Of a DNA stretch of 64,000 bases, positions 1 through 64,000 are shown in pieces. Source of the DNA: an uncultured Solirubrobacteraceae bacterium (GTDB taxonomy: Bacteria > Actinomycetota > Thermoleophilia > Solirubrobacterales > Solirubrobacteraceae); contig CADCVQ010000160.1 of assembly GCA_902806175.1 (NCBI GenBank), positions 1 through 64,000 on the forward strand. Direction: 5' to 3'. Position 1 is the stretch's first letter. Every line of letters begins with the position of its first letter. The notes under the pieces were generated by a model, which saw only the letters and a program-made list of their open reading frames with translations, had not been told where the DNA came from and ran no database searches. The translations under genes were made by a program, and so were the position numbers.

Positions 1-1
1 G

Positions 2-496
2 TCGCTGCGCGCGGGCGCCGAAGCGGTCGCGCGCGGCGCGCTGCGCGACGAGCTCGCCGGGCGGCCATGGATGGCGCTGCTCGAACGCGCCCGCGCGGCG
101 GGGGCGAGTGCGGACGAGGCGATCGAGCAGGCGCTCGACGACGAGCTGCAGTACGCGATCACGAAGGACCATGCGCGCCTGCGCCGCGAGGCCGCCGAGC
201 GCGGCAAGCGCGCCGCCCGGCGCGCGCAGACCGCGGCGCTCGACCGCGGCCTGTCGCTCGTCGGCCTGTGGCTGCGCGACGTCGCCTGCATCCGCGACGG
301 CGTGCCGGAGATCGTGCACCACAGCGACCGCCTCGCGCAGCTTGGCGAGGACGCCGCGCTCGTCGCCGACGTGGCGCGCCTGCGCGCCGCGCAGGAGCTC
401 GTCGAGCAGACGCGCACGCTGCTGCAGTTCAACCCCAACGAGGAGCTGGCCCTGGACGCGCTGGGCTCGCGGCTGGCGCGGACGCTGCGCGGCTGA
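2..496 (+). CDS. holB: DNA polymerase III delta' subunit, C-terminal part
   Basis: The window opens inside this gene; only about 164 C-terminal residues are visible and the frame is open to the left edge. The visible part is a helical, Arg/Ala-rich segment ending in an NPNEELALDAL motif, which is characteristic of the C-terminal collar domain of the clamp-loader delta' subunit. HolB helps load the sliding clamp during chromosome replication. The ATPase-like N-terminal domain lies outside the window, so the call rests on the C-terminal motif alone; another clamp-loader paralogue is the main alternative. Confidence 0.7.
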   Translation, partial: SLRAGAEAVARGALRDELAGRPWMALLERARAAGASADEAIEQALDDELQYAITKDHARLRREAAERGKRAARRAQTAALDRGLSLVGLWLRDVACIRDGVPEIVHHSDRLAQLGEDAALVADVARLRAAQELVEQTRTLLQFNPNEELALDALGSRLARTLRG

Positions 497-676
497 GCGG
501 TTGTGGTGGCTGACGCGATCTGCGGCCGCGGCCGTCGTCGCGGCGGGTTTGTGCTGTAGGCCAAACACATCCGCCACGACGACCGAGCCCGCGCCACACG
601 GCGCCCGCCGCATCACCGACGCAGTCGGCGCCGGCCGACGGTCCCGAACGCCGCCGCGACGTTCGCGCGTCCGGCG

Positions 677-1573
677 TCATCCAGCCGCTCGTCCCGCGAT
701 CGCCGCCCCGAGGCGCGGCTCGCAGCCGTACAGCCCGAACGTGCGAAACCGCGAGAAGCGGCTGTGCTCGGGCCCGTGGAAGTCCGCCGACCCCGTCGTC
801 AGCAGGCCCAGCCGCGCCGCCTCGTCGCACAGCCGCCGCGTCTGCGCCTCGTTGTGCGTCGTGTAGAACGCTTCGACGCCGTCGAGACCGGCGTCGCTGA
901 ACCGCTCCAGGGCGGCGATGACCTCGTGGTCGCCGGCGAGATCCCAGAACGGGTGCGCCCACACCGCGACGCCGCCCGCGGCGTGGATCGCCTCGATCGC
1001 CCCGGCGACGGTCGGCCGGGTTCGGCGCGCGTACGCCGGGCCGTCCCTGCAGAGGTAGGCCTCGAGAAACGCCGAGCACTCGGCGAGCCCCTCGGCCTCC
1101 AGGCGCTCGCGGTTGGCGGCGATCGCAGCCTTGGCGAGGTGCGGGCGCCCGACCGGCATCCCGGCGGCGCGGCGGCGCTCGATCTCGTCGCGATCGGGCG
1201 CGAGTCCGAGCCCGTCGAGCAGGCTGGCCATCCGGTCGATCCGCGCGGCGCGGTCGGCGCGCCAGTCCTCGAGGTGCCGGTTGAGCCCCGCGTCGGTGTG
1301 GTCGACGCCGTAGCCGAGCACGTGGAAGTCCTCCCCGAGCACGTCCACGGTCGAGATCTCGACGGCCGGCACGAGCGCGATCCCATGCTCGTCGGCGGCC
1401 GCCTGCGCGGCGCTCACCCCGGCGACGGTGTCGTGATCGGTCAGCGCGAGCAGTTGCACACCGGCGGCGGCCGCGGCCGCCACGACGGCGGCGGGGTCCA
1501 GCGTGCCGTCCGAGCACGTCGAGTGAGACTGCAGGTCAAAGCTCGGCGTCGCGTCGTGCATCGGCCCCCGCAT
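677..1573 (-). CDS. PHP-domain metal-dependent phosphoesterase
   Basis: A 298-residue PHP protein. The N-terminal LQSHSTCSDGT motif, the ALTDHDT motif and the later WAHPF and GSADFHG motifs are the metal-binding His/Asp clusters of the family. Relatives (YciV/RNase AM, TrpH) are 3',5'-nucleoside bisphosphate phosphatases or 5'-3' exoribonucleases, so a cytosolic role in pAp or nucleotide/RNA turnover is the likeliest job; the exact substrate cannot be read from sequence. The ATG at 1573 could be replaced by an in-frame ATG at 1561. It is divergent from glycerate kinase. Confidence 0.85.
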   Translation of the reverse strand: MRGPMHDATPSFDLQSHSTCSDGTLDPAAVVAAAAAAGVQLLALTDHDTVAGVSAAQAAADEHGIALVPAVEISTVDVLGEDFHVLGYGVDHTDAGLNRHLEDWRADRAARIDRMASLLDGLGLAPDRDEIERRRAAGMPVGRPHLAKAAIAANRERLEAEGLAECSAFLEAYLCRDGPAYARRTRPTVAGAIEAIHAAGGVAVWAHPFWDLAGDHEVIAALERFSDAGLDGVEAFYTTHNEAQTRRLCDEAARLGLLTTGSADFHGPEHSRFSRFRTFGLYGCEPRLGAAIAGRAAG

Positions 1574-1623
1574 GATGTCCCATAGCGCGGCCCGCGTGTC
1601 GTCGCCGGGCGATCCGCGGGAGC

Positions 1624-1629
1624 TAACGT
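1624..1629 (+). promoter_or_regulatory. -10 box (TAACGT) for glycerate kinase
   Basis: TAACGT ends 9 nt before the GTG start at 1639, and no Shine-Dalgarno sequence lies between. This spacing predicts a leaderless or nearly leaderless transcript. Confidence 0.4.
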
Positions 1630-1638
1630 GCGCGCGAC

Positions 1639-2628
1639 GTGAGGCCGCGCGCGCTCGTCGCTCCCGACTCCTTCAAGGGCACCTTCGACGCGCCGACGGT
1701 CGCCCGCGCCCTCGCCGGCGGACTCGAGCAGGCCGGCTGGGAGGCCGACCGCTGCCCGGTCGCCGACGGCGGCGAGGGCACGATGGCACTGCTCGTCGAC
1801 GCGCTCGGCGGCACGCTCGTGGCGGCCCGCGCGGCCGACCCGCTGGGACGTCTCGTCGAGTGCCACTTCGCGCTCGTCGACGACGGGGCGACGGCGATCG
1901 TCGAGATCGCGCAGGCATCTGGCCTGGCGCGCGTCGCGCCCGCGGAGCGCGACGCCTGGAGCGCCTCGACGCGCGGCACCGGCGAGCTGATCCTCGCCGC
2001 GGCGGCGACCGGCGCGCGCAAGATCGTGGTCGCCGTCGGAGGCAGCGCGACGACGGACGGCGGCGCGGGCGCGATCGCCGCGATCGGCGATGGCGGCGGG
2101 ATCGGCGACGCCCGAGTCGAGGTGCTCTGCGACGTCGACGTTCCGTTCGAGCGGGCGGCGCGCATCTTCGGCCCGCAGAAGGGCGCCGACGAGGCGACCG
2201 TCAGCCGTCTCGAGGAGCGTTTGGACGCGCTGGCTCGACGATTTCCGAAGGACCCGCGCGGCATCCGCGCGACCGGCTGCGCGGGCGGGCTGTCGGGCGG
2301 GCTGTGGTCGGCCTTCGACGCCGAGCTGCGGCCCGGCGCGCCCGCCGTCCTCGCGGCGCTCGGCGTCGACGAGCGGATGCGCGGCGCCCAGCTCGCGATC
2401 GCCGGCGAGGGGTGCCTCGACGAGCAGAGCTTCGGCGGCAAGATCGTCGGCGAGCTCGTGCGCCGCGCGCAGGCGGCGGGCGTCCCGATCCACGCTGTCG
2501 TCGGGACGAGCCGGCTGTCGGACGAGGCGGCCGCGGCCGCCGGCCTCGCGCGCGTCTGGACGGCTTCGACGCTCGACGAGATCGCGGCGGCCGGCCGCGC
2601 GCTCGGGGCGGCGGCGGTGCGCCCCTGA
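1639..2628 (+). CDS. glxK: Glycerate kinase
   Basis: A 329-residue type-1 glycerate kinase (GlxK/GarK family) that phosphorylates D-glycerate with ATP. The DSFKGT motif near the N-terminus, the STRGTGELI segment, the Gly-rich GGSATTDGGAG loop and the late GEGCLDEQS motif match the family, as does the length. Start is GTG; it lacks a clear Shine-Dalgarno sequence but has a -10 box 9 nt upstream. Together with glcDEF 1.3 kb downstream it suggests glycolate to glyoxylate to glycerate to phosphoglycerate salvage, although the tartronate-semialdehyde steps are not in this window. Confidence 0.92.
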   Translation: MRPRALVAPDSFKGTFDAPTVARALAGGLEQAGWEADRCPVADGGEGTMALLVDALGGTLVAARAADPLGRLVECHFALVDDGATAIVEIAQASGLARVAPAERDAWSASTRGTGELILAAAATGARKIVVAVGGSATTDGGAGAIAAIGDGGGIGDARVEVLCDVDVPFERAARIFGPQKGADEATVSRLEERLDALARRFPKDPRGIRATGCAGGLSGGLWSAFDAELRPGAPAVLAALGVDERMRGAQLAIAGEGCLDEQSFGGKIVGELVRRAQAAGVPIHAVVGTSRLSDEAAAAAGLARVWTASTLDEIAAAGRALGAAAVRP

Positions 2629-2668
2629 GCGGCTATCTCCTTCCGCCCTGACGCAGCACCGACCCCGC

Positions 2669-2674
2669 TAGGAT
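2669..2674 (+). promoter_or_regulatory. -10 box (TAGGAT) of tRNA-Thr
   Basis: TAGGAT lies 10 nt upstream of the mature tRNA 5' end. No convincing -35 hexamer was seen at 16-18 bp. Confidence 0.45.
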
Positions 2675-2684
2675 TCGGCCTCCT

Positions 2685-2757
2685 GCCGACGTAGCTCAGC
2701 TGGTAGAGCACTTCACTCGTAATGAAGGGGTCAGCGGTTCGAATCCGCTCGTCGGCT
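2685..2757 (+). tRNA. tRNA-Thr (CGU anticodon)
   Basis: A cloverleaf can be folded by eye: a 7-bp acceptor stem (GCCGACG with CGTCGGC), a D-arm with AGCTGGTA, a 5-bp anticodon stem CTTCA/TGAAG at 2711-2715 and 2723-2727, loop CTCGTAA with anticodon CGT at 2718-2720, and a T-arm with TTCGAAT. The anticodon reads ACG, hence threonine. The discriminator is T2757 and CCA is not encoded. The next gene's ATG begins 2 nt after the discriminator. Confidence 0.97.
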
Positions 2758-2758
2758 T

Positions 2759-3016
2759 ATGCCTGAGGACATCAGAGAGCTCATCCTCGATCTGCCGCTG
2801 GTCGACACGCCCGACCGCCCGGAAGGCACGATCGTGATCCGCCGCACCGACGTTCCCGAGGAGCGCCGTCAGGACGCCGACGAGTTCGTGATCTCAAACG
2901 GCGGGATGATCGGCGAGAAGCCGCTGCTGGAGGTCATCGGCGGCAAGACGCCGGCCGGCGGCGGCGCGAGCGAGACGTTCTACGCCGTGCCGATCGCAGC
3001 GCTCGTCGCCCAGTAG
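2759..3016 (+). CDS. Small conserved-looking hypothetical protein starting at the tRNA 3' end
   Basis: An 85-residue soluble, acidic protein with no signal peptide or recognised domain. It contains a predicted beta-rich stretch (GTIVIRRTDV) and ends in AVPIAALVAQ. The ATG at 2759 is separated from the tRNA discriminator base by a single T, so any Shine-Dalgarno sequence would have to lie inside the tRNA and none is visible. tRNA 3'-end processing would therefore release an mRNA that starts 1 nt before the AUG. Function unknown. Confidence 0.65.
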   Translation: MPEDIRELILDLPLVDTPDRPEGTIVIRRTDVPEERRQDADEFVISNGGMIGEKPLLEVIGGKTPAGGGASETFYAVPIAALVAQ

Positions 3017-3069
3017 GCGGCGCCCTCGCGCGCGCGCCGAAAACGCCCTGAGCCGGGCGGCGCATCGCA

Positions 3070-3075
3070 TACGCT
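3070..3075 (+). promoter_or_regulatory. -10 box (TACGCT) for the UBP zinc-finger gene
   Basis: TACGCT ends 7 nt before the ATG at 3083; no Shine-Dalgarno sequence is present, so a leaderless mRNA is predicted. Confidence 0.5.
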
Positions 3076-3082
3076 TGCAGCC

Positions 3083-3352
3083 ATGTCGAACTGCACGCAC
3101 CTCGACACGATCGAGTTCGTCGACGCGCCAGCCGAGATCGCGGGCTGCGAGGAGTGCCTGAAGATCGGCGGGCGCTGGGTGCACCTGCGGATGTGCCAGA
3201 GCTGCGGCAAGGTCGGCTGCTGCGACAGCTCGCCCAACCGCCACGCCACCGCGCATCACGCGGAGTCCAGCCACCCGGTCGTCCGCTCCGTCGAGCCCGG
3301 CGAGGACTGGAGCTGGTGCTACCCCGACGAGATGATGTTCCGCCTGCGCTGA
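3083..3352 (+). CDS. UBP-type zinc finger domain protein
   Basis: An 89-residue protein made almost wholly of a UBP-type zinc finger. Cys4, His6, the CEEC pair at 22-25, the CQSC pair at 38-41, CC at 46-47 and a late cluster of histidines give the expected multi-zinc ligands, and the core GxVGCC...RHATAHH is a family hallmark. In eukaryotes the domain binds the ubiquitin C-terminus; in actinobacteria such single-domain proteins are common and of unknown role. It sits between two unrelated small genes. Confidence 0.85.
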   Translation: MSNCTHLDTIEFVDAPAEIAGCEECLKIGGRWVHLRMCQSCGKVGCCDSSPNRHATAHHAESSHPVVRSVEPGEDWSWCYPDEMMFRLR

Positions 3353-3380
3353 CGCTGAGCGCCCGCGAGAACCAACTAGC

Positions 3381-3881
3381 TCACGCCGCGTCGGCCTCGT
3401 CGTAGGTCAGGGCGGTGAACTCCACGGTCGCCTGCGCCGACGCCTCGTCCTCGTCGAACGCGACGCCGTCGTACTGCGGCGGCGGCGTGCCCTCGCGCTC
3501 GATGCAGCGTGCGACGGCGCTGCCGGCCTCGGCGCGGATCTCGCGCAGCTGCAGGAGGACCCGCCACTGGCGCTCGAAGTCAAACTCGTAGGCGATCTGC
3601 TGACCCTCGGTGAGGCCCAGGTCGCGCAGGCGGGCGCAGGCGCTCTTGCCGGGCGGATCGACGGAGGCCGCGTGGTAGGGGTGCATGTAGTGCCCGTCGT
3701 CGGAGGCCCAGAACGAGCCGTCCAGCCAGAACGCGTACAAGTGGTCGTCGTCCCAGTCCAGCGCCGACTGCAGCGCGTAGTGCAGGTCGACGAGCGTCAT
3801 GTCGTCGCGGATGGTGATCGTGCGGCGAACTCCTAGAAATCCCACGAGCTCGGCCGTGAACACGTAGGTCTGATCCGTCAT
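3381..3881 (-). CDS. pRiA4b ORF-3-like (IS1096 TnpR-type passenger) domain protein
   Basis: A 166-residue protein resembling the plasmid pRiA4b ORF-3-like family, also known from the passenger gene of IS1096; the DLHYALQSALDWDDDHLYAFW core is the signature. The ATG at 3881 is preferred over an upstream extension because GAGAGGAG lies just upstream on the coding strand. No transposase or inverted repeats accompany it, so it is treated as a chromosomal gene of unknown function rather than part of an insertion sequence. It is divergent from glcD. Confidence 0.7.
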   Translation of the reverse strand: MTDQTYVFTAELVGFLGVRRTITIRDDMTLVDLHYALQSALDWDDDHLYAFWLDGSFWASDDGHYMHPYHAASVDPPGKSACARLRDLGLTEGQQIAYEFDFERQWRVLLQLREIRAEAGSAVARCIEREGTPPPQYDGVAFDEDEASAQATVEFTALTYDEADAA

Positions 3882-3941
3882 CTCGCTCCTCTCGGCCTGA
3901 TCGGACTCGCGACCGTACGCGGTCCACCCGACAGAACACCG

Positions 3942-5480
3942 TTGTACTGCATGAGTTTCAGGTTCGTGGCGTACCCTTCCAGCGCCGTCCTCGTGCGCCC
4001 AACCGTCTCGAATATCGCAAACAACGACCACAACCCACTCTCACGCGCGCTGCTGCAAGGGCTGCGCGCGATCTGCGGCGACGATCACGTCCTGACGGAC
4101 ACGATCCAGCTGCGCACGTACGAGTCCGACGGCCTGCTGCAATACCGCGCCAAGCCCGGCGCCGTCGTGCTGCCCGGTTGCGCAGAAGAGGTGCGCGACG
4201 TCGTGCGCGCGTGCTCCGACGCGGGCGTGCCATGGGTCGCCCGCGGCGCGGGATCGGGCCTGTCGGGCGGCGCGCTGCCGGTCGCCGAGGGCGTGGTGAT
4301 CGCGATCACGCGCATGCGCCGGGTGCTCGAGGTCGACCTCGCCGGCGGCCGCATCGTCGTCGAGCCGGGCGTCACGAACACCGAGGTCTCAACCGCCGTC
4401 GGCCCGACGCACTTCTACCCGCCCGATCCGTCTTCGCAGATCGTCTGCTCGATCGGCGGAAACGTCGCCGAGAACTCCGGTGGCGCGCATTGCTTCAAGT
4501 ACGGCTTCACGACGAACTACGTCACCGGCCTGGAGGTCGTGCTCGCCGACGGCGCCGTCGTGCAACTCGGCGGCAAGGAGCTCGACGTGCCCGGCTATGA
4601 CCTGCTCGGGGCGTTCGTCGGCTCGGAGGGCACGCTCGGCATCTGCACGAAGATCACCCTGCGCGTCATCCCGGTGCCCGAGGCGATCAAGACGATGGTC
4701 GCGTTCTTCGACACCACGAACCAGGCGGGGGAGACCGTGTCGGAGATCGTCTCCGGCGGCGTCGTCCCGGGGGCGATCGAGATGATGGACACGCTGACGA
4801 TCCAGGCGGCCGAGCAGGCCGTGGGCGCCGGCTTTCCGACCGACGCCGGCGCAGCGCTGATCGTCGAGCTCGACGGCTCGCAGGACGAGTGCGACGCGCG
4901 CTTTGACGAGGTCGTCGCGATCTGCGAGGCCAACGGCGCGACGAGCATCCGCATCGCGCAGGACGACGCCGACCGCGCCGCGATCTGGCGCACCCGCAAG
5001 GCCGCCTTCGCGGCGATGGGCCGCGTGTCGCCAAACTACTTCGTGCAGGACGGCGTCATCCCGCGTACGAAGCTGCCCGAGGTGCTCGTGAGGATCAGAG
5101 AGCTCGCCGACGAGTACGGCATGCGCGTGGGCAACGTCTTCCACGCCGGCGACGGCAACCTGCACCCGCTCGTCTGCTACGACGGCGAGGAGGAGGCCGA
5201 GCGCGCCGAGGAGCTCTCGGGCAAGATCCTCGAGGTGTGCGTCGACGCGGGCGGCTCGATCACCGGCGAGCACGGCGTCGGCGTCGACAAGAAGCGCCAC
5301 ATGCCGAAGATGTTCGACGAGCCCGACCTGGCGGCATTCCAGCACCTGCGCTGCGCGTTCGATCCGCGCGGTCTGGCGAACCCCGGCAAGGTCATGCCGA
5401 CGCCGCGCCTGTGCGGCGAGGTGCCGGGCCCGTACCGCGCCCACCCGCTCGAGCGCGACGGCATCGCGGAGCGCTTTTGA
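3942..5480 (+). CDS. glcD: Glycolate oxidase, FAD-linked subunit
   Basis: A protein of about 512 residues of the GlcD/LldD2-type flavoprotein family. The FAD-binding (PCMH) domain shows GAGSGLSGGALP, YPPDPSS, GGNVAENSGG and GSEGTLGI; the C-terminal FAD-oxidase domain carries HAGDGNLHP and TGEHGVG. It oxidises glycolate to glyoxylate, passing electrons through GlcF. The first roughly 25 residues do not look like family sequence, so initiation at a downstream in-frame GTG (3966 or 3993) is possible; no good Shine-Dalgarno sequence marks any of them. The stop overlaps the glcE start. Confidence 0.92.
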   Translation: MYCMSFRFVAYPSSAVLVRPTVSNIANNDHNPLSRALLQGLRAICGDDHVLTDTIQLRTYESDGLLQYRAKPGAVVLPGCAEEVRDVVRACSDAGVPWVARGAGSGLSGGALPVAEGVVIAITRMRRVLEVDLAGGRIVVEPGVTNTEVSTAVGPTHFYPPDPSSQIVCSIGGNVAENSGGAHCFKYGFTTNYVTGLEVVLADGAVVQLGGKELDVPGYDLLGAFVGSEGTLGICTKITLRVIPVPEAIKTMVAFFDTTNQAGETVSEIVSGGVVPGAIEMMDTLTIQAAEQAVGAGFPTDAGAALIVELDGSQDECDARFDEVVAICEANGATSIRIAQDDADRAAIWRTRKAAFAAMGRVSPNYFVQDGVIPRTKLPEVLVRIRELADEYGMRVGNVFHAGDGNLHPLVCYDGEEEAERAEELSGKILEVCVDAGGSITGEHGVGVDKKRHMPKMFDEPDLAAFQHLRCAFDPRGLANPGKVMPTPRLCGEVPGPYRAHPLERDGIAERF

Positions 5481-6643
5481 GCGCGCAGATCGCGCAGCCG
5501 ATCACCCCGGCGACGGCGAGCGATGCCGCCGACCTGCTGCGCGGGTACAGCGCTCGCGGCATCGCCGTGCGGATCGCCGGCGCGGGCACGAAGCCGTGGG
5601 GCGGCGCCGGCGGCGAGTGCGGCGTCGAGCTCGGCAGCGCGGCGCTCGACGCGGTCGTCGAGCACAACGTCGGCGACCTGACGGCCGTCCTGCAGCCCGG
5701 CCTCTCGCTGCGCGCCCTCGCGGAGCGCTTCGCCGGCGAGGGTCAGATGCTCGCGCTCGACCCTCCGCTCGGCGAGGGTGACGCCGCGACGCTCGGCGGC
5801 GTCGTGGCGAGCGCCGACTCCGGGCCGCTGCGCCACCGCTACGGCGCCGCGCGCGATCTCGTGCTCGGGATCACGGTCGCGCTGTCGGACGGCACGCTCG
5901 CGCACGCGGGCGGCAAGGTCATCAAGAACGTCGCCGGCTATGACCTCGCCAAGCTCTTCACCGGCTCCTTCGGGACGCTCGGACTGATCACCGAGATCGC
6001 CGTGCGGCTGCACCCGCGCCCGCCCGCGGAGGCGACCGCCACCGGCACGACGGACGACCCGGGGCTGCTGCAGCGGGCCGCGACGGCGCTGTCGGCAAGC
6101 TCGCTGGAGGCGCAGTCGCTCGACGTGCGCTGGCAGGCCCAGAGCGGGATGGTGCTCGCGCGCTTCGCCGGGGTCGCGGCGCCCGCGCAGGCGGCGGCGG
6201 CGCAGAAGCTGCTCGCGCAGTCCGGCGTCCAGGCTGCCGCTACGGAGGACGACGACGAGCTGTGGGCCGATCAGCGCGCGGCGCAGCGCTGCGCCGACGG
6301 CGGCGCCGCGATCCGCGTCTCCGGCCGGCCGAGCATGCTCGCCGACGCGTGCGTCGCCGCGCAGATCGCGGGCGCGACGCTCGTCGGCCGCGCGGCGCTC
6401 GGCCTGTACTGGATCGCGCTGCCGACGGCGGCACCCGGCGAGCTCGTCACCGCGATCGCGCGCGTGCGCGAGGTGCTCGCGCCGGCGCCCTGCGTCGTGC
6501 TCGACGCGCCCGCCTACGTGCGCGCGCACCTCGACCCGTGGGATCACCCCGAGGACGCGGCGCTCGTGCTCATGCGCCGCGTCAAGGCGCGCTTCGACCC
6601 GAGCCGCACCTGCAATCCCGGCATCTTCGTGGGCGGCATCTAG
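5477..6643 (+). CDS. glcE: Glycolate oxidase FAD-binding subunit
   Basis: A 388-residue subunit with one PCMH-type FAD-binding domain: GAGTKPWGG near the N-terminus, LGGVVASADSGPLRHRYG, the KVIKNVAGYDLAKLFTGSFG segment and a C-terminal FDPSRTCNPGIF. The chosen start is TTG at 5477, overlapping the glcD stop (TTGA) with GGAG just upstream, which indicates translational coupling. It forms the GlcDEF complex at the inner membrane face. It is followed by 177 nt without a gene before glcF. Confidence 0.92.
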   Translation: MSAQIAQPITPATASDAADLLRGYSARGIAVRIAGAGTKPWGGAGGECGVELGSAALDAVVEHNVGDLTAVLQPGLSLRALAERFAGEGQMLALDPPLGEGDAATLGGVVASADSGPLRHRYGAARDLVLGITVALSDGTLAHAGGKVIKNVAGYDLAKLFTGSFGTLGLITEIAVRLHPRPPAEATATGTTDDPGLLQRAATALSASSLEAQSLDVRWQAQSGMVLARFAGVAAPAQAAAAQKLLAQSGVQAAATEDDDELWADQRAAQRCADGGAAIRVSGRPSMLADACVAAQIAGATLVGRAALGLYWIALPTAAPGELVTAIARVREVLAPAPCVVLDAPAYVRAHLDPWDHPEDAALVLMRRVKARFDPSRTCNPGIFVGGI

Positions 6644-6798
6644 TGGCCGCCCCCGCAAGTACGCACCCTGCCAGGCGGCCGCTGATCACCGGCTGGCGGC
6701 GTCCTCGCTCAGTCATGGGCCTGGCTGGGGCCCACTCCTTCGTTGCGTCCTTGCCAGCCGGCGCCAGCGACCGCCTGAACAGGGCACGTACTCACGGG

Positions 6799-6820
6799 GA
6801 CGACCACTAGGCTGGTCGTC
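6799..6820 (+). promoter_or_regulatory. glcF promoter inside a palindrome
   Basis: The -10 box TAGGCT (6808-6813) lies 7 nt before the ATG at 6821. It is flanked by a perfect 7-bp inverted repeat, GACGACC (6799-6805) and GGTCGTC (6814-6820). The symmetry around the -10 box looks like a repressor operator, and the short distance predicts a leaderless glcF mRNA separate from glcDE. Confidence 0.5.
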
Positions 6821-8137
6821 ATGTCCGCCTTCGACACGCACAAGCCGCCCGAGATCGACCTCATCGAGGACTGCGTGCACTGTGGCTTCTGCCTGCCGAC
6901 GTGCCCGACATACGTCCTGTGGAACGAGGAGATGGACTCCCCGCGCGGGCGCATCGTGCTCATGCACGAGGGCCTGCAGACCGACAGCGTCCTGTCGGAC
7001 ACGATGGTCGGCCACTTCGACAACTGCCTGGGCTGCATGGCCTGCGTCACCGCCTGCCCGTCGGGCGTGCGCTACGACCTGCTGATCGAGGACACGCGCC
7101 AGCAGGTCGAGCGCCAGCACCCGCGCACGCCCCGCGAGCGGCTGCTGCGCCGCGTGCTGTTCTCGACGTTTCCGTTCCCCGGCCGCCTGCGCGCGACGAT
7201 CCCTGCGATCGTCTTCTTCCGCGGCTCGGGTCTCGCCCGCTGGGCGCAGCGCTCGCGGCTCGTCGAGCGCTCGCCGCTCATGCGCACGCTGAGCGAGCTC
7301 GCGCCGCCGGTGCGGCTGCGCGACATGGCGCGGCGGCTGCCGGCCGTGACGAAGGCCGTCGGCGACAAGCGCGGCACGGTCGGGTTCCTGCAGGGCTGCG
7401 TCCAGCGCGCGTACTTCGGCGACGTCAACGCGGCGACCGTCGCCGTGCTCGCCGCCGAGGGCTTCGAGGTGCACGCACCGCGCGCGCCGCGCTGCTGCGG
7501 CGCGCTGGGTCTGCACGCGGGTCAGGAGGAGGACTCGCTGCCGCTGGCGAAGGCGACGATCGAGGCGTTCGAGGGCTATGACCACGTCGTCGTCAACGCG
7601 GCCGGCTGCGGCTCGGCGATCAAGGATTACGGCCACCTGCTGCGCGACGAGCCCGAGTGGGCGCAGCGCGCGGCGGAGCTCTCCGCTCGCGCGCGCGACG
7701 TGCACGAGCTGCTCGCGTCGGTGCCACCGCGCGCCAAGCGCCATCCCGTGCCGATGAAGGTCGCCTACCACGACGCCTGCCACCTCGCGCACGCGCAGAG
7801 CGTGCGCTCGCAGCCGCGCCAGCTGCTGCGCTCGATCCCGGGCCTGGAGCTTGTCGAGCCTGCCGAATGGGAGCTGTGCTGCGGGTCGGCGGGCATCTAC
7901 AACCTCACGCGCCCCGCGGCGGCCGGCGAGCTCGGCGTGCGCAAGGCCGACAACCTGCTCGCCACGGGAGCCGACGCGATCGCCGCCGCCAACCCTGGCT
8001 GCACGCTGCAGATCGCCGCGCACCTGCAGCGCAAGGGCGAGCCGCGGCCGCTCGTGCACCCGATGCAACTGCTCGCGCAGTCGATCGAGCAGGGCGCCAG
8101 GAGCCGGCGCCGCCGGCTGCGCCTGCCCTGGCGTTGA
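6821..8137 (+). CDS. glcF: Glycolate oxidase iron-sulfur subunit
   Basis: A 438-residue protein with two 4Fe-4S ferredoxin motifs (Cys18, 21, 24, 28 and Cys69, 72, 75, 79) followed by two cysteine-rich CCG domains (RCCGALGLHAG and ELCCGSAGIY regions). It transfers electrons from GlcD to the quinone pool. The C-terminus is unusually basic (RSRRRRLRLPWR). The stop overlaps a TTG start for the next gene. It has its own promoter rather than depending only on glcDE. Confidence 0.95.
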   Translation: MSAFDTHKPPEIDLIEDCVHCGFCLPTCPTYVLWNEEMDSPRGRIVLMHEGLQTDSVLSDTMVGHFDNCLGCMACVTACPSGVRYDLLIEDTRQQVERQHPRTPRERLLRRVLFSTFPFPGRLRATIPAIVFFRGSGLARWAQRSRLVERSPLMRTLSELAPPVRLRDMARRLPAVTKAVGDKRGTVGFLQGCVQRAYFGDVNAATVAVLAAEGFEVHAPRAPRCCGALGLHAGQEEDSLPLAKATIEAFEGYDHVVVNAAGCGSAIKDYGHLLRDEPEWAQRAAELSARARDVHELLASVPPRAKRHPVPMKVAYHDACHLAHAQSVRSQPRQLLRSIPGLELVEPAEWELCCGSAGIYNLTRPAAAGELGVRKADNLLATGADAIAAANPGCTLQIAAHLQRKGEPRPLVHPMQLLAQSIEQGARSRRRRLRLPWR

Positions 8138-8532
8138 CGGCGTTTCTCAAGGCGCACGGCACGGGGGAGAACCCGCTTGCCGATCACTGGCTGGCAGGCG
8201 GCTCGCGCCTCGTGGCGCCGGGCCGCACCGGGTTTCCGCGCCGCCCGCGGATGGCGCCCGGCGACCGGCTCGTGCTCTACGCATCGGTCTGGAGGTGCGT
8301 GTTCGGGATCGCCGAGGTCACGAGCGAGCCCGAGCTTCTCGCCGACGCGCCGAAGCGCTGGCCGTGGTCGGTCGCGGTCGAGCTGCTCGTCGTCGTGCCG
8401 ATGCTCTCCAACGCGCCGCCGGTCGAGGCGATCGGGATCGCGCCGCGCTCGATGTGCCAGCAGAGCCACATCCGCCTGGAGCAGCGCCACTTCGACCTGG
8501 CGCTCGAGGCGCTGGCGGGCGTCGGCCGCTAG
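8134..8532 (+). CDS. EVE/PUA-like domain protein (hypothetical)
   Basis: A 132-residue protein read from a TTG at 8134 that overlaps the glcF stop. The pattern MAPGDRLVLYAS, VFGIAEVTSEP and a C-terminal QSHIRLEQRHFDLALEAL resembles the EVE/PUA-like fold, which binds modified nucleotides or small ligands. No catalytic residues can be assigned. The start is inferred from coupling to glcF and could be further downstream. The link to glycolate oxidation is positional only. Confidence 0.6.
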   Translation: MTAFLKAHGTGENPLADHWLAGGSRLVAPGRTGFPRRPRMAPGDRLVLYASVWRCVFGIAEVTSEPELLADAPKRWPWSVAVELLVVVPMLSNAPPVEAIGIAPRSMCQQSHIRLEQRHFDLALEALAGVGR

Positions 8533-8565
8533 CGCCGAACCGGCGAACGGCGCGCTCATCGCCGC

Positions 8566-8571
8566 TACGGT
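8566..8571 (+). promoter_or_regulatory. -10 box (TACGGT)
   Basis: TACGGT ends 6 nt before the GTG start at 8578 with no Shine-Dalgarno sequence, predicting a leaderless transcript. Confidence 0.5.
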
Positions 8572-8577
8572 CCGGGG

Positions 8578-10017
8578 GTGCCGCGGATCGTGTTGCTCGC
8601 CACCGTCCTGCTGGGCCTGCTCGCCGCGCCCGCGTCGGGCGCCGACGAGTTTCCGGGTCAGGACCTGCTGATGCTCTCGCGAAACGAGGCGGGGGCGGCG
8701 GCGAACGCGCCTGCGCGCAACCCCGTGATCTCGCAGGACAAGCGCTTCGGGCGCGTGGTCGCGTTCGAATCCGACGCGACGAACCTCGTCGCGGGCGCGG
8801 GAGCGTTCACGAACGTCTACGTCGTGCGCCGCACCGAAGGCTACGGCGAGAACGGCACGCCCTGGCAGTTCGGACGGATCGCACTGGCGTCGGGCGGGAT
8901 GAACGGACAGCCGGCCAACGGCCCGTCCTCGCGACCGTCGCTCGGCGGAACCTCGCGTGAGGCCCCGCGCTGCGTGGCCTTCGTCTCGGCGGCGAGCAAC
9001 CTCGTCCCGGGTGACACGAACGGCAAGCCAGACGCGTTCGTCAGCGACCTGCCCACGGGGCGCACGACGCGCGTCTCGGTCGACAGCCGCGGCCGGCAGT
9101 CCGGCGGCGCGGTCTCCGAGGTCGCCGTCAACGGGTTGTGCACGCGGGTGGCCTTCGTCTCCGACGGCGGCGACCTCGCGCTGACGAGCACCCGCAACCG
9201 CTCCTGGCGCAGCGCCGTCACGTTCCGCTCGCCGCCGGGACGCCGGCAGGTCTACCTGCGCGCGATCGGCGGCGCCAAGGGAATCGACCGCGCCCTGCGC
9301 GGGCTGACGTTCCTCGCCTCCGCGACCGCCCGCCTGCCCGGCAACGGCGACTCCTACGACATCGCCTACGCGGTCAACAGCCGTGCGCTGACCTTCGCCT
9401 CCGAGGCGAGCAACCTCGCAGCGGGTGACGGCAACGGCGCCGCCGACATCTACCAGCGCGTGATGGTGCGCTCCTACGGCGTGCGGATCAACCGCCGCCG
9501 CGCGCAGCAGTTGCGGATGACGACGCAGCTCATCTCGCGCACCGACGACGGCAAGGCCGGAGCGGGCCCGTCGCGACACCCCGCCAACAACGTCGACGGC
9601 AGCGTCGTCGCCTACGTCACGACCGCGCCGGACCTGATCGGCGGCGACCCGCACGGCGCGCCGCAGGTCGTGCGCGCGAGCGTCGACGACCGCGTCGTGG
9701 AGCGCAAGCTGGTGTCGCGCGTGGACTCGGGTGCCCCGGGCTCCGGGCCGAGCGGTGCGCCGAGCGTGACCGCCAAGGGCGACTGGGTGTTCTTCCATAC
9801 CGCTGCTCCGAACGTCGCCTGGGACACGGCGCGCGGCGCGGACGTCAACGGCGTCCAGGACATCGCGTTCTTCCTGCAGGTCGACAGCTCGCGCCTGCTG
9901 CTCGCTCGCAGCGGCGCGACGTCGCCGGCCGCCAACCCGGTCACGAGCCCGCACGGCAACTACGTCGTCTTCGAGCGCGCCGACCAGGTCTGGCTGACCT
10001 ACCTCGGCCCGAAGTAG
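8578..10017 (+). CDS. Secreted TolB/PD40-like beta-propeller protein
   Basis: A 479-residue exported protein. Residues 1-22 form a signal peptide with an ASGA cleavage site. The rest consists of repeated units with VAFxSxASNLVxGDxN-type motifs (ATNLVAGAG, ASNLVPGDTNGKPD, ASNLAAGDGNGAAD), the pattern of WD40-like/PD40 propeller repeats seen in many Thermoleophilia surface proteins. No enzymatic motif is visible. A strong hairpin follows the stop. Confidence 0.75.
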   Translation: MPRIVLLATVLLGLLAAPASGADEFPGQDLLMLSRNEAGAAANAPARNPVISQDKRFGRVVAFESDATNLVAGAGAFTNVYVVRRTEGYGENGTPWQFGRIALASGGMNGQPANGPSSRPSLGGTSREAPRCVAFVSAASNLVPGDTNGKPDAFVSDLPTGRTTRVSVDSRGRQSGGAVSEVAVNGLCTRVAFVSDGGDLALTSTRNRSWRSAVTFRSPPGRRQVYLRAIGGAKGIDRALRGLTFLASATARLPGNGDSYDIAYAVNSRALTFASEASNLAAGDGNGAADIYQRVMVRSYGVRINRRRAQQLRMTTQLISRTDDGKAGAGPSRHPANNVDGSVVAYVTTAPDLIGGDPHGAPQVVRASVDDRVVERKLVSRVDSGAPGSGPSGAPSVTAKGDWVFFHTAAPNVAWDTARGADVNGVQDIAFFLQVDSSRLLLARSGATSPAANPVTSPHGNYVVFERADQVWLTYLGPK

Positions 10018-10042
10018 GCAAGCCCCTCTGCACAGCGCCGAA

Positions 10043-10065
10043 CCTCAGCGCCGTCGGCGCTGAGG
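10043..10065. terminator. Bidirectional hairpin terminator
   Basis: A perfect 10-bp stem (CCTCAGCGCC / GGCGCTGAGG) with a 3-nt loop lies between two convergent genes. There is no U-tract, as is common for high-GC actinobacterial terminators. Confidence 0.7.
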
Positions 10066-10084
10066 TCGGGCCACCGCGTCTCGT

Positions 10085-10267
10085 TCAGCGCTTGCGCTGG
10101 TCTTCAGGCCGGACGTACTGGAAGCGGTTCTCGGGCATCGCGTTCTTCTTCAGCCCGTTCCCGGAGTAGCCGGCCCGGCCGGGGTACCGGGGATCGTCCT
10201 GAGCCGTCGGCCGGCCGTGTTCCTTCGTCGCCGGCGGTCCGGAATTGCGCTTCTTGAACAGACCCAT
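10085..10267 (-). CDS. Small basic hypothetical protein
   Basis: A 60-residue hydrophilic, Lys/Arg/Pro-rich protein starting MGLFKKRNSG and ending EDQRKR. The ATG at 10267 is chosen because a purine-rich GGTGGAAGG lies upstream on the coding strand. It has no signal peptide, membrane segment or known domain. It faces the secreted propeller gene across a shared terminator. Function unknown. Confidence 0.5.
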   Translation of the reverse strand: MGLFKKRNSGPPATKEHGRPTAQDDPRYPGRAGYSGNGLKKNAMPENRFQYVRPEDQRKR

Positions 10268-10406
10268 GCCTTCCACCTTTCGGTCGCATCCGACCGTCGT
10301 ATGTCGTTGATCCTGCAAGCCTGCACACGCCGACGGCGTGTTGACGTTCCCGGCAACGTAGCGCCAATCCGCCCCGGCGGCTAGTTGCAAGCGCTACTCC
10401 TGGACA

Positions 10407-11054
10407 TCACGACCCGCCTGCCCGCGCCACGGCGCGTTTCAGCTGCTCGGGATCGCGCAGCGGCGCCCCGTGGCCGAACAGCGTCAGCGCGGGCCGCAAC
10501 TCGGCCAGGCGCCGCATCGACGCGCGGTTGAGCTCGGGATCGATCGTGAGGAAGTCCGGTGGCGCAGCCGGCCTGCGGATGTTGAAGAACGCGTCGGCGA
10601 CGATCAGCGTGCGGTCGGACTCGCGCCACAGCGAGATGTGGCCGAGCGTGTGCCCCGGCGCGTCGAGGACGACGAAGCCGTGCCCGATCTCGTCACCCTC
10701 GCGCAGCCTGCGCGCCACCGGATGGGCGGGCGGCGGCTTGGACTTCATCAGCACGAGGCCGATCCCCTTCGCCGGTAGCTTCGGCGTCGCCTGCTCGATG
10801 TCGTCGGCATCGGTCGCACCCGCCCACAGCGCGATGCCGAGGGCCTCGCAGATCGCGTGGCTTGACCCGAAGTGATCGGCGTGCGCGTGCGTCACGAGAT
10901 GCGCGCGCACGTCGCGGCCGGCGAGCTGCCCGAGGATCCGGCGCTCGGCGGCCGGCGTGCCCGCGTCGACGAGCACGTCGCCGACGAGATACACGTTGAT
11001 GGCGTTGGGCGGGCGCCCCGCCAGCTGATGCACGTCCTGCGCCAGCGTTCGCAT
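10407..11054 (-). CDS. MBL-fold metallo-hydrolase
   Basis: A 215-residue metallo-beta-lactamase-fold hydrolase. The THAHADH motif (His56, His58, Asp60, His61) binds two metals, with further ligands in DAPGHTLGHIS and LIVADAFF, and a late LFGHGAP histidine. Family members hydrolyse thioesters, lactones or phosphodiesters; the substrate here is unknown. The start at 11054, rather than six codons upstream, is supported by a TACGAT box exactly 6 nt before it. It is divergent from an exonuclease-like gene. Confidence 0.85.
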   Translation of the reverse strand: MRTLAQDVHQLAGRPPNAINVYLVGDVLVDAGTPAAERRILGQLAGRDVRAHLVTHAHADHFGSSHAICEALGIALWAGATDADDIEQATPKLPAKGIGLVLMKSKPPPAHPVARRLREGDEIGHGFVVLDAPGHTLGHISLWRESDRTLIVADAFFNIRRPAAPPDFLTIDPELNRASMRRLAELRPALTLFGHGAPLRDPEQLKRAVARAGGS

Positions 11055-11060
11055 GGCCCG

Positions 11061-11066
11061 ATCGTA
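11061..11066 (-). promoter_or_regulatory. -10 box (TACGAT) for the MBL-fold gene
   Basis: On the minus strand TACGAT ends 6 nt before the ATG at 11054. It lies within the 28-nt divergent spacer shared with the exonuclease-like gene. Confidence 0.5.
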
Positions 11067-11082
11067 TGGCACCCTCTGCGCG

Positions 11083-11682
11083 GTGACACGCGAGCTGTAC
11101 GTCTGCGTCGACGTCGAGCCCGACGGCCACGTGCCGGGGGCCAGCTCGCTCGTCTCACTCGGCGCATGCGCCGCGGTCGTGCGCGACGACGAGGGCGCGA
11201 TCGAGCGGCTCGACCTGGACGTCGCGGCAGACAGCTTCTATGCCGTGCTGCGCCCGATCACCGACCGATACCTGGAAAAGGCGCTGCGCGCCACGGGCTT
11301 CGATCGCGCCGCCCTCGAGCGCGACGGCCGGCCGCCCGAGGAGGCGCTGCCCGAATTCGCCGCTTGGCTGGACGCGCGCGCCGCCGAGCACGACGCCCAG
11401 CCGGTGCTGGCCGCCTATCCGCTGGGCTTCGTCTGGCAGTTCACCCAGTACTACCTGCACGAGTTCGCCGGCCGCAGCCCGTTCGGGCAGTCGGCGCACT
11501 ACGACATGAAGTCCGCCTACGCCGCCCTCGCCGGCAGCGCCGTGCGCGACGCGATCAAGCGCCGCATGCCGAGCGCGCTGCTCGGCCCGAAGGACTCAAA
11601 GACGCACCACGCGCTCGAGGACGCGAAGGGTCACGTCGACCTGCTCGTCGGACTGCTGCGCTGGCAGGAGCGCGCGCGGTAG
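11083..11682 (+). CDS. DnaQ/RNase H-fold 3'-5' exonuclease-like protein
   Basis: A roughly 199-residue protein of the DEDD exonuclease fold: VDVEPDG (the DxE pair) opens the domain, a central FVWQFTQYY region follows, and HHALEDAKGHVD near the C-terminus supplies the His and Asp of the third motif. It probably degrades or trims nucleic acid, but closeness to DnaQ, oligoribonuclease or another subfamily cannot be settled. The GTG at 11083 is preferred because the DxE strand follows directly; an ATG at 11053 would overlap the divergent MBL gene. Confidence 0.65.
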   Translation: MTRELYVCVDVEPDGHVPGASSLVSLGACAAVVRDDEGAIERLDLDVAADSFYAVLRPITDRYLEKALRATGFDRAALERDGRPPEEALPEFAAWLDARAAEHDAQPVLAAYPLGFVWQFTQYYLHEFAGRSPFGQSAHYDMKSAYAALAGSAVRDAIKRRMPSALLGPKDSKTHHALEDAKGHVDLLVGLLRWQERAR

Positions 11683-11697
11683 GGCGCGGCCCGCGGG

Positions 11698-12561
11698 TCA
11701 GCAGCGCGAGCCGCCGCGCGCGAGTGACTTCGAGCGCGAGAACCCGGTGATCCCCGTCGGGCCGTAGACGGGCTCATAGCCGCGGCTGGCGCGCGCCGAC
11801 GTGACGCGGAACGGCCTGCCGCCGGCGTCGACCGAGACCGTCGCGGTGTTGCCGTCGTCGTCGGTGACCAACAGCTGCGCCGTCCACGCGGCGCGGCGCT
11901 TGCGCGTCGTCGCACGCAGCTCGAGGACCTGCGGCGCGCCGCGCTTGACCTCGAGCGCGAGGTTGCGCGACACGACGTCGTTCTTGCTGACGTAGCGAAC
12001 GCGACCGCGCTTGGAGTCCAGGTCGCCCTGCGCGCGCCGCACGGGCGCGCCCGTGCAGCCCGACAGCGCCGTGAACCACCCGCGCAGCGGCCGAGCGTCG
12101 CTGACGACGCGGAAGCGGACCCCGGAGATCGTCACCGGCTCATCGCCCGTCGATCGCAGCGACAGGCGCACGACCTGCGGACTGCCGGCGAGAGCGCCCT
12201 TGGACATCGCGCTCTCGGGGTCGGACACGATCTTGCTGCGTGCGACCCGCGACAGCTGCGACGGATCGCGCAAGCGCTGGCCCGGCACGACGTAGTACGG
12301 GGCGAACGGGTGCGCGCTCTCGAACGTCCCCGGGGCCATGACGCTCACGCGCAGCGACGCCGATGGATCGGGCTTCTCGTCGGAGGAGAGCAGCAGCTCG
12401 TTGACCGCGTAGACGGCGACGACAAGCACGATCAGCGCGCCGACGACCCGCGGAGCACGCCGCGGCACCCTCCGTAGAACCGGCGCAATCCGGCGCAGCA
12501 CCCTCCTCGGCACCGGCGGCAGGCTAGCGGGAATCCGCGGCGCGCAGCGCCGGCGCGACAC
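11698..12561 (-). CDS. Single-pass membrane-anchored hypothetical protein
   Basis: A 287-residue protein with an Arg/Pro-rich cytoplasmic N-terminus (about 40 residues), one transmembrane helix (VVGALIVLVVAVYAVNELLL) and a large extracytoplasmic region rich in beta strands. A Cys pair around CTGAP and the C-terminal RC may be oxidised. No family was recognised. The GTG start is uncertain; downstream starts would shorten only the basic tail. It is convergent with the exonuclease-like gene. Confidence 0.55.
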   Translation of the reverse strand: MSRRRCAPRIPASLPPVPRRVLRRIAPVLRRVPRRAPRVVGALIVLVVAVYAVNELLLSSDEKPDPSASLRVSVMAPGTFESAHPFAPYYVVPGQRLRDPSQLSRVARSKIVSDPESAMSKGALAGSPQVVRLSLRSTGDEPVTISGVRFRVVSDARPLRGWFTALSGCTGAPVRRAQGDLDSKRGRVRYVSKNDVVSRNLALEVKRGAPQVLELRATTRKRRAAWTAQLLVTDDDGNTATVSVDAGGRPFRVTSARASRGYEPVYGPTGITGFSRSKSLARGGSRC

Positions 12562-12719
12562 CGGCGCGCACGCAGCCGTCCAGCGCGGCGGCGGGGGCGG
12601 CCGAGATGGACCGGACTGCGCAGAGGGCGGCCCATCGGCCGTCTCGCCTGCGCTGGCGCCGACAACCGCGTTGCGCCGGGCGGGGCCGAGCAGCCCCGCC
12701 GGCGGCGCTCACGCGTCCG

Positions 12720-13463
12720 TCAGTTGTAGATCTCGCCGCGCGGCACGAGCTGCGGTGCCTCGCGGCCCGGCAGCAGCCCGCCGGGGCGCATCTCGCCGTG
12801 GTGACGCCAGCCGCCGCGACCGCCGTGGCGGCGCAGGCGCAGCGCCCTGCCCGACACGATCGCCGCGAGCTTCTCGTCGACCCTCGCGAGCATCTCGTCG
12901 GCCTGCTTCTGCGTGAGGTCGCCGTCCTTGACGGCCTCGTCGAGACGCGTCTTGATCGCGGTCTTGGCGGCGGCGCGGACGTCGGCGAGCGACTTGCCGC
13001 TGGCCTTCGCGATGTCGGCCACCGACCTGCCGGAGCGCAGCGATTCGAAGAGCTTCGCGGGCGTCGTGCCGAGCGCCTTCGCGATGTCGTCGAGCAGCCC
13101 CTGGCGCATGCCGAACCCGGGACCGCCCGGACCGCCCGGGCCGAAGTGCTTGTGTCGCATGCCCGGTCCGCCGAGCGGCCCGAGCACGCGGCCGGACTGC
13201 TCGCGTGCGGCCTTCATCGCATCGGCCTGCCTCTGGGTCAGGTCGCCGCGCTTCACGGCCTCGTCGAGCTGTGCGTCCTGCGCGGCGCCAAGCGCCTCGC
13301 GCAGCTTCTCGGGCGCGACGTTCAGCCGCTTCGCGGCGTCGTCGAGGACCGCCTGCTCGGCCTGCTTGCCGTCGTTCTTGCTCACCGCCGCGATCGCCGC
13401 GCCGGCGCCGCCCGCCACGAGCGCGCCGCTCAGCGCGATCGTTGCGATTCGTCGTCTGCCCAT
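12720..13463 (-). CDS. Secreted helical repeat protein
   Basis: A 247-residue exported protein. MGRRRIATIALSGALVAGGA is a signal peptide; the mature part has two related helical units, each with LDEAVKRGDLTQRQAD-like or LDEAVKDGDLTQKQAD-like sequence, separated by a Gly/Pro/His-rich linker (FGPGGPGGPGFG). Such LTQ.QAD repeats occur in actinobacterial secreted proteins of unknown role. The ATG at 13463 has AAGGAGA about 9 nt upstream, which excludes a longer N-terminus. Confidence 0.7.
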   Translation of the reverse strand: MGRRRIATIALSGALVAGGAGAAIAAVSKNDGKQAEQAVLDDAAKRLNVAPEKLREALGAAQDAQLDEAVKRGDLTQRQADAMKAAREQSGRVLGPLGGPGMRHKHFGPGGPGGPGFGMRQGLLDDIAKALGTTPAKLFESLRSGRSVADIAKASGKSLADVRAAAKTAIKTRLDEAVKDGDLTQKQADEMLARVDEKLAAIVSGRALRLRRHGGRGGWRHHGEMRPGGLLPGREAPQLVPRGEIYN

Positions 13464-13587
13464 GTCTTCAGTCTCCTTCTTCTGGGTCGCACGACGATCC
13501 CAGTCGAACGTAAGAGCCGCGTACGAAATCGCGACGGGCGCAGCGTTCTTAAGCCCAGCTTGAGGCGGGCGCGGTGGACTGCGTGGC

Positions 13588-13971
13588 GTGTCCGCGCTTG
13601 CCGGCAACCCACACGCGCTCGACGACCCGACCGCGGCCCTCGAGGCCGCCCCGCACGGCGACGATCATCGCGGCGAGCCCGGGCTGCGGCTCGACTCCGG
13701 CCGCTACCTGCTGTGCGCCGGCGAGGCCTTCGCGCTGACCGCGGAAGTCACGCACGTCGGCCGCGGGATGGCCGCCGACCTGCGCCTGGACGACCACACG
13801 GTCTCCGCGCGCCACGCGATCCTCGTCGCGCGCGCCGACCGCCTGCGGATCCTCGACGACCGCAGCACGAACGGCACCGTCGTCAACGGTCGTCGCATCG
13901 ACGAGGCCGAGCTGCACGACGGCGACGTCGTCGTGCTCGGGCGCGTCGTGCTGACATACCGCGTGGTGTAG
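13588..13971 (+). CDS. FHA-domain protein
   Basis: A 127-residue protein whose C-terminal 80 residues form a forkhead-associated domain: THVGRGMAADLRLDD, VSARHAIL, RSTNGTVVNGRRI and GDVVVLG are the canonical GR, SxxH and NG motifs that bind phosphothreonine. It has no membrane segment or second domain. A Ser/Thr kinase partner is expected but not in the window. Start is GTG with no obvious ribosome binding site, so the N-terminus is provisional. Confidence 0.85.
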   Translation: MSALAGNPHALDDPTAALEAAPHGDDHRGEPGLRLDSGRYLLCAGEAFALTAEVTHVGRGMAADLRLDDHTVSARHAILVARADRLRILDDRSTNGTVVNGRRIDEAELHDGDVVVLGRVVLTYRVV

Positions 13972-14004
13972 GGGCCCGCCGCGGGCGGCGACCTGTGGCG
14001 GATG

Positions 14005-14373
14005 TCAGCTGCCGGCCGCCGCGTCGGGATGCGACTGCAGGATCTCCGCGCCGGCCTCGCCGGTGCGCACGCGATAGGCCTCCTCGACGGGCACGACGAA
14101 CACCTTGCCGTCGCCGACGCCGCCGGTGCGGGCGTGCTTGAGGATCGTGTCGACGACGAGCCGCACGTCGCCGCCTGCCACGACGCACTCGATCTTGACC
14201 TTCGGGCGCAGGTAGTTCGTCAGCTCGGCGCCGCGGTAGCGCTCGGTGATCCCGCGCTGGCGCCCCGAGCCCTTGACCTCGCTGACCGACAGCGAGGGAA
14301 AGCCCTTCGCGAGCAGGTCCACGCGGATCGGCTCGAAGGCCTCATGGCGGATGTAGGCAATCACCATCTTCAT
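14005..14373 (-). CDS. glnB: PII nitrogen-regulatory protein lacking Tyr51
   Basis: A 122-residue PII signal protein. The N-terminal MKMVIAYIRHEAF, the T-loop region ITERYRGAELTNY and the C-terminal TGGVGDGKVFVVPVEEAYRVRTGE (read as two adjoining PII signatures) identify it. PII proteins sense 2-oxoglutarate and ATP/ADP and gate AmtB. The T-loop position normally occupied by the modified Tyr51 is Leu51, so regulation by uridylylation or adenylylation there is not possible. A GAGGTGA ribosome site precedes the ATG. It lies downstream of amt after a hairpin. Confidence 0.9.
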   Translation of the reverse strand: MKMVIAYIRHEAFEPIRVDLLAKGFPSLSVSEVKGSGRQRGITERYRGAELTNYLRPKVKIECVVAGGDVRLVVDTILKHARTGGVGDGKVFVVPVEEAYRVRTGEAGAEILQSHPDAAAGS

Positions 14374-14404
14374 GCGGTCACCTCGGGTCGGTCGACAGGC
14401 CGCC

Positions 14405-14424
14405 GCCCGACCGGAAGGTCGGGC
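14405..14424 (-). terminator. Hairpin between amt and the downstream PII gene
   Basis: A perfect 8-bp stem (GCCCGACC / GGTCGGGC) closes a GGAA (TTCC on the transcript) loop. It could terminate or attenuate transcription from amt into the last PII gene. Confidence 0.45.
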
Positions 14425-14472
14425 CGAAGCGCACGGTACCCCACCCGCCGGGGCGCGGCGACGGACGCGCCG

Positions 14473-14487
14473 CTAGTGGACCACTAG
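14473..14487. repeat. Perfect palindrome CTAGTGGACCACTAG at the amt stop codon
   Basis: The 15-bp palindrome contains the amt TAG stop. Its halves equal the first 8 and last 7 bases of the 170-bp foldback element at 31181-31350, so it may be a residual footprint of that element or chance. Confidence 0.35.
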
Positions 14488-15788
14488 ACCCGTTCGGGCA
14501 CCCGCGCGGCCCCGTCGGACGGCGTCTCGGGGCGGATCAGCATCGCGCCCTCGCCGCTGGCGTAGGCCTCCTCGCCGTGGTGGATGATGTCCATCCCGAC
14601 GGCCTCGTCGTGGTCGCTTCCGCGCAGCGGCATGAGCGCGCCGAGCACCCGCAGCAGCACGTAGGTCATCCCGAAGGCGTAGACCGGAGTCGCCACTGCC
14701 GCGACGAGCTGCGAGCCGAGCTGGCCCGCGTCACCGTAGAGCAGGCCGTCGGCGACGCCGTTCCAGCCCTCGTTCGCGACGAGGCCGATGAAGACGATGC
14801 CGGTCATGCCGGCGACGCCGTGCGCGGCGAGCACGTCGAGCGTCTCGTCGACGCGGGTCCGGGGGCGCCACGTGACGACCGCATAGCAGGGAATCGCGAC
14901 CACGACGCCGAGCACCATCGCCCAGATCGGGCTGATGAACCCGCCCGCCGGCGTGATGCCGACGCAGCCGACGATGATCGCCGTCGCGGCGCCGATCGCC
15001 GTGATCTGGCGGTTGCGAGCGAGGTCGAGGACAAACCAGGTGAGCAGCGTGCAGGCCGGCGTCAGCAGCGTGTTGGTGAACGCGAGCACGCTCGACTCGC
15101 CCGTCGTGAAGCCGCTGCCGCCGTTGAAGCCAAACCAGCCGAACCACAGCAGCCCGGCGCCGAGCAGGACGTACATCGCGTTGTGCGGCAGCAGCGCCTG
15201 GCGTCCGTAGTCCTTGCGCGCGCCGACGACGAGCGCCGCCGCCAGCGCCGAGAAGCCCGAGCCCATCTCGACGGGGACGCCACCGGCGAAGTCCAGCGTC
15301 CCCTGCGCCTGCAGCCAGCCGCCGCCGAACGCCCAGTGCGCCAGCACGGCGTAGACGAGCACCGACCAGAGCGCAGCGAAGATGAGAAACGGCCCGAAGC
15401 GCATCCGTTCGACGACGGCGCCCGAAACCAGCGCCGTCGTGATGATGCAGAACGTCCCCTGGAAGGCGAAGAACAGCAGGTGCGGGATCGTCGTGCCGTC
15501 GCGCGGCGCGAAGCCTACGTCGCCGAGGAACGCGTGGCCGAGGCCGCCGATGATCTTGGCGTCGCCGTCGAAGGCCAGCGAGTAGCCGACGAGCGCCCAG
15601 GTCACGGCCGCGACCGCGATCGCGCCGACGCACATCATGAACGTGTTCAACGTGTTCTTCGAACGGACGAGGCCGGCGTAGAAGAGCCCGAGCGCGGGCG
15701 TCATGAGCAACACGAGCGCGGTCGCGACGAGCATCCACGCGGTGTCGCCGGCGTTGATCTCGCCGCCCGCCGCGATGACGGTCGTCAT
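14484..15788 (-). CDS. amt: Ammonium transporter
   Basis: A 434-residue Amt/MEP channel with about 11 hydrophobic segments. Hallmarks include DTAWMLVATALVLLMTPALG at the N-terminus, FAFQGTFCIITTALVSG, HWAFGGGWLQ, GGVPVEMGSGFSALAAALVVG and the C-terminal HGVAGMTGIV. The pore histidines and phenylalanine gate region are in place. The ATG at 15788 overlaps the stop of the upstream PII gene (ATGA), so transporter and regulator are translationally coupled. A second PII gene follows it. Confidence 0.96.
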   Translation of the reverse strand: MTTVIAAGGEINAGDTAWMLVATALVLLMTPALGLFYAGLVRSKNTLNTFMMCVGAIAVAAVTWALVGYSLAFDGDAKIIGGLGHAFLGDVGFAPRDGTTIPHLLFFAFQGTFCIITTALVSGAVVERMRFGPFLIFAALWSVLVYAVLAHWAFGGGWLQAQGTLDFAGGVPVEMGSGFSALAAALVVGARKDYGRQALLPHNAMYVLLGAGLLWFGWFGFNGGSGFTTGESSVLAFTNTLLTPACTLLTWFVLDLARNRQITAIGAATAIIVGCVGITPAGGFISPIWAMVLGVVVAIPCYAVVTWRPRTRVDETLDVLAAHGVAGMTGIVFIGLVANEGWNGVADGLLYGDAGQLGSQLVAAVATPVYAFGMTYVLLRVLGALMPLRGSDHDEAVGMDIIHHGEEAYASGEGAMLIRPETPSDGAARVPERV

Positions 15789-16138
15789 GCGCCCACCGGC
15801 GTGACCGCGCCGTCGTCCTTCTCGCCCGAGCGGATCCGCACGACGCGCTCCAGCGGGACCACGAAGATCTTGCCGTCGCCGACCTCGCCGGTCTGCGCGC
15901 CCTCGCAGAGCGCGTCGATCGCCGGCTGCACGAACTCGTCGGAGACCGCGATCTCGAAGCGCGCCTTGTCGGACAACCCCATCTTCACGCGCATGCCGCG
16001 GTAGGTCTCGACGCGGTCGAGCTCGCCGCCGTGTCCCTGGACGCGGCTCAGCGAGAAGCCGCGCACCTCGGCGCGGTACAGGGCCTCGAGTACGTCGTTG
16101 ACCTTGTCCGGGCGCACGATCCCGATCACGAGCTTCAC
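15785..16138 (-). CDS. glnK: PII protein (GlnK-type) coupled to amt, also lacking Tyr51
   Basis: A 117-residue PII homologue: MKLVIGIVRPDKVNDVLEAL at the N-terminus and TGEVGDGKIFVVPLERVVRI at the C-terminus. The T-loop reads ETYRGMRVKMGL, shorter and more basic than usual and with Val at position 51. Being upstream of and coupled to amt, it should gate the transporter. Start is GTG at 16138 with GGGGAGGAAA upstream. The gene is preceded by two inverted repeats that may hold its promoter/operator. Confidence 0.88.
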   Translation of the reverse strand: MKLVIGIVRPDKVNDVLEALYRAEVRGFSLSRVQGHGGELDRVETYRGMRVKMGLSDKARFEIAVSDEFVQPAIDALCEGAQTGEVGDGKIFVVPLERVVRIRSGEKDDGAVTPVGA

Positions 16139-16194
16139 TGGTTTCCTCCCCGTCGGATGGCCAGTGCCAGGCTCGCCGTCGGTCAGGAACTGGT

Positions 16195-16214
16195 CTTTGT
16201 CCCACCGGACAAAG
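16195..16214. promoter_or_regulatory. Palindrome CTTTGTCCCACCGGACAAAG upstream of glnK-amt
   Basis: A perfect 8-bp inverted repeat with a 4-nt centre lies about 57 nt upstream of the glnK GTG. It is less GC-rich than its surroundings and could be an operator for a nitrogen-responsive regulator; it could also be part of a terminator pair with 16219-16239. Confidence 0.4.
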
Positions 16215-16218
16215 TTCG

Positions 16219-16239
16219 ATCCGGGCCTATGGCCCGGAT
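16219..16239 (-). terminator. Hairpin terminator of the YihY/BrkB gene
   Basis: A perfect 9-bp stem (ATCCGGGCC / GGCCCGGAT) with a 3-nt loop sits 10 nt beyond the yihY-like stop on the same strand. Confidence 0.6.
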
Positions 16240-16248
16240 GTACAACGA

Positions 16249-17124
16249 TCAGCTCTCGCGGTTGGACCGAGTGTCATCCGCGCGCGCCCACTCGACCGCG
16301 AACTCGGCGCCGAACACGACGACGTTGGCGGCCGCATAGACGAAGATCAGCAGCGCCATCAAGGCGCCCAGCGAGCCGTAGATCGCGCCGAAGTCGGCGA
16401 GCTGCTCGAAGTACAGCTCGAGTCCCTGCTTGACGACCGTGAGGCCGAGCGCGGCGACGACCGCTCCCGGCCAGATGTCGCGCAGGGGCTCGCCGTGCAT
16501 CGGCAGCACGCGGTAGAGAAACAACATCGCGAGCGCGACGAACACGAGCGGCAGCAGATCGCCGGCGACCTCGAGCACGATCGCGAGGAGCCAGCCGCCG
16601 CCCGCCTCGTCGTCGACGATCCCCGCGAGCCGGTGCGTGATCGTCAGCGACACGCTGAGCGCGAGGATCGACGTGCCGCCGAGCACGAGCGCGAAGTCCA
16701 GCGCCTTGCGCTTGAGCAGCGGCGGGCGGTCTTCGATGTCCCACGCCTCGTTGATCGAGTGGCGCAGCGCGCCCATGACGCCGCTGGCGGCCACGAGCAG
16801 CAGGAGCGTCGTGAAGATGCCGAGGTTGCCGGCCTGCTGCAGCGCGTCGCCGACGGCCTGCTCGAGCTTGGGGCGGTCGCCGCTGCTGGCCAGCGGCACG
16901 TTGTCGAAGACCGTCTGGATGATCCGCTTGCGCACGGCCGAGTCGTCGAAGACGAGGCCGAACGCCGCCGCCTGCAGCAGCACGAGCGGGATGAACGACA
17001 GGATCGCGAAGAAGCTGATCTGCGCCGCCGAGCGGTGCCCGCGATCCTCGACGAACTCCACTGCGGCGCGGCGAGTGGCAACGACGGAGCGCCGCGCGAG
17101 GGGACGAAGATCGGGCCGGCGCAC
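16249..17124 (-). CDS. YihY/virulence factor BrkB family membrane protein
   Basis: A 291-residue integral membrane protein with about six hydrophobic segments. The family motifs are visible: RSAAQISFFAILSFIPLVLL near the N-terminus, the central SGVMGALRHSINEAWDIED and the C-terminal FGAIYGSLGALMALLIFVYA. Proteins of this family are often misnamed ribonuclease BN; their true role is unknown, possibly transport. The GTG start at 17124 is supported by TACAGT 6 nt upstream. Confidence 0.9.
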   Translation of the reverse strand: MRRPDLRPLARRSVVATRRAAVEFVEDRGHRSAAQISFFAILSFIPLVLLQAAAFGLVFDDSAVRKRIIQTVFDNVPLASSGDRPKLEQAVGDALQQAGNLGIFTTLLLLVAASGVMGALRHSINEAWDIEDRPPLLKRKALDFALVLGGTSILALSVSLTITHRLAGIVDDEAGGGWLLAIVLEVAGDLLPLVFVALAMLFLYRVLPMHGEPLRDIWPGAVVAALGLTVVKQGLELYFEQLADFGAIYGSLGALMALLIFVYAAANVVVFGAEFAVEWARADDTRSNRES

Positions 17125-17130
17125 GCGCGC

Positions 17131-17136
17131 ACTGTA
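17131..17136 (-). promoter_or_regulatory. -10 box (TACAGT) for the YihY/BrkB gene
   Basis: On the minus strand TACAGT ends 6 nt before the GTG at 17124, with no Shine-Dalgarno sequence, so a leaderless mRNA is predicted. Confidence 0.5.
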
Positions 17137-17148
17137 CGGTCCCTCCGC

Positions 17149-18687
17149 TCAGGACAGCGCGCCGGTCGAGCCGGGCCGCCCGCGCCGCCTGACCTCGCGC
17201 AGCGCCACCGCGAGGCGCCGCACGCCCTCCTCGAGCAGTTGCGGCTCGACGAGCCCGAAGGACAGGCGCATGCTCGTGCGCGTCGCCTTCTCGGCCATGA
17301 CCGCCCCGCCGGGCAGGAAGGTCGCACCCGCGCGGACGGCCTCGACGTACAGCGCGCGCTCGTCGACGGGCTCGCGCAGCGTGACCCAGACGTGATGGCC
17401 GCCGGTCGGGACGTTCCATGTCGCGTCGCGCGCGAAGTGGCGATCGAGCGCGTCCAGGAGCGCGTCGCGGCGCCTGCGGTAGACCGGCAGCGCGTGCGCG
17501 AGCAACTGCTCGTGGCGGTCGCCGCGCAGGTAGTGCGCGGCGAGGTACTGGGGCAGCGCCGCCGTGTGGATGTCCGAGTCGATCTTCAGCTGCACGAGCC
17601 GCCCGAAGATCGGTCCGGAGGCGGCGATCCAGCCGACCCGCAGGCCGCCGCCGATCGTCTTGGAGAGCGAGTCGACGTAGATGACATGCGCCGGAGCGTC
17701 GGCGCGCAGACGCCGCCGCGGCGGGCCGTCGAAGCGCAGCGTCGCGTACACGCCGTCGTCGAGCACGAAGAAGCCGCGCGTTCGCGCCAGCTCGACGAGC
17801 TGCGCGCGGCGCGCCGCGGAGAGGTCGGCGCCGGTCGGGTTCTGGCAGGCCTCCTGGAGCACGACGAGCTTGATCTCGTGGCGCGCGAGGATCCGCTCGA
17901 GCGCGTCGACGTCGGGCCCGTCGGCGTCGATCGGCAGCGGCAGCACGCGCGCGCCCGTCGCCTGCAGCGAGGCGAGCGCGCCCGCGAAGGTCGGCGACTC
18001 GACGACCGCCACGTCGCCCGGACCGAGGATCGCGCGGGCGACGAGGTCGATCGCCTGGCGCGCGCCCGTCGTGACGAGGATCTCGTCGGCGCTCGTCGCG
18101 TAGCCGGCGTCGCGGCCCAGCTCGGCGAGGCGCTCGCGCAGCTGCGGCTGGCCTTCGACCTGCAGGTAGTCGGTGATCGCGCGCGGGTTCTCGCGGCCGA
18201 TCGCCGCCGCCAGGGCACCGAGCTCCTCGGACGGACACAGCTGCGGATCGGGGTAGCCCGAGCCGAGCGCGATCGCGTCGCCCGCGAGCGGCGCGTGCAG
18301 CGAATCGCGCAGCATCTCGTCGGCGTAGGAGGCCGATCGCACGGCCAGCATGCCGAGCTGCCAGTCGTCGTCGTCGCGACCTGAGCTCGCGGTGCCCGGC
18401 GTGCCCGCGCCGTCGACCGGCAGCGGCACGCGCTGGCGCACGAAGGTGCCGCGCCCGACGGCCGCCGTCACGTAGCCGAGCTCGGCGAGGCGGCGGTACA
18501 CGCGCACCGCCGTCAGGTGGTTGATGCCCGCGTCTGCCGCCAATGCTCGCGTGGCCGGCAGACGCTCCCCCGGAGCAAGCTCAGCGGCGTCGATCAGCGA
18601 CGCGATGTGCGTCACGAGCTGCTGCGTGATCGAGATCTCGCCGTCGCGGTCGATATCCAACACCTTCAACTTGTGTGACATTGACAT
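17149..18687 (-). CDS. MocR-family regulator (GntR HTH plus aminotransferase-like domain)
   Basis: About 512 residues. Residues 15-85 hold a GntR winged helix (ITQQLVTHIASLIDAAELAP, LTAVRVYRRLAELGYV); the remaining 400 residues are a fold-type I PLP domain with TTGARQAIDLVARAIL, QEACQNPTGADLS and the PLP-binding SLSKTIGGGLRVGW lysine. MocR proteins sense PLP or PLP-derived ligands (GabR, PdxR, TauR). The start may be 18687 or 18681. The divergent small gene across a promoter with direct repeats is the likely target, together with autoregulation. Confidence 0.9.
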   Translation of the reverse strand: MSMSHKLKVLDIDRDGEISITQQLVTHIASLIDAAELAPGERLPATRALAADAGINHLTAVRVYRRLAELGYVTAAVGRGTFVRQRVPLPVDGAGTPGTASSGRDDDDWQLGMLAVRSASYADEMLRDSLHAPLAGDAIALGSGYPDPQLCPSEELGALAAAIGRENPRAITDYLQVEGQPQLRERLAELGRDAGYATSADEILVTTGARQAIDLVARAILGPGDVAVVESPTFAGALASLQATGARVLPLPIDADGPDVDALERILARHEIKLVVLQEACQNPTGADLSAARRAQLVELARTRGFFVLDDGVYATLRFDGPPRRRLRADAPAHVIYVDSLSKTIGGGLRVGWIAASGPIFGRLVQLKIDSDIHTAALPQYLAAHYLRGDRHEQLLAHALPVYRRRRDALLDALDRHFARDATWNVPTGGHHVWVTLREPVDERALYVEAVRAGATFLPGGAVMAEKATRTSMRLSFGLVEPQLLEEGVRRLAVALREVRRRGRPGSTGALS

Positions 18688-18708
18688 AGGCGTGTGTGAT
18701 CGTACAGT
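18672..18708 (+). promoter_or_regulatory. Promoter with paired TGTGTGA direct repeats (MocR operator candidate)
   Basis: TTGACA (18681-18686) and TACAGT (18703-18708) are spaced 16 bp and point away from mocR. Two exact 7-bp direct repeats, TGTGTGA at 18672-18678 and 18693-18699, lie 21 bp apart (two helical turns), one before and one inside the promoter spacer. MocR-type regulators such as GabR and PdxR are known to use direct repeats at divergent promoters. Confidence 0.65.
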
Positions 18709-18746
18709 GGCCCCCACGGTCCTACAAGAGGGGAACACGATCCACC

Positions 18747-19109
18747 ATGTTGCACCACCTCGGACACATGATTGACAGCTTCCACGCGCAACCACCACCG
18801 CCGGCTCCCGCCGAGCAAATCGCGGTCGCGATCCGCCGCGCGCACGACGCCGACGCGCCGCTTCTGCACGACCTCGCCGAGCTGGACTCGGTCAAGCCGC
18901 TGGCGGGACCCGTCCTCGTCGCGGTCGTCGAGGGACGGATCTGGGCCGCGATCGGTCTCGACGACGACCGCGTCGTCGCCGACCCGTTCCTGCCCACCGC
19001 GCCCGCCGTCGAGCTGCTGGCGCTGCGGGTACGGCAACTGAGAGTTGCCGGCGGCCGGCCGGCGCGGCGCCTGCTGCCGCGCTGGGCCGCCGGTCGCGCG
19101 CGGGCGTAG
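18747..19109 (+). CDS. Hypothetical protein divergent from MocR
   Basis: A 120-residue soluble protein. The segment AIRRAHDADAPLLHDLAELDS and VLVAVVEGRIWAAIGLDD resembles the start of GNAT acetyltransferases, but the CoA-binding motif of a full GNAT domain is missing and the C-terminus is a basic ARRLLPRWAAGRARA tail. Similar short proteins are frequent in Thermoleophilia as far as I recall. Start ATG has AAGAGGGG about 13 nt upstream. Its promoter is the best candidate target of the MocR regulator. Confidence 0.6.
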   Translation: MLHHLGHMIDSFHAQPPPPAPAEQIAVAIRRAHDADAPLLHDLAELDSVKPLAGPVLVAVVEGRIWAAIGLDDDRVVADPFLPTAPAVELLALRVRQLRVAGGRPARRLLPRWAAGRARA

Positions 19110-19202
19110 CGCGCGCGTAGCGCGCGCGACGTCACAGCGGCGCCCCTGCGCCGTCCGGGGGTGGCACGTCGGCGGCGCCACTCTGGCAGTCTGTCGTGCC
19201 GC

Positions 19203-19787
19203 ATGCGACGCCCGATCTCCTTCGTCCTGCTGCTCACCTTGCTCTGCGCGCTCGCCGGCTGCGGTGATTCCGAGAGCGCGTCCGACGCCACCGTCACGAG
19301 CACGAACGCGGCCGTCGGAGCGGCGGCCACGACCCCCGCCGCCGCGGCCGCGACCACGACGCCCGCGCCCGCGCCCGCGGCCGCCGGCAAGGACAAGGAC
19401 AGCCCCTTCGTCGTCGTCACGTCGCTGCTCGGCCGGCAGCTGCCCAAGGAGCCGGAGTGCCGCTTCGCGAAGACCTTCGTGCCCGACAACCCGGCGCCCG
19501 CCAGCTACGACGGCGCGCTGGCGCTCACCGTCACGTGCGACAAGTCCGACGGCTACCGGTCGATGGGGCAGATCGTCAACCGCGCCGGCAGCAAGCCGAC
19601 GCAGATCACCTGCCGCGACACGACCAACGGGGAGCTGTACTGCGTCTACGTCCCGAGCACGAGCGTCGGGCTGTACTTCACCGGCACCGACCGCGCCGTC
19701 GTGCGGCGCCGGCTCGAGCATCTGATCGAGATCGTCGAACCGCTGCCCAACGGCATCACGCCGCTCTCGGGAGCTTCGACCCGCTAG
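19203..19787 (+). CDS. Lipoprotein, hypothetical
   Basis: A 194-residue exported protein with a lipobox (LCALAGC) after a 17-residue hydrophobic signal, followed by a Thr/Ala/Pro-rich linker (about residues 25-62) and a compact C-terminal domain with four Cys residues (CRF, VTC, ITCRD, YCVY). The linker suggests a spacer through the cell wall. No known family. It precedes the two-component genes by only 48 nt and might be co-transcribed with them. Confidence 0.7.
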   Translation: MRRPISFVLLLTLLCALAGCGDSESASDATVTSTNAAVGAAATTPAAAAATTTPAPAPAAAGKDKDSPFVVVTSLLGRQLPKEPECRFAKTFVPDNPAPASYDGALALTVTCDKSDGYRSMGQIVNRAGSKPTQITCRDTTNGELYCVYVPSTSVGLYFTGTDRAVVRRRLEHLIEIVEPLPNGITPLSGASTR

Positions 19788-19835
19788 GCCGGCCACTTGA
19801 GCGCGGGCGACCTGTCCGCGTGCCACGATGGACGG

Positions 19836-20957
19836 GTGCACCCAGCCGCGCCCGCCCATTCGCTTGCCGCGCTCGAGCTGCTCAACGAGGTGCTCGCGCA
19901 TGTCGACACCGACCAGGGCTCCGACGAGTTCTACTCCCGCTTGGCCGAGGCGGTCTGCCGGCAGGGCCAGATGCGCCGCGCGGTGATCTTCCGCTATGAC
20001 GACGCGCGCCGCCGCGTGCATGCGGCGGGCGGGCACGCCATCGACCTCGACCGCTTCACGAGCGGCGAGATCACCGTCGAGTCGGCGCCGGTCGCGCGCC
20101 AGGCGCTGACCGAGGATCGCGTCATCGAGGTGCGCGGCGACAGCGGCCACGCGATCTCCGACGACTTCGCCGAGCTCGTCGGCGAGCATCCGCTCGTCTA
20201 CGTGCCGATCGTCGCCGCCGGGCGCTGGATCGGCGTGATCATCGCCGAGCCCGAGCACGGTGCGGCGCCGATCGACGAGCACCGCCGCGAGCTGCTGTGG
20301 ATGCTCGGCAAGACGCTCGCGCTCGCCTCGACGTCGCGCATCGCGACGAAGACCGTCGAGCGTGCCCGCGAGCTCGAGGAACGCATCGACTTCGCCCGCG
20401 GCATCCACGAGAGCGTGGTGCAGCGGCTCTTCGGCGTCTCGCTCGTGCTGTCGGCCGAGCAGCCGCTGACGGCGCAGGCGCGCGCCCGCTGCGCGCTGGA
20501 GGTCGGCGCCGCGCTGGGGGAACTGCGCTCGGCGCTGCAGCGCCCGCTGGGCCGCTCCGCCGCCGCGACCGGCACGACGCTGAAGGCCGAGCTCGAGCGC
20601 CTGCGCACCGAGCACCGCGACCTCGGGCTGATCGTCGAAGGCGCGGTGATCGACGTGCCCCAGTCACTCGAGCCGCTCGCGCAATCCGTGCTGACCGAGG
20701 CCGTCCGCAACGCGCGCAAGCACGCCGATGCACAGCGCCTCGTCGTGCGCACGCACGCCAGCGATGACACGCTCGTGCTGGAGATCGAGAACGACGGCGT
20801 GCCGCACGAGCGCACCGCCTCGACCGGCGTCGGCCTGCGGCTCGCCGCGCTCGAGGCGCTGCAGGCCGGTGGCCTCGTGGAGTTCGGCGAGCGCGCGCCC
20901 GGGACGTGGGTCGTGCGCCTCGTCGTGCCGCTGGCGGGCAACGGAAGCGCCGGATGA
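19836..20957 (+). CDS. NarL-type sensor histidine kinase with GAF domain
   Basis: A 373-residue cytosolic kinase without membrane segments. Residues 10-165 form a GAF-like sensor domain. The dimerisation/phosphoacceptor segment RGIHESVVQRLFGVSLVLS contains the His, with Glu in place of the usual Asp after it. The HATPase core shows LTEAVRNARKHADA (N box) and STGVGLRLAALEA (G box). The GTG at 19836 is chosen because the preceding 13 codons look non-coding. Its stop overlaps the response regulator start. Confidence 0.85.
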   Translation: MHPAAPAHSLAALELLNEVLAHVDTDQGSDEFYSRLAEAVCRQGQMRRAVIFRYDDARRRVHAAGGHAIDLDRFTSGEITVESAPVARQALTEDRVIEVRGDSGHAISDDFAELVGEHPLVYVPIVAAGRWIGVIIAEPEHGAAPIDEHRRELLWMLGKTLALASTSRIATKTVERARELEERIDFARGIHESVVQRLFGVSLVLSAEQPLTAQARARCALEVGAALGELRSALQRPLGRSAAATGTTLKAELERLRTEHRDLGLIVEGAVIDVPQSLEPLAQSVLTEAVRNARKHADAQRLVVRTHASDDTLVLEIENDGVPHERTASTGVGLRLAALEALQAGGLVEFGERAPGTWVVRLVVPLAGNGSAG

Positions 20958-21571
20958 AGGACGGCGACAGCGACCGCCTGCGCGTGCTCGTCGTCGACGA
21001 TCACGACGTCGTGCACTGGGGCTTTCGGCTCATGCTCGGCGAGCTGGAGTGGGTCGAGCGCTGCCTGTCGGCACGCAACGGCGACGAGGCGCTGGCGCTC
21101 ACGCGCGAGCACGCGCCCGACGTCGCGCTCGTGGACCTCTTCCTCGGCGGCGAGTCGGGACCGGAGGTCTGCGAGCGGCTGCTGACCGAGCGCCCCGAAC
21201 TGCGCGTGCTGCTGATCTCCGGCGCCGGCCGGATCTCGCCGGCGACGGCGCGGGCATGCGGTGCAAGCGGCTTCGTGCCGAAGGACTGGCCGGCCGCCGA
21301 CGTCGCCCGCGCGGTCCGCATGGTCGCGCTCGGGATGGCGCTGTTCGAGCCCGCGCCGCCCGCCGCCGATGGCGCGCTGATGCTGTCGTCCCGCGAGCGC
21401 GAGGTCCTCGAGCGGATCGCCGGCGGCGCGACGAACCGCGAGATCGCGGGCGCACTTCACCTCTCGCCGCACACCGTCAAGGAACACACGAGCGCGCTGT
21501 ACCGTAAACTCGACGTCCGAAATCGCGCCGAGGCAGTCCAACGCGCGCAGCGCCTCGGGCTGTTGAGCTGA
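20954..21571 (+). CDS. NarL/FixJ-type response regulator
   Basis: A 205-residue regulator: receiver domain with VVDDHD acidic pocket, phosphoacceptor Asp in VALVDLFLGG and Lys in GFVPKDW, then a C-terminal LuxR-type HTH (LSSREREVLERIAGGATNRE, LHLSPHTVKEH). ATGA overlap with the kinase gene indicates stoichiometric production. The signal is unknown; the upstream lipoprotein could be part of the system but this is positional inference only. Confidence 0.92.
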   Translation: MKDGDSDRLRVLVVDDHDVVHWGFRLMLGELEWVERCLSARNGDEALALTREHAPDVALVDLFLGGESGPEVCERLLTERPELRVLLISGAGRISPATARACGASGFVPKDWPAADVARAVRMVALGMALFEPAPPAADGALMLSSREREVLERIAGGATNREIAGALHLSPHTVKEHTSALYRKLDVRNRAEAVQRAQRLGLLS

Positions 21572-21691
21572 CGCGCGGCGCCGGCTGGGCGCCCAGACCG
21601 CCACCCATGGGACTTTCGTTTGGAGTACGCGCCCTGGGGTAGCGGTCAATCGATCGTTTATCGCGGCGAAACCCAGACCAGAAGGAGCCTC

Positions 21692-22495
21692 ATGGCCACG
21701 CTCGACAACGTGGACTACGCGCTGCGCCTCCCCCCGAAGCATGCTCGTGGCGAGCTGGACCAGGACGAGGAATGGTGTGAGATCGAGTTCGTCGATGGTG
21801 AGCGCCGCCGGATCCGCTTTCACGACTACGCCGAGATCTACAAGGTGCCCGGGCTGTACGAGCGGCTGTTCGCCGATCAGCTTGACTGCGAGTCGCCACG
21901 GGTGGTCGCCGACCTGCTGGGCGAGGCGTTGCGCGACGACGGGCTGACGCCCGACAAGCTGACCGCGCTGGACTTCGGCGCCGGCAACGGGATGGTCGGC
22001 GAACTGCTCGCCGAGCTCACGATCGGCGACATCGTCGGCGTCGACCTGCTGCCCGAGGCGCGCGACGCCGCACAGCGCGACCGCCCCGGCCTCTACGACG
22101 CCTACTACGCCCTGGACATGACGCAGCTCACGTCAGAGCAGCGGCGCGACCTCATGCGCCACGACTTCGACGTGATGACGGTCGTCGCCGCGCTCGGCTT
22201 CGGCGACATCCCGCCGCTGGCGTTCGCCGAGGCGTTCAACCTCGTCGGCTCGCCGGGCTGGATCGCGTTCAACATCCGCGACCGCTTCGTCGAGGAGAAG
22301 AGCTCGGAGGAGGAGAGCTCGGGCTTCGGCGGACTGATCGAGCGGATGTTCCGCGAAGGGATCCTCGAGGAGCGCACCCGCACGCGCTACACGCACCGCG
22401 TATCGGTCGACGGAGAGCCGCTGGAGTACGACGCCGTGGTGGCCGAGAAGCACGCCGACATCCCGCTGGACTGGGTCCGCGACGCCACGGGCTGA
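21692..22495 (+). CDS. SAM-dependent methyltransferase-like protein
   Basis: A 267-residue protein with a class I methyltransferase fold: ALDFGAGNGMVGELLAEL is motif I, VGVDLLPEA the acidic loop, and DVMTVVAALGFGDIPP a later strand. The N-terminal 75 residues include DYAEIYKVPGLYERLFAD, typical of a subgroup whose substrate is unknown. A strong GAAGGAG ribosome binding site precedes the ATG, excluding the longer frame upstream. It is convergent with asnB. Confidence 0.8.
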   Translation: MATLDNVDYALRLPPKHARGELDQDEEWCEIEFVDGERRRIRFHDYAEIYKVPGLYERLFADQLDCESPRVVADLLGEALRDDGLTPDKLTALDFGAGNGMVGELLAELTIGDIVGVDLLPEARDAAQRDRPGLYDAYYALDMTQLTSEQRRDLMRHDFDVMTVVAALGFGDIPPLAFAEAFNLVGSPGWIAFNIRDRFVEEKSSEEESSGFGGLIERMFREGILEERTRTRYTHRVSVDGEPLEYDAVVAEKHADIPLDWVRDATG

Positions 22496-22533
22496 AGCCG
22501 GCCCGGAGTCATGCAGGCGCGCCGCGCCGCGGC

Positions 22534-24093
22534 TCAGGCCGTCGCGAAGCGCCCGAGCGTGGCCTCGGGGCGCACGCCGGGCAGGTGCTCGGCGAAGATC
22601 CGGTGGTAGGCGAACTCCTCGCGGGTGCGCAGCGGCGGGTCGATCGTTTCGCGCTCGCGCGTGAAATCCGCTGCGCTGACGCCCGCCTCGACCGTGCTCG
22701 TCAGGACGTCCCGGGCACCGCTGCCGTCGCCGAACTCCGCCTTGACGCGCCAGAGGATCTCCTCGGGTAGCCAGCCGTCGAAGGCGCGGCGCAGCAGGCG
22801 CTTCTCGAGCTCGCCGGGCGCAGACTGCTTCCACGCCATCGGCAGGCCGAACGCGAACGCGATCACCTGGCGGTCCAGAAACGGGACGCGCGCCTCCAGC
22901 CCGTGCGCCATCGTGACGCGGTCGCAGCGCTGCAGGTTGAGGTTGTGCAGGCCGTGCACCGTGCGCATGAGCTCGGTCTGCAGCGCCTCGGCGCTGTCGA
23001 AGCCGCGCAGGTACTCATAGCCGGCGAACAGCTCGTCGGCACCCTCGCCGGTCAGCACGACCTTGACGTGCTGCGCCGTCATCTCGGCGAGCAGGAAGTT
23101 CGGCACGGCGCTGCGCACGAGCGAGGGGTCGAAGTGCTCGATCGCGCGCACGACGTCGGGCAGTGCGCGCACCGCCTCGGCGGAGTCGTAGACGCGCTCG
23201 TGGTGCTCGCTGTCGAGGTGGCGGGCGACGACGCGCGCGGCCAGGAGGTCGGCGCTGTCCTGCGTGCCGACGGCGAACGTCTTCAGGCGCTCGCCGCTAC
23301 GGGCGAGGTGGCGGGCCGCGATCGCGGCGACGATCGCCGAGTCCAGGCCGCCGGACAGAAAGACCCCGACCGGGACGTCGCCCATCATCTGGCGCTGCAC
23401 CGAGCCGACGAGGATCTTGCGCGTGGCGGCGAGCGCAGCGGCGGGCGGCTCGGCGTCCGGGGACCAGACCGCGGCCGCCGCCGGCGCCCCCTCGCCGTTC
23501 TGCGGAACGGCGCTGGCAAAGCGCACGACGCCGTTCTCGGGCGTCCAGTGACAGCCCGGCGGGAACGCCTCGACGTAGGGCATCCAGTCCGGCGCAAAGG
23601 CCGACATCTCCGACGCGAAGCGCACGCGCCCGTTCCGCCCGGGCGGGCCGGGCGGGCAGGGCGGGCGGGCCCAATACAGCGGCTTGATGCCGACGGGGTC
23701 GCGCGCGGCGATGAAGCGGCCGTCCTGCGCGGCGACGAGAAACGCGAACATGCCCTCGAGCTCGTCGAGCGCCGCGGGCCCGCGCTCGTCGAGCAGGTGC
23801 AGCGCGACCTCGTTGTCCGAGCGCGTCGCAAAGGGCGCCGAGCTCAGCGTGGCGCGCACCTGCTCGTGGTTGTAGACCTCGCCGTTGCCGACGAGCCAGA
23901 CGTCGCCGGAGGCGTTGGCGAATGGCTGGCGGCCGCCGCCGACGTCGACGATCGACAGGCGCCGGTGGCCGAGCCAGGCGCCGTCGACGCGCACCTCGCC
24001 CTCGTCGTCGGGCCCGCGGTGCACCAGCCGGTCGAGCATCCGCTCGGTCTCGCGCGCAGCGTGTGCGCCGTAGGCCGCCGCGATTCCGCACAT
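22534..24093 (-). CDS. asnB: Asparagine synthetase (glutamine-hydrolysing)
   Basis: A 519-residue class II glutamine amidotransferase with nucleophile Cys2 (MCGIAAAYG), HRGPDDEG and GNGEVYNHE in the glutaminase domain, and VFLSGGLDSAI plus TGEGADELFAGYEY in the ATP-pyrophosphatase domain. It makes asparagine from aspartate and glutamine, or amidates a related acid. A Pro/Gly-rich insert (about residues 146-155) in the glutaminase domain is encoded by a G-run tract. It begins 5 nt after a nitrilase-type gene, so the two form an operon. Confidence 0.9.
   Translation of the reverse strand: MCGIAAAYGAHAARETERMLDRLVHRGPDDEGEVRVDGAWLGHRRLSIVDVGGGRQPFANASGDVWLVGNGEVYNHEQVRATLSSAPFATRSDNEVALHLLDERGPAALDELEGMFAFLVAAQDGRFIAARDPVGIKPLYWARPPCPPGPPGRNGRVRFASEMSAFAPDWMPYVEAFPPGCHWTPENGVVRFASAVPQNGEGAPAAAAVWSPDAEPPAAALAATRKILVGSVQRQMMGDVPVGVFLSGGLDSAIVAAIAARHLARSGERLKTFAVGTQDSADLLAARVVARHLDSEHHERVYDSAEAVRALPDVVRAIEHFDPSLVRSAVPNFLLAEMTAQHVKVVLTGEGADELFAGYEYLRGFDSAEALQTELMRTVHGLHNLNLQRCDRVTMAHGLEARVPFLDRQVIAFAFGLPMAWKQSAPGELEKRLLRRAFDGWLPEEILWRVKAEFGDGSGARDVLTSTVEAGVSAADFTRERETIDPPLRTREEFAYHRIFAEHLPGVRPEATLGRFATA
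23641..23669 (+). other. Seven-GGG-run tract (possible G-quadruplex) inside asnB
   Basis: Seven GGG runs separated by 1-2 nt lie on the plus strand, the transcribed template strand for asnB. They encode the Pro/Gly-rich insert of the glutaminase domain. Confidence 0.5.
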
Positions 24094-24098
24094 GGGCG

Positions 24099-24959
24099 TT
24101 AGGCCCCCACCGCGTAGGCCAGCGGCTGGCGGTCGTCGAGGTAGGAGAGTCGGTCGCGCGCGGCGGCCACGACGCCCGGCGCGTCGACGCGGGCCAGCGC
24201 GGTGCCGGCGCGCAGGCCGGTCCTCGCAAGCACGCGCCCGCGCGGGTCGACGACCTTGGCCTGCCCGGCGAAGCGCAGCCGGCCGAACCGGCCGACCTGG
24301 TTGGCCGAGACCAACACCACCTGGTTCTCGAGCGCGCGCGTCTGGTCAAGCAGGTTGAAGTGGCGCACCTGCAGGTCGCGCCGCATCAGCGTCGCGGGGT
24401 CGACGCGGCAGACCGGCCAGGCCGACAGCGAGGCGATCAGGCCGGCGCCGTCGAGCGCGAGCTGGCGCGCGGCCTCGGGGAACGTCTTGTCGTAACAGAC
24501 GAGCATTCCGATCCGCCCGATCGGGGTGTCGAACGCGGCGAAGCCCGTGCCGGGCCGGAACGTCGCGCGCTCGCCGAGCGGAACGTGGACCTTGCGGTGG
24601 TGGCCGAGGATGCCGTCGCCGTTGACGCAGACCGCGCTGGAGTAGGGGCCGCCCGGCGCATCCTCGGTGTAGCCGATGCACACGACGATGTCGCCGGCCA
24701 TCCGCGCGACGCGCGCGATCTCCTCGCCGTCGCGGCGCAGCGCAGGGGGCGTCTCGCACGGCGCCGGAGCGCCCGCGACGTGCGGCTCGTACAGATAGCC
24801 GCCGAGCGCCGACTCGGGCAGCACGACGAGCGATGCGCCACGCCCGCGCGCGTCGGCGACGATGCGCTGCACCTGCGCCATGCACTGCGGCATGTCGCGC
24901 CCGAACCGCGCGGCGACGGCCATGACCGCCGGCGCCTTGCGAGATCGTCGGCCACTCAT
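24099..24959 (-). CDS. Carbon-nitrogen hydrolase (nitrilase superfamily)
   Basis: A 286-residue nitrilase-fold amidase. The catalytic triad is visible: Glu49 in VLPESALGGY, Lys123 in HHRKVHVPLGE and Cys155 in MLVCYDKTFPE. Likely substrates are small amides. The gene is immediately upstream of asnB, which suggests amide hydrolysis and amide formation in one small-molecule route, or ammonia recovery. The ATG at 24959 is preferred to an upstream extension that lacks family sequence. Confidence 0.88.
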   Translation of the reverse strand: MSGRRSRKAPAVMAVAARFGRDMPQCMAQVQRIVADARGRGASLVVLPESALGGYLYEPHVAGAPAPCETPPALRRDGEEIARVARMAGDIVVCIGYTEDAPGGPYSSAVCVNGDGILGHHRKVHVPLGERATFRPGTGFAAFDTPIGRIGMLVCYDKTFPEAARQLALDGAGLIASLSAWPVCRVDPATLMRRDLQVRHFNLLDQTRALENQVVLVSANQVGRFGRLRFAGQAKVVDPRGRVLARTGLRAGTALARVDAPGVVAAARDRLSYLDDRQPLAYAVGA

Positions 24960-25080
24960 ACCGCGCAGGTTGCGGCGTACGCCGGCATCGCCGTATGGCC
25001 GCCGGTCCAGGAAACACGGGCTCGGGTTCGACAACGAGTCCTGCACTACCCCGGTCTCTGTCCGTCCAGCCGCGGCGTGC

Positions 25081-25096
25081 CCCCCCAACCGGGGGG
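25081..25096. other. C6/G6 hairpin in the leader region of the ACP operon
   Basis: Six C and six G residues separated by AACC form a compact hairpin 64 nt before the ACP start and between divergent operons. Terminator or leader structure; role unknown. Confidence 0.35.
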
Positions 25097-25159
25097 TCGA
25101 GGTCCCGCGCCCGGGGGGAAGTCGTTGGCAACGGCGCAGCAGAGCGCCAGGGTGGTCTC

Positions 25160-25411
25160 ATGGCTACTACCACCACACCGCAGGACGTCGAAGCAACCGT
25201 CATCGAGAACCTCGTCGCCTTCGGCGCCGACGCAGACGCGGTCTCCCGCGATGCGACGCTCGAGGCGATCGACGTCGACTCGCTGGACCTCGTCGAGCTC
25301 ACGCAGGTCATCGAGGAGACCTATGACGTCGACCTCGACGGCGCCGACTTCAAGAACATCAAGACGGTCGGCGACGTCGTCGACCTCGTCGTGGCACGCG
25401 TACAGGCGTGA
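25160..25411 (+). CDS. Acyl carrier protein
   Basis: An 83-residue acidic ACP with the phosphopantetheine attachment Ser41 in IDVDSLDLVEL. It carries acyl chains on its prosthetic arm. It is the first gene of a coupled trio: its stop overlaps the GTG of the ketosynthase. As it is separate from any visible fab cluster, it is likely dedicated to a special acyl product. The ATG at 25160 fits the usual ACP length; the ribosome site is weak (CAGGGTGG). Confidence 0.93.
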   Translation: MATTTTPQDVEATVIENLVAFGADADAVSRDATLEAIDVDSLDLVELTQVIEETYDVDLDGADFKNIKTVGDVVDLVVARVQA

Positions 25412-26613
25412 CCTTGCGCGACGTCGTCATCACCGGAGTCGGAGCCGTCAGCCCGCTGGGTGTCGGCGCTCGGACGCTGCACGAGCGCTGGACCGCCGGC
25501 AACTCGGGCATCCGCGACGGTGAGGCGCCGTGCGCGGATTTCGAGCCGACCGATCACATGTCGGCCAAGCAGGCGCGCCGCGCCGACCGTTCGACGCAGC
25601 TTGCGATCGCGGCCGGCAACGAGGCGCTCGACGACGCCGGCTGGGCGGACGGGCTGCCCTACGACGCCGAGCTGATCGGCTGCGTGCTCGGCACGGGCAT
25701 CGGCGGCATCTCGACGATCGAGAACAACCACGATCAGCTGCGCGACGAGGGCGCGGGCTCCGTCTCGCCGCTCGCCATCCCGCTGATGATGGGCAATGCC
25801 GGCTCGGCCGCGCTGTCGCTGCAGCACGGCCTGCGCGGCCCCGTCTTCAGCGTCGTCTCCGCGTGCGCCGCGGGGACGCATGCGATCGGCACCGCGCTGC
25901 GGATGATCCAGCACGGCGAGGCCGAGGCGATGGTCACGGGCGCCGCAGAGGCGCCGCTGACGCCGCTCTCGCGGGCCTGCTTCGAGCGGATGGGCGCGAT
26001 CTCGCCGAGCGGCGTCTCGCGGCCGTTTGACGCTCGCCGCGACGGCTTCGTCATGGGCGAGGGCTCCGGCGTCGTGGTGCTCGAGTCCGGCGACGCGGCT
26101 CGCGCGCGCGGCGCGCGGATCCTCGGAACCGTGCGCGGCTACGGCTCGACCGGCGACGCGCACCACATCACGGCGCCGCACGCCGAGGGACGCGGCGGCG
26201 CACGTGCGATGCAGGTCGCGCTGCGCGATGCCGGCGTCGAGGCCGAGCACGTCGACTACATCAACGCGCACGGCACCTCGACGCAGCTCAACGACCGTGC
26301 CGAGACGCGCGCGCTGAAGACCGTGTTCGGCGAGCGCGCCGGGCAGATCCCGGTCTCGTCGACGAAGTCCGCGATCGGCCACCTGCTGGGTGCCGCGGGC
26401 GCCGTCGAGGCCGTCGCGACGGTGCTTGCGCTGCGCGACCGGATCGCGCCGCCGACGATCGGCTGGGAGGAGGCCGAGGAAGGTCTCGACCTCGACTACG
26501 TGGCCGGCTCGGCGCGCAAGCTCGAGATGTCCAACGGGCGCTGCCCCGTCGCGCTGTCGAACTCGTTCGGCTTCGGCGGACACAACGCGTCGCTGTGCCT
26601 GGAGGCCGCATGA
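25408..26613 (+). CDS. Beta-ketoacyl-ACP synthase II-type condensing enzyme
   Basis: A 401-residue KAS II (FabF) homologue. Active-site Cys153 lies in SACAAGTHA, with the two His residues in YINAHGTST and IGHLLGAAG, and the terminal SNSFGFGGHN loop is intact, so elongation activity is expected. Start is GTG overlapping the ACP stop; its own stop overlaps the ATG of the reductase-like gene. FabF-type enzymes serve fatty acid, polyketide or lipid pathways; the context favours a dedicated one. Confidence 0.93.
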   Translation: MTLRDVVITGVGAVSPLGVGARTLHERWTAGNSGIRDGEAPCADFEPTDHMSAKQARRADRSTQLAIAAGNEALDDAGWADGLPYDAELIGCVLGTGIGGISTIENNHDQLRDEGAGSVSPLAIPLMMGNAGSAALSLQHGLRGPVFSVVSACAAGTHAIGTALRMIQHGEAEAMVTGAAEAPLTPLSRACFERMGAISPSGVSRPFDARRDGFVMGEGSGVVVLESGDAARARGARILGTVRGYGSTGDAHHITAPHAEGRGGARAMQVALRDAGVEAEHVDYINAHGTSTQLNDRAETRALKTVFGERAGQIPVSSTKSAIGHLLGAAGAVEAVATVLALRDRIAPPTIGWEEAEEGLDLDYVAGSARKLEMSNGRCPVALSNSFGFGGHNASLCLEAA

Positions 26614-27701
26614 CCCCCGCGGGGTCGGTCTTGCTCACCGGAGCGACCGGCTTCGTCGGAGTGGAGGTGCTCGCGCGCGTGCTCGAGGACACCGACCGCG
26701 ACGTGATCGCGCTCGTCCGGGCCGAGGATGATGGCGCCGCCCAGGCGCGCGTCGACGAGCTGCTGACGACGATCGTGGCGCCGGGCGCGCGCTCCTGCGG
26801 TGGGCGCGTCCGCGCGCTGGCCGCGGACCTCGAGTCGCCGGGCCTCGGCCTGTCGGCCGCCGCGCGCGAGCAGATCGCCGGCGAGATCACGGCGGTCATG
26901 CACTGCGCGGCGTCGATCAGCTTCACGCTGCCGATCGAGGAGGCGCGGCGCATCAACGTCGAGGGGACGCGCCAGATCGTCGAGCTCGCGCTCGAGGCAC
27001 GGGCGCGCGGCATGCTCGAGCGCTTCATCCACGTCTCGACGGCGTACGTCGCCGGCGACCGGATCGGCCGCGTCAGCGAACACGACGGCGACGTCGGCCA
27101 GGGCTTTCGCAACACGTACGAGCGCACGAAGCTCGAGGCCGAGGAGGTGGTGCGCGACAGCGGCCTGCCCGCCGCGATCGTGCGCCCGAGCGTCATCGTC
27201 GGCGACAGCGTGACCGGCTGGACACAGGCCTTCAACGTCATCTACTGGCCGCTGCAGGCGTTCGCCCGCGGGCTCTTTCCGACGGTGCCCGCCGACCCCG
27301 GCGCCTGCCTGGACATCGTGCCCGTCGACGTCGTCGCCGACGCGCTGCTGGAGCTGCTGCGCGGCCCCGTGCGCGGCGGTGCGTTTCACATCGTCGCCGG
27401 CGACGCGGCCCCGACGAACGCGCGGCTGGCGACGATGGCCGCCGAGGCCTTCGACGCCGAGCCGCCGACCTTCGTGCGCCCGGGCGAGGACGCTCGCGCC
27501 GAGCAGCGCGCCGGCGCGCTGCTGCCGTACTTCCGCGTGCGCTGCACGTTCGACGCGCGGCGCGCGAAGGAGCTGCTCGGCGCGACGCCGCCGGCGCTCG
27601 AGGACTACTTCCCCTCGCTCATGCGCTACGCGCGCGATTCGAGCTGGGGCAAGCAGCCGTCGCCGCGCTGGGGCACCGCGTCCGCGCCGCGCGCCGCTTG
27701 A
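26610..27701 (+). CDS. Extended SDR / thioester-reductase-like protein
   Basis: A 363-residue NAD(P)-dependent enzyme with VLLTGATGFVGVEVLARVL at the N-terminus, MHCAASISFTLPIEEARRIN, the catalytic STAYVAG and YERTKLEAE (YxxxK) and a C-terminal lid. This pattern is the NAD_binding_4 (male-sterility/thioester reductase) type that reduces acyl thioesters to aldehydes or alcohols. With ACP and KAS directly upstream (4-nt overlaps) it could release an acyl-ACP as an aldehyde. A lipid-linked sugar epimerase is the main alternative. Confidence 0.8.
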   Translation: MTPAGSVLLTGATGFVGVEVLARVLEDTDRDVIALVRAEDDGAAQARVDELLTTIVAPGARSCGGRVRALAADLESPGLGLSAAAREQIAGEITAVMHCAASISFTLPIEEARRINVEGTRQIVELALEARARGMLERFIHVSTAYVAGDRIGRVSEHDGDVGQGFRNTYERTKLEAEEVVRDSGLPAAIVRPSVIVGDSVTGWTQAFNVIYWPLQAFARGLFPTVPADPGACLDIVPVDVVADALLELLRGPVRGGAFHIVAGDAAPTNARLATMAAEAFDAEPPTFVRPGEDARAEQRAGALLPYFRVRCTFDARRAKELLGATPPALEDYFPSLMRYARDSSWGKQPSPRWGTASAPRAA

Positions 27702-27806
27702 TCTGGGCGGGGGTCCAGGAGGGTCAGGCCACGGACGGCCCACCCTTCCGCGTGGCTTGAGGGCACCCGTAAGGGGCCGCGTGAGGCGGGCGCCCGCTCC
27801 GCGCGG

Positions 27807-28256
27807 CTATCGGTCGGGGCGAGCCGCCTGCAGGGTGCGCTCGAGGTTGTCGAAGATCCTGCCCCACCCGCCCTCGTGGGAGCGCACGGCCTTCTCGTCC
27901 CACAAGCCACTGTGGGTGAACCGGACGGTCGTGATGTCGTCGGTCTCCTCGAAGTCGAGCTCGATCAGCGTCCGCGTCGTGTCGCCGTCCCAGATCCAGG
28001 TGAACGCCAGGCGCGTCGGCGGCTCGATCTCGGTGTACGTGCCACCGCCGCCGTACTCGACGTCGTTGGCGGGGTCGCGCATGACGACGCGCACCACGCC
28101 GCCGACGCGCAGGTCGACCTCGGCCTCGGACGTCTCCCAGCCGTGCTCGGCCTGCCACCAGCGCCGGATCACCTCCGCGCTCGTCCATGCGTCGAACACC
28201 GCCTCGGCGGGCGCGTGAAAGGTGCGCTCGATGTGCAGCGTGTTACTGGCGATCAC
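27807..28256 (-). CDS. AHSA1/SRPBCC-domain protein
   Basis: A 149-residue START-like protein: IERTFHAPAEAVFDAWTSAE, a RWWQAEHGWE segment and a C-terminal HEGGWGRIFDNLERTL are family hallmarks. The hydrophobic cavity binds an unknown ligand. The GTG at 28256 overlaps the stop of the DUF899 gene. It is the last gene of an ArsR-DUF899-AHSA1 operon. Confidence 0.88.
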   Translation of the reverse strand: MIASNTLHIERTFHAPAEAVFDAWTSAEVIRRWWQAEHGWETSEAEVDLRVGGVVRVVMRDPANDVEYGGGGTYTEIEPPTRLAFTWIWDGDTTRTLIELDFEETDDITTVRFTHSGLWDEKAVRSHEGGWGRIFDNLERTLQAARPDR

Positions 28257-28984
28257 GCGCGCGACCTCGAGCCGCGCTGGGAGGCGCTGGCGTCGGACAG
28301 GGCCGCCTCGACGCCGGTCGCGGCGTCGTACTCGTCGTGGAGGTTCCACCACTGATAGGGCGGGGTCTGCGGGTAGCCCGCGGGCGAGTCCTCCCACTCC
28401 TCCTGGCGCCCGAGCGCCGTCAGGTCGAGGTAGGCCCAGGCGCTGCCCAGCGCTTCGTCGCCACGCTCGTTGACGAAGTAGGTGCGGAAGATCTGGTCGC
28501 CGTCGCGCAAGAAGGCGTTGGTGCCGTGCCACTCGTCGACGCCGAAGTCGGCGTCGAAGTCGTCGGTGATCGTGTACCAGGGGATCTCCCACCCCATCCG
28601 CGCCTTCCAGCGCTCGATGTCGGCCTGCGGCGCGCGCGAGACGTTCACGAACGTCGTGTCGCGCGCGTTCAGATGCGCGAGATGCGCGACCTGGTCGGCC
28701 ATGAACGAGCAACCGCGGCAGCCTCTGTCAGGCCAACCGCTCACGCCGGGCTCGAAGAAGAAGCGATAGACGATCAGCTGGCGGCGCCCCTCGAACAGGT
28801 CGAGCAGGCGCGCCGGTCCAGCCGGGCCCTCGAAGGCGTAGTCCTTCTGCACGGCCAGCCGCGGCATCCGCCGGCGCTCCGCGGCCAGCGCATCGCGGGC
28901 GCGGGTCAGTTCCTTCTCCTTCACGAGCAGTTCCTCGCGCGCGGCCTCCCACTCCTGCGGCGACACGATCGGCGGCATGTTCAT
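28253..28984 (-). CDS. DUF899 thioredoxin-like protein
   Basis: A 243-residue DUF899 protein. The N-terminus PPIVSPQEWEAAREELLVKE, the core LIVYRFFFEPG and the redox-type GCRGCSF (CxxC) motif, followed by HLNARDTTFVNVSRAP, match the family, which adopts a thioredoxin-like fold. It may reduce or scavenge a small molecule. Its ATG overlaps the ArsR stop by 4 nt and its stop overlaps the AHSA1 start, so all three proteins are coupled. Confidence 0.88.
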   Translation of the reverse strand: MNMPPIVSPQEWEAAREELLVKEKELTRARDALAAERRRMPRLAVQKDYAFEGPAGPARLLDLFEGRRQLIVYRFFFEPGVSGWPDRGCRGCSFMADQVAHLAHLNARDTTFVNVSRAPQADIERWKARMGWEIPWYTITDDFDADFGVDEWHGTNAFLRDGDQIFRTYFVNERGDEALGSAWAYLDLTALGRQEEWEDSPAGYPQTPPYQWWNLHDEYDAATGVEAALSDASASQRGSRSRA

Positions 28985-29295
28985 GGCGATCCTTCCTCCT
29001 TCAGGTACTCGTCGACGACATCGAACAGGCGCCCCCAGAGGGCGCGCTGGCGATCCATCCAGTCGGCGGCGACGCTCAGCACATCCGGCTCGAGTGAGAG
29101 CCGATGCGTCCGGCCCTCGACGACGCGCTGCACGACGCCGGTCTCCTCCAGCACCTTCAGGTGCTTGGAGATCGCGGGCTTCGACACCCCGAAGCCGGCG
29201 GTGGCCTCGCCGACGGTCGCCGGACCTGCGGCGAGGCGCTCGACGATGCCGCGGCGGATCGGATGCGAAAGCGCCTTGAACGGATCGTTAACCAT
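28981..29295 (-). CDS. ArsR-family repressor
   Basis: A 104-residue winged-helix protein: ALSHPIRRGIVERLAAGPAT, GVSKPAISKHLKVLEETGVV (recognition helix) and a beta-hairpin wing with VEGRTHRLSL. It lacks the CVC metal site of ArsR proper and belongs to the group that accompanies AHSA1/DUF899 genes. The start codon lies inside an 18-bp imperfect palindrome that also abuts the -10 box, strongly suggesting autorepression. Confidence 0.92.
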   Translation of the reverse strand: MVNDPFKALSHPIRRGIVERLAAGPATVGEATAGFGVSKPAISKHLKVLEETGVVQRVVEGRTHRLSLEPDVLSVAADWMDRQRALWGRLFDVVDEYLKEEGSP

Positions 29296-29308
29296 TAGGT
29301 GAACTATA
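29287..29308 (-). promoter_or_regulatory. ArsR operator and leaderless promoter
   Basis: The imperfect palindrome GTTAACCATTAGGTGAAC (29287-29304) spans the ArsR start codon. TATAGT (29303-29308, minus strand) ends 7 nt before the ATG at 29295, so repressor binding would cover both promoter and initiation codon of a leaderless mRNA. Confidence 0.65.
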
Positions 29309-29356
29309 GCACGCGCGCGCCCCGCGCTGCGGACCGCGGTGGCGACCTGCGGCCAC

Positions 29357-29362
29357 TAGGCT
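29357..29362 (+). promoter_or_regulatory. -10 box (TAGGCT)
   Basis: TAGGCT ends 6 nt before the ATG at 29369. The same box and spacing occurs before glcF. Confidence 0.5.
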
Positions 29363-29368
29363 CGGGCG

Positions 29369-30076
29369 ATGGCGTCACCACCCGCTCGCAACCGGGCGCT
29401 GCGCGCTGCCAGCGGCGGCGGGATCGATGTCGAGGCTGTGGCCGCCAGGGCGCGCGAGCTGGGTGTCATGGGGTGGGTGCGGCCCACGGGAGAGCTCCAT
29501 GGCGAGGGCGCCCCCGACGCGGTGCAGGCGCTGATCGCGTTCCTCGGCGACGGCGTCGCGATCGAACGCGCGCGCGTCGAAGGCCACGAGCAGTTCGCGA
29601 TCCGCGGCGTGAGCGCCGGCGTGTTCGTCGTCCAGGAGCACCAGGCGACCGCCCATCACTACGACCTGCGCCTGGAGGTCGACGGGGTCATGCGGTCCTG
29701 GGCGGTGCCCAAGGGGCCGTCGTTGGATCCGGCCGTAAAGCGGCTGGCCGTGGAGGTCGACGACCACGGCCTGGCCCGCAACGACGTTCAGGGAACGCTC
29801 GGCGACGGGGGCGTGATCGTGTGGGACCGCGGGTCGTATGAGCAGGGCGGCCGCGTCGCCTGGCCCGAGGCGCTGCAGCGCGGCCACGCCGTCTTCGTCC
29901 TGCACGGCGAGAAGCTGCGCGGCGGGTTCGCGCTGCAGCGCACGCGAGCGGGCGCCAAGCCGCAATGGTTGCTGATCAAGCGCCGCGACGACGAGGCGCG
30001 TCCCGGGTCGGACATCGTCGCCGAGCGACCGGAGTCTGTGCTCGACGGCCGTACGCTGGCGCAGCTGCTCGACTGA
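29369..30076 (+). CDS. Acylphosphatase-like / LigD 3'-phosphoesterase-like fusion
   Basis: 235 residues with two parts. Residues 20-65 resemble the second half of acylphosphatase (ARELGVMGWVRPTGELHGEG) without the GRVQGVGFR catalytic loop. Residues 85-215 resemble the LigD phosphoesterase domain: FVVQEHQATAHHYDLRLEVD, SWAVPKGPSLDP, DDHGL and VIVWDRGSYE. Compared with the family the Tyr after DHP and the IPEGxYG segment are missing, so the usual 3'-end healing chemistry may be altered or lost. No Ku or ligase gene is nearby. Confidence 0.75.
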   Translation: MASPPARNRALRAASGGGIDVEAVAARARELGVMGWVRPTGELHGEGAPDAVQALIAFLGDGVAIERARVEGHEQFAIRGVSAGVFVVQEHQATAHHYDLRLEVDGVMRSWAVPKGPSLDPAVKRLAVEVDDHGLARNDVQGTLGDGGVIVWDRGSYEQGGRVAWPEALQRGHAVFVLHGEKLRGGFALQRTRAGAKPQWLLIKRRDDEARPGSDIVAERPESVLDGRTLAQLLD

Positions 30077-30716
30077 GGGGACCCGTCGGGCGACGAGGCC
30101 GCCGGCGGCCGCAGCGTCACCTCGGCCAAGCGGTCTTCCCGGTGTTCGTGGGTCGTCGCGGGCGGTTCGCGGGCGCGCGCGTGTCGCGCGGGGTGCGGAT
30201 AACGCCCGTCGCTCTGCGGGCGCCGGCGCCCCCGTCCCCACCGGCAGGTCGCGATCGCGACGTGAGCGGCGGCGTGAGGCCTGATGGCCCGCGCTGCGCG
30301 ATGGCCAAGCGGGCGCCAGACCGGTCAGGTCGTTCGATGAGAACTTGATGAGGCTGTCGCGACGGACGTCGCGGCTGCTGGGATTCTCCAAGAAGCGGAC
30401 CGACGCGTGGCAGGGACTGCCTGGCAAGGATGCCTCGACTGCGCTGGGACAGGAACCCAGAGTTGCGCCTGAGGGGTTCGGCGGAGCCAGATCCCTCGGG
30501 CGCGGCTTGCAGCGGATGCCTCGACGCGGTTGCGGCCGGCGTTCTTCGCGGAGTGCCGGCGTCGGATCGGCGGCTGGTCGATGTCTTGGGACGTAGCCCG
30601 GCAGAGGCTGCTCATCACCAGGCCCCGCATGCCGACAATGCTGCGCGACCACGTAGCGACTATCCAGTCACTGTCGACGTCGCCGGCGAAAAGGCCGCCT
30701 ACGGCAGCGACGACCA
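30077..30716. other. 640-nt stretch without a convincing gene
   Basis: Open frames here lack family-like sequence and a start context. From about 30340 to 30700 the base composition drops slightly below the neighbourhood and the text resembles decayed coding sequence, but no family could be named. No tRNA or clear repeat was seen. Confidence 0.4.
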
Positions 30717-31097
30717 CTACGCCCAGAAGTCTGCGACCCGCTCGGTGTCGCCGCCCTCGGGCTTGCGGCCGCCGATGCAGACGAGGTCGAGGCCCTGCGG
30801 CCCGGCCTCGAACGAACGGAGCACTGCGGGAGCGACGCGCAGCACGTCCCACGTCGCGAGCTCGACGATCACGTCGTCGAGCTTGGCGCGGCCGGAGCCG
30901 GCGACGACGACGTAGGCCTCCTCCTGCTCGCGGTGCCTGTGGCCGAACGGCATCCGCGCGCCGGCCTCGTAGGTGAAGCGGCTGACACCGAGCTCGGGGG
31001 AGCGCAGCGCTCCGCGGGCGAGCTTCCACTGCATCGGAGCATCGCGAGGGCTCTGGTCGCGGAGATCTTCGAAGTTCTTCTTCGTCCAGTCGGGCAT
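30717..31097 (-). CDS. Cupin-domain protein
   Basis: A 126-residue single-cupin protein: GARMPFGHRHREQEEAYVVV gives the first metal-binding motif (His, His, Glu) and VELATWDVLRVAPAVLRSFEAG the second, in which the usual late His is not evident. It could be an isomerase-like or regulatory cupin. AGGAGC immediately upstream of the ATG at 31097 fixes the start. It stands alone between an empty region and a foldback element. Confidence 0.85.
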   Translation of the reverse strand: MPDWTKKNFEDLRDQSPRDAPMQWKLARGALRSPELGVSRFTYEAGARMPFGHRHREQEEAYVVVAGSGRAKLDDVIVELATWDVLRVAPAVLRSFEAGPQGLDLVCIGGRKPEGGDTERVADFWA

Positions 31098-31180
31098 GCT
31101 CCTAGAGGCCGTGCCCGGCGTCCGCGGGTGTGTCCATCCGACCACTATGGAGGACGCCGCGCGTTCGGCAAGGATTGTTG

Positions 31181-31350
31181 CTAGTGGACGCGTCCGCAAG
31201 TTCTGCGGGTTTTCCGGGCGCCCGATCCGCGCCTGACGTCCGCCGGCGCCCGCCCCCGTGCCACCAGCACGAAGGCGGGACACCGTCGACCGTCAGATCA
31301 CGGCCGGGCATCCCGCAAAACCTCGCACAACTTCCGGACGCGCCCACTAG
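31181..31350. mobile_element. 170-bp foldback element (MITE-like)
   Basis: The two ends are inverted copies: CTAGTGGACGCGTCCGCAAG on the left and, in reverse complement, CTAGTGGGCGCGTCCGGAAG on the right. The match continues with mismatches and small gaps across nearly the whole 85-bp arms, meeting at GTGC-CACCA-GCAC. It encodes nothing and is intergenic. Long inverted termini without a transposase suggest a non-autonomous insertion; CTAG at both tips may be target duplication or part of the repeat. Confidence 0.65.
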
Positions 31351-31457
31351 TCCGGCAAGCCACCAGAGGTGAAATGGTCGCCGCGGCCAGGAGCGTAGAG
31401 GAGCGCTGCGCTCCCGGCCGGCTCAGGCGAGCTGGACCACCGCGGAGCGATCGGGGG

Positions 31458-32003
31458 TCAGTTCACGCTGGGGTCGATCGGCATCCGCGCCACGAGCGCG
31501 AAGTGCCCGCCCTTGCGCGCGAGCACGCGGCCCCAGAGCTCGTCAGCGTCGGGGTTGAAGATATCGTCGACCCCGGCCGGCGCGACGAACCAGTCCTCGC
31601 GCTCGAGCTCGGCGTCGAGCTGACCGGGTCCCCAGCCCGCATAGCCGGCGAAGATCCGCACCCGCCGCGTCGACTCGACGAGATCGTCGATCTCGCTGCC
31701 GTCGCCGACGAGGCCGACGTTCTCGACGACGCAGATGCCCGCCTGCGAGACGTCGTCGAACTCGGCGAGCACGAGCAGCGCGTCGGGCTGCACCGGGCCG
31801 CCGACGCCGATCAGGGCATCGTCGCCCGCCAGCTCGCAGAGCTCGGGGGCCGCGTCGCCGACGATCAGCTCGCCGGCGCGGTTGAGCACGAGACCGAGCG
31901 CGCCGTCCTCGCTGTGCTCGCAGACGAGCACCACCGTGCGGGCGAAGTTCGGGTCCGGCAGCGTCGCACCGGCGATCAGCAGCTGTCCGCGCAGGGAGTC
32001 GAT
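31458..32003 (-). CDS. YqgE/AlgH family protein (DUF179) with non-canonical start
   Basis: About 181 residues. IDSLRGQLLIAGATLPDPNF, VLVCEHSEDGALGLVLNR and the C-terminal WGRVLARKGGHFALVARMP identify the AlgH/YqgE family, whose molecular role is unsettled. The frame has no ATG, GTG or TTG near the expected start; family alignment places it at ATC (32003) or CTG (32009), just beyond the tauE stop at 32024. Reinitiation or a rare start codon is inferred. GGGG lies about 10-12 nt upstream. Confidence 0.8.
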   Translation of the reverse strand: MDSLRGQLLIAGATLPDPNFARTVVLVCEHSEDGALGLVLNRAGELIVGDAAPELCELAGDDALIGVGGPVQPDALLVLAEFDDVSQAGICVVENVGLVGDGSEIDDLVESTRRVRIFAGYAGWGPGQLDAELEREDWFVAPAGVDDIFNPDADELWGRVLARKGGHFALVARMPIDPSVN

Positions 32004-32023
32004 CGTCAGCTTGTACCCCGTTT

Positions 32024-32764
32024 TTACACAAGCAGCACGATCGCCACGCTCACCCCGTACGCGATCACGACGCCGCGCAGCACCCGCGCCGAGAGCCGGC
32101 GCGCGACGCTCACCCCCAGCACTCCGCCGGCGAGGCACGTCACGCCGACGATCGCCGCCGCGTCCCAGGCGACGGGCCCGAAGAGCGCGAAGCCGACCGC
32201 CGTGACCACCGCGACGAGCAGCGACAGCACGCCCTTGAGCGCGTTCAGGCGCTGCAGCTCGTCGTCGACGAAGACGCCGAGGATCGCGAGCAGCATGATC
32301 CCGAGGCCGGCGCCGAAGTAGCCACCGTAGACGCTCGCGGCGAGGACGGCCGCGTGCAGCGCGAGCGGTGACCGCGCGCGCGGCCCCTGCGCCGCCGCGG
32401 CGACGCGCGGCTGCACGGCGAGCAGCCCGCAGGCCGCGAGGATCAGCCACGGCACGATCGCCTCGAAGACGCTCGCGGGGCTGACGAGCAACAGCGCCGC
32501 GCCGGTCGCCGCGCCGAGCGCGCTCGTCAGCGCCAGCGCGCGGATCCGCGCGGCCTGCCCGCCCAGCTCGCGGCGGTAGGCGAGCGTGCCGCCGACGTAG
32601 CCGGGCAGCACGGCGATCGAGTTCGTGACGTTGGCGGTGATACTCGGATAGCCGGCCGCCAGCAGCGCCGGAAAGGAGACCAGCGAGCCGCCGCCCGCGA
32701 CGGCGTTGACAGCGCCTGCGCCGAGACCGGCGGCGGCGAGCAGCGCCACGGTGCCGGCGTCCAC
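32024..32764 (-). CDS. TauE/SafE-family sulfite/sulfonate exporter-like protein
   Basis: A 246-residue membrane protein with about seven to eight hydrophobic segments. The duplicated family motifs AVNAVAGGGSLVSFPALLAAGYP (in the N-half) and YGGYFGAGLGIMLLAILG (in the C-half) are clear. It probably exports an organosulfur anion; the substrate is not predictable. Start is GTG. Its stop is about 20 nt ahead of the AlgH/YqgE start, so the two are probably co-translated. Confidence 0.88.
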   Translation of the reverse strand: MDAGTVALLAAAGLGAGAVNAVAGGGSLVSFPALLAAGYPSITANVTNSIAVLPGYVGGTLAYRRELGGQAARIRALALTSALGAATGAALLLVSPASVFEAIVPWLILAACGLLAVQPRVAAAAQGPRARSPLALHAAVLAASVYGGYFGAGLGIMLLAILGVFVDDELQRLNALKGVLSLLVAVVTAVGFALFGPVAWDAAAIVGVTCLAGGVLGVSVARRLSARVLRGVVIAYGVSVAIVLLV

Positions 32765-32788
32765 TACGTCAAGCCCGCCCGCGGCGGC

Positions 32789-33295
32789 TCAGTCATCGAG
32801 CTCTGCGACCGGGCGCGCGGGAACGCCCGCGACGGCGACGCCCGCAGCGACGTCGCGCGTCACGACGGCGTGCGGTCCGACGACTGCGGCCGCTCCGATG
32901 CTGACGCCGCGCAGGACCCCCGCGCCGAGGCCGATCCGCGCGCGGTCGCCGATCGTGATCGGCGACGACACCAGCGGCTGCGCGCGGATCGGCAGCTCGA
33001 CGTCGTCGATGACGTGATCGAAGTCGACCATCACGGCCCCGTCCTGCAGCCACGCGCCCGCGCCGATCGTCACGCGCTCGTGGGCGACGATCGTGCAGCG
33101 CTCGCCGAGCATCGCTCCCGCTCCGATCTCGACGCGCCCGCCCTGGACGACGATCCGCGTGCGGTCGCCGATCCGGCACCGATCGCCGAGGATCAGCTCC
33201 CCGCCGTGCAAGACCTCGAGCTGCACGCGTCGACCGAGACGGACGCCGCGCCCGCAGCGCACGCCGGGCCGTCGCGAGGATCGCAGGAGCGCCAT
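32789..33295 (-). CDS. Left-handed beta-helix (hexapeptide) acyltransferase
   Basis: A 168-residue protein made of hexapeptide repeats (IGDRTRIVV, IGAGAMLGE, IGAGAWLQD, IGDRARIGLGAGVLRG, IGAAAVVGPHAVV) ending in VAVAGVPARPV, the standard signature of trimeric acetyltransferases of the maltose/NodL/serine type. Acceptor unknown; probably a sugar or cell-envelope precursor. TAGCAT 8 nt upstream of the ATG supports the start. Confidence 0.9.
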   Translation of the reverse strand: MALLRSSRRPGVRCGRGVRLGRRVQLEVLHGGELILGDRCRIGDRTRIVVQGGRVEIGAGAMLGERCTIVAHERVTIGAGAWLQDGAVMVDFDHVIDDVELPIRAQPLVSSPITIGDRARIGLGAGVLRGVSIGAAAVVGPHAVVTRDVAAGVAVAGVPARPVAELDD

Positions 33296-33303
33296 GGCAG
33301 CGG

Positions 33304-33309
33304 ATGCTA
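33304..33309 (-). promoter_or_regulatory. -10 box (TAGCAT) for the hexapeptide transferase
   Basis: On the minus strand TAGCAT ends 8 nt before the ATG at 33295; a leaderless mRNA is predicted. Confidence 0.45.
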
Positions 33310-33325
33310 CGGGCCGGGCGCCGCG

Positions 33326-34009
33326 TCAGCGCGGCGGCAGCATGCGCTCGCGAGCGCGGCGCGCGAGGTCGCGCGCGAGCGCCCGTGCGTGCGCCGGCGC
33401 GTACCGCACATCGCGGCCGCGGCGATCGGCGACGAGCGCCGACGGAAGCAGCGCCGCGCCGAGCGCCCGCGCCGCCCGGTCGGCGATCTCGAGCTGGCCG
33501 ATCGCCGTCGGATGCACGACGTCGGGCAGCACGAGCGTCCAGCCGCCGAAGTCCGCCAGGTCCGCGAGGACTGCGCCGTGGCGCGCCGCGACGCGCCGTG
33601 CCGCGGCGTTGGCGATCGACGGCTTGGGCGCCGACGGCGGCCGGCCGAGGTCCTCGGGCAGCGTCAGCATGAGCAGGCGATCGGCGCGTGCCGCAAGGCC
33701 GCCGGCGACCGCGTCGAGGTCGCGCTCGTAGGCGCTCGCGTCGAAGTCGAGCGCGCGGACGTCGTTGACGCCCGCGTAGAGCGCCGCGACGTCGTGGCGC
33801 GCGCGCACGCGCGGAAGCTGCAGGTGCAGCACGTCGCTGGTGAGCGCGCCGTTGGCGGCGTAGGAGGTGAACGGCAGATCCAGCGCCCTGGCGAGCCACT
33901 GCGCCCAGGACAGCGGCGTGATGCCGAGCGCCATCGAGCCCTCGCCCACGGTGATGCTGTCGCCCAGGGCGACGAGCCCGAGGCCCTGCGGCTCGCCCGA
34001 CACCGTCAT
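33326..34009 (-). CDS. SGNH/GDSL hydrolase
   Basis: A 227-residue cytosolic SGNH hydrolase: ALGDSITVGEG (nucleophile Ser), YAANGALTSD (Gly block), YAGVNDVRAL (Asn block) and VLPDVVHPTAIGQ (catalytic Asp-His pair). It should be an esterase or deacylase. The ATG overlaps the stop of the upstream methyltransferase (ATGA). No signal peptide, so the substrate is intracellular. Confidence 0.9.
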   Translation of the reverse strand: MTVSGEPQGLGLVALGDSITVGEGSMALGITPLSWAQWLARALDLPFTSYAANGALTSDVLHLQLPRVRARHDVAALYAGVNDVRALDFDASAYERDLDAVAGGLAARADRLLMLTLPEDLGRPPSAPKPSIANAAARRVAARHGAVLADLADFGGWTLVLPDVVHPTAIGQLEIADRAARALGAALLPSALVADRRGRDVRYAPAHARALARDLARRARERMLPPR

Positions 34010-34947
34010 CCGGGCTTGCGTCCCGCGATCATCAGGTTGTAGAAGACCTGGGCGGGCAGGCGGCCCTCGAGCAGGGCGACGTCGACGCGCTGCAGGGCGA
34101 GATAGCCACGGAAGGCGTACTGGCGCCACAGCCACGGGATGTCGTCGGGGTGGGCGGTCGCCTCGAGCGTGCGGTTCACCCAGCCAAACCAGTTGGCGAG
34201 CAGCTCCTCGCCGCGGACGCGCACGTCGGCGAAGCCCGCGCCGCGCGCCCACGCGCCCAGCTGTTCGGGCGTGAAGGCGTGCACGTCGACGAACGCCTCG
34301 AGCGACTCGCCGTCGAGCGCGTCGTGTTGCGCCGGCGGTTGGCCCTGCGTGTCGGGGTACTCGTAGCCGTCGACGGGGCGCGCGCGCATGAGCCTGCGCC
34401 ACAGCGGTGCCGTCCGCAGCGCCGCCCGCTTGGGATAGGCGGCGATGCGGTCGCCCGTCTGCGACGGCTCGCCCGCGAACAGGAACTCACCATCCGGGCG
34501 CAGCACGCGCCGCAACTCGCTGAACGCCCGGTCGAGGTGGGGGATGTGGTGCAGCACCGCGTGGCCGAGCACGAGGTCGAAGGAGTCATCGTCGAAGGCC
34601 AGCTGCTCGGCGTCGCAGGCGACGGTCTCGACGACGACGCCGATGCGCCGCGCGTTGGCCTGCAGCGCGTCGAGCATCCGCGGCGAGATGTCGGTTGCGA
34701 CCGCGTCGCGCACGACGCCGTCCTGCAGCATGTTCAGCGTGAAGTAGCCCGTCCCGCAGCCGATCTCCAGCGACCGGCCGTACCGCGGCAGCGGCGTGCC
34801 GAGCAGCTTGTGCAGCTTGCCGCGCACCTGCTTGCGGCCGACCGCGCCGAAGTCGACGCCCCATTTCGTGTCGTAGCTCTCGGCGGCGGCGTCGTGGTAG
34901 CGCGTGTTGACGTCGCGGATCGCCTCGGCGGTGCTCGGAGCGGCCAT
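34006..34947 (-). CDS. Class I SAM-dependent methyltransferase
   Basis: 313 residues: RSLEIGCGTGYFTLNMLQDG (motif I), ATDISPRMLDAL, DDSFDLVLGHAVLHHIPHLD and ELRRVLRPDGEFLFAGEPSQ are textbook Methyltransf_11 motifs. The C-terminal 120 residues, with WFGWVNRTLEATAHPDDIPW, are subgroup-specific. TACACT 9 nt upstream supports the ATG at 34947 over a GTG eight codons earlier. Coupled to the SGNH hydrolase, which suggests joint processing of an acyl or methyl ester metabolite. Confidence 0.9.
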   Translation of the reverse strand: MAAPSTAEAIRDVNTRYHDAAAESYDTKWGVDFGAVGRKQVRGKLHKLLGTPLPRYGRSLEIGCGTGYFTLNMLQDGVVRDAVATDISPRMLDALQANARRIGVVVETVACDAEQLAFDDDSFDLVLGHAVLHHIPHLDRAFSELRRVLRPDGEFLFAGEPSQTGDRIAAYPKRAALRTAPLWRRLMRARPVDGYEYPDTQGQPPAQHDALDGESLEAFVDVHAFTPEQLGAWARGAGFADVRVRGEELLANWFGWVNRTLEATAHPDDIPWLWRQYAFRGYLALQRVDVALLEGRLPAQVFYNLMIAGRKPG

Positions 34948-34956
34948 GGCGGCGGC

Positions 34957-34962
34957 AGTGTA
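34957..34962 (-). promoter_or_regulatory. -10 box (TACACT) for the methyltransferase operon
   Basis: On the minus strand TACACT ends 9 nt before the ATG at 34947. Confidence 0.4.
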
Positions 34963-34992
34963 GTGGCCCACTGGTGCGCCGGGCCTCGGCGC

Positions 34993-36234
34993 CTACGCGC
35001 GGCCGGCTTCCTCGGTCGCGGCGCGCAGCCGCTTGGCGTGCTCGGCGGTCAGGGCGCCCGGCGCCATCTGCCAGCGCCACGAGCCCGTCGCGCGGCCGGG
35101 GATGTTCATGCGCGCCTCGCTGCCGAGGCCGAGCACGTCCTGCGCCTGCACCATCGCCAGCCGCGCCGGCGACGAGTAGGCCAGCCGGATGACCGACCAC
35201 CAGGGCTCGCGCTCCTCGACGCCCGCCGCCGCGATCTGCTGCCCCGCCGCGTCGCGTGTCGGCGCCGGCAGCGACTCCCACCAGCCGCGCAGCGTGTCGT
35301 TGTCGTGCGTGCCCGTGTAGACGACGCTGTTGTGCTCGTGGTTCTCCAGGCGATGGGGCCCGTGCGGATCGTCGGGATCGAAGCCGAACTGCATGACGAC
35401 CATGCCCGGAAAGCCGAGCGAGCGGCGCAGGCGCTCGACGGGCTCGGTGATGACGCCGAGATCCTCGGCGATGACCGGCAGCGCATCGAGCTCGAGCGCC
35501 GCCGCGTGAAACAGCGCGCGGCCCGGGCCGCGCCGCCAGCGCCCGCCGCGTGCATCCGACGCCCCCTCGGGCACGGCCCAGTAGGCGACGAGGCCGCGGA
35601 AGTGGTCGATCCGCGCGACGTCGAAGAGCTCGAAGGTGCGCCGCAGCCGCTCGGTCCACCACCTGTAACGGCGTCGCTGCAGCGCCGGCCAGTCATAGAG
35701 CGGGTTGCCCCACAGCTGGCCCGTTTGGCTCAGCGCGTCGGGTGGCGCGCCGGCGACCTCCCCGGAACGAAAGAGCCGAGGCCAGGCGAGGTGGTCGGCG
35801 CTCCCGGGCGCGACGTAGATCGGCACGTCGCCGATCAGCCCGATGCCGTGCTCGCGCGCATACGCACGCAGCGCGCCCCACTCGCGATCGAAGCGCACCT
35901 GGTCGGCCGCTGCGCGCCGGCCACCCGCCACGGCCTCCCAGTCGCCGATCCAGAACGACTCGCGCGCGCGGAACTCCTCGATCTCCTCGCCGGAGACCGC
36001 CGCGCCCGGGTCCGCGAGCAGGCCGCGCCACGCGGCGAACGCCGACGTTGCCTTGTACGGTGAGCGAGCGCGGTCGGGCGGGCCGAGCGGCAGCATCTGC
36101 CACCAGGACTGGCCCGCCGCCACGAGCCAGTCGACGAAGCGGTAGGCGTCGTCGCCGAGCCGGCCGGCCGGAAGGCTCGTCGGATGCAGCTGGACGCCTG
36201 CTGATCGGTTTGGAAGCTGCACGTTACGAACCAT
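34993..36234 (-). CDS. malQ: 4-alpha-glucanotransferase (GH77), short form
   Basis: A 413-residue GH77 enzyme, shorter than usual (about 500 or more). HPTSLPAGRLGDDAYRFVDW opens it, GDVPIYVAPGSADHLAWP follows, RIDHFRGL carries the nucleophile Asp, IAEDLGV the acid/base Glu and THDNDT the third acid. It transfers maltosyl/glucanosyl units between alpha-glucans, complementing the divergent glgE operon. Only 24 nt separate its ATG from that of glgE. Confidence 0.92.
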   Translation of the reverse strand: MVRNVQLPNRSAGVQLHPTSLPAGRLGDDAYRFVDWLVAAGQSWWQMLPLGPPDRARSPYKATSAFAAWRGLLADPGAAVSGEEIEEFRARESFWIGDWEAVAGGRRAAADQVRFDREWGALRAYAREHGIGLIGDVPIYVAPGSADHLAWPRLFRSGEVAGAPPDALSQTGQLWGNPLYDWPALQRRRYRWWTERLRRTFELFDVARIDHFRGLVAYWAVPEGASDARGGRWRRGPGRALFHAAALELDALPVIAEDLGVITEPVERLRRSLGFPGMVVMQFGFDPDDPHGPHRLENHEHNSVVYTGTHDNDTLRGWWESLPAPTRDAAGQQIAAAGVEEREPWWSVIRLAYSSPARLAMVQAQDVLGLGSEARMNIPGRATGSWRWQMAPGALTAEHAKRLRAATEEAGRA

Positions 36235-36258
36235 CCGAAACGGAGAGAGTGTCAGGGA

Positions 36259-38229
36259 ATGCCCGCGCCGAAGACCGCGAAACCACCGCCGCGCCGCGCG
36301 AGCCCCGTGGCGCCGCCGCCGCCCCGCATCCAGATCGGCCGGCCGGCCCCGATGATCGACTGCGGCCGCTATCCCTCCAAGCGGACCGTCGGCGATGCCG
36401 TCCAAGTCAGCGCCGACATCTTCGCCGACGGACACGACGTGCTGCGCGCGGTCGTCCGCTCCTGCGCCCCCGGCTCCAAGCGCTGGGTCGAGAACCCGAT
36501 GGCCCGCACCGACGCGCACATCGACGGCGACCGCTGGGCGGGCCGGTTCCAGGTCGACGTCCTGGGCCGCCACGCGTGGACGATCGAGGCGTGGACGGAC
36601 GCCTTTGCGAGCTGGCGCGAGGAGCTGCGACGCAAGATCGACGCCGGCCAGGAGAACCTGTCGGGTGAGCTGTCGGAGGGCGAGGTGCTGCTCGCGCAGG
36701 CCGCCGGGCGCGCCAAGGGCCCCGACCGCAAGCTCATCGAGCGCGCGCTCGCGTCCCTGCGCGACGACGGCGCCAACCCGCAGATCGCGCTGGACCCCGA
36801 GCTCTTCGCGGCGATCGCGCGCGTTCCCGACCGCAGCCGCTCGACGACGATGGTCCCCACGCTGTACGTCGACGTCGACCCGGTCAAGGCCCGCTTCGGC
36901 ACGTGGTATGAGCTCTTTCCGCGCTCCTGGGGCGGCTTTACCGGCGTCAGCGAGCAGCTTCCCGAGCTCGCGCGGCTGGGCTTTGACGTGCTGTACCTGC
37001 CGCCGGTGCACCCGATCGGCATGACGAACCGCAAGGGCGCCAACAACAGCCTCGAGGCCGGCGCCGGCGATCCCGGCTCGCCCTGGGCGATCGGCGACGC
37101 GACCGGCGGCCACGACGCCCCGCATCCCGAGCTCGGGACGATGGAGGACTTCGACACGATGGTGCGCGTCGCCCGCGAGGAGGGCATCGACATCGCGCTG
37201 GACTTCGCGATCCAGTGCTCCGCCGATCATCCCTGGCTGACCGAGCACCCGGAGTGGTTCAACCGCCGCCCCGACGGGACGCTGAAGTACGCCGAGAACC
37301 CGCCCAAGAAGTACCAGGACATCTACAACGTCAACTTTGACTGCGAGGACTGGCAGGGCCTGTGGAACGCGCTGCGCGACGTGCTGCGCTTCTGGGCCGG
37401 CCACGGCGTCAAGGTCTTTCGCGTCGACAACCCGCACACGAAGCCGCTGGCGTTCTGGGAGTGGGTCATCGGCGAGCTGCGCTCAGAGCACCCGGAGATC
37501 ATCTTCCTGGCGGAGGCCTTCACCCGCGCGGCGATGATGCGCCAGCTCGCGAAGGTCGGCTTCAACCAGTCCTACACGTACTTCACGTGGAAGAGCTCCA
37601 AGTGGGAGCTGATGGACTACGTCACCGAGCTCGCCACGAGCGGCATGCAGGAGTACTACCGGCCCAACTTCTTCGTCAACACGCCCGACATCCTCACCGA
37701 GGAGCTGCAGCACGGCGGGCCGCCGAAGTTCGCCAGCCGGCTCGTGCTCGGCGCGACCCTGAGCCCGACCTACGGCGTCTACTCGGGCTTTGAGAACTTC
37801 GAGCGCGTGGCGGTGCGTCCGGGCAGCGAGGAGTACGAGAACTCCGAGAAGTACGAGATCAAGAAGCGCACGCTCAACGGGCCGCTGCTGTCGCTGATCG
37901 AGCGCATCAACACGATCCGCAACGAGAACGAGGCGCTGCAGCACCTCGACAACATCCAGTTCCTCACGACGGAGAACGACGCGCTGATCGCCTACGCCAA
38001 GCGCACCGGCGACAACATCATCATCGTCGTGGTCACGCTGGACCCGGTCAGCGCGCAGGAGGGGATCGTCGTCATTCCCTACGGCCTCGGGCTGCCGCCC
38101 GTCTTCACCGTCACCGACCTGCTGTCGAACGAGAGCTTCGACGACTGGCGGATGGGACGAAACTTCGTGCGGCTGGACCCGTACCGCGTCGCGCATCTGC
38201 TGCGCGTGAGCACGAGCACGCCCTCGTGA
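36259..38229 (+). CDS. glgE: Alpha-1,4-glucan:maltose-1-phosphate maltosyltransferase
   Basis: A 656-residue GH13 subfamily 3 enzyme that extends alpha-1,4-glucan with maltose-1-phosphate. The N-terminal beta domain ([13 protein letters not shown]) and helical insertion are followed by a TIM barrel with [36 protein letters not shown] (nucleophile Asp) and [10 protein letters not shown] (acid/base Glu). The first 30 residues are Pro/Arg-rich. It heads a compact glgE-treS-mak-glgB operon with overlapping genes. Confidence 0.96.
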
Positions 38230-39896
38230 TGCAGCCGGCCGGGCAGTGGTTCGAATCAGATCCGCTCTGGTTCAAGACGGCGATCTTCTATGAGATCCAC
38301 CTGCGCGGCTTCTTCGACGGCACGGGCGACGGACACGGCGACTTCCGCGGCCTGAGCGACAAGCTCGACTACCTGCAGTGGCTCGGCGTCGACGTCATCT
38401 GGCTGCTGCCGATGTACCCCTCGCCGCTGCGCGACGGCGGCTATGACATCGCCGACTTCTACGGCGTGCATCCCGACTACGGGACGATGGACGACGTGCG
38501 GTCGTTCATCGAGGCCTCGCACGAGCGCGGCATCCGGGTGATCGCCGATCTCGTCATGAACCACACGTCCAATGACTGCGAGTGGTTTCAGGAGGCGCGC
38601 TCGAGTCCCGACAACCCCAAGCGCGACTGGTATGTCTGGAGTGACGACTCGACCCGCTACAGCGAGGCGCGGATCATCTTCGTCGACACGCAGACCTCCA
38701 ACTGGACATGGGACGAGAAGGCCGGCGCCTACTACTGGCATCGCTTCTTTCACCACCAGCCCGACCTCAACTACGACAACCCCGAGGTCCGCGAGGCGAT
38801 GCTCGACGTCCTGCGCTTCTGGCTGGACGCCGGCCTGGACGGGTTTCGCCTGGACGCCGTGCCCTACCTCTACGAGCGCGACGGCACGAACTGCGAGAAC
38901 CTCGACGAGACGCACGCGTTCCTCAAGGTCGTGCGCAGGACCGTCGACGACGAGTATCCCGACCGGGTCCTGCTCGCCGAGGCCAACCAGTGGCCGGCCG
39001 ACGTCGTGCAGTACTTCGGCGACGGCGACGAGTGCCACATGGCCTTTCACTTCCCGGTCATGCCGCGCATGTTCATGGCGCTGCGCCGCGAGGAGGCCAC
39101 GCCGATCCTCGAGATCCTCTCCCAGACGCCGCACATCCCATCCAACTGCCAGTGGGGCCTGTTCCTGCGCAACCACGACGAGCTCACGCTCGAGATGGTC
39201 ACCGACGAGGAACGCGACTACATGTACTCCGAGTACGCCAAGGACCCGCGGATGAAGCTCAACGTCGGCATCCGCAGGCGCCTCGCGCCGCTGATGGACG
39301 GCGGCCGCGACGAGATCGAGCTGCTGCACGCGATGCTCTTCAGCCTGCCGGGCTCGCCGGTCCTCTACTACGGCGACGAGATCGCGATGGGCGACAACGT
39401 CTACCTCGGCGACCGCGACGGGGTACGTACCCCCATGCAATGGACCGGCGACCGCAACGGCGGCTTCTCACGGGCGGACTTCGCGCAGCTCTACGCGCCG
39501 CCGCTGATGGATCCCGTCTACGGCTATCAGGCCGTCAACGTCGAGGCCCAGCTGCGCACGCCCTCGTCGCTGCTGCGCTGGCTGCGGCGCTTCATCGCGC
39601 TGCGCAAGGAGCACCCCGTGTTCGGCCTCGGAAGCTTCGAGGCGCTGACGCCGGCCAACCCGAAGATCTTTGCCTGCGTCCGCACCTACGAGGACGATGT
39701 CGTGCTGTGCGTGCACAACGTCGCGCGCTCGGCGCAGGCGGTCGAGCTCGACCTGTCCTGGTACACGGGGCGCCGTCCGGTCGAGCTGTTCGGACGCTCG
39801 CGCTTTCCGAAAATCGGCGAGTTGCCGTATCTGCTGACCCTCGCTCCGCGCGGGTTCTTCTGGTTTGGGCTGGAGGAGGACGATGAGCCTGCCTGA
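38226..39896 (+). CDS. treS: Trehalose synthase (maltose alpha-D-glucosyltransferase)
   Basis: A 556-residue GH13 enzyme that interconverts trehalose and maltose. The N-terminal [52 protein letters not shown] (nucleophile), LLAEANQWP (acid/base) and [13 protein letters not shown] are diagnostic. The GTG start overlaps the glgE stop (an ATG lies at 38229). Maltose made here is phosphorylated by the next gene product. Confidence 0.96.
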
Positions 39897-41151
39897 CCGC
39901 ATCGACGGCCCGCTCGCGGCGTGGGTGATGAGACAGCGCTGGTTTGCCTCCAAGGCACGCGCGGTCGCCGCCGTCAACGTGCTCGAGCGCGTGCAGCTCA
40001 GCGAGGACCCGCCGCTGGCCCTCGAGCTCGTCGAGGCCCGCTTCCATTCCGGCACGCACGAGCTCTACCAGCTGCTTCCCGGCGAGGGCGAGGCGGGCGT
40101 GCGCATACTCGCGCGGCTGCTCGGCGACGAGGCACAGATCGCCGGCGTCAGCTTCCACGGCGGACTCGAGCCGACCGGCGACGTGCGCGCGATGGGAGCC
40201 GAGCAGTCCAACTCGTCGATCGTCTTCGGAGAGCAGCAGGTGCTCAAGCTCTTTCGCCGCGTCGAGCCGGGCGTCAACCCCGAGCTCGAGATGCTGCGCT
40301 TCCTGTCGGCGCGCGGCTTCGAAGCCGTCGCGAAGCTCACCGGCTGGTACGACATCTCCGGCGAGCTCATGCAGGCGACGCTCGGGATCATGCAGGAGTT
40401 CGTCCCCGACGCCCACGACGGCTGGCAGCGCGCGCTCGACGACCCGATCGGGGTGCTGGCGCGTCTGCCCGAGCTCGGCGCTGCGACCGGCCAGATGCAC
40501 AGCGTGCTGGCGTCAGATCCGACGGACTCGGCATTCGCGCCCGAGGAGCCGAGCACCGAGGCGCTGTCGCTGCTGACGGCGACGATCGACGAGCAGATCG
40601 AGCAGGTCTTCCTCGACCTGCGGCCGGGGACGCCGGGCCTCGAGCCGATCCTCGGGCGCGGCGAGGAGGTCCGCGACCGCCTGCAGCTCATGTCGCACGT
40701 GGGCGTCGGCGGACGGCTGATCCGCCATCACGGCGACTACCACCTCGGCCAGACCATGTTGGGCGACAAGGGCTGGACGATCCTCGACTTCGAGGGCGAG
40801 CCGGCGCGCTCGCTGCTGGACCGCCGCCGCAAGCGCTCGCCGCTGCGCGACGTCGCGGGGATGCTGCGCTCGTTTGCCTACGCCGCATCGGCGGCGGAGC
40901 TGCTGCGCGGCGCGCCGGCGCCCGCCGGGTGGGAGGAGCAGGCGCGCGAGGGGTTCCTGGAGGCCTACCTGGAGACGGTCGACCAGTCGCTGCTGCCCGC
41001 CGGGCGCCCTGCGACCGACAAGCTGCTTGCGATCTTCGAGCTCGAGAAGGCGGTCTACGAGCTGCGCTACGAGCTCAACAACAGGCCCGGTTGGGTGCCG
41101 ATACCGGTGGCGGGCATCGCCCGGCTGCTGCAAGAGGAGGTCCCCACATGA
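39883..41151 (+). CDS. mak: Maltokinase
   Basis: A 422-residue kinase giving maltose-1-phosphate for GlgE. The N-terminal [13 protein letters not shown] cap, the aminoglycoside-phosphotransferase-like catalytic [12 protein letters not shown] and metal-binding [12 protein letters not shown], and the [17 protein letters not shown]-terminus are typical. In many genomes Mak is fused to TreS; here it is free but overlaps treS by 14 nt, with GGAGGAGG as ribosome site inside treS. Confidence 0.95.
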
Positions 41152-43391
41152 GCGCTTCGCCCGTGAGCACCGCCGACCGCGATCGGCTCGTCGCCCGCGA
41201 TCACCACGATCCGCACGCGATCCTCGGCGCGCACGAGTCCGATGGCAGCGTGATCATCCGTGCGCTGCATCCGTCCGCCGCGGCGGTCGTCGTGCAGCCC
41301 GAGGGCATCGAGCTGCAGCGCGTGCATCCCGGGGGCCTGTTCGAGGGTGAGATCCCAAGCGCGTCGATCGGGGCGGGCGGCGCGTCGTTCTCCTACGAGC
41401 TCGAGGTCCGCTACCCCGACGGCGCCACCTGGACGACGCAGGACCCCTACCGCTTCGCGCCGACCCTCTCCGACCTCGACGAGCACCTGTTTCGCGAGGG
41501 CCGACACGAGCAGCTGTGGTCGAAGATGGGCGCGCACGTGCGCGAGATCGACGGCGTCCGGGGCTCGTCGTTCGCCGTGTGGGCGCCGGCGGCGCGCTCG
41601 GTCTCCGTCGTCGGCGACTTCAACTTCTGGGACGGGCGCCTGCACATGATGCGCACGCTCGGCGGCTCGGGGATCTGGGAGCTGTTCGTGCCGGTCGTCG
41701 GCGACGGCGCGCGTTACAAGTTCGAGATCCGCACGCAGTCCGGCGAGCTGCTGCTGAAGGCCGATCCCTTCGCGTTCGCGACCGAGCTGCCGCCGCAGAC
41801 GTCCTCGATCGTGCACGAGTCCACATACGAGTGGAAGGACGCCGAGTACCTCGCGGCGCGCGCGTCGGGGACGCCGCACGAGCGCCCGATGTCGGTCTAC
41901 GAGGTGCACCTCGGCTCGTGGCGCCGAAACCCGCTGGAGGACAACCGCTCGCTGACGTACGTCGAGCTGGCCGGCGAGCTGGCGGCGTACGTGTCCGATC
42001 TCGGCTTCACGCACGTCGAGCTGCTGCCGGTCATGGCGCACCCGTTCAGCGGCTCCTGGGGCTACCAGGTGACGTCCTACTACGCGCCCACGCCGACCTT
42101 CGGCGGGCCCGACGACTTCCGCGCCTTCGTCGACCGCTTGCACGAGAGCGGGATCGGCGTGCTGCTGGACTGGGTCCCGGCGCACTTCCCGCGCGACGAC
42201 TGGGCGCTCGCGCGCTTCGACGGCACCGCGCTGTACGAGCACGAGGATCCGCGTCGCGGCGCGCACCCCGACTGGGGCACGCTCGTCTTCAACTACGGCC
42301 GCAACGAGGTGCGCAACTTCCTCGTCGCCAACGCGCTGTTCTGGGCACGCGAGTTCCACGCCGACGGCATCCGCGTCGACGCGGTCGCGTCGATGCTGTA
42401 CCTGGACTACTCGCGCAAGGAGGGCGAGTGGGTTCCCAACCAGTTCGGCGGGCGCGAGGATCTCGAGGCGGTCGCCTTTCTCAAGGAGCTCAACGAGGTC
42501 CTGCACCGCGACGAGCCCGGCGTCGTCAGCGCCGCCGAGGAGTCGACGGCGTGGCCGGGCGTCTCGCGGCCGACGTACCTCGGCGGGCTGGGCTTCGGCT
42601 TCAAGTGGAACATGGGCTGGATGCACGACACGCTGGCCTACTTCCAGCAGGACCCGATCCACCGCCGCTACCACCACCACGAGCTGACGTTCTCGATGGT
42701 CTACGCGTTCACGGAGAACTTCATCCTGCCGCTGTCGCACGACGAGGTCGTCCACGGCAAGGGCTCGCTGATCGACAAGATGCCCGGCGACCCCTGGCAG
42801 AAGCTCGCCAACCTGCGCTGCCTGTACGCCTACATGTGGGCGCATCCCGGCAAGAAGCTGCTCTTCATGGGACAGGAGTTCGCCCAGGCGCAGGAGTGGA
42901 GCCACGAACGGTCGTTGGACTGGCACCTGCTCGAGCAGGGCGAGAACTCCGGCATCCAGGCGCTCGTGCGCGACCTCAACCGCGTCTACCGCGCCACGCC
43001 GGCGCTGTTCGAGGTCGACTTCGACGGCAGCGGCTTCTACTGGATCGAGCCCAACGACGCCGACGCCAACGTCGTCGCCTTCGCGCGCGCCGGGCAGGAT
43101 GCTGCCGGCGAGGTGCTCGTCTGCGTCGCGAACCTCTCGCCGGTGCCGCGACCGGGCTACCGGCTCGGGCTGCCGCGCGCGGGCCGCTGGGTCGAGGCGC
43201 TGAACACCGACTCGGCCTTCTACGGCGGCACGGACAGCGGCAACCTCGGCGGCGTGGACTCCGAGTCGCTGCCGTGGCACGGCCAGCCCTGCTCGGCCGA
43301 CGTGTCGCTGCCGCCGATGGGCGTGGTCTGGCTCGTGCCGGAGCAGCGCCCGGCGCCGGCCCGCGCCGGCGCCGGCACCCCGCGCTCCTAA
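41148..43391 (+). CDS. glgB: 1,4-alpha-glucan branching enzyme
   Basis: A 747-residue GH13 branching enzyme with two N-terminal CBM48-type domains (DHHDPHAILGAHE and SSFAVWAPAARSVSVVGDFN), then EVHLGSWRR, GIRVDAVASMLYLDYSR (nucleophile Asp), SAAEESTAWPGVS (acid/base Glu) and PLSHDEVVHGKGSL. It introduces alpha-1,6 branches into the GlgE product. ATGA overlap with mak. Four nucleotides separate its stop from the convergent SpoIIE gene. Confidence 0.97.
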   Translation: MSASPVSTADRDRLVARDHHDPHAILGAHESDGSVIIRALHPSAAAVVVQPEGIELQRVHPGGLFEGEIPSASIGAGGASFSYELEVRYPDGATWTTQDPYRFAPTLSDLDEHLFREGRHEQLWSKMGAHVREIDGVRGSSFAVWAPAARSVSVVGDFNFWDGRLHMMRTLGGSGIWELFVPVVGDGARYKFEIRTQSGELLLKADPFAFATELPPQTSSIVHESTYEWKDAEYLAARASGTPHERPMSVYEVHLGSWRRNPLEDNRSLTYVELAGELAAYVSDLGFTHVELLPVMAHPFSGSWGYQVTSYYAPTPTFGGPDDFRAFVDRLHESGIGVLLDWVPAHFPRDDWALARFDGTALYEHEDPRRGAHPDWGTLVFNYGRNEVRNFLVANALFWAREFHADGIRVDAVASMLYLDYSRKEGEWVPNQFGGREDLEAVAFLKELNEVLHRDEPGVVSAAEESTAWPGVSRPTYLGGLGFGFKWNMGWMHDTLAYFQQDPIHRRYHHHELTFSMVYAFTENFILPLSHDEVVHGKGSLIDKMPGDPWQKLANLRCLYAYMWAHPGKKLLFMGQEFAQAQEWSHERSLDWHLLEQGENSGIQALVRDLNRVYRATPALFEVDFDGSGFYWIEPNDADANVVAFARAGQDAAGEVLVCVANLSPVPRPGYRLGLPRAGRWVEALNTDSAFYGGTDSGNLGGVDSESLPWHGQPCSADVSLPPMGVVWLVPEQRPAPARAGAGTPRS

Positions 43392-43395
43392 GAGC

Positions 43396-44847
43396 TCATT
43401 CGATCGCCAGGACGGCGACGGTGCCGTCGTCCTCCAGCGGCTCGCGCCAGCAGTCGGTCACCGCCTGCAGCACCGCCATCGCGGTCGCGGCCGCGGTCGG
43501 GTGCTCGAGGCCCGCGATCGCCTTCGCGATGCCGTCGGAGCCAAAGCGCCCGCCGCCCTCCATGCGCCGCCCGGTGATGCCGTCGGTGACGAGGATGATG
43601 CGCTCGTCGGAGTGCAGCACGCGCTGCGTGGCCGTGAACTGCAACTCCCGCTCGCCACCGCCGCCGAGCGGCGGGTGATGCGGGCTCTGCAGCTCGATGA
43701 GGTTGCCGTCGATGTCGGCGAGGTAGGGCGGCGCATGGCCGCAGTTGACCCACGTCAGCGTCTGCGTCGCCGCCCGCCAGCGCGCGGCGAGCACGCTGAC
43801 GTGGAACTCCGGGTTGCCGAGCTGGCAGACCGTCTCGTGCATCGTCGCCAGCGCCTGCTCGAGCGTGTGGCCGCTGCGGCGGGCCGCGCGCAGGGCGCCC
43901 AGCGCGGACGCGCCGAGGCCCGCGGCGGTCGGGCCGGTGCCGACGGTGTCGGCGATCGCGATCCACGCGCCGTCGCGGTTGTCGACGAAGTCAAACCAGT
44001 CGCCGCCGACGTCGTAGCTGGGCAGCAGCCCGCCGGCGAGCTGCGCGCCCTGGATGCGCACGACCCGCGGCGGAAAGAGGTTCTGCTGGATCTCCGCGGC
44101 CGGCGTGGTCGGCTTGCGGCGCCGCGCGGCCTCGATGTGATCGGTGTAGTCGTTGGCGAGCTCGAGCGCGGCGGCGCCCTGCTTGGCGATGTCGTCCAGC
44201 GGCGCCATCGGCGTGCCCATGCACAGCAGCAGACCGGTGACGCGGCCGCGCAGCCAGAGCGGCTCGCAGTAGCAGCCGGGAAGGCGCTGGCGCAACCGAT
44301 CGACGTACGCGGGCATGCCCTCGGGAACGATCTCGGGGCCGAGCGCGGGCGGCTCGGGCAGCGCGTCGGGAAACTCCTCCGAGCCGGCGAGACGCAACAG
44401 CTGCGAGCCGTCGATGTCGACGATGTACAGCGCGACCGCGACGCCGCCCGCGCGGCGCGCCTCGGCGACGAGCTGGTCGGGGACGAGGTGCGGGGGCACC
44501 TCGTCGAGGATGTGCGTCACCTCGAGCGCGAGCGGGCGGTCGCGGCCCAGCTGGCCCGGCGCGCGGAACGGCAGCGTCGCCACGCGCCCGGTCGGAACCG
44601 ACTGCCCAACGTCATCGTGCGCCTCGAGCGCACGCTGCAGAACCTCGCGCGTCGCGAAGTGGCGGTAGAGGGTCGACCGCCCGACCCCCGCGGCGGCGGC
44701 GATCTCGCCCATGCTGACGCGCCGGTCGCCGCGCAGCGCCTGGGCCGCGGCGAGGATGCGCTCGCGGCTGGCGACCGCGTCAGCGCGCAGCGCGCCGGCC
44801 GCCTCTGGCGGCGCGCTCTCCTCGCGGTCTGGGGCGGGCTGATTCAT
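43396..44847 (-). CDS. TetR-type HTH fused to a SpoIIE/PP2C phosphatase
   Basis: A 483-residue fusion. Residues 25-75 are a TetR-like HTH (RERILAAAQALRGDRRVSMG, GVGRSTLYRHF); residues 90-240 look like a GAF-type sensor; residues 270-483 are a SpoIIE/PP2C domain (GGDWFDFVD, IAIADTVGTGPTAAGLGA, LTWVNCGHAPPYL, ITDG-type VTDGITGRR, DDGTVAVLAIE). A DNA-binding head on an anti-sigma-antagonist-type phosphatase is uncommon. Start ATG at 44847 has TACGGT 9 nt upstream. Confidence 0.85.
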   Translation of the reverse strand: MNQPAPDREESAPPEAAGALRADAVASRERILAAAQALRGDRRVSMGEIAAAAGVGRSTLYRHFATREVLQRALEAHDDVGQSVPTGRVATLPFRAPGQLGRDRPLALEVTHILDEVPPHLVPDQLVAEARRAGGVAVALYIVDIDGSQLLRLAGSEEFPDALPEPPALGPEIVPEGMPAYVDRLRQRLPGCYCEPLWLRGRVTGLLLCMGTPMAPLDDIAKQGAAALELANDYTDHIEAARRRKPTTPAAEIQQNLFPPRVVRIQGAQLAGGLLPSYDVGGDWFDFVDNRDGAWIAIADTVGTGPTAAGLGASALGALRAARRSGHTLEQALATMHETVCQLGNPEFHVSVLAARWRAATQTLTWVNCGHAPPYLADIDGNLIELQSPHHPPLGGGGERELQFTATQRVLHSDERIILVTDGITGRRMEGGGRFGSDGIAKAIAGLEHPTAAATAMAVLQAVTDCWREPLEDDGTVAVLAIE

Positions 44848-44856
44848 CGCGCCGTC

Positions 44857-44862
44857 ACCGTA
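44857..44862 (-). promoter_or_regulatory. -10 box (TACGGT) for the TetR-SpoIIE gene
   Basis: On the minus strand TACGGT ends 9 nt before the ATG at 44847. Confidence 0.4.
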
Positions 44863-45041
44863 GCGGCCGCGTTTGCAGGCATAGTCCGCCTCGTATGTGT
44901 CCCGCCTTGTCCCATAGAAGCATCCGGGGCGTTTTCCCCGCCAGCCGCTGGATGCACGCGACAACGCTGGTCCATCGGTCCAGATCCGAGCGTTTACGCG
45001 CCAACAGCGGGAACCTCGCGGAGGCGGAACCCTGCGCGGGG

Positions 45042-45047
45042 TACGGT
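45042..45047 (+). promoter_or_regulatory. -10 box (TACGGT) for the B12-MerR gene
   Basis: TACGGT ends 6 nt before the GTG at 45054. The same hexamer is used by the divergent SpoIIE gene. Confidence 0.5.
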
Positions 45048-45053
45048 GGCGAT

Positions 45054-45962
45054 GTGTCTCAGTTGTCCCATGGCGTGTTCCACATAGGAGAGCTGAGTCG
45101 TCGCACAGGTGTGAGCGTCGACGTCATCCGCGTGTGGGAGCGCCGCTACGGTCTGCTGGCGCCGATGCGCTCGGAGGGCAACTTCCGGCTCTATTCGCCG
45201 CACGACGTCGCACGGCTGCGACTCATGCGCCACTACACCCGCCAGAACATCACCCCGTCGCGTGCGGCCGCCCTCGTCGGCCAGGCGAAGGCGCCGCTGG
45301 GAAGCAATCCCGGCATTCCGGTGGGCGACGTGCGCAAGGCGGTCGCGGTCCTCGACGGCGCGCTCAAGCGATTCGAGGACGGGGCCGCGGAACGGCTGCT
45401 GCAGCGGCTGGTGAGCGTGTTCACGCCGGGCGTCGTCCTGCGCGACGTCCTGCTGCCCTACCTGTACGAGCTCGGCGAGCGCGCACATCGCGACGAGGCC
45501 GCGGCTGCGCAGCAGCACTTCGGAATCTGCTCGCTCGAGAGCTGGATGCTCGGGATGGCGCGCAGCAGCCACGTCCGTGCCGACCGGCCGGCGGCGGTTC
45601 TGGCCTGCGTGCCCGGCGAGCACCACGCGGCCGGCCTGGCGGCGTTCGGGCTCGCGCTCGCCGACTTCGACTGGAACATCGTCTACCTCGGCCGCGACAC
45701 GCCGCTGGACGTCGTGCAGAACGTCGCCGACGCCGTCGACGCCGATGCCGTCGTACTGGCTGCGACCCTGGCCGACAACCTGGCCGGCGCGGCCGACGCG
45801 ATCGACGCGCTTGCGCGGCGCCATCCGGTCGTGCTCGGCGGCCGCGCGACGGAGCACGCGGCGCCCGTCGCGGCGTGCGTGCTGGCGCCCGAGGTGCTGC
45901 TCGCCGCGCGGCTTGTCGCAGACGGCGCTGCGCAGCGCGGCGCGCAGCTCGCGATCCACTGA
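45054..45962 (+). CDS. MerR-family regulator with B12-binding domain (CarH/LitR-like)
   Basis: 302 residues: MerR HTH (residues 8-75, FHIGELSRRTGVSVDVIRVW), a helical bundle (90-175) and a Rossmann-like cobalamin domain (178-300) with PGEHHAAGLAAFGLAL, where His191 fits the lower axial ligand. The W-x9-EH motif that caps adenosylcobalamin in CarH reads Ala144...Gln154-His155 here, so Trp and Glu are lost. Light sensing by the CarH mechanism is therefore doubtful, though cobalamin binding may persist. Divergent from the SpoIIE gene. Confidence 0.88.
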   Translation: MSQLSHGVFHIGELSRRTGVSVDVIRVWERRYGLLAPMRSEGNFRLYSPHDVARLRLMRHYTRQNITPSRAAALVGQAKAPLGSNPGIPVGDVRKAVAVLDGALKRFEDGAAERLLQRLVSVFTPGVVLRDVLLPYLYELGERAHRDEAAAAQQHFGICSLESWMLGMARSSHVRADRPAAVLACVPGEHHAAGLAAFGLALADFDWNIVYLGRDTPLDVVQNVADAVDADAVVLAATLADNLAGAADAIDALARRHPVVLGGRATEHAAPVAACVLAPEVLLAARLVADGAAQRGAQLAIH

Positions 45963-46101
45963 GGGCGGGTCTCCAGCGTCGGTGCTGGTGTGATCGCCGG
46001 AGTCTGGGTGGGTGACGCGTTCTCCAGAACTCGGGGAGGCGGCGTGGGCCGGCTTCCCGCGGTGACGCAGCAGAAGTGCGCCCGTCTGGGTCCCGAGGCT
46101 G

Positions 46102-46743
46102 TCATGAGAGCAAGATGCTGATTGCCTCGGCAAGCCAGGTGCGTGCGCGGTCGACGTTGGGACCGCTCGGCGCGAGCAGCACGGCGTCGAGCTACAGCTC
46201 GGTCATCACGCGCAGCGCGCGCCGCGGATCGGGCTCGGACAACGTCTCCTCGATTCGCTCAGCGAGCCGGTCGGGCTTGATCCGCAGCGGCGCGACGCGC
46301 ACGGCAAGGCGCTTTGTCGTCGGCTGCCAGACGCGGTTGAGCGCGAAGACGATCGTGAGGACGCGGATGGCGCAGTCGACAATCCACTCGATGAGCGCTT
46401 GCGCCTGCGAGAAGCGCCTCGACCTGCTCTTCGGCGTAGTCGCGCGGCCACCAGATCAGCTCGAGGGGCACCCGCTCGCAATAGCCGGAGACGCGCCGCG
46501 TCGGCCCACCCGGTGCGCCCCAGGTGCCCAGGCGTCAAGGCCCGCCGCGCGAGCGAGCCCGAATCAGTCCTCCAGTTCGAGCGGCTCACGAGTGACCACG
46601 AGCATCTCGATGTCCGATACCTCGTCGGCCATGCCGCGCGAGACGCCGCCGGTGAGCACGACCTCCTGCGCGAGCTCGGCCGGAAGGGCGTCCGCCACCC
46701 GCTGCGCGAGCGTCCTCAGAGCCATGTTGCGCAGCGTCGCCAT
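46102..46743 (-). pseudogene. Decayed nucleotidyltransferase-domain gene
   Basis: Starting at ATG 46743 the N-terminus MATLRNMALRTLAQRV and the GGVSRGMADEVSDIEML motif of nucleotidyltransferases are intact, then an in-frame TGA (46564-46566) follows. Homology-like sequence resumes: VSGYCERVPLELIWWPRDYA in a shifted frame (from about 46498), then back in the original frame from about 46400 with LIEWIVDCAIRVLTIVFALN and KRLAVRVAPLRIKPDRLAER, a TAG at 46192-46194, and a final segment to TGA at 46102. Two stops and two frameshifts mark it as broken. Confidence 0.75.
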
Positions 46744-47238
46744 ACCGACCGAATGTAGAGACGGAGTCGCCCCGGTCGTCGCGCGGCGCTCACCTTCGCG
46801 CCTTCGCCGCCGCGCCGGCCGCGCCGTCGGCCGCGTGTGAGCGCCGCGAACGGCGGACGGTGAGCGGCGGCGGCCGCCACGGCGTACGCGGGCGCGCCGG
46901 GTGGTCGTGGCGCGGCAGGTGCGTATATCGCCCCGCGGCGCGCCACGATTGCACGCCCGGACATGGTCGTGGCGAATGTGCTGCGCATAGCGCTGCATTG
47001 GCGCCATGACCGTCCGCCCGGACATGGTCGTGGCGAATGTGCTGCGCATAGCGCTGCATACGCGCCACGACCGCGCGCCACGACCGCATGTCGTCAGGTC
47101 GGCCGCTCCTGCGCAGTCGCTGCGCCTTCAGGTTGCCGCGGTGCTGCAGGGCCGCGGTCGCGCCTTCGCCGGCGCGGCGGTCGCGCCTTCGGCGCGGCGG
47201 TCATCGACCACGAGGCCGCCGCGGCACGGACGCGGCGA
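46744..47238. other. Gene-free 495-nt spacer holding the hairpin repeats
   Basis: No plausible gene is present; open frames are products of base composition and repeats. The central part is the hairpin repeat cluster listed separately; 47150-47210 has two GGTCGCGCCTTCG copies. Confidence 0.5.
46903..47085. repeat. Cluster of GGTCGTGGCG/CGCCACGACC hairpin repeats
   Basis: Three hairpin units with a 10-bp stem GGTCGTGGCG...CGCCACGACC lie at 46903-46948 (right arm partial), 46965-47011 (one mismatch) and 47026-47072 (perfect), with an extra right arm at 47076-47085. The last two units share an identical 45-bp core (46954-46998 and 47015-47059, period 61). This resembles REP/BIME-type palindromic elements. 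Confidence 0.7.
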
Positions 47239-47676
47239 CTACACCTCCGCCGGCGTCGTCGCCCCCCAATCCTCAGGCGCCGTCTGGGCGATCTTCTGCG
47301 CGAAGTACCACTTGTGGCCCTCGGGATCGGCCGCGCCGAAGCGCCGATCGCCGTAGTCCTGGTCGGCGGGCTCCTCGGTGATCTGCGCGCCGGCTGCGCG
47401 GGCGCGCTCGCAGAGCGCGTCGACGTCGTCGACCCCGTCGACCATCACGAGGACGGTGGCGGCGCCGAGCGCGGCCGGGTTGCGGTACGGGCTGCCCGCG
47501 GTCGTCGGGTCGCCGAGGTAGACGTGGCTGTCGCCGAGGCTCGCCTCGGCGTGGTTGACGCGGCCCTCCGCGCCGGTGTAGCGCAGAACCTCCTCAAAGC
47601 CGAACGCGCGCGACAGAAAGCCGAGCGCGGCGTCGACGTCGGCGTACAGCAGGTAGGGGGTGATCGTGATCGTCAT
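47239..47676 (-). CDS. VOC-family (glyoxalase/PhnB-like) protein
   Basis: A 145-residue vicinal-oxygen-chelate protein: TPYLLYADVDAALGFLSRAF and the second half YGDRRFGAADPEGHKWYFAQ give the paired beta-alpha-beta modules. It may bind or modify a small toxic compound. Its ATG overlaps the ArsR stop, and it is the third gene of an SRPBCC-ArsR-VOC operon. Confidence 0.9.
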   Translation of the reverse strand: MTITITPYLLYADVDAALGFLSRAFGFEEVLRYTGAEGRVNHAEASLGDSHVYLGDPTTAGSPYRNPAALGAATVLVMVDGVDDVDALCERARAAGAQITEEPADQDYGDRRFGAADPEGHKWYFAQKIAQTAPEDWGATTPAEV

Positions 47677-48011
47677 CGGTTCTCCTTCGCGGTGGTGGTG
47701 GCGCCGCGTCTGCGGCGGCGGGTGATCTCGGTCTCGAGCGCGTCCAGGCGGTTCGTCCAGAAGCCGCGATAGCGCGCAAGCCAGTCGTCGAGCTCGGCGA
47801 GCGGTCGCGGCTCGAGCGAGTACAGGCGCCGCGCGCCGTCCTCGCGCGCGCGCACGAGTCCATGTTCGCGCAGGACCCGCAGGTGGCGCGACACGCCGGG
47901 CCGGCTCGTGTCGAACTGCGCCGCCAGCTCGCCCGCGCTGCGCTCACCCTCGAAGAGCAGCTCGACGATCCGCCGCCGGGTGGGATCGGCGAGCGCGGCG
48001 AGCGCGTTCAT
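47673..48011 (-). CDS. ArsR-family repressor
   Basis: A 112-residue winged-helix regulator: ALADPTRRRIVELLFEGERS, DTSRPGVSRHLRVLREHGLV and the wing EDGARRLYSLEP. No metal-site cysteines. It lies between an SRPBCC gene and a VOC gene, both coupled by 4-nt overlaps. The double palindrome upstream of the operon is its probable binding site. The C-terminus is very basic (TRRRRRGATTTAKENR). Confidence 0.92.
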   Translation of the reverse strand: MNALAALADPTRRRIVELLFEGERSAGELAAQFDTSRPGVSRHLRVLREHGLVRAREDGARRLYSLEPRPLAELDDWLARYRGFWTNRLDALETEITRRRRRGATTTAKENR

Positions 48012-48403
48012 CCGCCGAGCTCCCGATCCAGGCGCGCGAGGGCGCGCGTCCAGCGCGCGATGTAGGCCATGCCGACCGGCTCCTCGATGCGGCGGTGGTC
48101 GAGCACGAGCAGCGTCCCGTCGCCGTCGGGCTCGAGCTCGAAGCGCACCACGGAGCGCTCCTCCTCGGCCTGACTCCAGTCGAGCTCGAGCACGCGCTCG
48201 ACCTCCACCTCGCGCACCCGCGCGTGAATCCGGCCGCCGCCGGGCAGCGCGAGGACGAACGCACCGCCGGCGACGAGTTGCACCTCGACGACGCCTGCCA
48301 GCCAGCGCGCGAGCGACTCACGCTCGGTGAGCGCCTGCCACACCTCCGCCGGAGCGGCGGCGTAGCGGCGCCGCAGACGCACTGCGCACGGGCCATCGTT
48401 CAT
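48008..48403 (-). CDS. SRPBCC-domain protein
   Basis: A 131-residue START-like protein: RRYAAAPAEVWQALTERESLARWL at the N-terminus (shown here in two joined motifs, AAAPAEVWQAL and ESLARWL) and a C-terminal TRALARLDRELGG helix. First gene of the operon; ATG at 48403 sits 10 nt downstream of a double operator. Ligand unknown. A start twelve codons earlier would place coding sequence inside the operator and is disfavoured. Confidence 0.8.
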   Translation of the reverse strand: MNDGPCAVRLRRRYAAAPAEVWQALTERESLARWLAGVVEVQLVAGGAFVLALPGGGRIHARVREVEVERVLELDWSQAEEERSVVRFELEPDGDGTLLVLDHRRIEEPVGMAYIARWTRALARLDRELGG

Positions 48404-48413
48404 GGGACGAGAG

Positions 48414-48447
48414 CGTAACGCACAAGTTACGTAACGCAAGCGTTACG
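48414..48447. promoter_or_regulatory. Double palindromic operator of the SRPBCC-ArsR-VOC operon
   Basis: Two overlapping 18-bp inverted repeats: CGTAACGCACAAGTTACG (48414-48431, 6-bp arms) and CGTAACGCAAGCGTTACG (48430-48447, 8-bp arms), offset by 16 bp. Position just upstream of the first start codon fits an ArsR repressor site. Confidence 0.75.
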
Positions 48448-48618
48448 TCGGTCGGCATCGTCGCCGCGCCACGCGGAGATCGGCGCCGACATCGTCTGCT
48501 CGATCGAGACAGCCTCGGCCACCTCGCGCCCGCCGTGCGCGCCGAGCACGAGCGCTGCGACGGCAGCGGCTCCCCCGACGGCCCCGAGCGCGACGCGATC
48601 CGGCCGCCATCGCTGACC

Positions 48619-48624
48619 TATAGT
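48619..48624 (+). promoter_or_regulatory. -10 box (TATAGT) for the first subtilase gene
   Basis: TATAGT ends 8 nt before the GTG at 48633, with no Shine-Dalgarno sequence; leaderless start predicted. Confidence 0.5.
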
Positions 48625-48632
48625 GCCGTCAC

Positions 48633-49832
48633 GTGAGCGGCGGCCGTTCATCCGGCGGACGGCCGTGCGCGGCCCTGTTGCTGCTGGGCATCTGGTCGCT
48701 TGCCCTCGCGGCCCATCCTCTTGCGGCGGCGCGTGCATCCGGCGACGGGCGCGCCGCGCCGGCGACCGTCAAGGCACCGAACGATCCGCTGTTCGGGCAG
48801 CAGTGGAACCTGCGCGCGATCCAGATCCCCGCCGCGTGGGCGGTCTCGCGCGGTCGCGGCGCGACGGTGGCCGTCCTGGACACGGGGGTCGCCTACGCGA
48901 CGCGTGGCCCATACCGGCGCGCACCGGACCTCGCCGGGACGCGTTTCGTCGCGGGCTGGGACTTCGTCGACGACGATCCCCATCCTCATGACGTCGCTCC
49001 CCGCGACGGGCGCCGCAGCCACGGAACGCAGATGGCGGCGATCATCGCCCAGACCGCAGACAACGCGCTCGGCGGCGCCGGCGTCGCGCCGGCCGCTGCG
49101 ATCATGCCGGTCCGCGTGCTCAGGCCGGACCTGAGCGGGACGGTGACAGCCGTCGCGCGCGGCCTGCGCTTCGCCGCCGACCACGGCGCCGACGTCGTCA
49201 ACCTGAGCTTCGAGGGTCTCTCGCAGTCGCGCCCGGTGACAGCGGCGGTCGCCTACGCGACGGCCAAGGGCGTGACCGTCGTCGCGGCGTCGGGCAACGG
49301 CGGGCGAGCGTCGGTCAGCTGGCCGGCCGCAGATCCGAAGGTCGTCGCGGTGGGCGCCGTGGCCCGCGATCTCACGCGCGCGCCGTACTCCAACTACGGC
49401 GCGGCGCTCGACCTCGTGGCGCCCGCCGGCGCGGGCGCCGACACCGACACCGGCAACGGCCCGGCGGACGGGGTGGTGGCGCAGACGCTGAAGGGTGGGC
49501 CGTCGCAGTTCTGCTTCTGCTCTACCGCCTCGACGTCGGCGGCGACCGCCCGCGTCGCCGGCCTGGCCGCCCTCGTCGTCGGTGCGGGACGAGCGCGCGG
49601 GCCCGCCGCGGTGCGCGCAGCGCTGCTGCGCAGCGCGCGTGACCTGGGGCCCGACGGGCGCGACCCCCAGTACGGGGCCGGCCTGGTGCAGGCGGCACGC
49701 GCCGTCGGCGTCACGGGTGGCGAAGCGGCCGGCGGCTCGGACGCGCGGCCGGTGGCGCTCGCGGGCGCGGCGCTCGTGGCCGTGGCCACGCTCGTGCTCG
49801 TGACGAGGAGGCGCCGGCGCCGCGCAAGCTGA
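48633..49832 (+). CDS. Membrane-anchored subtilisin-like (S8) protease, copy 1
   Basis: A 399-residue secreted serine protease: signal peptide (1-33), catalytic Asp83 (AVLDTG), His130 (SHGTQ), oxyanion Asn222 (ASGNGG) and Ser302 (ASTSAATA, with Ser replacing the usual Gly of GTS). A Cys pair (Cys294, Cys296) precedes the serine. The C-terminus is a transmembrane helix followed by RRRRRRAS, so the enzyme faces outwards, a mycosin-like layout, without a long pro-domain. It shares a 94-nt identical block with the copy at 56262. Confidence 0.92.
   Translation: MSGGRSSGGRPCAALLLLGIWSLALAAHPLAAARASGDGRAAPATVKAPNDPLFGQQWNLRAIQIPAAWAVSRGRGATVAVLDTGVAYATRGPYRRAPDLAGTRFVAGWDFVDDDPHPHDVAPRDGRRSHGTQMAAIIAQTADNALGGAGVAPAAAIMPVRVLRPDLSGTVTAVARGLRFAADHGADVVNLSFEGLSQSRPVTAAVAYATAKGVTVVAASGNGGRASVSWPAADPKVVAVGAVARDLTRAPYSNYGAALDLVAPAGAGADTDTGNGPADGVVAQTLKGGPSQFCFCSTASTSAATARVAGLAALVVGAGRARGPAAVRAALLRSARDLGPDGRDPQYGAGLVQAARAVGVTGGEAAGGSDARPVALAGAALVAVATLVLVTRRRRRRAS
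48945..49038 (+). repeat. Direct repeat, copy 1 (identical 94 nt)
   Basis: Identical base for base to 56601-56694, including synonymous sites, within two otherwise diverged subtilase genes in the same orientation. Indicates recent duplication or gene conversion. Confidence 0.85.
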
Positions 49833-50359
49833 CGCGGCGTGACTGCGCCCGACAGACGCGAGCAGGCTTGCGCGTCAGCCGTCCTGCGGCGCCCAGCCGG
49901 GCCGGCGCGGCATGTACCCCAGCGCTCGCGCCACGCGCGCGCGGCGCGCACGTCGCGGCGATCGCCGTGTACTCGTCGGCGAGCGCCCGCTCGAGGGCAG
50001 CGCGTCGCCCGCGCGGGACGGCCGGTGAGGACCCCGTCGCGCAGGCGGCACGAAGATCGTCTCGGAGAGTGGGAGCGCGACCGGCCACGCACCCGTTGCA
50101 GTTCGCACGCTCGTGCCACTGCGCCTCGGGTAGCTCGAACATGCGTCCAACCCGCGCCGCGGGGCTGCCTACCGGAAGTCCACCGTCTCTGTGAACGGCC
50201 TCGACGGCCGGCGAACTGCGATTGGGCCGCTATCGCGGGGCCTGCGGACATGCCACCACCAAAAACCGGTGCGCGGCGCGGCCGGCGTCGGCGCGTCGAC
50301 GCGCCAGAACGGCGGTTGCGGGAGTTCACGAACGCCCGCGGTCACGTCGATGCAGCCGC
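49833..50359. other. 527-nt spacer between subtilase and glycosidase genes
   Basis: No intact gene is seen. It holds the possible Wbl-like remnant described separately and a GC-rich stretch up to the glycosidase start. Confidence 0.5.
49890..50142 (-). pseudogene. Possible WhiB-like gene remnant
   Basis: The minus strand begins MFELPEAQWHERANCNG, reminiscent of the W..RA.C start of Wbl proteins; a second frame has SETIFVPPARRG, and the first frame resumes ALERALADEYTAI, both Wbl-like pieces. The CxxC cluster is not intact in one frame. If real, it has several frameshifts. Chance resemblance remains possible. Confidence 0.28.
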
Positions 50360-51805
50360 ATGCCCCGCCGCCGGACCGCATCGTCGCCCACCCGCTCGCG
50401 GCTGCTCGTCGCCGCCGCGGCGGCGCTGCTCGGCGGCCTCGTCCTGCCCGCCAGCGGCCACGCGATCGCGCTGAACTGCCTCGTCCCCGCCGGCGCGCGG
50501 GCGAGCGCCGGCTCGCAGGCGCCGCTGCGCTTCGGGATCTTTCCCGGCGGCCCCGCCGGCTCCGTCAACGCGAAGGCTGCGCCGCGCGCCGAGGACCCGG
50601 CCAAGCGGCTGTCGGCCCTGCAGTCGCTGGCGGGCTCCAGCCCGTTCGTCGTGCGCCTCTACGACAGCTGGACGGGAACCTCGGCCGACGACGACGGCGG
50701 CTGGCTCGATCGTCAGATCGCCGGCTACACCTCAACAGGGCTGCAGGTCGAGCTCGTCGTGCGCTACACGCCCGCCGCGGCTGACACCGGGTCCGCGCCG
50801 GCGGCGTTCGCCGAGCACGTCCGCGCAATCGCCGGCCGCTACGGACCGGACCCGCGCTTCGTATCACTGCAGGTCACCAACGAGGCCAACCTCCCCGGCC
50901 AGCCCGACGCATCCGACGGCGCGTTCGCCGGCGTCGCCGACGCGGTCGTCAAGGGCGTCATCGCCGCCAAGGACCAGGTCCGCAAGGGCAACCACGGGCA
51001 GTTGCGGATCGGCTTCAGCTGGGCCTACGACGAGCGTCCGCTGCTCAGCACCGAGTTCTGGGCGACGCTTGGCCGCATCGGCGGACGCGCGTTCGCCGAC
51101 AGCGTCGATTGGGTCGGCCTCGACTCCTACCCCGGCACGTGGGCTCCGCAGCTCGCACTGTCCAACCTCCTGCCCGGCCAGGCCGCCGGCGCGGTGAAGG
51201 AGAGCGTTCGCTCGCTGCGCGACTGCCTCATGCCGATGGCGGGGCTCGGCAGCGGCACGACGATCCACATCGCCGAGAACGGCTTTCCGACGGGGCCGGG
51301 TCGCTCGGAGGAGATGCAGGCGCAGGTGCTCGACGCGATGGTCCGCAGCGTCAACTCGATCCGCGCCACGTACGGGGTCAGCGACTACCGCTGGTTTGAC
51401 CTGCGCGACAGCTCCACGGCGGATCCGAGCATCGAGAGCCAGTACGGCATCACCCGCGACGACTACTCGCCCAAGCCGGCCTTCGCGACGTACCGCGACC
51501 TGATCGGCAACCACGGCGCCGGCGCCACGACGTCGACGGCCACCGCGACCGCGGACGCCGCAAACTGCACGCGCTCGCCGGTCAAGGTCGTCGTGCCGCG
51601 GGTGAAGAAGAGCAGGCGCCTGTCGTCGCTCGTCGTGCACGTCGGCAACAAGGTCGTCAAGCGCGTGAAGCGATCGACGATGCCGCGCAGCGTGCGCATC
51701 AGCTTGCGCGCCGGCCGCGCCGCCGTGAAGGTCAAGCTCACGTCGCAATTCGACGGCAAGCGTCGCACCCGCGTCCAGCGCCGCACCTACCGGGTCTGCG
51801 GATGA
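50360..51805 (+). CDS. Secreted clan GH-A-type glycoside hydrolase
   Basis: A 481-residue exported protein: signal peptide (1-36), a TIM-barrel-like domain with VTNEANLPGQP (Asn-Glu acid/base motif) and IHIAENGFPTG (nucleophile Glu), and a basic C-terminal beta domain (VKVVVPRVKKSRRLSSLVV) typical of local surface proteins. The substrate is probably a beta-linked polysaccharide. Its stop overlaps the GT2-GH26 fusion start (ATGA), so both are made together. Confidence 0.82.
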   Translation: MPRRRTASSPTRSRLLVAAAAALLGGLVLPASGHAIALNCLVPAGARASAGSQAPLRFGIFPGGPAGSVNAKAAPRAEDPAKRLSALQSLAGSSPFVVRLYDSWTGTSADDDGGWLDRQIAGYTSTGLQVELVVRYTPAAADTGSAPAAFAEHVRAIAGRYGPDPRFVSLQVTNEANLPGQPDASDGAFAGVADAVVKGVIAAKDQVRKGNHGQLRIGFSWAYDERPLLSTEFWATLGRIGGRAFADSVDWVGLDSYPGTWAPQLALSNLLPGQAAGAVKESVRSLRDCLMPMAGLGSGTTIHIAENGFPTGPGRSEEMQAQVLDAMVRSVNSIRATYGVSDYRWFDLRDSSTADPSIESQYGITRDDYSPKPAFATYRDLIGNHGAGATTSTATATADAANCTRSPVKVVVPRVKKSRRLSSLVVHVGNKVVKRVKRSTMPRSVRISLRAGRAAVKVKLTSQFDGKRRTRVQRRTYRVCG

Positions 51806-54585
51806 CGCCGCTCGTCGAGTTTCGCGCCGGCGACGGTGCGCGCGTGGACATGCCGGGCGTCGGGGTCGAGGCGGGTCCGCGCAACGACCCGCCTGGCTTC
51901 TCGCCCCGCCGGCGCTGGCGGCGGCGCTACCGGCACAACCGCCATCTGCGTGACCTGCTGTCGGTTTCGCAGCGCCTGACGCTGTCGGGCCTGATCCTCG
52001 CTTGGGCGCTGGCGACCATCTGGTCGGCGCGCTGGTGGCTGGAGCCACAGCACTGGACGTCGATGACCGGGCTCGTGCTCAACTCGGTGCCGCTCGCGGT
52101 CGAGCTCATCTTCATGCCGCTGTATCTGTACACGTGGCTGTGGCGGATGAAGCGGCCCAACCCGGACCTCGAGGTACCGCACCTGCGCACGGCGATGATC
52201 GTGACGAAGGCGCCCAGCGAGCCCTGGCCGGTCGTGCGCGAAACGCTGCAGGCAATGCTCGCCCAGGACTTCCCCCATCGCTACGACGTCTGGCTCGCCG
52301 ACGAGCGCGTCGCGCCCGAGACCAGCGCCTGGTGCAAGGAGCACGGGGTGCGGATCTCGACGCGCGAGAGCATCGCGGCCTACCACCAGCCCTCGTGGCC
52401 GCGCAGAACGCGCTGCAAGGAGGGCAACCTCGCGTTCTTCTATGACATCTGGGGCTATCGCCTCTACGACGTGGTGGCACAGCTCGACGCCGACCACGTG
52501 CCGGCACCCTCCTACCTGCGTCAGATGGTCACGCCGTTCGTCGACGAGCTCGTCGGCTACGTCGCCGCCCCGAGCATCTGCGACCGAAACGCCGACCGCT
52601 CGTGGTCCGCGCGCGGGCGCCTCTTCTACGAGGCCGTCCTGCACGGGCCGATGCAGGCGGGCCACAGCGGCGGCTTCGCACCGAGCTGCATCGGCTCGCA
52701 CTACGCGGTGCGGACGGCGGCGCTGAAGCAGATCGGCGGCATCGGCCCCGAGCTGGCCGAGGACTTCACGACGACGCTCATGATGAGCTCGCATGGCTGG
52801 CAGGGTGTCTTCGCGATCGACGCCGAGGCCCACGGCGACGGGCCCGCGTGTCTGGAGGACTGCCTGACTCAGGAGTTTCAGTGGTCGCGCAGCATGATGA
52901 ACGTCATGCTCGGCGTCAACGGCGCCTACTGGGCCGGGCTGAGCGTGCGCGCGAAGCTGCGCCTCGGCTTCTGCCAGGTCTGGTATCCGCTCTTCGGCGT
53001 CCTCATGCTGCTGTCGATCGTGCTGCCGCTCGGCGCCGTCCTGACGCAGACGCCGCTCATGCACGTCGGCCTCGGCGACTTCTACCGGCACATCCTGCCG
53101 GCGCTGCTCGTGCTCATCGCGACGGTGTTCTGGCTGCGCTCGCTGGAGTGGCTGCGCCCGCGCACGGCGCGGGCGGTCTCCTGGGAGGCGGTGCTGTTTC
53201 AGCTCATCCGCTGGCCGTGGGTGCTGCTGGGCTGTGTGCATGCGGTCGTCGGCCGGATCGCCGGGCGCGAGTTCAGCTTCAAGGTCACGCCGAAGGGCCG
53301 CTCGGGCGTCTTGCCCCTTCCTACGCGGGTCGTCATGCCCTACCTCGTCATCGCCGTCGTCTCCGCGCTCCCGACGCTGCTGGACCTCGACGCCGGCGCG
53401 GCGGCGGGATACCGGATGCTCGCGCTGCTCAACGCCGGGCTGTATCTCACGGCGGCGATCGCGATCGTCGCACTGCACGTCCGCGAGCATCCGCGCGGCA
53501 CGCGCCGCGTCGTCCTGCGGTCGATCGCGTCCAAGGCAGTCGCGACGGGCGCGTGCGCGTCGTTCATGCTGGTCGGGCTGGGGCTGCAGGGCTTCGGCGG
53601 GCAGGGCGCCCAGTCGGCGATCGCGAGCGCGCCGTTCGTCAGCGCTCCGCTCGCCCCGGGCATTCCGGAGCTCGGCGTGTCGACGCCGTCGCTGGCGAAG
53701 AACCCGGTGGTGCCCTGGCGTCCGGACGACCTCGCCGAGGTCAATGCGTTCGAGCAGATGAGCCAGGCGCACGTCGGGATCGTCCAGTGGTTCGCCGACT
53801 GGCGCCACTCGGGTGTCGACGTCGAACAGTTGCGCGCGGTCGCGGCCCGCGGAAGCACGCCGCAGATCACGTGGGAGCCGTGGGACAGCCTCGGCAGCAC
53901 CGTGCAGTCCAAGTACACCCTGAAGTCGATCATCCGCGGGCGCCACGACGCCTACATCCGCTCGTGGGCGCGCGCACTGGCCCGCTACGGAGGCCCCGTG
54001 CAGCTGCGGTTCGCGCAGGAGATGAACGGCTACGTCTACCCCTGGGTCGAGGGCCTGAACGGAAACCGCGCCGGCGAGTTCGCCCGTGCCTGGCGCCACG
54101 CGCACGACATCTTCACCGCCGAGGGCGCGACGAACGTCCGGTGGGTGTGGGCCCCGGTGACCGGTGGCGTACACCGCGGCCAGTACCCGGGCGACCGCTA
54201 CGTCGACATCGTCGGGCTGTCGGGCTTCAACGGCGGCAGCGAGCTGAACTGGAGCGGATGGCGGACGTTCGCCGACGCGTTCGAGGCCCCGATGCAGGAG
54301 TTGCGCCGCGTCGCACCGGGCAAGCCCGTCCAGATCAGCGAGGTCGCGACCGCGAAGGAGGGCGGCAGCAAGCCGCTGTGGATCAAGGAGATGTTCGACT
54401 ACGTGCTGGCGCACCCTTACATCAAGGCGGTGCTCTGGTTTGACCTGCCCAAGCAGACCGACTGGCGCGTGGCCACGTCGCCGGCCGCCGAGCGCGCCTT
54501 CGCCGAGGGCGTCGCGCGCATGCAGGGCGCCACCACGCCCATCCGGGTGCCCGCGCCGGCGCTGGCGTCACGGCCTCCGGGGTAG
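51802..54585 (+). CDS. Membrane GT2 (cellulose-synthase-like) fused to a GH26-type glycosidase
   Basis: A 927-residue polypeptide. After a basic tail come two N-terminal membrane segments, then a cytosolic GT2 domain (about 130-370) with DxD at Asp229/Asp231, Glu320-Asp321 and QEFQW at 357-361 (Gln where QxxRW has Arg). Six C-terminal membrane segments follow (about 390-610). Residues 613-915 are an extracytoplasmic GH26-like domain with acid/base Glu740 (AQEMNGYVYPW) and nucleophile Glu847 (QISEVATA). Polymerase and hydrolase are on opposite membrane faces of one chain, suggesting synthesis coupled to trimming. Confidence 0.88.
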   Translation: MTPLVEFRAGDGARVDMPGVGVEAGPRNDPPGFSPRRRWRRRYRHNRHLRDLLSVSQRLTLSGLILAWALATIWSARWWLEPQHWTSMTGLVLNSVPLAVELIFMPLYLYTWLWRMKRPNPDLEVPHLRTAMIVTKAPSEPWPVVRETLQAMLAQDFPHRYDVWLADERVAPETSAWCKEHGVRISTRESIAAYHQPSWPRRTRCKEGNLAFFYDIWGYRLYDVVAQLDADHVPAPSYLRQMVTPFVDELVGYVAAPSICDRNADRSWSARGRLFYEAVLHGPMQAGHSGGFAPSCIGSHYAVRTAALKQIGGIGPELAEDFTTTLMMSSHGWQGVFAIDAEAHGDGPACLEDCLTQEFQWSRSMMNVMLGVNGAYWAGLSVRAKLRLGFCQVWYPLFGVLMLLSIVLPLGAVLTQTPLMHVGLGDFYRHILPALLVLIATVFWLRSLEWLRPRTARAVSWEAVLFQLIRWPWVLLGCVHAVVGRIAGREFSFKVTPKGRSGVLPLPTRVVMPYLVIAVVSALPTLLDLDAGAAAGYRMLALLNAGLYLTAAIAIVALHVREHPRGTRRVVLRSIASKAVATGACASFMLVGLGLQGFGGQGAQSAIASAPFVSAPLAPGIPELGVSTPSLAKNPVVPWRPDDLAEVNAFEQMSQAHVGIVQWFADWRHSGVDVEQLRAVAARGSTPQITWEPWDSLGSTVQSKYTLKSIIRGRHDAYIRSWARALARYGGPVQLRFAQEMNGYVYPWVEGLNGNRAGEFARAWRHAHDIFTAEGATNVRWVWAPVTGGVHRGQYPGDRYVDIVGLSGFNGGSELNWSGWRTFADAFEAPMQELRRVAPGKPVQISEVATAKEGGSKPLWIKEMFDYVLAHPYIKAVLWFDLPKQTDWRVATSPAAERAFAEGVARMQGATTPIRVPAPALASRPPG

Positions 54586-54858
54586 GAGTTTCGGCGAATC
54601 TTTGCGTCGCGCACGCTGGTCGCCGGGTGGCCGAGGGGCGCGAGCTTCTGACCCGTCGCGCGTGCCGTGCGCCGTCCGGCGAGGACGACGTGGGGGGCGC
54701 TCGTGCCAGGAGGGCGGGCAGCCGGTGTACTCGTGGCTCGCGGCTCCAAGTGGACAAGCGGGCGCTCGTGTGGTCAGCTACACGCTGCGCTGTCACCGGG
54801 AGATCGTGTTCCGTCGCCCCCGTGGGAGCGCCCTGCGATTCGCTATGACGGCATCGAC

Positions 54859-56217
54859 ATGAACTGGACCCGCGCTCTTCTGGTCGCGTGCGCACTTGCG
54901 CTCGCGTTCCCCGTGAGCGCGCAGGCGCAGACGCGGACGATCGAAGGCCAGCCGTCGCCGAGCCCGCGCATGCTGTCGATCTTCGTCGGCGACACCGGCT
55001 CGCTGCAGGCCAAGCGCGGGGTGCCTTTCGTGGGACAGCCCGGTCAGGACCAGCCGGTGTTCGGCATGTTCTTCGGCAGCAGCACCGCCCCGGCGGCGAA
55101 CTTCTGGCACCTGCGTGTCAAGGGAGCACCGGCCGCCAACCTGACGTTCGGTCCGCGCGACGCACCGGTGACGACGATCTCCAACGGGCCGGTGCTGGGT
55201 GACTGGACGGCTGCGTCACCGGCCCGCGTCGACACGCTCATGCGCCTCCGACACAACGGCGCCGACCTCTTCGAGGTCAAGCAGACGGTCCTGTACGTCG
55301 CGTCCGAGCTGCGCTACCGCGTCATCTGGGACATCCGCAACGTGACCGCACAGGCGATCCCGTTCATCTTCGGGACCTCCGCGGACCTCTTCATCGAGAG
55401 CGACGCGGGCGAAGGCGTGTTCATCGACGGCCCGACCCGCTTCATCGGTGGGCGAAACAAGTTCTCCGGAACGGTCGGGGGCATCGAGCAGGTGACCTCC
55501 TCACAGCTGCCCGGTGAGGCCGCCACGACCCCGGTCGCGCCGTGGGCGAGCTACGAGGAGGGCGACCCGTTCCCCGTGACGCGCCGTCTGAGCGGCCAGG
55601 ACGCGTTCCTCAACACGATCAACCCGGTCTTCATGGACAACGGCGTCGGCGTGAGCTTCGACGACCGCGCAACGACCGGCCTTGCGGCCGGCCAGACCGC
55701 CCGCTACGAGGTCCTCTGGCATGTGTCACGGCCCACGACCTTGAGCGCGGCGGCGACGGTGACGAGCGCCGGGCCGCCCGACTCGCGCGACGAGCAGCCG
55801 CCGCCCCCGACCGCCGCCGACAACGCTCGGGGCAGCGGCAGCGGCAGCGGCAGCGGCAGCGCTTCCGCGGCGACGGCCGGCGGCGCCGCGGACACCGCCG
55901 CGCCGGCCCTCAGCGCGCTGAGGCTGGCGCCCACCGCACTCAGGTCCGCCTCCGCGCGGGCGAGGACCGCTCCGAAGATCGTGTTCCGGCTCAGCGAACC
56001 GGCCGGGGTCGTGCTGCGGATCGTCCGCCGGACCGCCGGACGCCGCGTGACCGTTCGCAAGCTGACGCGCGCGAACCTCCCGGCCGGCTCCAACGCAGTC
56101 CCTATCGCAGGCAAGCGCCTGGCCGCCGGCGCATACGTCGTGACCGCGCGCCCGATCGACGCCGCGGGCAACGCGGGCAGACAGCGGTCGGCAGCGTTCC
56201 GGATCACCACTCGCTGA
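54859..56217 (+). CDS. Secreted protein with GS linker and C-terminal beta-sandwich
   Basis: A 452-residue exported protein: signal peptide MNWTRALLVACALALAFPVS, a 310-residue beta-rich domain of unknown family (RYRVIWDIRNVTAQAIPF), a GSGSGSGSGS linker (about residues 328-338) and a C-terminal Ig-like module (IVFRLSEPAGVVLRIVRR, AGAYVVTARPIDAAGN). The latter module recurs in the 1060-aa protein downstream. ATG 54859 has no clear ribosome site. Likely surface-bound partner of the polysaccharide genes. Confidence 0.7.
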   Translation: MNWTRALLVACALALAFPVSAQAQTRTIEGQPSPSPRMLSIFVGDTGSLQAKRGVPFVGQPGQDQPVFGMFFGSSTAPAANFWHLRVKGAPAANLTFGPRDAPVTTISNGPVLGDWTAASPARVDTLMRLRHNGADLFEVKQTVLYVASELRYRVIWDIRNVTAQAIPFIFGTSADLFIESDAGEGVFIDGPTRFIGGRNKFSGTVGGIEQVTSSQLPGEAATTPVAPWASYEEGDPFPVTRRLSGQDAFLNTINPVFMDNGVGVSFDDRATTGLAAGQTARYEVLWHVSRPTTLSAAATVTSAGPPDSRDEQPPPPTAADNARGSGSGSGSGSASAATAGGAADTAAPALSALRLAPTALRSASARARTAPKIVFRLSEPAGVVLRIVRRTAGRRVTVRKLTRANLPAGSNAVPIAGKRLAAGAYVVTARPIDAAGNAGRQRSAAFRITTR

Positions 56218-56261
56218 GGCCGCTTGCCCGGCGAGCACGGCGGCTTCCGACGTGACCCGCG

Positions 56262-57527
56262 GTGCTCTGCGGCCGCGTGAGCAGGGTTCGTTCATCCGCC
56301 CTCGGGCGGCGCGCGGTCCTGTGCGTCCTGGTCAGCTCGTCGCTCGCGCTCGCTGCCCGGCCGGTTGCGGCAGCGCAGGCGGCGAGCACGCCCCGCGACG
56401 GCGCTCGGGCGGCGGCGGCGACCGTCCAGCCGCCGAACGACCCGCTGTTTCGCCACCAGTGGTACCTGCGCGCGATCCAGATCCCCGCTGCGTGGGCCGC
56501 TTCGCGCGGTGAGGGCGCGACGGTGGCCGTCCTCGACACGGGGGTCGCCTACGCGACGCGTGGTCCGTACCGCCGCGCACCGGACCTCGCCGGGACGCGG
56601 TTCGTCGCGGGCTGGGACTTCGTCGACGACGATCCCCATCCTCATGACGTCGCTCCCCGCGACGGGCGCCGCAGCCACGGAACGCAGATGGCGGGGATCA
56701 TCGCGCAGACCACGAACAACGCGATCGGTGGCGCCGGCGTCGCACCGGCAGCTGCGATCATGCCGATCCGCGTGCTCCGGCCGAACCTGAGCGGGACAGC
56801 GACAGCCATCGCGCGCGGCCTGCGCTACGCCGCCGACCACGGCGCCGACATCGTCAACCTGAGCGTCGCGGGTCGCTCGCAGACGCGGCTCGTCAGAGAC
56901 GCGGTCGCCTACGCGACGGCCAAGGGCGTGACCGTGGTGGCAGCGTCGGGCAACGACGGGCGTGCGTCGGTCAGCTGGCCGGCCGCAGATCCGAAGGTCG
57001 TCGCGGTGGGCGCGGTGGCCCGCGATCTGGTGCGCGCGCCGTACTCCAACTACGGCGAGGCGCTGGACCTCGTGGCTCCCGCCGGCGCGGGCGCTCTCGG
57101 TGACAGCGGCTACGGGCCGCCGGACGGAGTGGTGGCGCAGACCCTGAAGGGCGGTCCGTCTGAGTTCTGCTTCTGCTTCACCGCCTCGACGTCGGCGGCG
57201 GCGGCTCAGGTCTCCGGCGTGGCTGCGCTACTCGTCGCAACAGACCGGGCGCGAGGACCCGCCGCCGTGCGGGCGGCGTTGCTGCGCGGCACGCGCGACC
57301 TGGGCCCGGACGGGCGCGATCGCGAACACGGGGCCGGCATGGTGCAGGCGGCGCGTGCCCTTGGCGTCAGCGCTGGCGAACCGCAGACCGGCCCGAGCTC
57401 ACGACCGCGGACTCCGGCACCGGACGAGGGGGCGGACGTGCGGCCGGCGCTGCTCGTGGCCGCAGCTTTCGCGACCGGGCTCGCGCTCGCGCTCGCGAGC
57501 CGCAGGCGTCGCCGCCGCGCAGGCTGA
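56262..57527 (+). CDS. Membrane-anchored subtilisin-like (S8) protease, copy 2
   Basis: A 421-residue paralogue of the protease at 48633 with Asp92, His139, Asn231 and Ser311 in the same motifs, the Cys pair at 303 and 305, and a C-terminal membrane helix plus RRRRRRAG. The N- and C-terminal thirds are more diverged than the core. The start may be the GTG at 56262 or the in-frame GTG at 56277. The pair brackets the glycosidase/GT2 cassette in the same orientation. Confidence 0.92.
   Translation: MLCGRVSRVRSSALGRRAVLCVLVSSSLALAARPVAAAQAASTPRDGARAAAATVQPPNDPLFRHQWYLRAIQIPAAWAASRGEGATVAVLDTGVAYATRGPYRRAPDLAGTRFVAGWDFVDDDPHPHDVAPRDGRRSHGTQMAGIIAQTTNNAIGGAGVAPAAAIMPIRVLRPNLSGTATAIARGLRYAADHGADIVNLSVAGRSQTRLVRDAVAYATAKGVTVVAASGNDGRASVSWPAADPKVVAVGAVARDLVRAPYSNYGEALDLVAPAGAGALGDSGYGPPDGVVAQTLKGGPSEFCFCFTASTSAAAAQVSGVAALLVATDRARGPAAVRAALLRGTRDLGPDGRDREHGAGMVQAARALGVSAGEPQTGPSSRPRTPAPDEGADVRPALLVAAAFATGLALALASRRRRRRAG
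56601..56694 (+). repeat. Direct repeat, copy 2 (identical 94 nt)
   Basis: Partner of 48945-49038; recombination between the two would remove about 7.6 kb including the glycosidase and GT2-GH26 genes. Confidence 0.85.
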
Positions 57528-57688
57528 CCCTTGCGAGGCCAGGCGCCGACCATCCCCGCTCACCTATGTGATGAGGACATCTAGACTTGCTATTCGGCTC
57601 CGACATATAGTTGGATTGGATAGACGAAGTACCCGGGAGAGCGATTGGCAACGCGGAACAGCACCCGCAACGCCGTAAAGGGGTCGGA

Positions 57689-58243
57689 ATGAGGCGGAGA
57701 GTCGGGCTGTTCCTGTTGTGTGGGCTGGTGCTGCCATTGGTGGCCGCGGCGAACGCGTCGGCGCAGGGCGCCATCCTCGAGCTCAACCCAAAGTCCGGGC
57801 CTCCTGGAACCGTGATCAACGTCGCCGGCGCCGGCTTCACCCGGCCCACCGTGAACATCGGCCAAGTGCAGATTCGCCTTTCGACGCGCGACGCGTTGCC
57901 CGTTCTGCGCAACGCGCTGCCGGACTCGAGCGGCCGGATTACCACGGAGTTCGTCGTTCCCGATGGACTGGCGCCCCGCGAATACCTCGTGATCGCCACC
58001 CAGACCAGCGTCCGGGGCCGGCAGGTGTTCGGGGGTCCGGGCCGGGCGAAGCTTCGGGTCACGGCCCCAGCCGCGGCCACGGCGTCCGCTCCACCTGGGC
58101 CCTTCGCGAGCGCAACCACGATGGCGATCGGCGCCGCGGGCATCGCGCTGATCCTGCTCGCCGGCGGCGCGCTTGCCCTTCCCAAGCTGCGGACGCTCAC
58201 CCGCTCGGCAGCCCGACGCAACGCAGCCGAGTTCTCGAGGTGA
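57689..58243 (+). CDS. IPT/TIG-domain membrane-anchored surface protein
   Basis: A 184-residue protein: signal peptide (1-26), an IPT/TIG-like Ig fold (LNPKSGPPGTVINVAGAGF), an Ala/Pro linker and a C-terminal membrane helix (IGAAGIALILLAGGALALP) with a basic tail. The ATG at 57689 follows AAAGGGGTCGGA. It precedes the 1060-aa surface protein by 5 nt and is probably its operon partner, perhaps as an anchor or adaptor. The upstream 57528-57688 segment is relatively AT-rich and is a candidate promoter region. Confidence 0.75.
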   Translation: MRRRVGLFLLCGLVLPLVAAANASAQGAILELNPKSGPPGTVINVAGAGFTRPTVNIGQVQIRLSTRDALPVLRNALPDSSGRITTEFVVPDGLAPREYLVIATQTSVRGRQVFGGPGRAKLRVTAPAAATASAPPGPFASATTMAIGAAGIALILLAGGALALPKLRTLTRSAARRNAAEFSR

Positions 58244-58248
58244 CCCAC

Positions 58249-61200
58249 ATGACGCTTCGCAAGACAAGCCTCGCCGCGATCACGGCAGCCGCCGTCCTGC
58301 TCGGTCTCGTTCCCGCCGCTCAGGCCGAGCTCCGTGTCAGCCCGAACTTCAACCTCGCCTCTGACCCCAGTGCGTTCCGCGCCCGCGACCAGATCGGCCT
58401 CGCCGTCAAACCCAGCGACCGCGACCACGTCGTCGCGATCAACGCGAACTACCTGGACCTCGAATGTGAGGCCAGCGTGAGCACGGACGGCGGGACCACG
58501 TGGAGCGACGCCACTCCGCTCCTGCCGCCCGACCCGGGGCCGGGGGAGACCCCGTTCAGCAAGCGCTGCAACTTCCATCAGTCGGTGCAGTTCGGCAAGG
58601 GGGACAACGTCTACGCGATCGTCACCGCCTCGCGGACCGCGCCGAGCTCGCCGGACGCCGCCGTGCTCATCTACAAGTCCGCGAACGGCGGCGCGACATG
58701 GGGGCGCGGCATCGTCGCGATGCCCGCCGGCCCTGGCAGCAGCGACCCCGTCGCATCGCCTTCGCCGGGGCCGAGCTACACGCGCCCAGGTCTCGCGGTC
58801 GACCCAGGCGTGGGCGCCGCCGCGGACAAGGTCTACGCCATCGGCCGCGACTTCGTCGGCACGGGCAACGGCGGAAGCGCGAGCGATCCGGCGCCGTACA
58901 ACTGCACGTCGGGCTGCGGCTCGGTGAAGGTGGCCGTCTCCACCGACAGTGGGTCGTCGTACGGGACGCCGGTCAACGTCAGTCCGGTGGGGCTCAACGC
59001 CCAAGACCCGCCGGTCGCGGTCGTCAACGACGACGGCTCCGTCACGGTCGCGTGGCGCCAGTCAGGTCAGGGGTCGCCGTCGCCGACGAACCCCTCGAAC
59101 GTCGGGCGCCTGCAGGTGTCGCGCTCGGCTGCCCCCGGCGTGGCCGGATCCTGGAGCACGCCGGTCGACGTCGCGGGCGTCAGGAACACCGGCGGCAACA
59201 CGCATCTCATTCCCACCACCTGGCGCGAAGGCGTCACAGGGACCTCGACGACCGCGACCTATCCGCGCGTCGCCACCGACCCCACGCGGCCCGGTTGGAT
59301 CTACATGGTCTATGGCCAGACGCCGCCGGGCCCGACTGAACCGGCGGGTGGATACCAGGGCAGCGACCATTTCATCGGCTACGACATCCAGGTCTGGTTC
59401 CAGCGGTCCAAGGACCGAGGCCTGACGTGGTCGCGACCGCAGCGGGTCAGTGATCCGGCGGAGGTGCCGGGCACCCTGATCCACCAGACCCGCCAGCCGA
59501 ACATCGGCGTCTCGCCGGGCGGCCGCGTCAACGTCGTCTGGCAGGATCGCCGCCACTGGTACCAGAGCGGGATGCCGTTCCCCGGCGACACGGCCGCGGC
59601 CCGGGCCATCAACGACGCCTCGATGGAACGTCAGTGCACGTACTCGCACAGCTTCTGTGAGGACATCCGCCTCGGCGACACGTACTACGCCTATTCGGAG
59701 AACGGCGGAGACACGTTCTCGCCGGACATCCGCATCAACGACCGCTCGCACAACAACGACGTCGGCTATGACACGCGACCGGCATCCGGGTACTGGTCCT
59801 GGGGGCCGCAGGTCGTCACGGTCGGCGGCGGCCAGCTCCTGATCGGCTGGATGGACTCGCGCGAGGGCAACTGGGACACCGACACCGAGGACTTCTACCT
59901 CGCCAAGGTCAACCACAACGCCACCGGCGCCGACCCGCAGACGACCGTCGAGCAGCCCGATGCGATCGCGCGTTCGGTCGCGCTGTCGAAGCTCGGGTAC
60001 ATGGGCGGCAACGAGGGCGCGCTCGTCGGCGGGGCGCGGGATCCCGCCAACGCGGGACTCGCCAACCCGATCCCCGGCGGCGTCTCCTCGAGGAACGCCT
60101 CAGCCGTCGTCATCGTCAACCAGAACGACGTCGCGGGCGCGATGGCGGGCACGGTGCTCGCCCGCGCGAACCCCGGCCCGGTCCTGCTGTCGCCGTCCGC
60201 AGGCCTGCCGGCCAGTGTCAAGGACGAGATCGCCCGGATCAGGCCGGCCCGCGCGTTCATCATCGGGAACACCGACAGCCTGTCTGACCAGGTGGCCGTC
60301 GACGTCGCGGCCGCCGCCGGGATCCTCCCCGGGCTGGTGACGCGCCTGTCAGCCGGCAGCGACGCGGCCATCGCCGCGCTCATCCCGCAGGAGTTCGACT
60401 ATCGGGTGCAGGCCGAGAAGGACGCTGACGTCCCGGCGTTCGACGCGGCCGTGATCGCGAACCCGGCGACGCCGGACGCCGCGGCGGCCGTCGGGCTGGC
60501 CGCGGCGCGCCGGCTACCGATGCTGTACGTGGGCGCGAACGCGGTCCCGACCGAGACGCTGAACGCGCTGAACGCGATGGACATCAAGAAGCTGATCATC
60601 GTCGGCGGCACCGACGACGTCAGTGCCGGGGTGCAGTCGCAGCTCGATGCTCTCGACAAGGTCACCGAGCCGGTGACCCGGCGCGGCGGCGCCACGCAGT
60701 ACGACACCTCCAGGGGGGTCGTGGCGGAGTCCGCGGCGCGCGGTATGCCCAGCAACGTGGTCTATGTCGCCAACGGCGCCGAGCCCATGGATGCAACGTT
60801 GCTCGGCGGCGTGGTCGCACGGGCCACGGGCATGCTGATGCTCGCCCCGACGCCGCTGGGCGGCACGGCGGCGGGCCAGGCAGCGGACTTCGGCCTGAGC
60901 GGGATAGACCGATACGTGCTGCTCGTGGCGCCCTCGCCGCCGCCGCCGCTACCGCCACCGCCCGATGAGGTGCCGCCGCCACCGCCGCCCGCTCCGGCGC
61001 CGCCACCGCCGCCGTCTCCGGCGCCGCCACCGCCGCCCGGGACCGGGCCGGCAGCGAGCAGGCCGGTGCTGAGCAGGGTGTCCCTGACCCGCAAGTCCTT
61101 CCGGGCGCTGCTCGGGACGACGATCCGGCTCACGCTGTCCGAGGACGCCAAGGTGTCGATCGTCGTGGCGCAGCGCAGCGCCGGCCGGCGCAGGGGCTCA

Positions 61201-61431
61201 CGGTGCGTCGCCCTCACGCCCGCCACGCGCAGGAGCAGGCCCTGCGTGCGCTACGTCAAGCGCGGGACGTTGACGACCAGCCGCAAGAAGGGCGCGAACT
61301 CGGTCCGGTTCACGGCCCGAGTCGCAGGGCGGCGCCTGAGGCCGGGCAGCTACCGGTTCACGTTGCGTGCCACCGACGCCGGCGGTCTGCGCTCCAACGT
61401 CGTCAACGTGACGTTCCGGGTGGTGCGCTGA
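58249..61431 (+). CDS. Large secreted Asp-box / cell-wall-binding (CWB2) protein
   Basis: A 1060-residue exported protein. Signal peptide (1-26); residues 30-560 carry Asp-box (BNR/sialidase-like) repeats such as STDGGTTW, SANGGATW, SKDRGLTW and SENGGDTF; residues 570-890 resemble CWB2 repeats (ARSVALSKLGY, AVVIVNQNDVAGAMAGTVLA, RAFIIGNTDSLSDQVA), which bind cell-wall polymers; then a Pro-rich linker (about 895-940) and a Lys/Arg-rich beta-sandwich. GAGGTGA precedes the ATG. No catalytic sialidase triad could be assigned, so a propeller adhesin is likelier than an enzyme. Confidence 0.82.
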   Translation: MTLRKTSLAAITAAAVLLGLVPAAQAELRVSPNFNLASDPSAFRARDQIGLAVKPSDRDHVVAINANYLDLECEASVSTDGGTTWSDATPLLPPDPGPGETPFSKRCNFHQSVQFGKGDNVYAIVTASRTAPSSPDAAVLIYKSANGGATWGRGIVAMPAGPGSSDPVASPSPGPSYTRPGLAVDPGVGAAADKVYAIGRDFVGTGNGGSASDPAPYNCTSGCGSVKVAVSTDSGSSYGTPVNVSPVGLNAQDPPVAVVNDDGSVTVAWRQSGQGSPSPTNPSNVGRLQVSRSAAPGVAGSWSTPVDVAGVRNTGGNTHLIPTTWREGVTGTSTTATYPRVATDPTRPGWIYMVYGQTPPGPTEPAGGYQGSDHFIGYDIQVWFQRSKDRGLTWSRPQRVSDPAEVPGTLIHQTRQPNIGVSPGGRVNVVWQDRRHWYQSGMPFPGDTAAARAINDASMERQCTYSHSFCEDIRLGDTYYAYSENGGDTFSPDIRINDRSHNNDVGYDTRPASGYWSWGPQVVTVGGGQLLIGWMDSREGNWDTDTEDFYLAKVNHNATGADPQTTVEQPDAIARSVALSKLGYMGGNEGALVGGARDPANAGLANPIPGGVSSRNASAVVIVNQNDVAGAMAGTVLARANPGPVLLSPSAGLPASVKDEIARIRPARAFIIGNTDSLSDQVAVDVAAAAGILPGLVTRLSAGSDAAIAALIPQEFDYRVQAEKDADVPAFDAAVIANPATPDAAAAVGLAAARRLPMLYVGANAVPTETLNALNAMDIKKLIIVGGTDDVSAGVQSQLDALDKVTEPVTRRGGATQYDTSRGVVAESAARGMPSNVVYVANGAEPMDATLLGGVVARATGMLMLAPTPLGGTAAGQAADFGLSGIDRYVLLVAPSPPPPLPPPPDEVPPPPPPAPAPPPPPSPAPPPPPGTGPAASRPVLSRVSLTRKSFRALLGTTIRLTLSEDAKVSIVVAQRSAGRRRGSRCVALTPATRRSRPCVRYVKRGTLTTSRKKGANSVRFTARVAGRRLRPGSYRFTLRATDAGGLRSNVVNVTFRVVR

Positions 61432-61442
61432 TCGGTGAGACC

Positions 61443-61471
61443 GTACCCGCGCGGCAGTGCCGCGCGGGTAC
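61443..61471 (+). terminator. Hairpin terminator
   Basis: A perfect 14-bp inverted repeat (GTACCCGCGCGGCA and its complement) around a single G, 11 nt after the stop of the 1060-aa gene; no U-tract. Confidence 0.75.
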
Positions 61472-61497
61472 CGGTCGTCTCCCGAAACCTGCTGCGG

Positions 61498-61503
61498 TAG
61501 GGT
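61498..61503 (+). promoter_or_regulatory. -10 box (TAGGGT) for the RCC1 gene
   Basis: TAGGGT ends 7 nt before the ATG at 61511, right after the upstream terminator; leaderless start predicted. Confidence 0.5.
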
Positions 61504-61510
61504 CGCGACG

Positions 61511-63547
61511 ATGAGGAGCACGTGGTTGTCTCAGCCGGCCGGAGGGCGCGCGCCGCGGGCGGTCGTGCTGCTGGTCACGGTGGTCGCCGCGGTCGCAGCG
61601 GTTCTCCTTCCGGGCGGAGCGGCGGCAGACCAGGCTTCGCAGCCGGCATCGCCCGAGGCCGGGTTCATCGCGACCGGCAACTTCCACAGCTGCGCGGTGC
61701 TCGCCGGCGCGGTGCGCTGCTGGGGCTTCGGCGGGCACGGCGCGCTCGGCTACGGCAACACGACGAGCATCGGCGACGACGACGCACCCGATGCGGCGGG
61801 GCCGGTTGCCCTCGGCGCGGGACGGACGGCGGTCGCGGTCGCCGCCGGCAGCGTGCACACGTGCGCGTTGCTCGACAACGGCACCGTGCGCTGCTGGGGC
61901 TTCGGCGGCGACGGGCGGCTCGGGTACGGCAACACCCTGACCATCGGCGACGACGAGACCCCCGCCTCGCTCCCCGCGGGGGTCAATCTCGGGCCCGGGC
62001 GCACCGCCAAGGCGATCACCGCCGGCAGCGGCCACACGTGCGCGATCCTCGAGGACGACACGGTTCGCTGCTGGGGCTTCAGCCTCGACGGCCGTCTCGG
62101 CTACGGCCGCACCGACAGCATCGGTGACGACGAGGCAGCGGGCTCGGCCGGGCCGGTCAATCTCGGCGCCGGGCGTACCGCCAAGGCGATCGCCGCCGGC
62201 GGCTCTCACACCTGCGCGCTCCTGGACAACGGCGGAGTTCGCTGCTGGGGTTTCGGCGGCGAGGGCCGGCTCGGATACGGGAAGACCGCCGACATCGGAC
62301 GGACGCCGGATGCCACGCCTGACACCGTCGGGCCCGTCGACCTCGGCGTGGGCCGCACCGCGACGGCGATCACCGCCGGCTTCGGGCACACGTGCGCGAT
62401 CCTCGACGACGCGACCGTGCGCTGCTGGGGCTTTGGCAGCGACGGTCGGCTCGGTACCGGCAACACGAACTCCGTGGGCGATGATGAAGTGCCGCGCATG
62501 GTCGCCCCCGTCGACCTCGGACCGGGGCGAACGGCGCGCGCGATCCACGCCGGCTCTGGCTCTGAACACACCTGCGCGATACTCGACGACGGCAGTGTGC
62601 GCTGCTGGGGCCTCGCCCTCTTCGGCCAGCTCGGATACGGCAACACGAACTCCATCGGCGATGATGAAGTGCCCCGGATGGTTGCGCCGGTCGAGCTCGG
62701 CTCCGGGCGCACTGCCACGGCGATCAGCGCCGCGCTGCAGCATACCTGCGCACGGCTCGACGACATGAGCGTGCGCTGCTGGGGGCGCGGCGCCAACGGC
62801 CGGCTCGGGTACTGCAACGAGCTCACGATCGGCGACAACGAACCGCCCTCGGCGGCGGGGCCGGTGCCGCTCGCCCAGCCGGGCATTCCGATACCGCCGG
62901 CGTGTTCGGTCGCTCCTCCCGTGTCGCCGCCGCCGCCCCCGCCGCCGGCCGAAGTACAGGTGCCGTCGCCGACGCCTCCTCCACGAGGCTCCGCGCCGGA
63001 TGATGGTCTGGCCGCCGCGCTGGCGGCGCAGCGCGCCCGCCGCACGCGCCTGCAGTCCTGTCTGCGCCGTGTAGGACGCCGCCGCCTCGGCGACGTTCGC
63101 CGCGCGCGCCTGCTCGTCGGCTCCCGGCGCCGTGTCGCTCTGCTGGTAGCCGGCAAGCGCGCTGCGCGAGGGCGCGCAGCGTGCCTGCGGCGCGAGGGGC
63201 GCGTTCCCGGGCGCGTGAGCCGGCTCACCGCCGTCGCGACCGGCAGCGGCAGCGTCCGGCTTTCGTTCCGCGTGGCCGGGACGGACGGCGCCAGGCAGCC
63301 GGCGGCGCGCCGCTATGTCATCAAGCAGTCGCTGCGCCCGATCCGCACCGCGCGGGACTTCTCACGGGCATTCTCCTTGTGCAAGGGCCGGTGCTCGTTT
63401 GCCGTCACGAGGCTCGACACCACCGCCATCCTGAGCATCAGGAGCCTGCGGCGCAATCGCGTCTACTACTACGCCGTCGCAGCGCTCGACAACGTCTCGG
63501 GGCGCAGGGGCCCGCGCTCCGCGGCGATCAGAGTTCGCTCCCGATAA
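61511..63547 (+). CDS. Secreted RCC1-repeat beta-propeller protein
   Basis: A 678-residue exported protein: N-terminal hydrophobic signal (about 1-41), then seven RCC1 repeats, each with an HTCA(I/L)L...VRCWG core (two Cys per blade) and a GYGNT...IGDDE loop, enough for one closed seven-blade propeller; then a Pro-rich linker (about 475-505) and a basic C-terminal fibronectin-like domain (YVIKQSLRPIRTARDFSRAF). The paired cysteines suggest disulfide-stabilised blades. Binding partner unknown. Confidence 0.9.
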   Translation: MRSTWLSQPAGGRAPRAVVLLVTVVAAVAAVLLPGGAAADQASQPASPEAGFIATGNFHSCAVLAGAVRCWGFGGHGALGYGNTTSIGDDDAPDAAGPVALGAGRTAVAVAAGSVHTCALLDNGTVRCWGFGGDGRLGYGNTLTIGDDETPASLPAGVNLGPGRTAKAITAGSGHTCAILEDDTVRCWGFSLDGRLGYGRTDSIGDDEAAGSAGPVNLGAGRTAKAIAAGGSHTCALLDNGGVRCWGFGGEGRLGYGKTADIGRTPDATPDTVGPVDLGVGRTATAITAGFGHTCAILDDATVRCWGFGSDGRLGTGNTNSVGDDEVPRMVAPVDLGPGRTARAIHAGSGSEHTCAILDDGSVRCWGLALFGQLGYGNTNSIGDDEVPRMVAPVELGSGRTATAISAALQHTCARLDDMSVRCWGRGANGRLGYCNELTIGDNEPPSAAGPVPLAQPGIPIPPACSVAPPVSPPPPPPPAEVQVPSPTPPPRGSAPDDGLAAALAAQRARRTRLQSCLRRVGRRRLGDVRRARLLVGSRRRVALLVAGKRAARGRAACLRREGRVPGRVSRLTAVATGSGSVRLSFRVAGTDGARQPAARRYVIKQSLRPIRTARDFSRAFSLCKGRCSFAVTRLDTTAILSIRSLRRNRVYYYAVAALDNVSGRRGPRSAAIRVRSR

Positions 63548-63898
63548 ATGGAAGCGGCCGGCGTATCGCGGACGCCCGCGCAGTAGGCACTCAGTACCAC
63601 GTGGGGCGAGCGGGTCGCGGTCGCGACGCGCTTGACGAGCGAGGAGAGGCGCTCAGGCCGGCGTGCGAGACGACCGACGTGAGCTAGATCGCCGGACACG
63701 ACAGCCGGGTGAGGAGGCTTCCGGCGGCGCGCTCAGCGTCGTGAACGTCATCTCGCTCGTGCTGTTGGGCATCCTCGTCCTGCTGGCGGTCTTCGCGCTC
63801 CTGCAGCGCCGCTCGCACCGACTCGGATGTCAGCCGTCCCGCGGCGTCCAGCGATCCCGCCTCGGCTTCGATCGCGCCCGTGCGGGTACCTTGGGCGG
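63548..63898. other. 351-nt spacer before treZ
   Basis: No convincing gene. A short plus-strand frame from GTG 63741 encodes a hydrophobic stretch (NVISLVLLGILVLLAVFALL) but runs on without a stop through the next gene, so it was not called. Confidence 0.4.
63887..63892 (+). promoter_or_regulatory. -10 box (TACCTT) for the gene at the right edge
   Basis: TACCTT ends 6 nt before the ATG at 63899; leaderless start predicted. Confidence 0.45.
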
Positions 63899-64000
63899 AT
63901 GTCGGAGGCCATCGAGCTTTATCCATGGGAGCGCCGGCTCGGCGCGACTGCGCTCGATGACGGGATCGTCGAGTTCCGCGTCTGGGCGCTCGGCGCCGAG
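63899..64000 (+). CDS. treZ: Probable malto-oligosyltrehalose trehalohydrolase, N-terminal fragment
   Basis: Only 34 residues are visible before the window ends: MSEAIELYPWERRLGATALD and GIVEFRVWALGAE. The GA..L..G...FRVWA pattern is the start of the N-terminal E-set domain of TreZ and related GH13 enzymes. TreZ releases trehalose from maltooligosyl-trehalose, a second trehalose route beside TreS. GlgX or another GH13 member cannot be excluded from so short a piece. Confidence 0.55.
   Translation, partial: MSEAIELYPWERRLGATALDDGIVEFRVWALGAE

What the first reader, a model, noticed from the sequence alone, without database searches (positions are those of the whole stretch)
51802..54585. One polypeptide combines a cellulose-synthase-like polymerase with an extracellular GH26-type glycosidase
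The 927-aa protein has GT2 catalytic acids (Asp229/231, Glu320-Asp321) on the cytosolic side, six later membrane spans, and a C-terminal GH26-like domain with both catalytic glutamates (740, 847) on the outer side. Cellulose and mannan systems normally encode the trimming hydrolase separately. The QxxRW motif, which positions the acceptor, reads QEFQW. A translationally coupled secreted glycosidase precedes it. This could be a self-trimming exopolysaccharide synthase of undescribed product.
Basis: partly seen in the sequence, partly recalled or inferred. Interest (0 to 1): 0.8.

Follow-up and report, generated by a model that had tools for sequence, protein, structure and literature searches.

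The report
Sugar-polymer synthase fused to glycan-cutting enzyme
A bacterium of the Solirubrobacterales makes one protein that both builds a sugar chain at the membrane and carries, on the outside, an enzyme able to cut such chains; the parts belong to a polysaccharide system already known from root-nodule bacteria, but here they are joined, the cutting half has been swapped for another kind, and its active site carries a signature seen only in cutters linked to such a synthase.

Summary
ORF 51802-54585 is one intact 927-aa frame: a BcsA-like GT2 synthase plus a GH26 domain closest to lichenase CtLic26A, with all named catalytic residues present. The fusion is conserved in other Solirubrobacterales (62% and 47% identity), so it is not an assembly error. 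Topology puts GH26 outside: 7 spans plus one interface helix, positive-inside loops, signal peptides on unfused partners.

It is not an undescribed kind. The GT2 half belongs to a well-supported clade (100/100) with ApsS of the S. meliloti arabinose-containing-polysaccharide operon, which also encodes a GH26 (ApsE). Burkholderia has a fused ApsS-ApsE behind uxs-uxe-ugd; GH17-GT2 fusions are published. QEFQW is typical of the clade.

New here: (1) partner exchange: the GH26 half groups with partners of another GT2 clade, not with ApsE (AU p 0.010); (2) all 18 GH26s linked to these synthases have [S/T]-x-F where none of 44 others do (mostly D-x-Y); (3) a conserved neighbour, an unassigned clan GH-A hydrolase.

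Best reading: an ApsS-type processive synthase with a built-in extracytoplasmic editing or release glycosidase. Product unknown.

The parts
51802..54585 (+). Fused synthase-glycosidase, 927 aa (ApsS-type GT2 :: lichenase-like GH26)
52189..52890 (+). GT2 (GT-A) catalytic domain, residues 130-363, cytosolic
   Evidence: Pfam PF13641 E 3.6e-18; Foldseek to BcsA E 6e-19
52486..52494 (+). DxD motif D229-A-D231
   Evidence: alignment with BcsA and ApsS
52759..52764 (+). (T/A)ED motif, E320-D321
   Evidence: alignment
52870..52884 (+). QxxRW equivalent, QEFQW 357-361; QE[F/L]QW in the whole ApsS clade sampled
53278..53298 (+). Gating-loop-like FKVTPKG 493-499, after interface helix 461-486
   Evidence: (aligned to BcsA FNVTAKG)
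53527..53598 (+). Extra span (residues 576-599) beyond the BcsA set; carries the chain to the outside
   Evidence: preceded by RGTRRVVLR, followed by an uncharged linker
53668..54522 (+). GH26 domain, residues 623-907, extracytoplasmic
   Evidence: PDB 2bv9 E 1.2e-39; Foldseek to CtLic26A TM 0.87, rmsd 2.7
54019..54021 (+). E740, acid/base glutamate
   Evidence: invariant in 62 GH26 sequences
54220..54228 (+). S807-x-F809, replacing the GH26 consensus D-x-Y; [S/T]-x-F in all 18 GH26 linked to these synthases
54340..54342 (+). E847, nucleophile glutamate
   Evidence: invariant in 62 GH26 sequences
50360..51805 (+). Coupled upstream gene (481 aa), secreted, unassigned clan GH-A hydrolase (N174-E175, E306); a homologue adjoins all nine assessable actinobacterial loci
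   Evidence: no Pfam family

Best explanation
This is a processive, membrane-embedded polysaccharide synthase of the ApsS family with its own extracytoplasmic endo-glycosidase. The cytosolic GT2 domain elongates a chain from a nucleotide sugar and passes it through the BcsA-like channel (shown: homology, motifs, predicted fold; inferred: activity). An additional span carries a lichenase-like GH26 domain to the outer face, where the chain emerges (supported: topology by homology, charge pattern and signal peptides of unfused partners). There the GH26 cuts, releases or edits the nascent chain, helped by a co-encoded secreted clan GH-A hydrolase (inferred from fixed linkage and several fusions). 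The altered [S/T]-x-F subsite suggests a tuned, perhaps slow or transglycosylating, enzyme rather than a scavenging one (inferred). The sugar and linkage are unknown; a beta-glucan or a pentose-containing polymer as in S. meliloti APS are about equally likely.
For: GT2 in the ApsS clade, 100/100. All 17 examined members of the ApsS and sister QQ[F/Y]AW clades have a GH26 fused or in the same gene cluster; one of these, G383, is spread over two contigs. The GT2 and GH26 frames overlap in the unfused pairs of G009, G014, G398, Woesebacteria and Sulfitobacter. Fusions occur in Solirubrobacterales, in Burkholderia and, with another GT2, in G197. The structure model matches BcsA and CtLic26A. Loops assigned inside carry K/R (4 before the last span), loops assigned outside carry none. 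[S/T]-x-F is in 18/18 linked and 0/44 other GH26 sequences, with three changes of state on a tree built without those columns.
Against: No activity, product or structure has been measured. uxs and uxe, adjacent to apsS in proteobacteria, are not adjacent here; the own genome has a UDP-xylose-synthase homologue elsewhere, 56% identity. The GH26 half is not ApsE-type, so S. meliloti function transfers only in part. The third GH26 change of state (G197) rests on one long branch. Pairing was judged from the loci I fetched, not from a random sample; the own genome's second locus has a GH26 beside a different GT2 and keeps D-x-Y.
Confidence: 0.72

Rival explanations
1. Product reading A (a refinement of the best explanation): the chain is a mixed-linkage (1,3;1,4)-beta-glucan or related beta-glucan, and the GH26 is a lichenase that cuts it at linkage points.
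For: GH26 is closest to CtLic26A, the lichenase of the family (35% identity), and has the lichenase-type WEPW at the place of the mannanase His region (PMC6556568, places lichenases in a branch apart from mannanases). The barrel of the neighbour resembles beta-1,3-glucanases GH157/GH158 among others.
Against: The GT2 is far from the bacterial mixed-linkage-glucan synthase BgsA (25% identity, the tree places BgsA with BcsA). The D-x-Y of CtLic26A is replaced, and the fold match of the neighbour is only at clan level.
Confidence: 0.35
2. Product reading B (a refinement of the best explanation): the chain contains pentose (xylose/arabinose) as in S. meliloti APS, with UDP-xylose and UDP-arabinose made elsewhere in the genome.
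For: ApsS clade membership; in Sinorhizobium, Rhizobium, Phyllobacterium, Sulfitobacter and Burkholderia the gene follows uxs and uxe; S. meliloti APS contains arabinose (PMC7902896); a UDP-xylose-synthase homologue in the own genome; GH26 includes beta-1,3-xylanases.
Against: uxs/uxe are not linked in any actinobacterial locus fetched or in Woesebacteria; the GH26 partner is of another clade.
Confidence: 0.3
3. The GH26 half does not work on the nascent chain; it is a scavenging or binding module that happens to be anchored to the synthase.
For: Unpaired secreted GH26 enzymes abound in the class, some in tandem arrays; two consensus subsite residues are replaced.
Against: Separate synthase linkages with the same replaced residues, both catalytic Glu kept in every copy, constant adjacency and overlapping frames.
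Confidence: 0.12
4. The fusion is an assembly or sequencing artefact of two overlapping genes.
For: In relatives the two genes overlap by ATGA/GTGA, so a small indel could join them.
Against: Fused in independent genomes at 62% (L027), 47% (G143) and across the junction in G383; the fused forms lack the separate GH26 signal peptide.
Confidence: 0.02

Closest known systems
S. [quoted passage not shown]
   Same: GT2 ApsS 50% identical, same clade and QEFQW; a GH26 (ApsE) encoded in the same operon, with the same [S/T]-x-F signature
   Different: Here one chain; GH26 of another clade (AU p 0.010); no adjacent uxs, uxe or DUF995 gene and no CuxR-like regulator noticed; a clan GH-A hydrolase instead
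Burkholderia multivorans uxs-uxe-ugd-(ApsS::ApsE) locus
   Same: Single-chain GT2-GH26 fusion in the same order
   Different: GH26 half is ApsE-type (31% to this one); the GT2 and GH26 trees both place it away from the Solirubrobacterales fusions, so probably joined separately
Pseudomonas BcsA-like 'Orphan'/NdvB GH17-GT2 cyclic-beta-glucan synthases (PMC10237404)
   Same: Extracytoplasmic GH and cytosolic GT2 in one membrane protein; the GH is proposed to process the chain
   Different: GH17 at the N-terminus, not GH26 at the C-terminus; GH17 is a beta-1,3-glucan transglycosylase
CtLic26A (Endoglucanase H GH26 domain)
   Same: Fold (TM 0.87), both catalytic Glu, WEPW
   Different: D-x-Y replaced by S-x-F; tethered to a synthase; H before the acid/base is Q
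BcsA/BgsA synthases
   Same: GT2, DxD, ED, gating loop, channel fold
   Different: No PilZ or BgsA-type C-terminus; QxxRW Arg lost; about 25% identity; extra final span

Membership tests
Processive GT2 synthases (BcsA-like) | D, DxD, (T/A)ED and QxxRW | tested here: inconclusive
   D229/D231 and E320-D321 present; QxxRW reads QEFQW, as in the whole ApsS clade
Processive GT2 synthases (BcsA-like) | Membrane channel and gating loop | tested here: met
   Foldseek to BcsA over about 560 columns; FKVTPKG aligned to BcsA FNVTAKG
Processive GT2 synthases (BcsA-like) | Polymerising activity | not testable with these tools
   needs assay
ApsS family | Monophyly with S. meliloti ApsS | tested here: met
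   100/100 in two trees
APS operon | Neighbouring uxs1, uxe and DUF995 genes | tested here: not met
   none in the window or the actinobacterial loci; so filed as an ApsS-type synthase, not as an APS operon
APS operon | ApsE-type GH26 partner | tested here: not met
   GH26 tree and AU test p 0.010
GH26 | Two catalytic Glu on the clan GH-A barrel, Pfam above cut-off | tested here: met
GH26 | HE motif before the acid/base (PMC6556568) | tested here: not met
   QE here, HE in L027; H and Q vary in the clade; the paper notes that xylanases and a branch of unknown function lack it, so it does not exclude membership
GH26 lichenases | Cleaves 1,3;1,4-beta-glucan | not testable with these tools
   needs assay
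GH17-GT2 cyclic glucan synthases | GH17 domain | tested here: not met
   GH26, C-terminal
BgsA mixed-linkage-glucan synthases | Common clade with BgsA | tested here: not met
   BgsA branches with BcsA, 25% identity

The most novel reading that the evidence does not exclude
The synthase-linked GH26s form a recurrent functional class: enzymes recruited at least twice from ordinary GH26 glycanases and retuned at the +1/-1 subsites ([S/T]-x-F) into dedicated chain-editing, release or transglycosylating partners of GT2 synthases that have lost the QxxRW arginine, exchangeable between synthase clades and several times fused to them.
Probability: 0.3. Interest if true: 0.72.

Novelty: new variant of a known kind. 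Interest (0 to 1): 0.52.

Why it matters
It ties a little-studied exopolysaccharide system (APS) to Actinomycetota and to a candidate-phylum bacterium. It shows that hydrolase and synthase belong together as a unit, and gives a testable residue signature that may distinguish glycosidases working in synthesis from those that degrade food. A single-chain synthase with tethered glycosidase is also a handy subject for asking how chain length and release are set.

Tried and rejected
Assembly artefact: rejected by independent fused homologues. The long antisense ORF (51787-54414, 875 aa): taken as a high-GC by-product, not pursued. QEFQW as a peculiarity of this protein: rejected, clade-wide. Beta-mannan system: GH26 far closer to CtLic26A than to mannanases. 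BgsA-type mixed-linkage-glucan synthase by descent: rejected by tree. GH26 always next to GT2 in the class: rejected, most of 20 further GH26 loci showed no close GT2 with the queries used. Family of the neighbour P0002: no Pfam or convincing PDB sequence match, clan GH-A by fold only. The primary papers on the APS operon (PNAS 2017, J Bacteriol 2019) were not held; operon order taken from PMC7902896. No paper on GT2-GH26 fusions was found in the held library.
Full report
WHAT IS THERE. Window 51802-54585 (+) is a single 927-aa frame. Pfam finds GT2 models at 130-363 and beyond and GH26 at 686-809, all above cut-off. The best PDB sequence match is the GH26 lichenase CtLic26A (2bv9, E 1.2e-39, 641-907); BcsA follows at 1.4e-10. 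An AlphaFold model (pLDDT 81, pTM 0.60) matches CtLic26A (TM 0.87, rmsd 2.7) and BcsA (E 6e-19) in Foldseek.

TOPOLOGY. The model has helices at 55-79, 88-115, 382-415, 424-447, 461-486, 508-526, 536-562 and 565-599. Helix 461-486 is the most amphipathic (maximum moment 0.39) and lies just before FKVTPKG, which aligns with the BcsA gating loop. I take it as an interface helix by analogy with BcsA (established knowledge of that fold). The loops then assigned inside carry 12, 26, 3, 4 and 4 K/R residues; those assigned outside carry none. GH26 is therefore outside. Unfused partners in L022, L029 and S. meliloti begin with signal-peptide-like sequences.

RELATIVES. In the same family, G009 and G014 encode the two halves as adjacent genes with overlapping stop and start. 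The fusion itself recurs in a Solirubrobacterales MAG (L027, 62%), in G143, in G395 (with a frame break in the GT2) and in G383, where one contig ends within the GT2 and another starts with its tail joined to GH26. G383 contig 123 is identical to a contig titled Solirubrobacteraceae, which places the window in that neighbourhood. A Woesebacteria contig (L029) holds an overlapping pair with 46% GT2 identity. ApsS-type genes are rare: 5 of 399 genomes of the class by my reading, and only the own genome among 396 of the phylum at E 1e-60.

LINK TO APS. The plasmid search led to the S. meliloti pSymB cluster: AraC regulator, UDP-glucuronate decarboxylase, epimerase, GT2, DUF995, GH26, DUF995. [quoted passage not shown] The same order, with variations, is seen in R. 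leguminosarum, Phyllobacterium and Sulfitobacter. Burkholderia multivorans has uxs-uxe-ugd followed by a single 880-aa GT2-GH26 chain.

TREES. The ApsS clade is supported 100/100 and its sister is the clade with QQ[F/Y]AW. All other GT2s compared keep QxxRW except the G197 fusion (QRMLW). In the GH26 tree, partners of actinobacterial ApsS and of the QQ[F/Y]AW synthases form one clade (100/98); ApsE-type partners form another (100/99); forcing all ApsS partners together is rejected (p-AU 0.010). So the GH26 partner was exchanged. The direction of exchange is not determined.

ACTIVE-SITE SIGNATURE. In PMC6556568 the GH26 consensus has Asp at +1 and Tyr at -1 (D261 and Y263 of BoMan26B). At the matching positions (matched by motif to CtLic26A, not by aligning BoMan26B itself) all 18 linked GH26 sequences have S/T and F; of 44 others 31 have D/Y, 8 D/F, 5 another combination, none S/T with F. 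On a tree built without these columns the label changes three times. The set came from my own loci, and the pattern was noticed before it was counted, so an independent survey is needed. GH26s beside a different type of GT2 (own genome, L021; G033) keep D-x-Y and were counted as 'other'; had they been counted as linked, the association would be strong but not perfect. Both catalytic Glu are present in all 62.

NEIGHBOUR. The gene 50360-51805 overlaps the start of the fusion. It has no Pfam family. Ten homologues share N174-E175 and E306, at the ends of beta4 and beta7 of a barrel model; Foldseek matches are clan GH-A enzymes, among them PslG and GH157/GH158. A homologue adjoins all nine actinobacterial loci with enough flank, in varied orientation, and none of the proteobacterial ones.

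MECHANISM AND LIMITS. Shown: domain content, conservation of the fusion, linkage, clade membership, signature. Inferred: that the chain leaves through the channel and meets the GH26; that GH26 edits, releases or transglycosylates; that the neighbour helps. The product is open: likeness to CtLic26A argues for beta-glucan, ApsS descent for a pentose-containing polymer. Precedent for the single-chain logic: GH17-GT2 proteins of Pseudomonas (PMC10237404).

VERDICT. Real, conserved and of moderate interest; a new variant of a known kind. The more surprising parts are the partner exchange and the residue signature, not the fusion that was flagged.

Noticed in passing
L021 (G000 contig 69) 6133-8805: Second GT2 + secreted GH26 pair in the own genome, with an unrelated GT2 (KQRRRW) and a GH26 that keeps D-x-Y; G033 (L099) has a similar GT2 beside its GH26 in opposite orientation.
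   Followed up: partly
L068 5130-8495 (G197): Separate fusion of another GT2 (QRMLW) to a C-terminal GH26 with T-x-F, about 1120-aa frame; second GH26 downstream on the other strand.
   Followed up: partly
L102, L103, L104, L105, L107, L109: Tandem arrays of three to four GH26 genes in one genus of the order; many lack the HE motif (WE instead).
   Followed up: no
L029 7983-10552: ApsS-ApsE-type overlapping pair in a Candidatus Woesebacteria contig, a candidate-phylum bacterium; suggests transfer between phyla.
   Followed up: partly
50360-51805: Unassigned clan GH-A hydrolase family, possibly a new glycoside hydrolase family tied to these synthases; the window copy has a basic C-terminal extension that relatives lack.
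   Followed up: partly
54667-56217: Secreted protein of unknown family directly downstream; no homologue found beside the related loci.
   Followed up: no
48633-49832 and 56262-57527: Two mycosin-like subtilases flank the locus, both below the mycosin cut-off.
   Followed up: no
43396-44964: Protein with a TetR-type DNA-binding match at the N-terminal side and a SpoIIE phosphatase domain at the C-terminus, an uncommon combination.
   Followed up: no
36259-43391: GlgE, trehalose-synthase-like amylase and GlgB in a row: alpha-glucan pathway.
   Followed up: no
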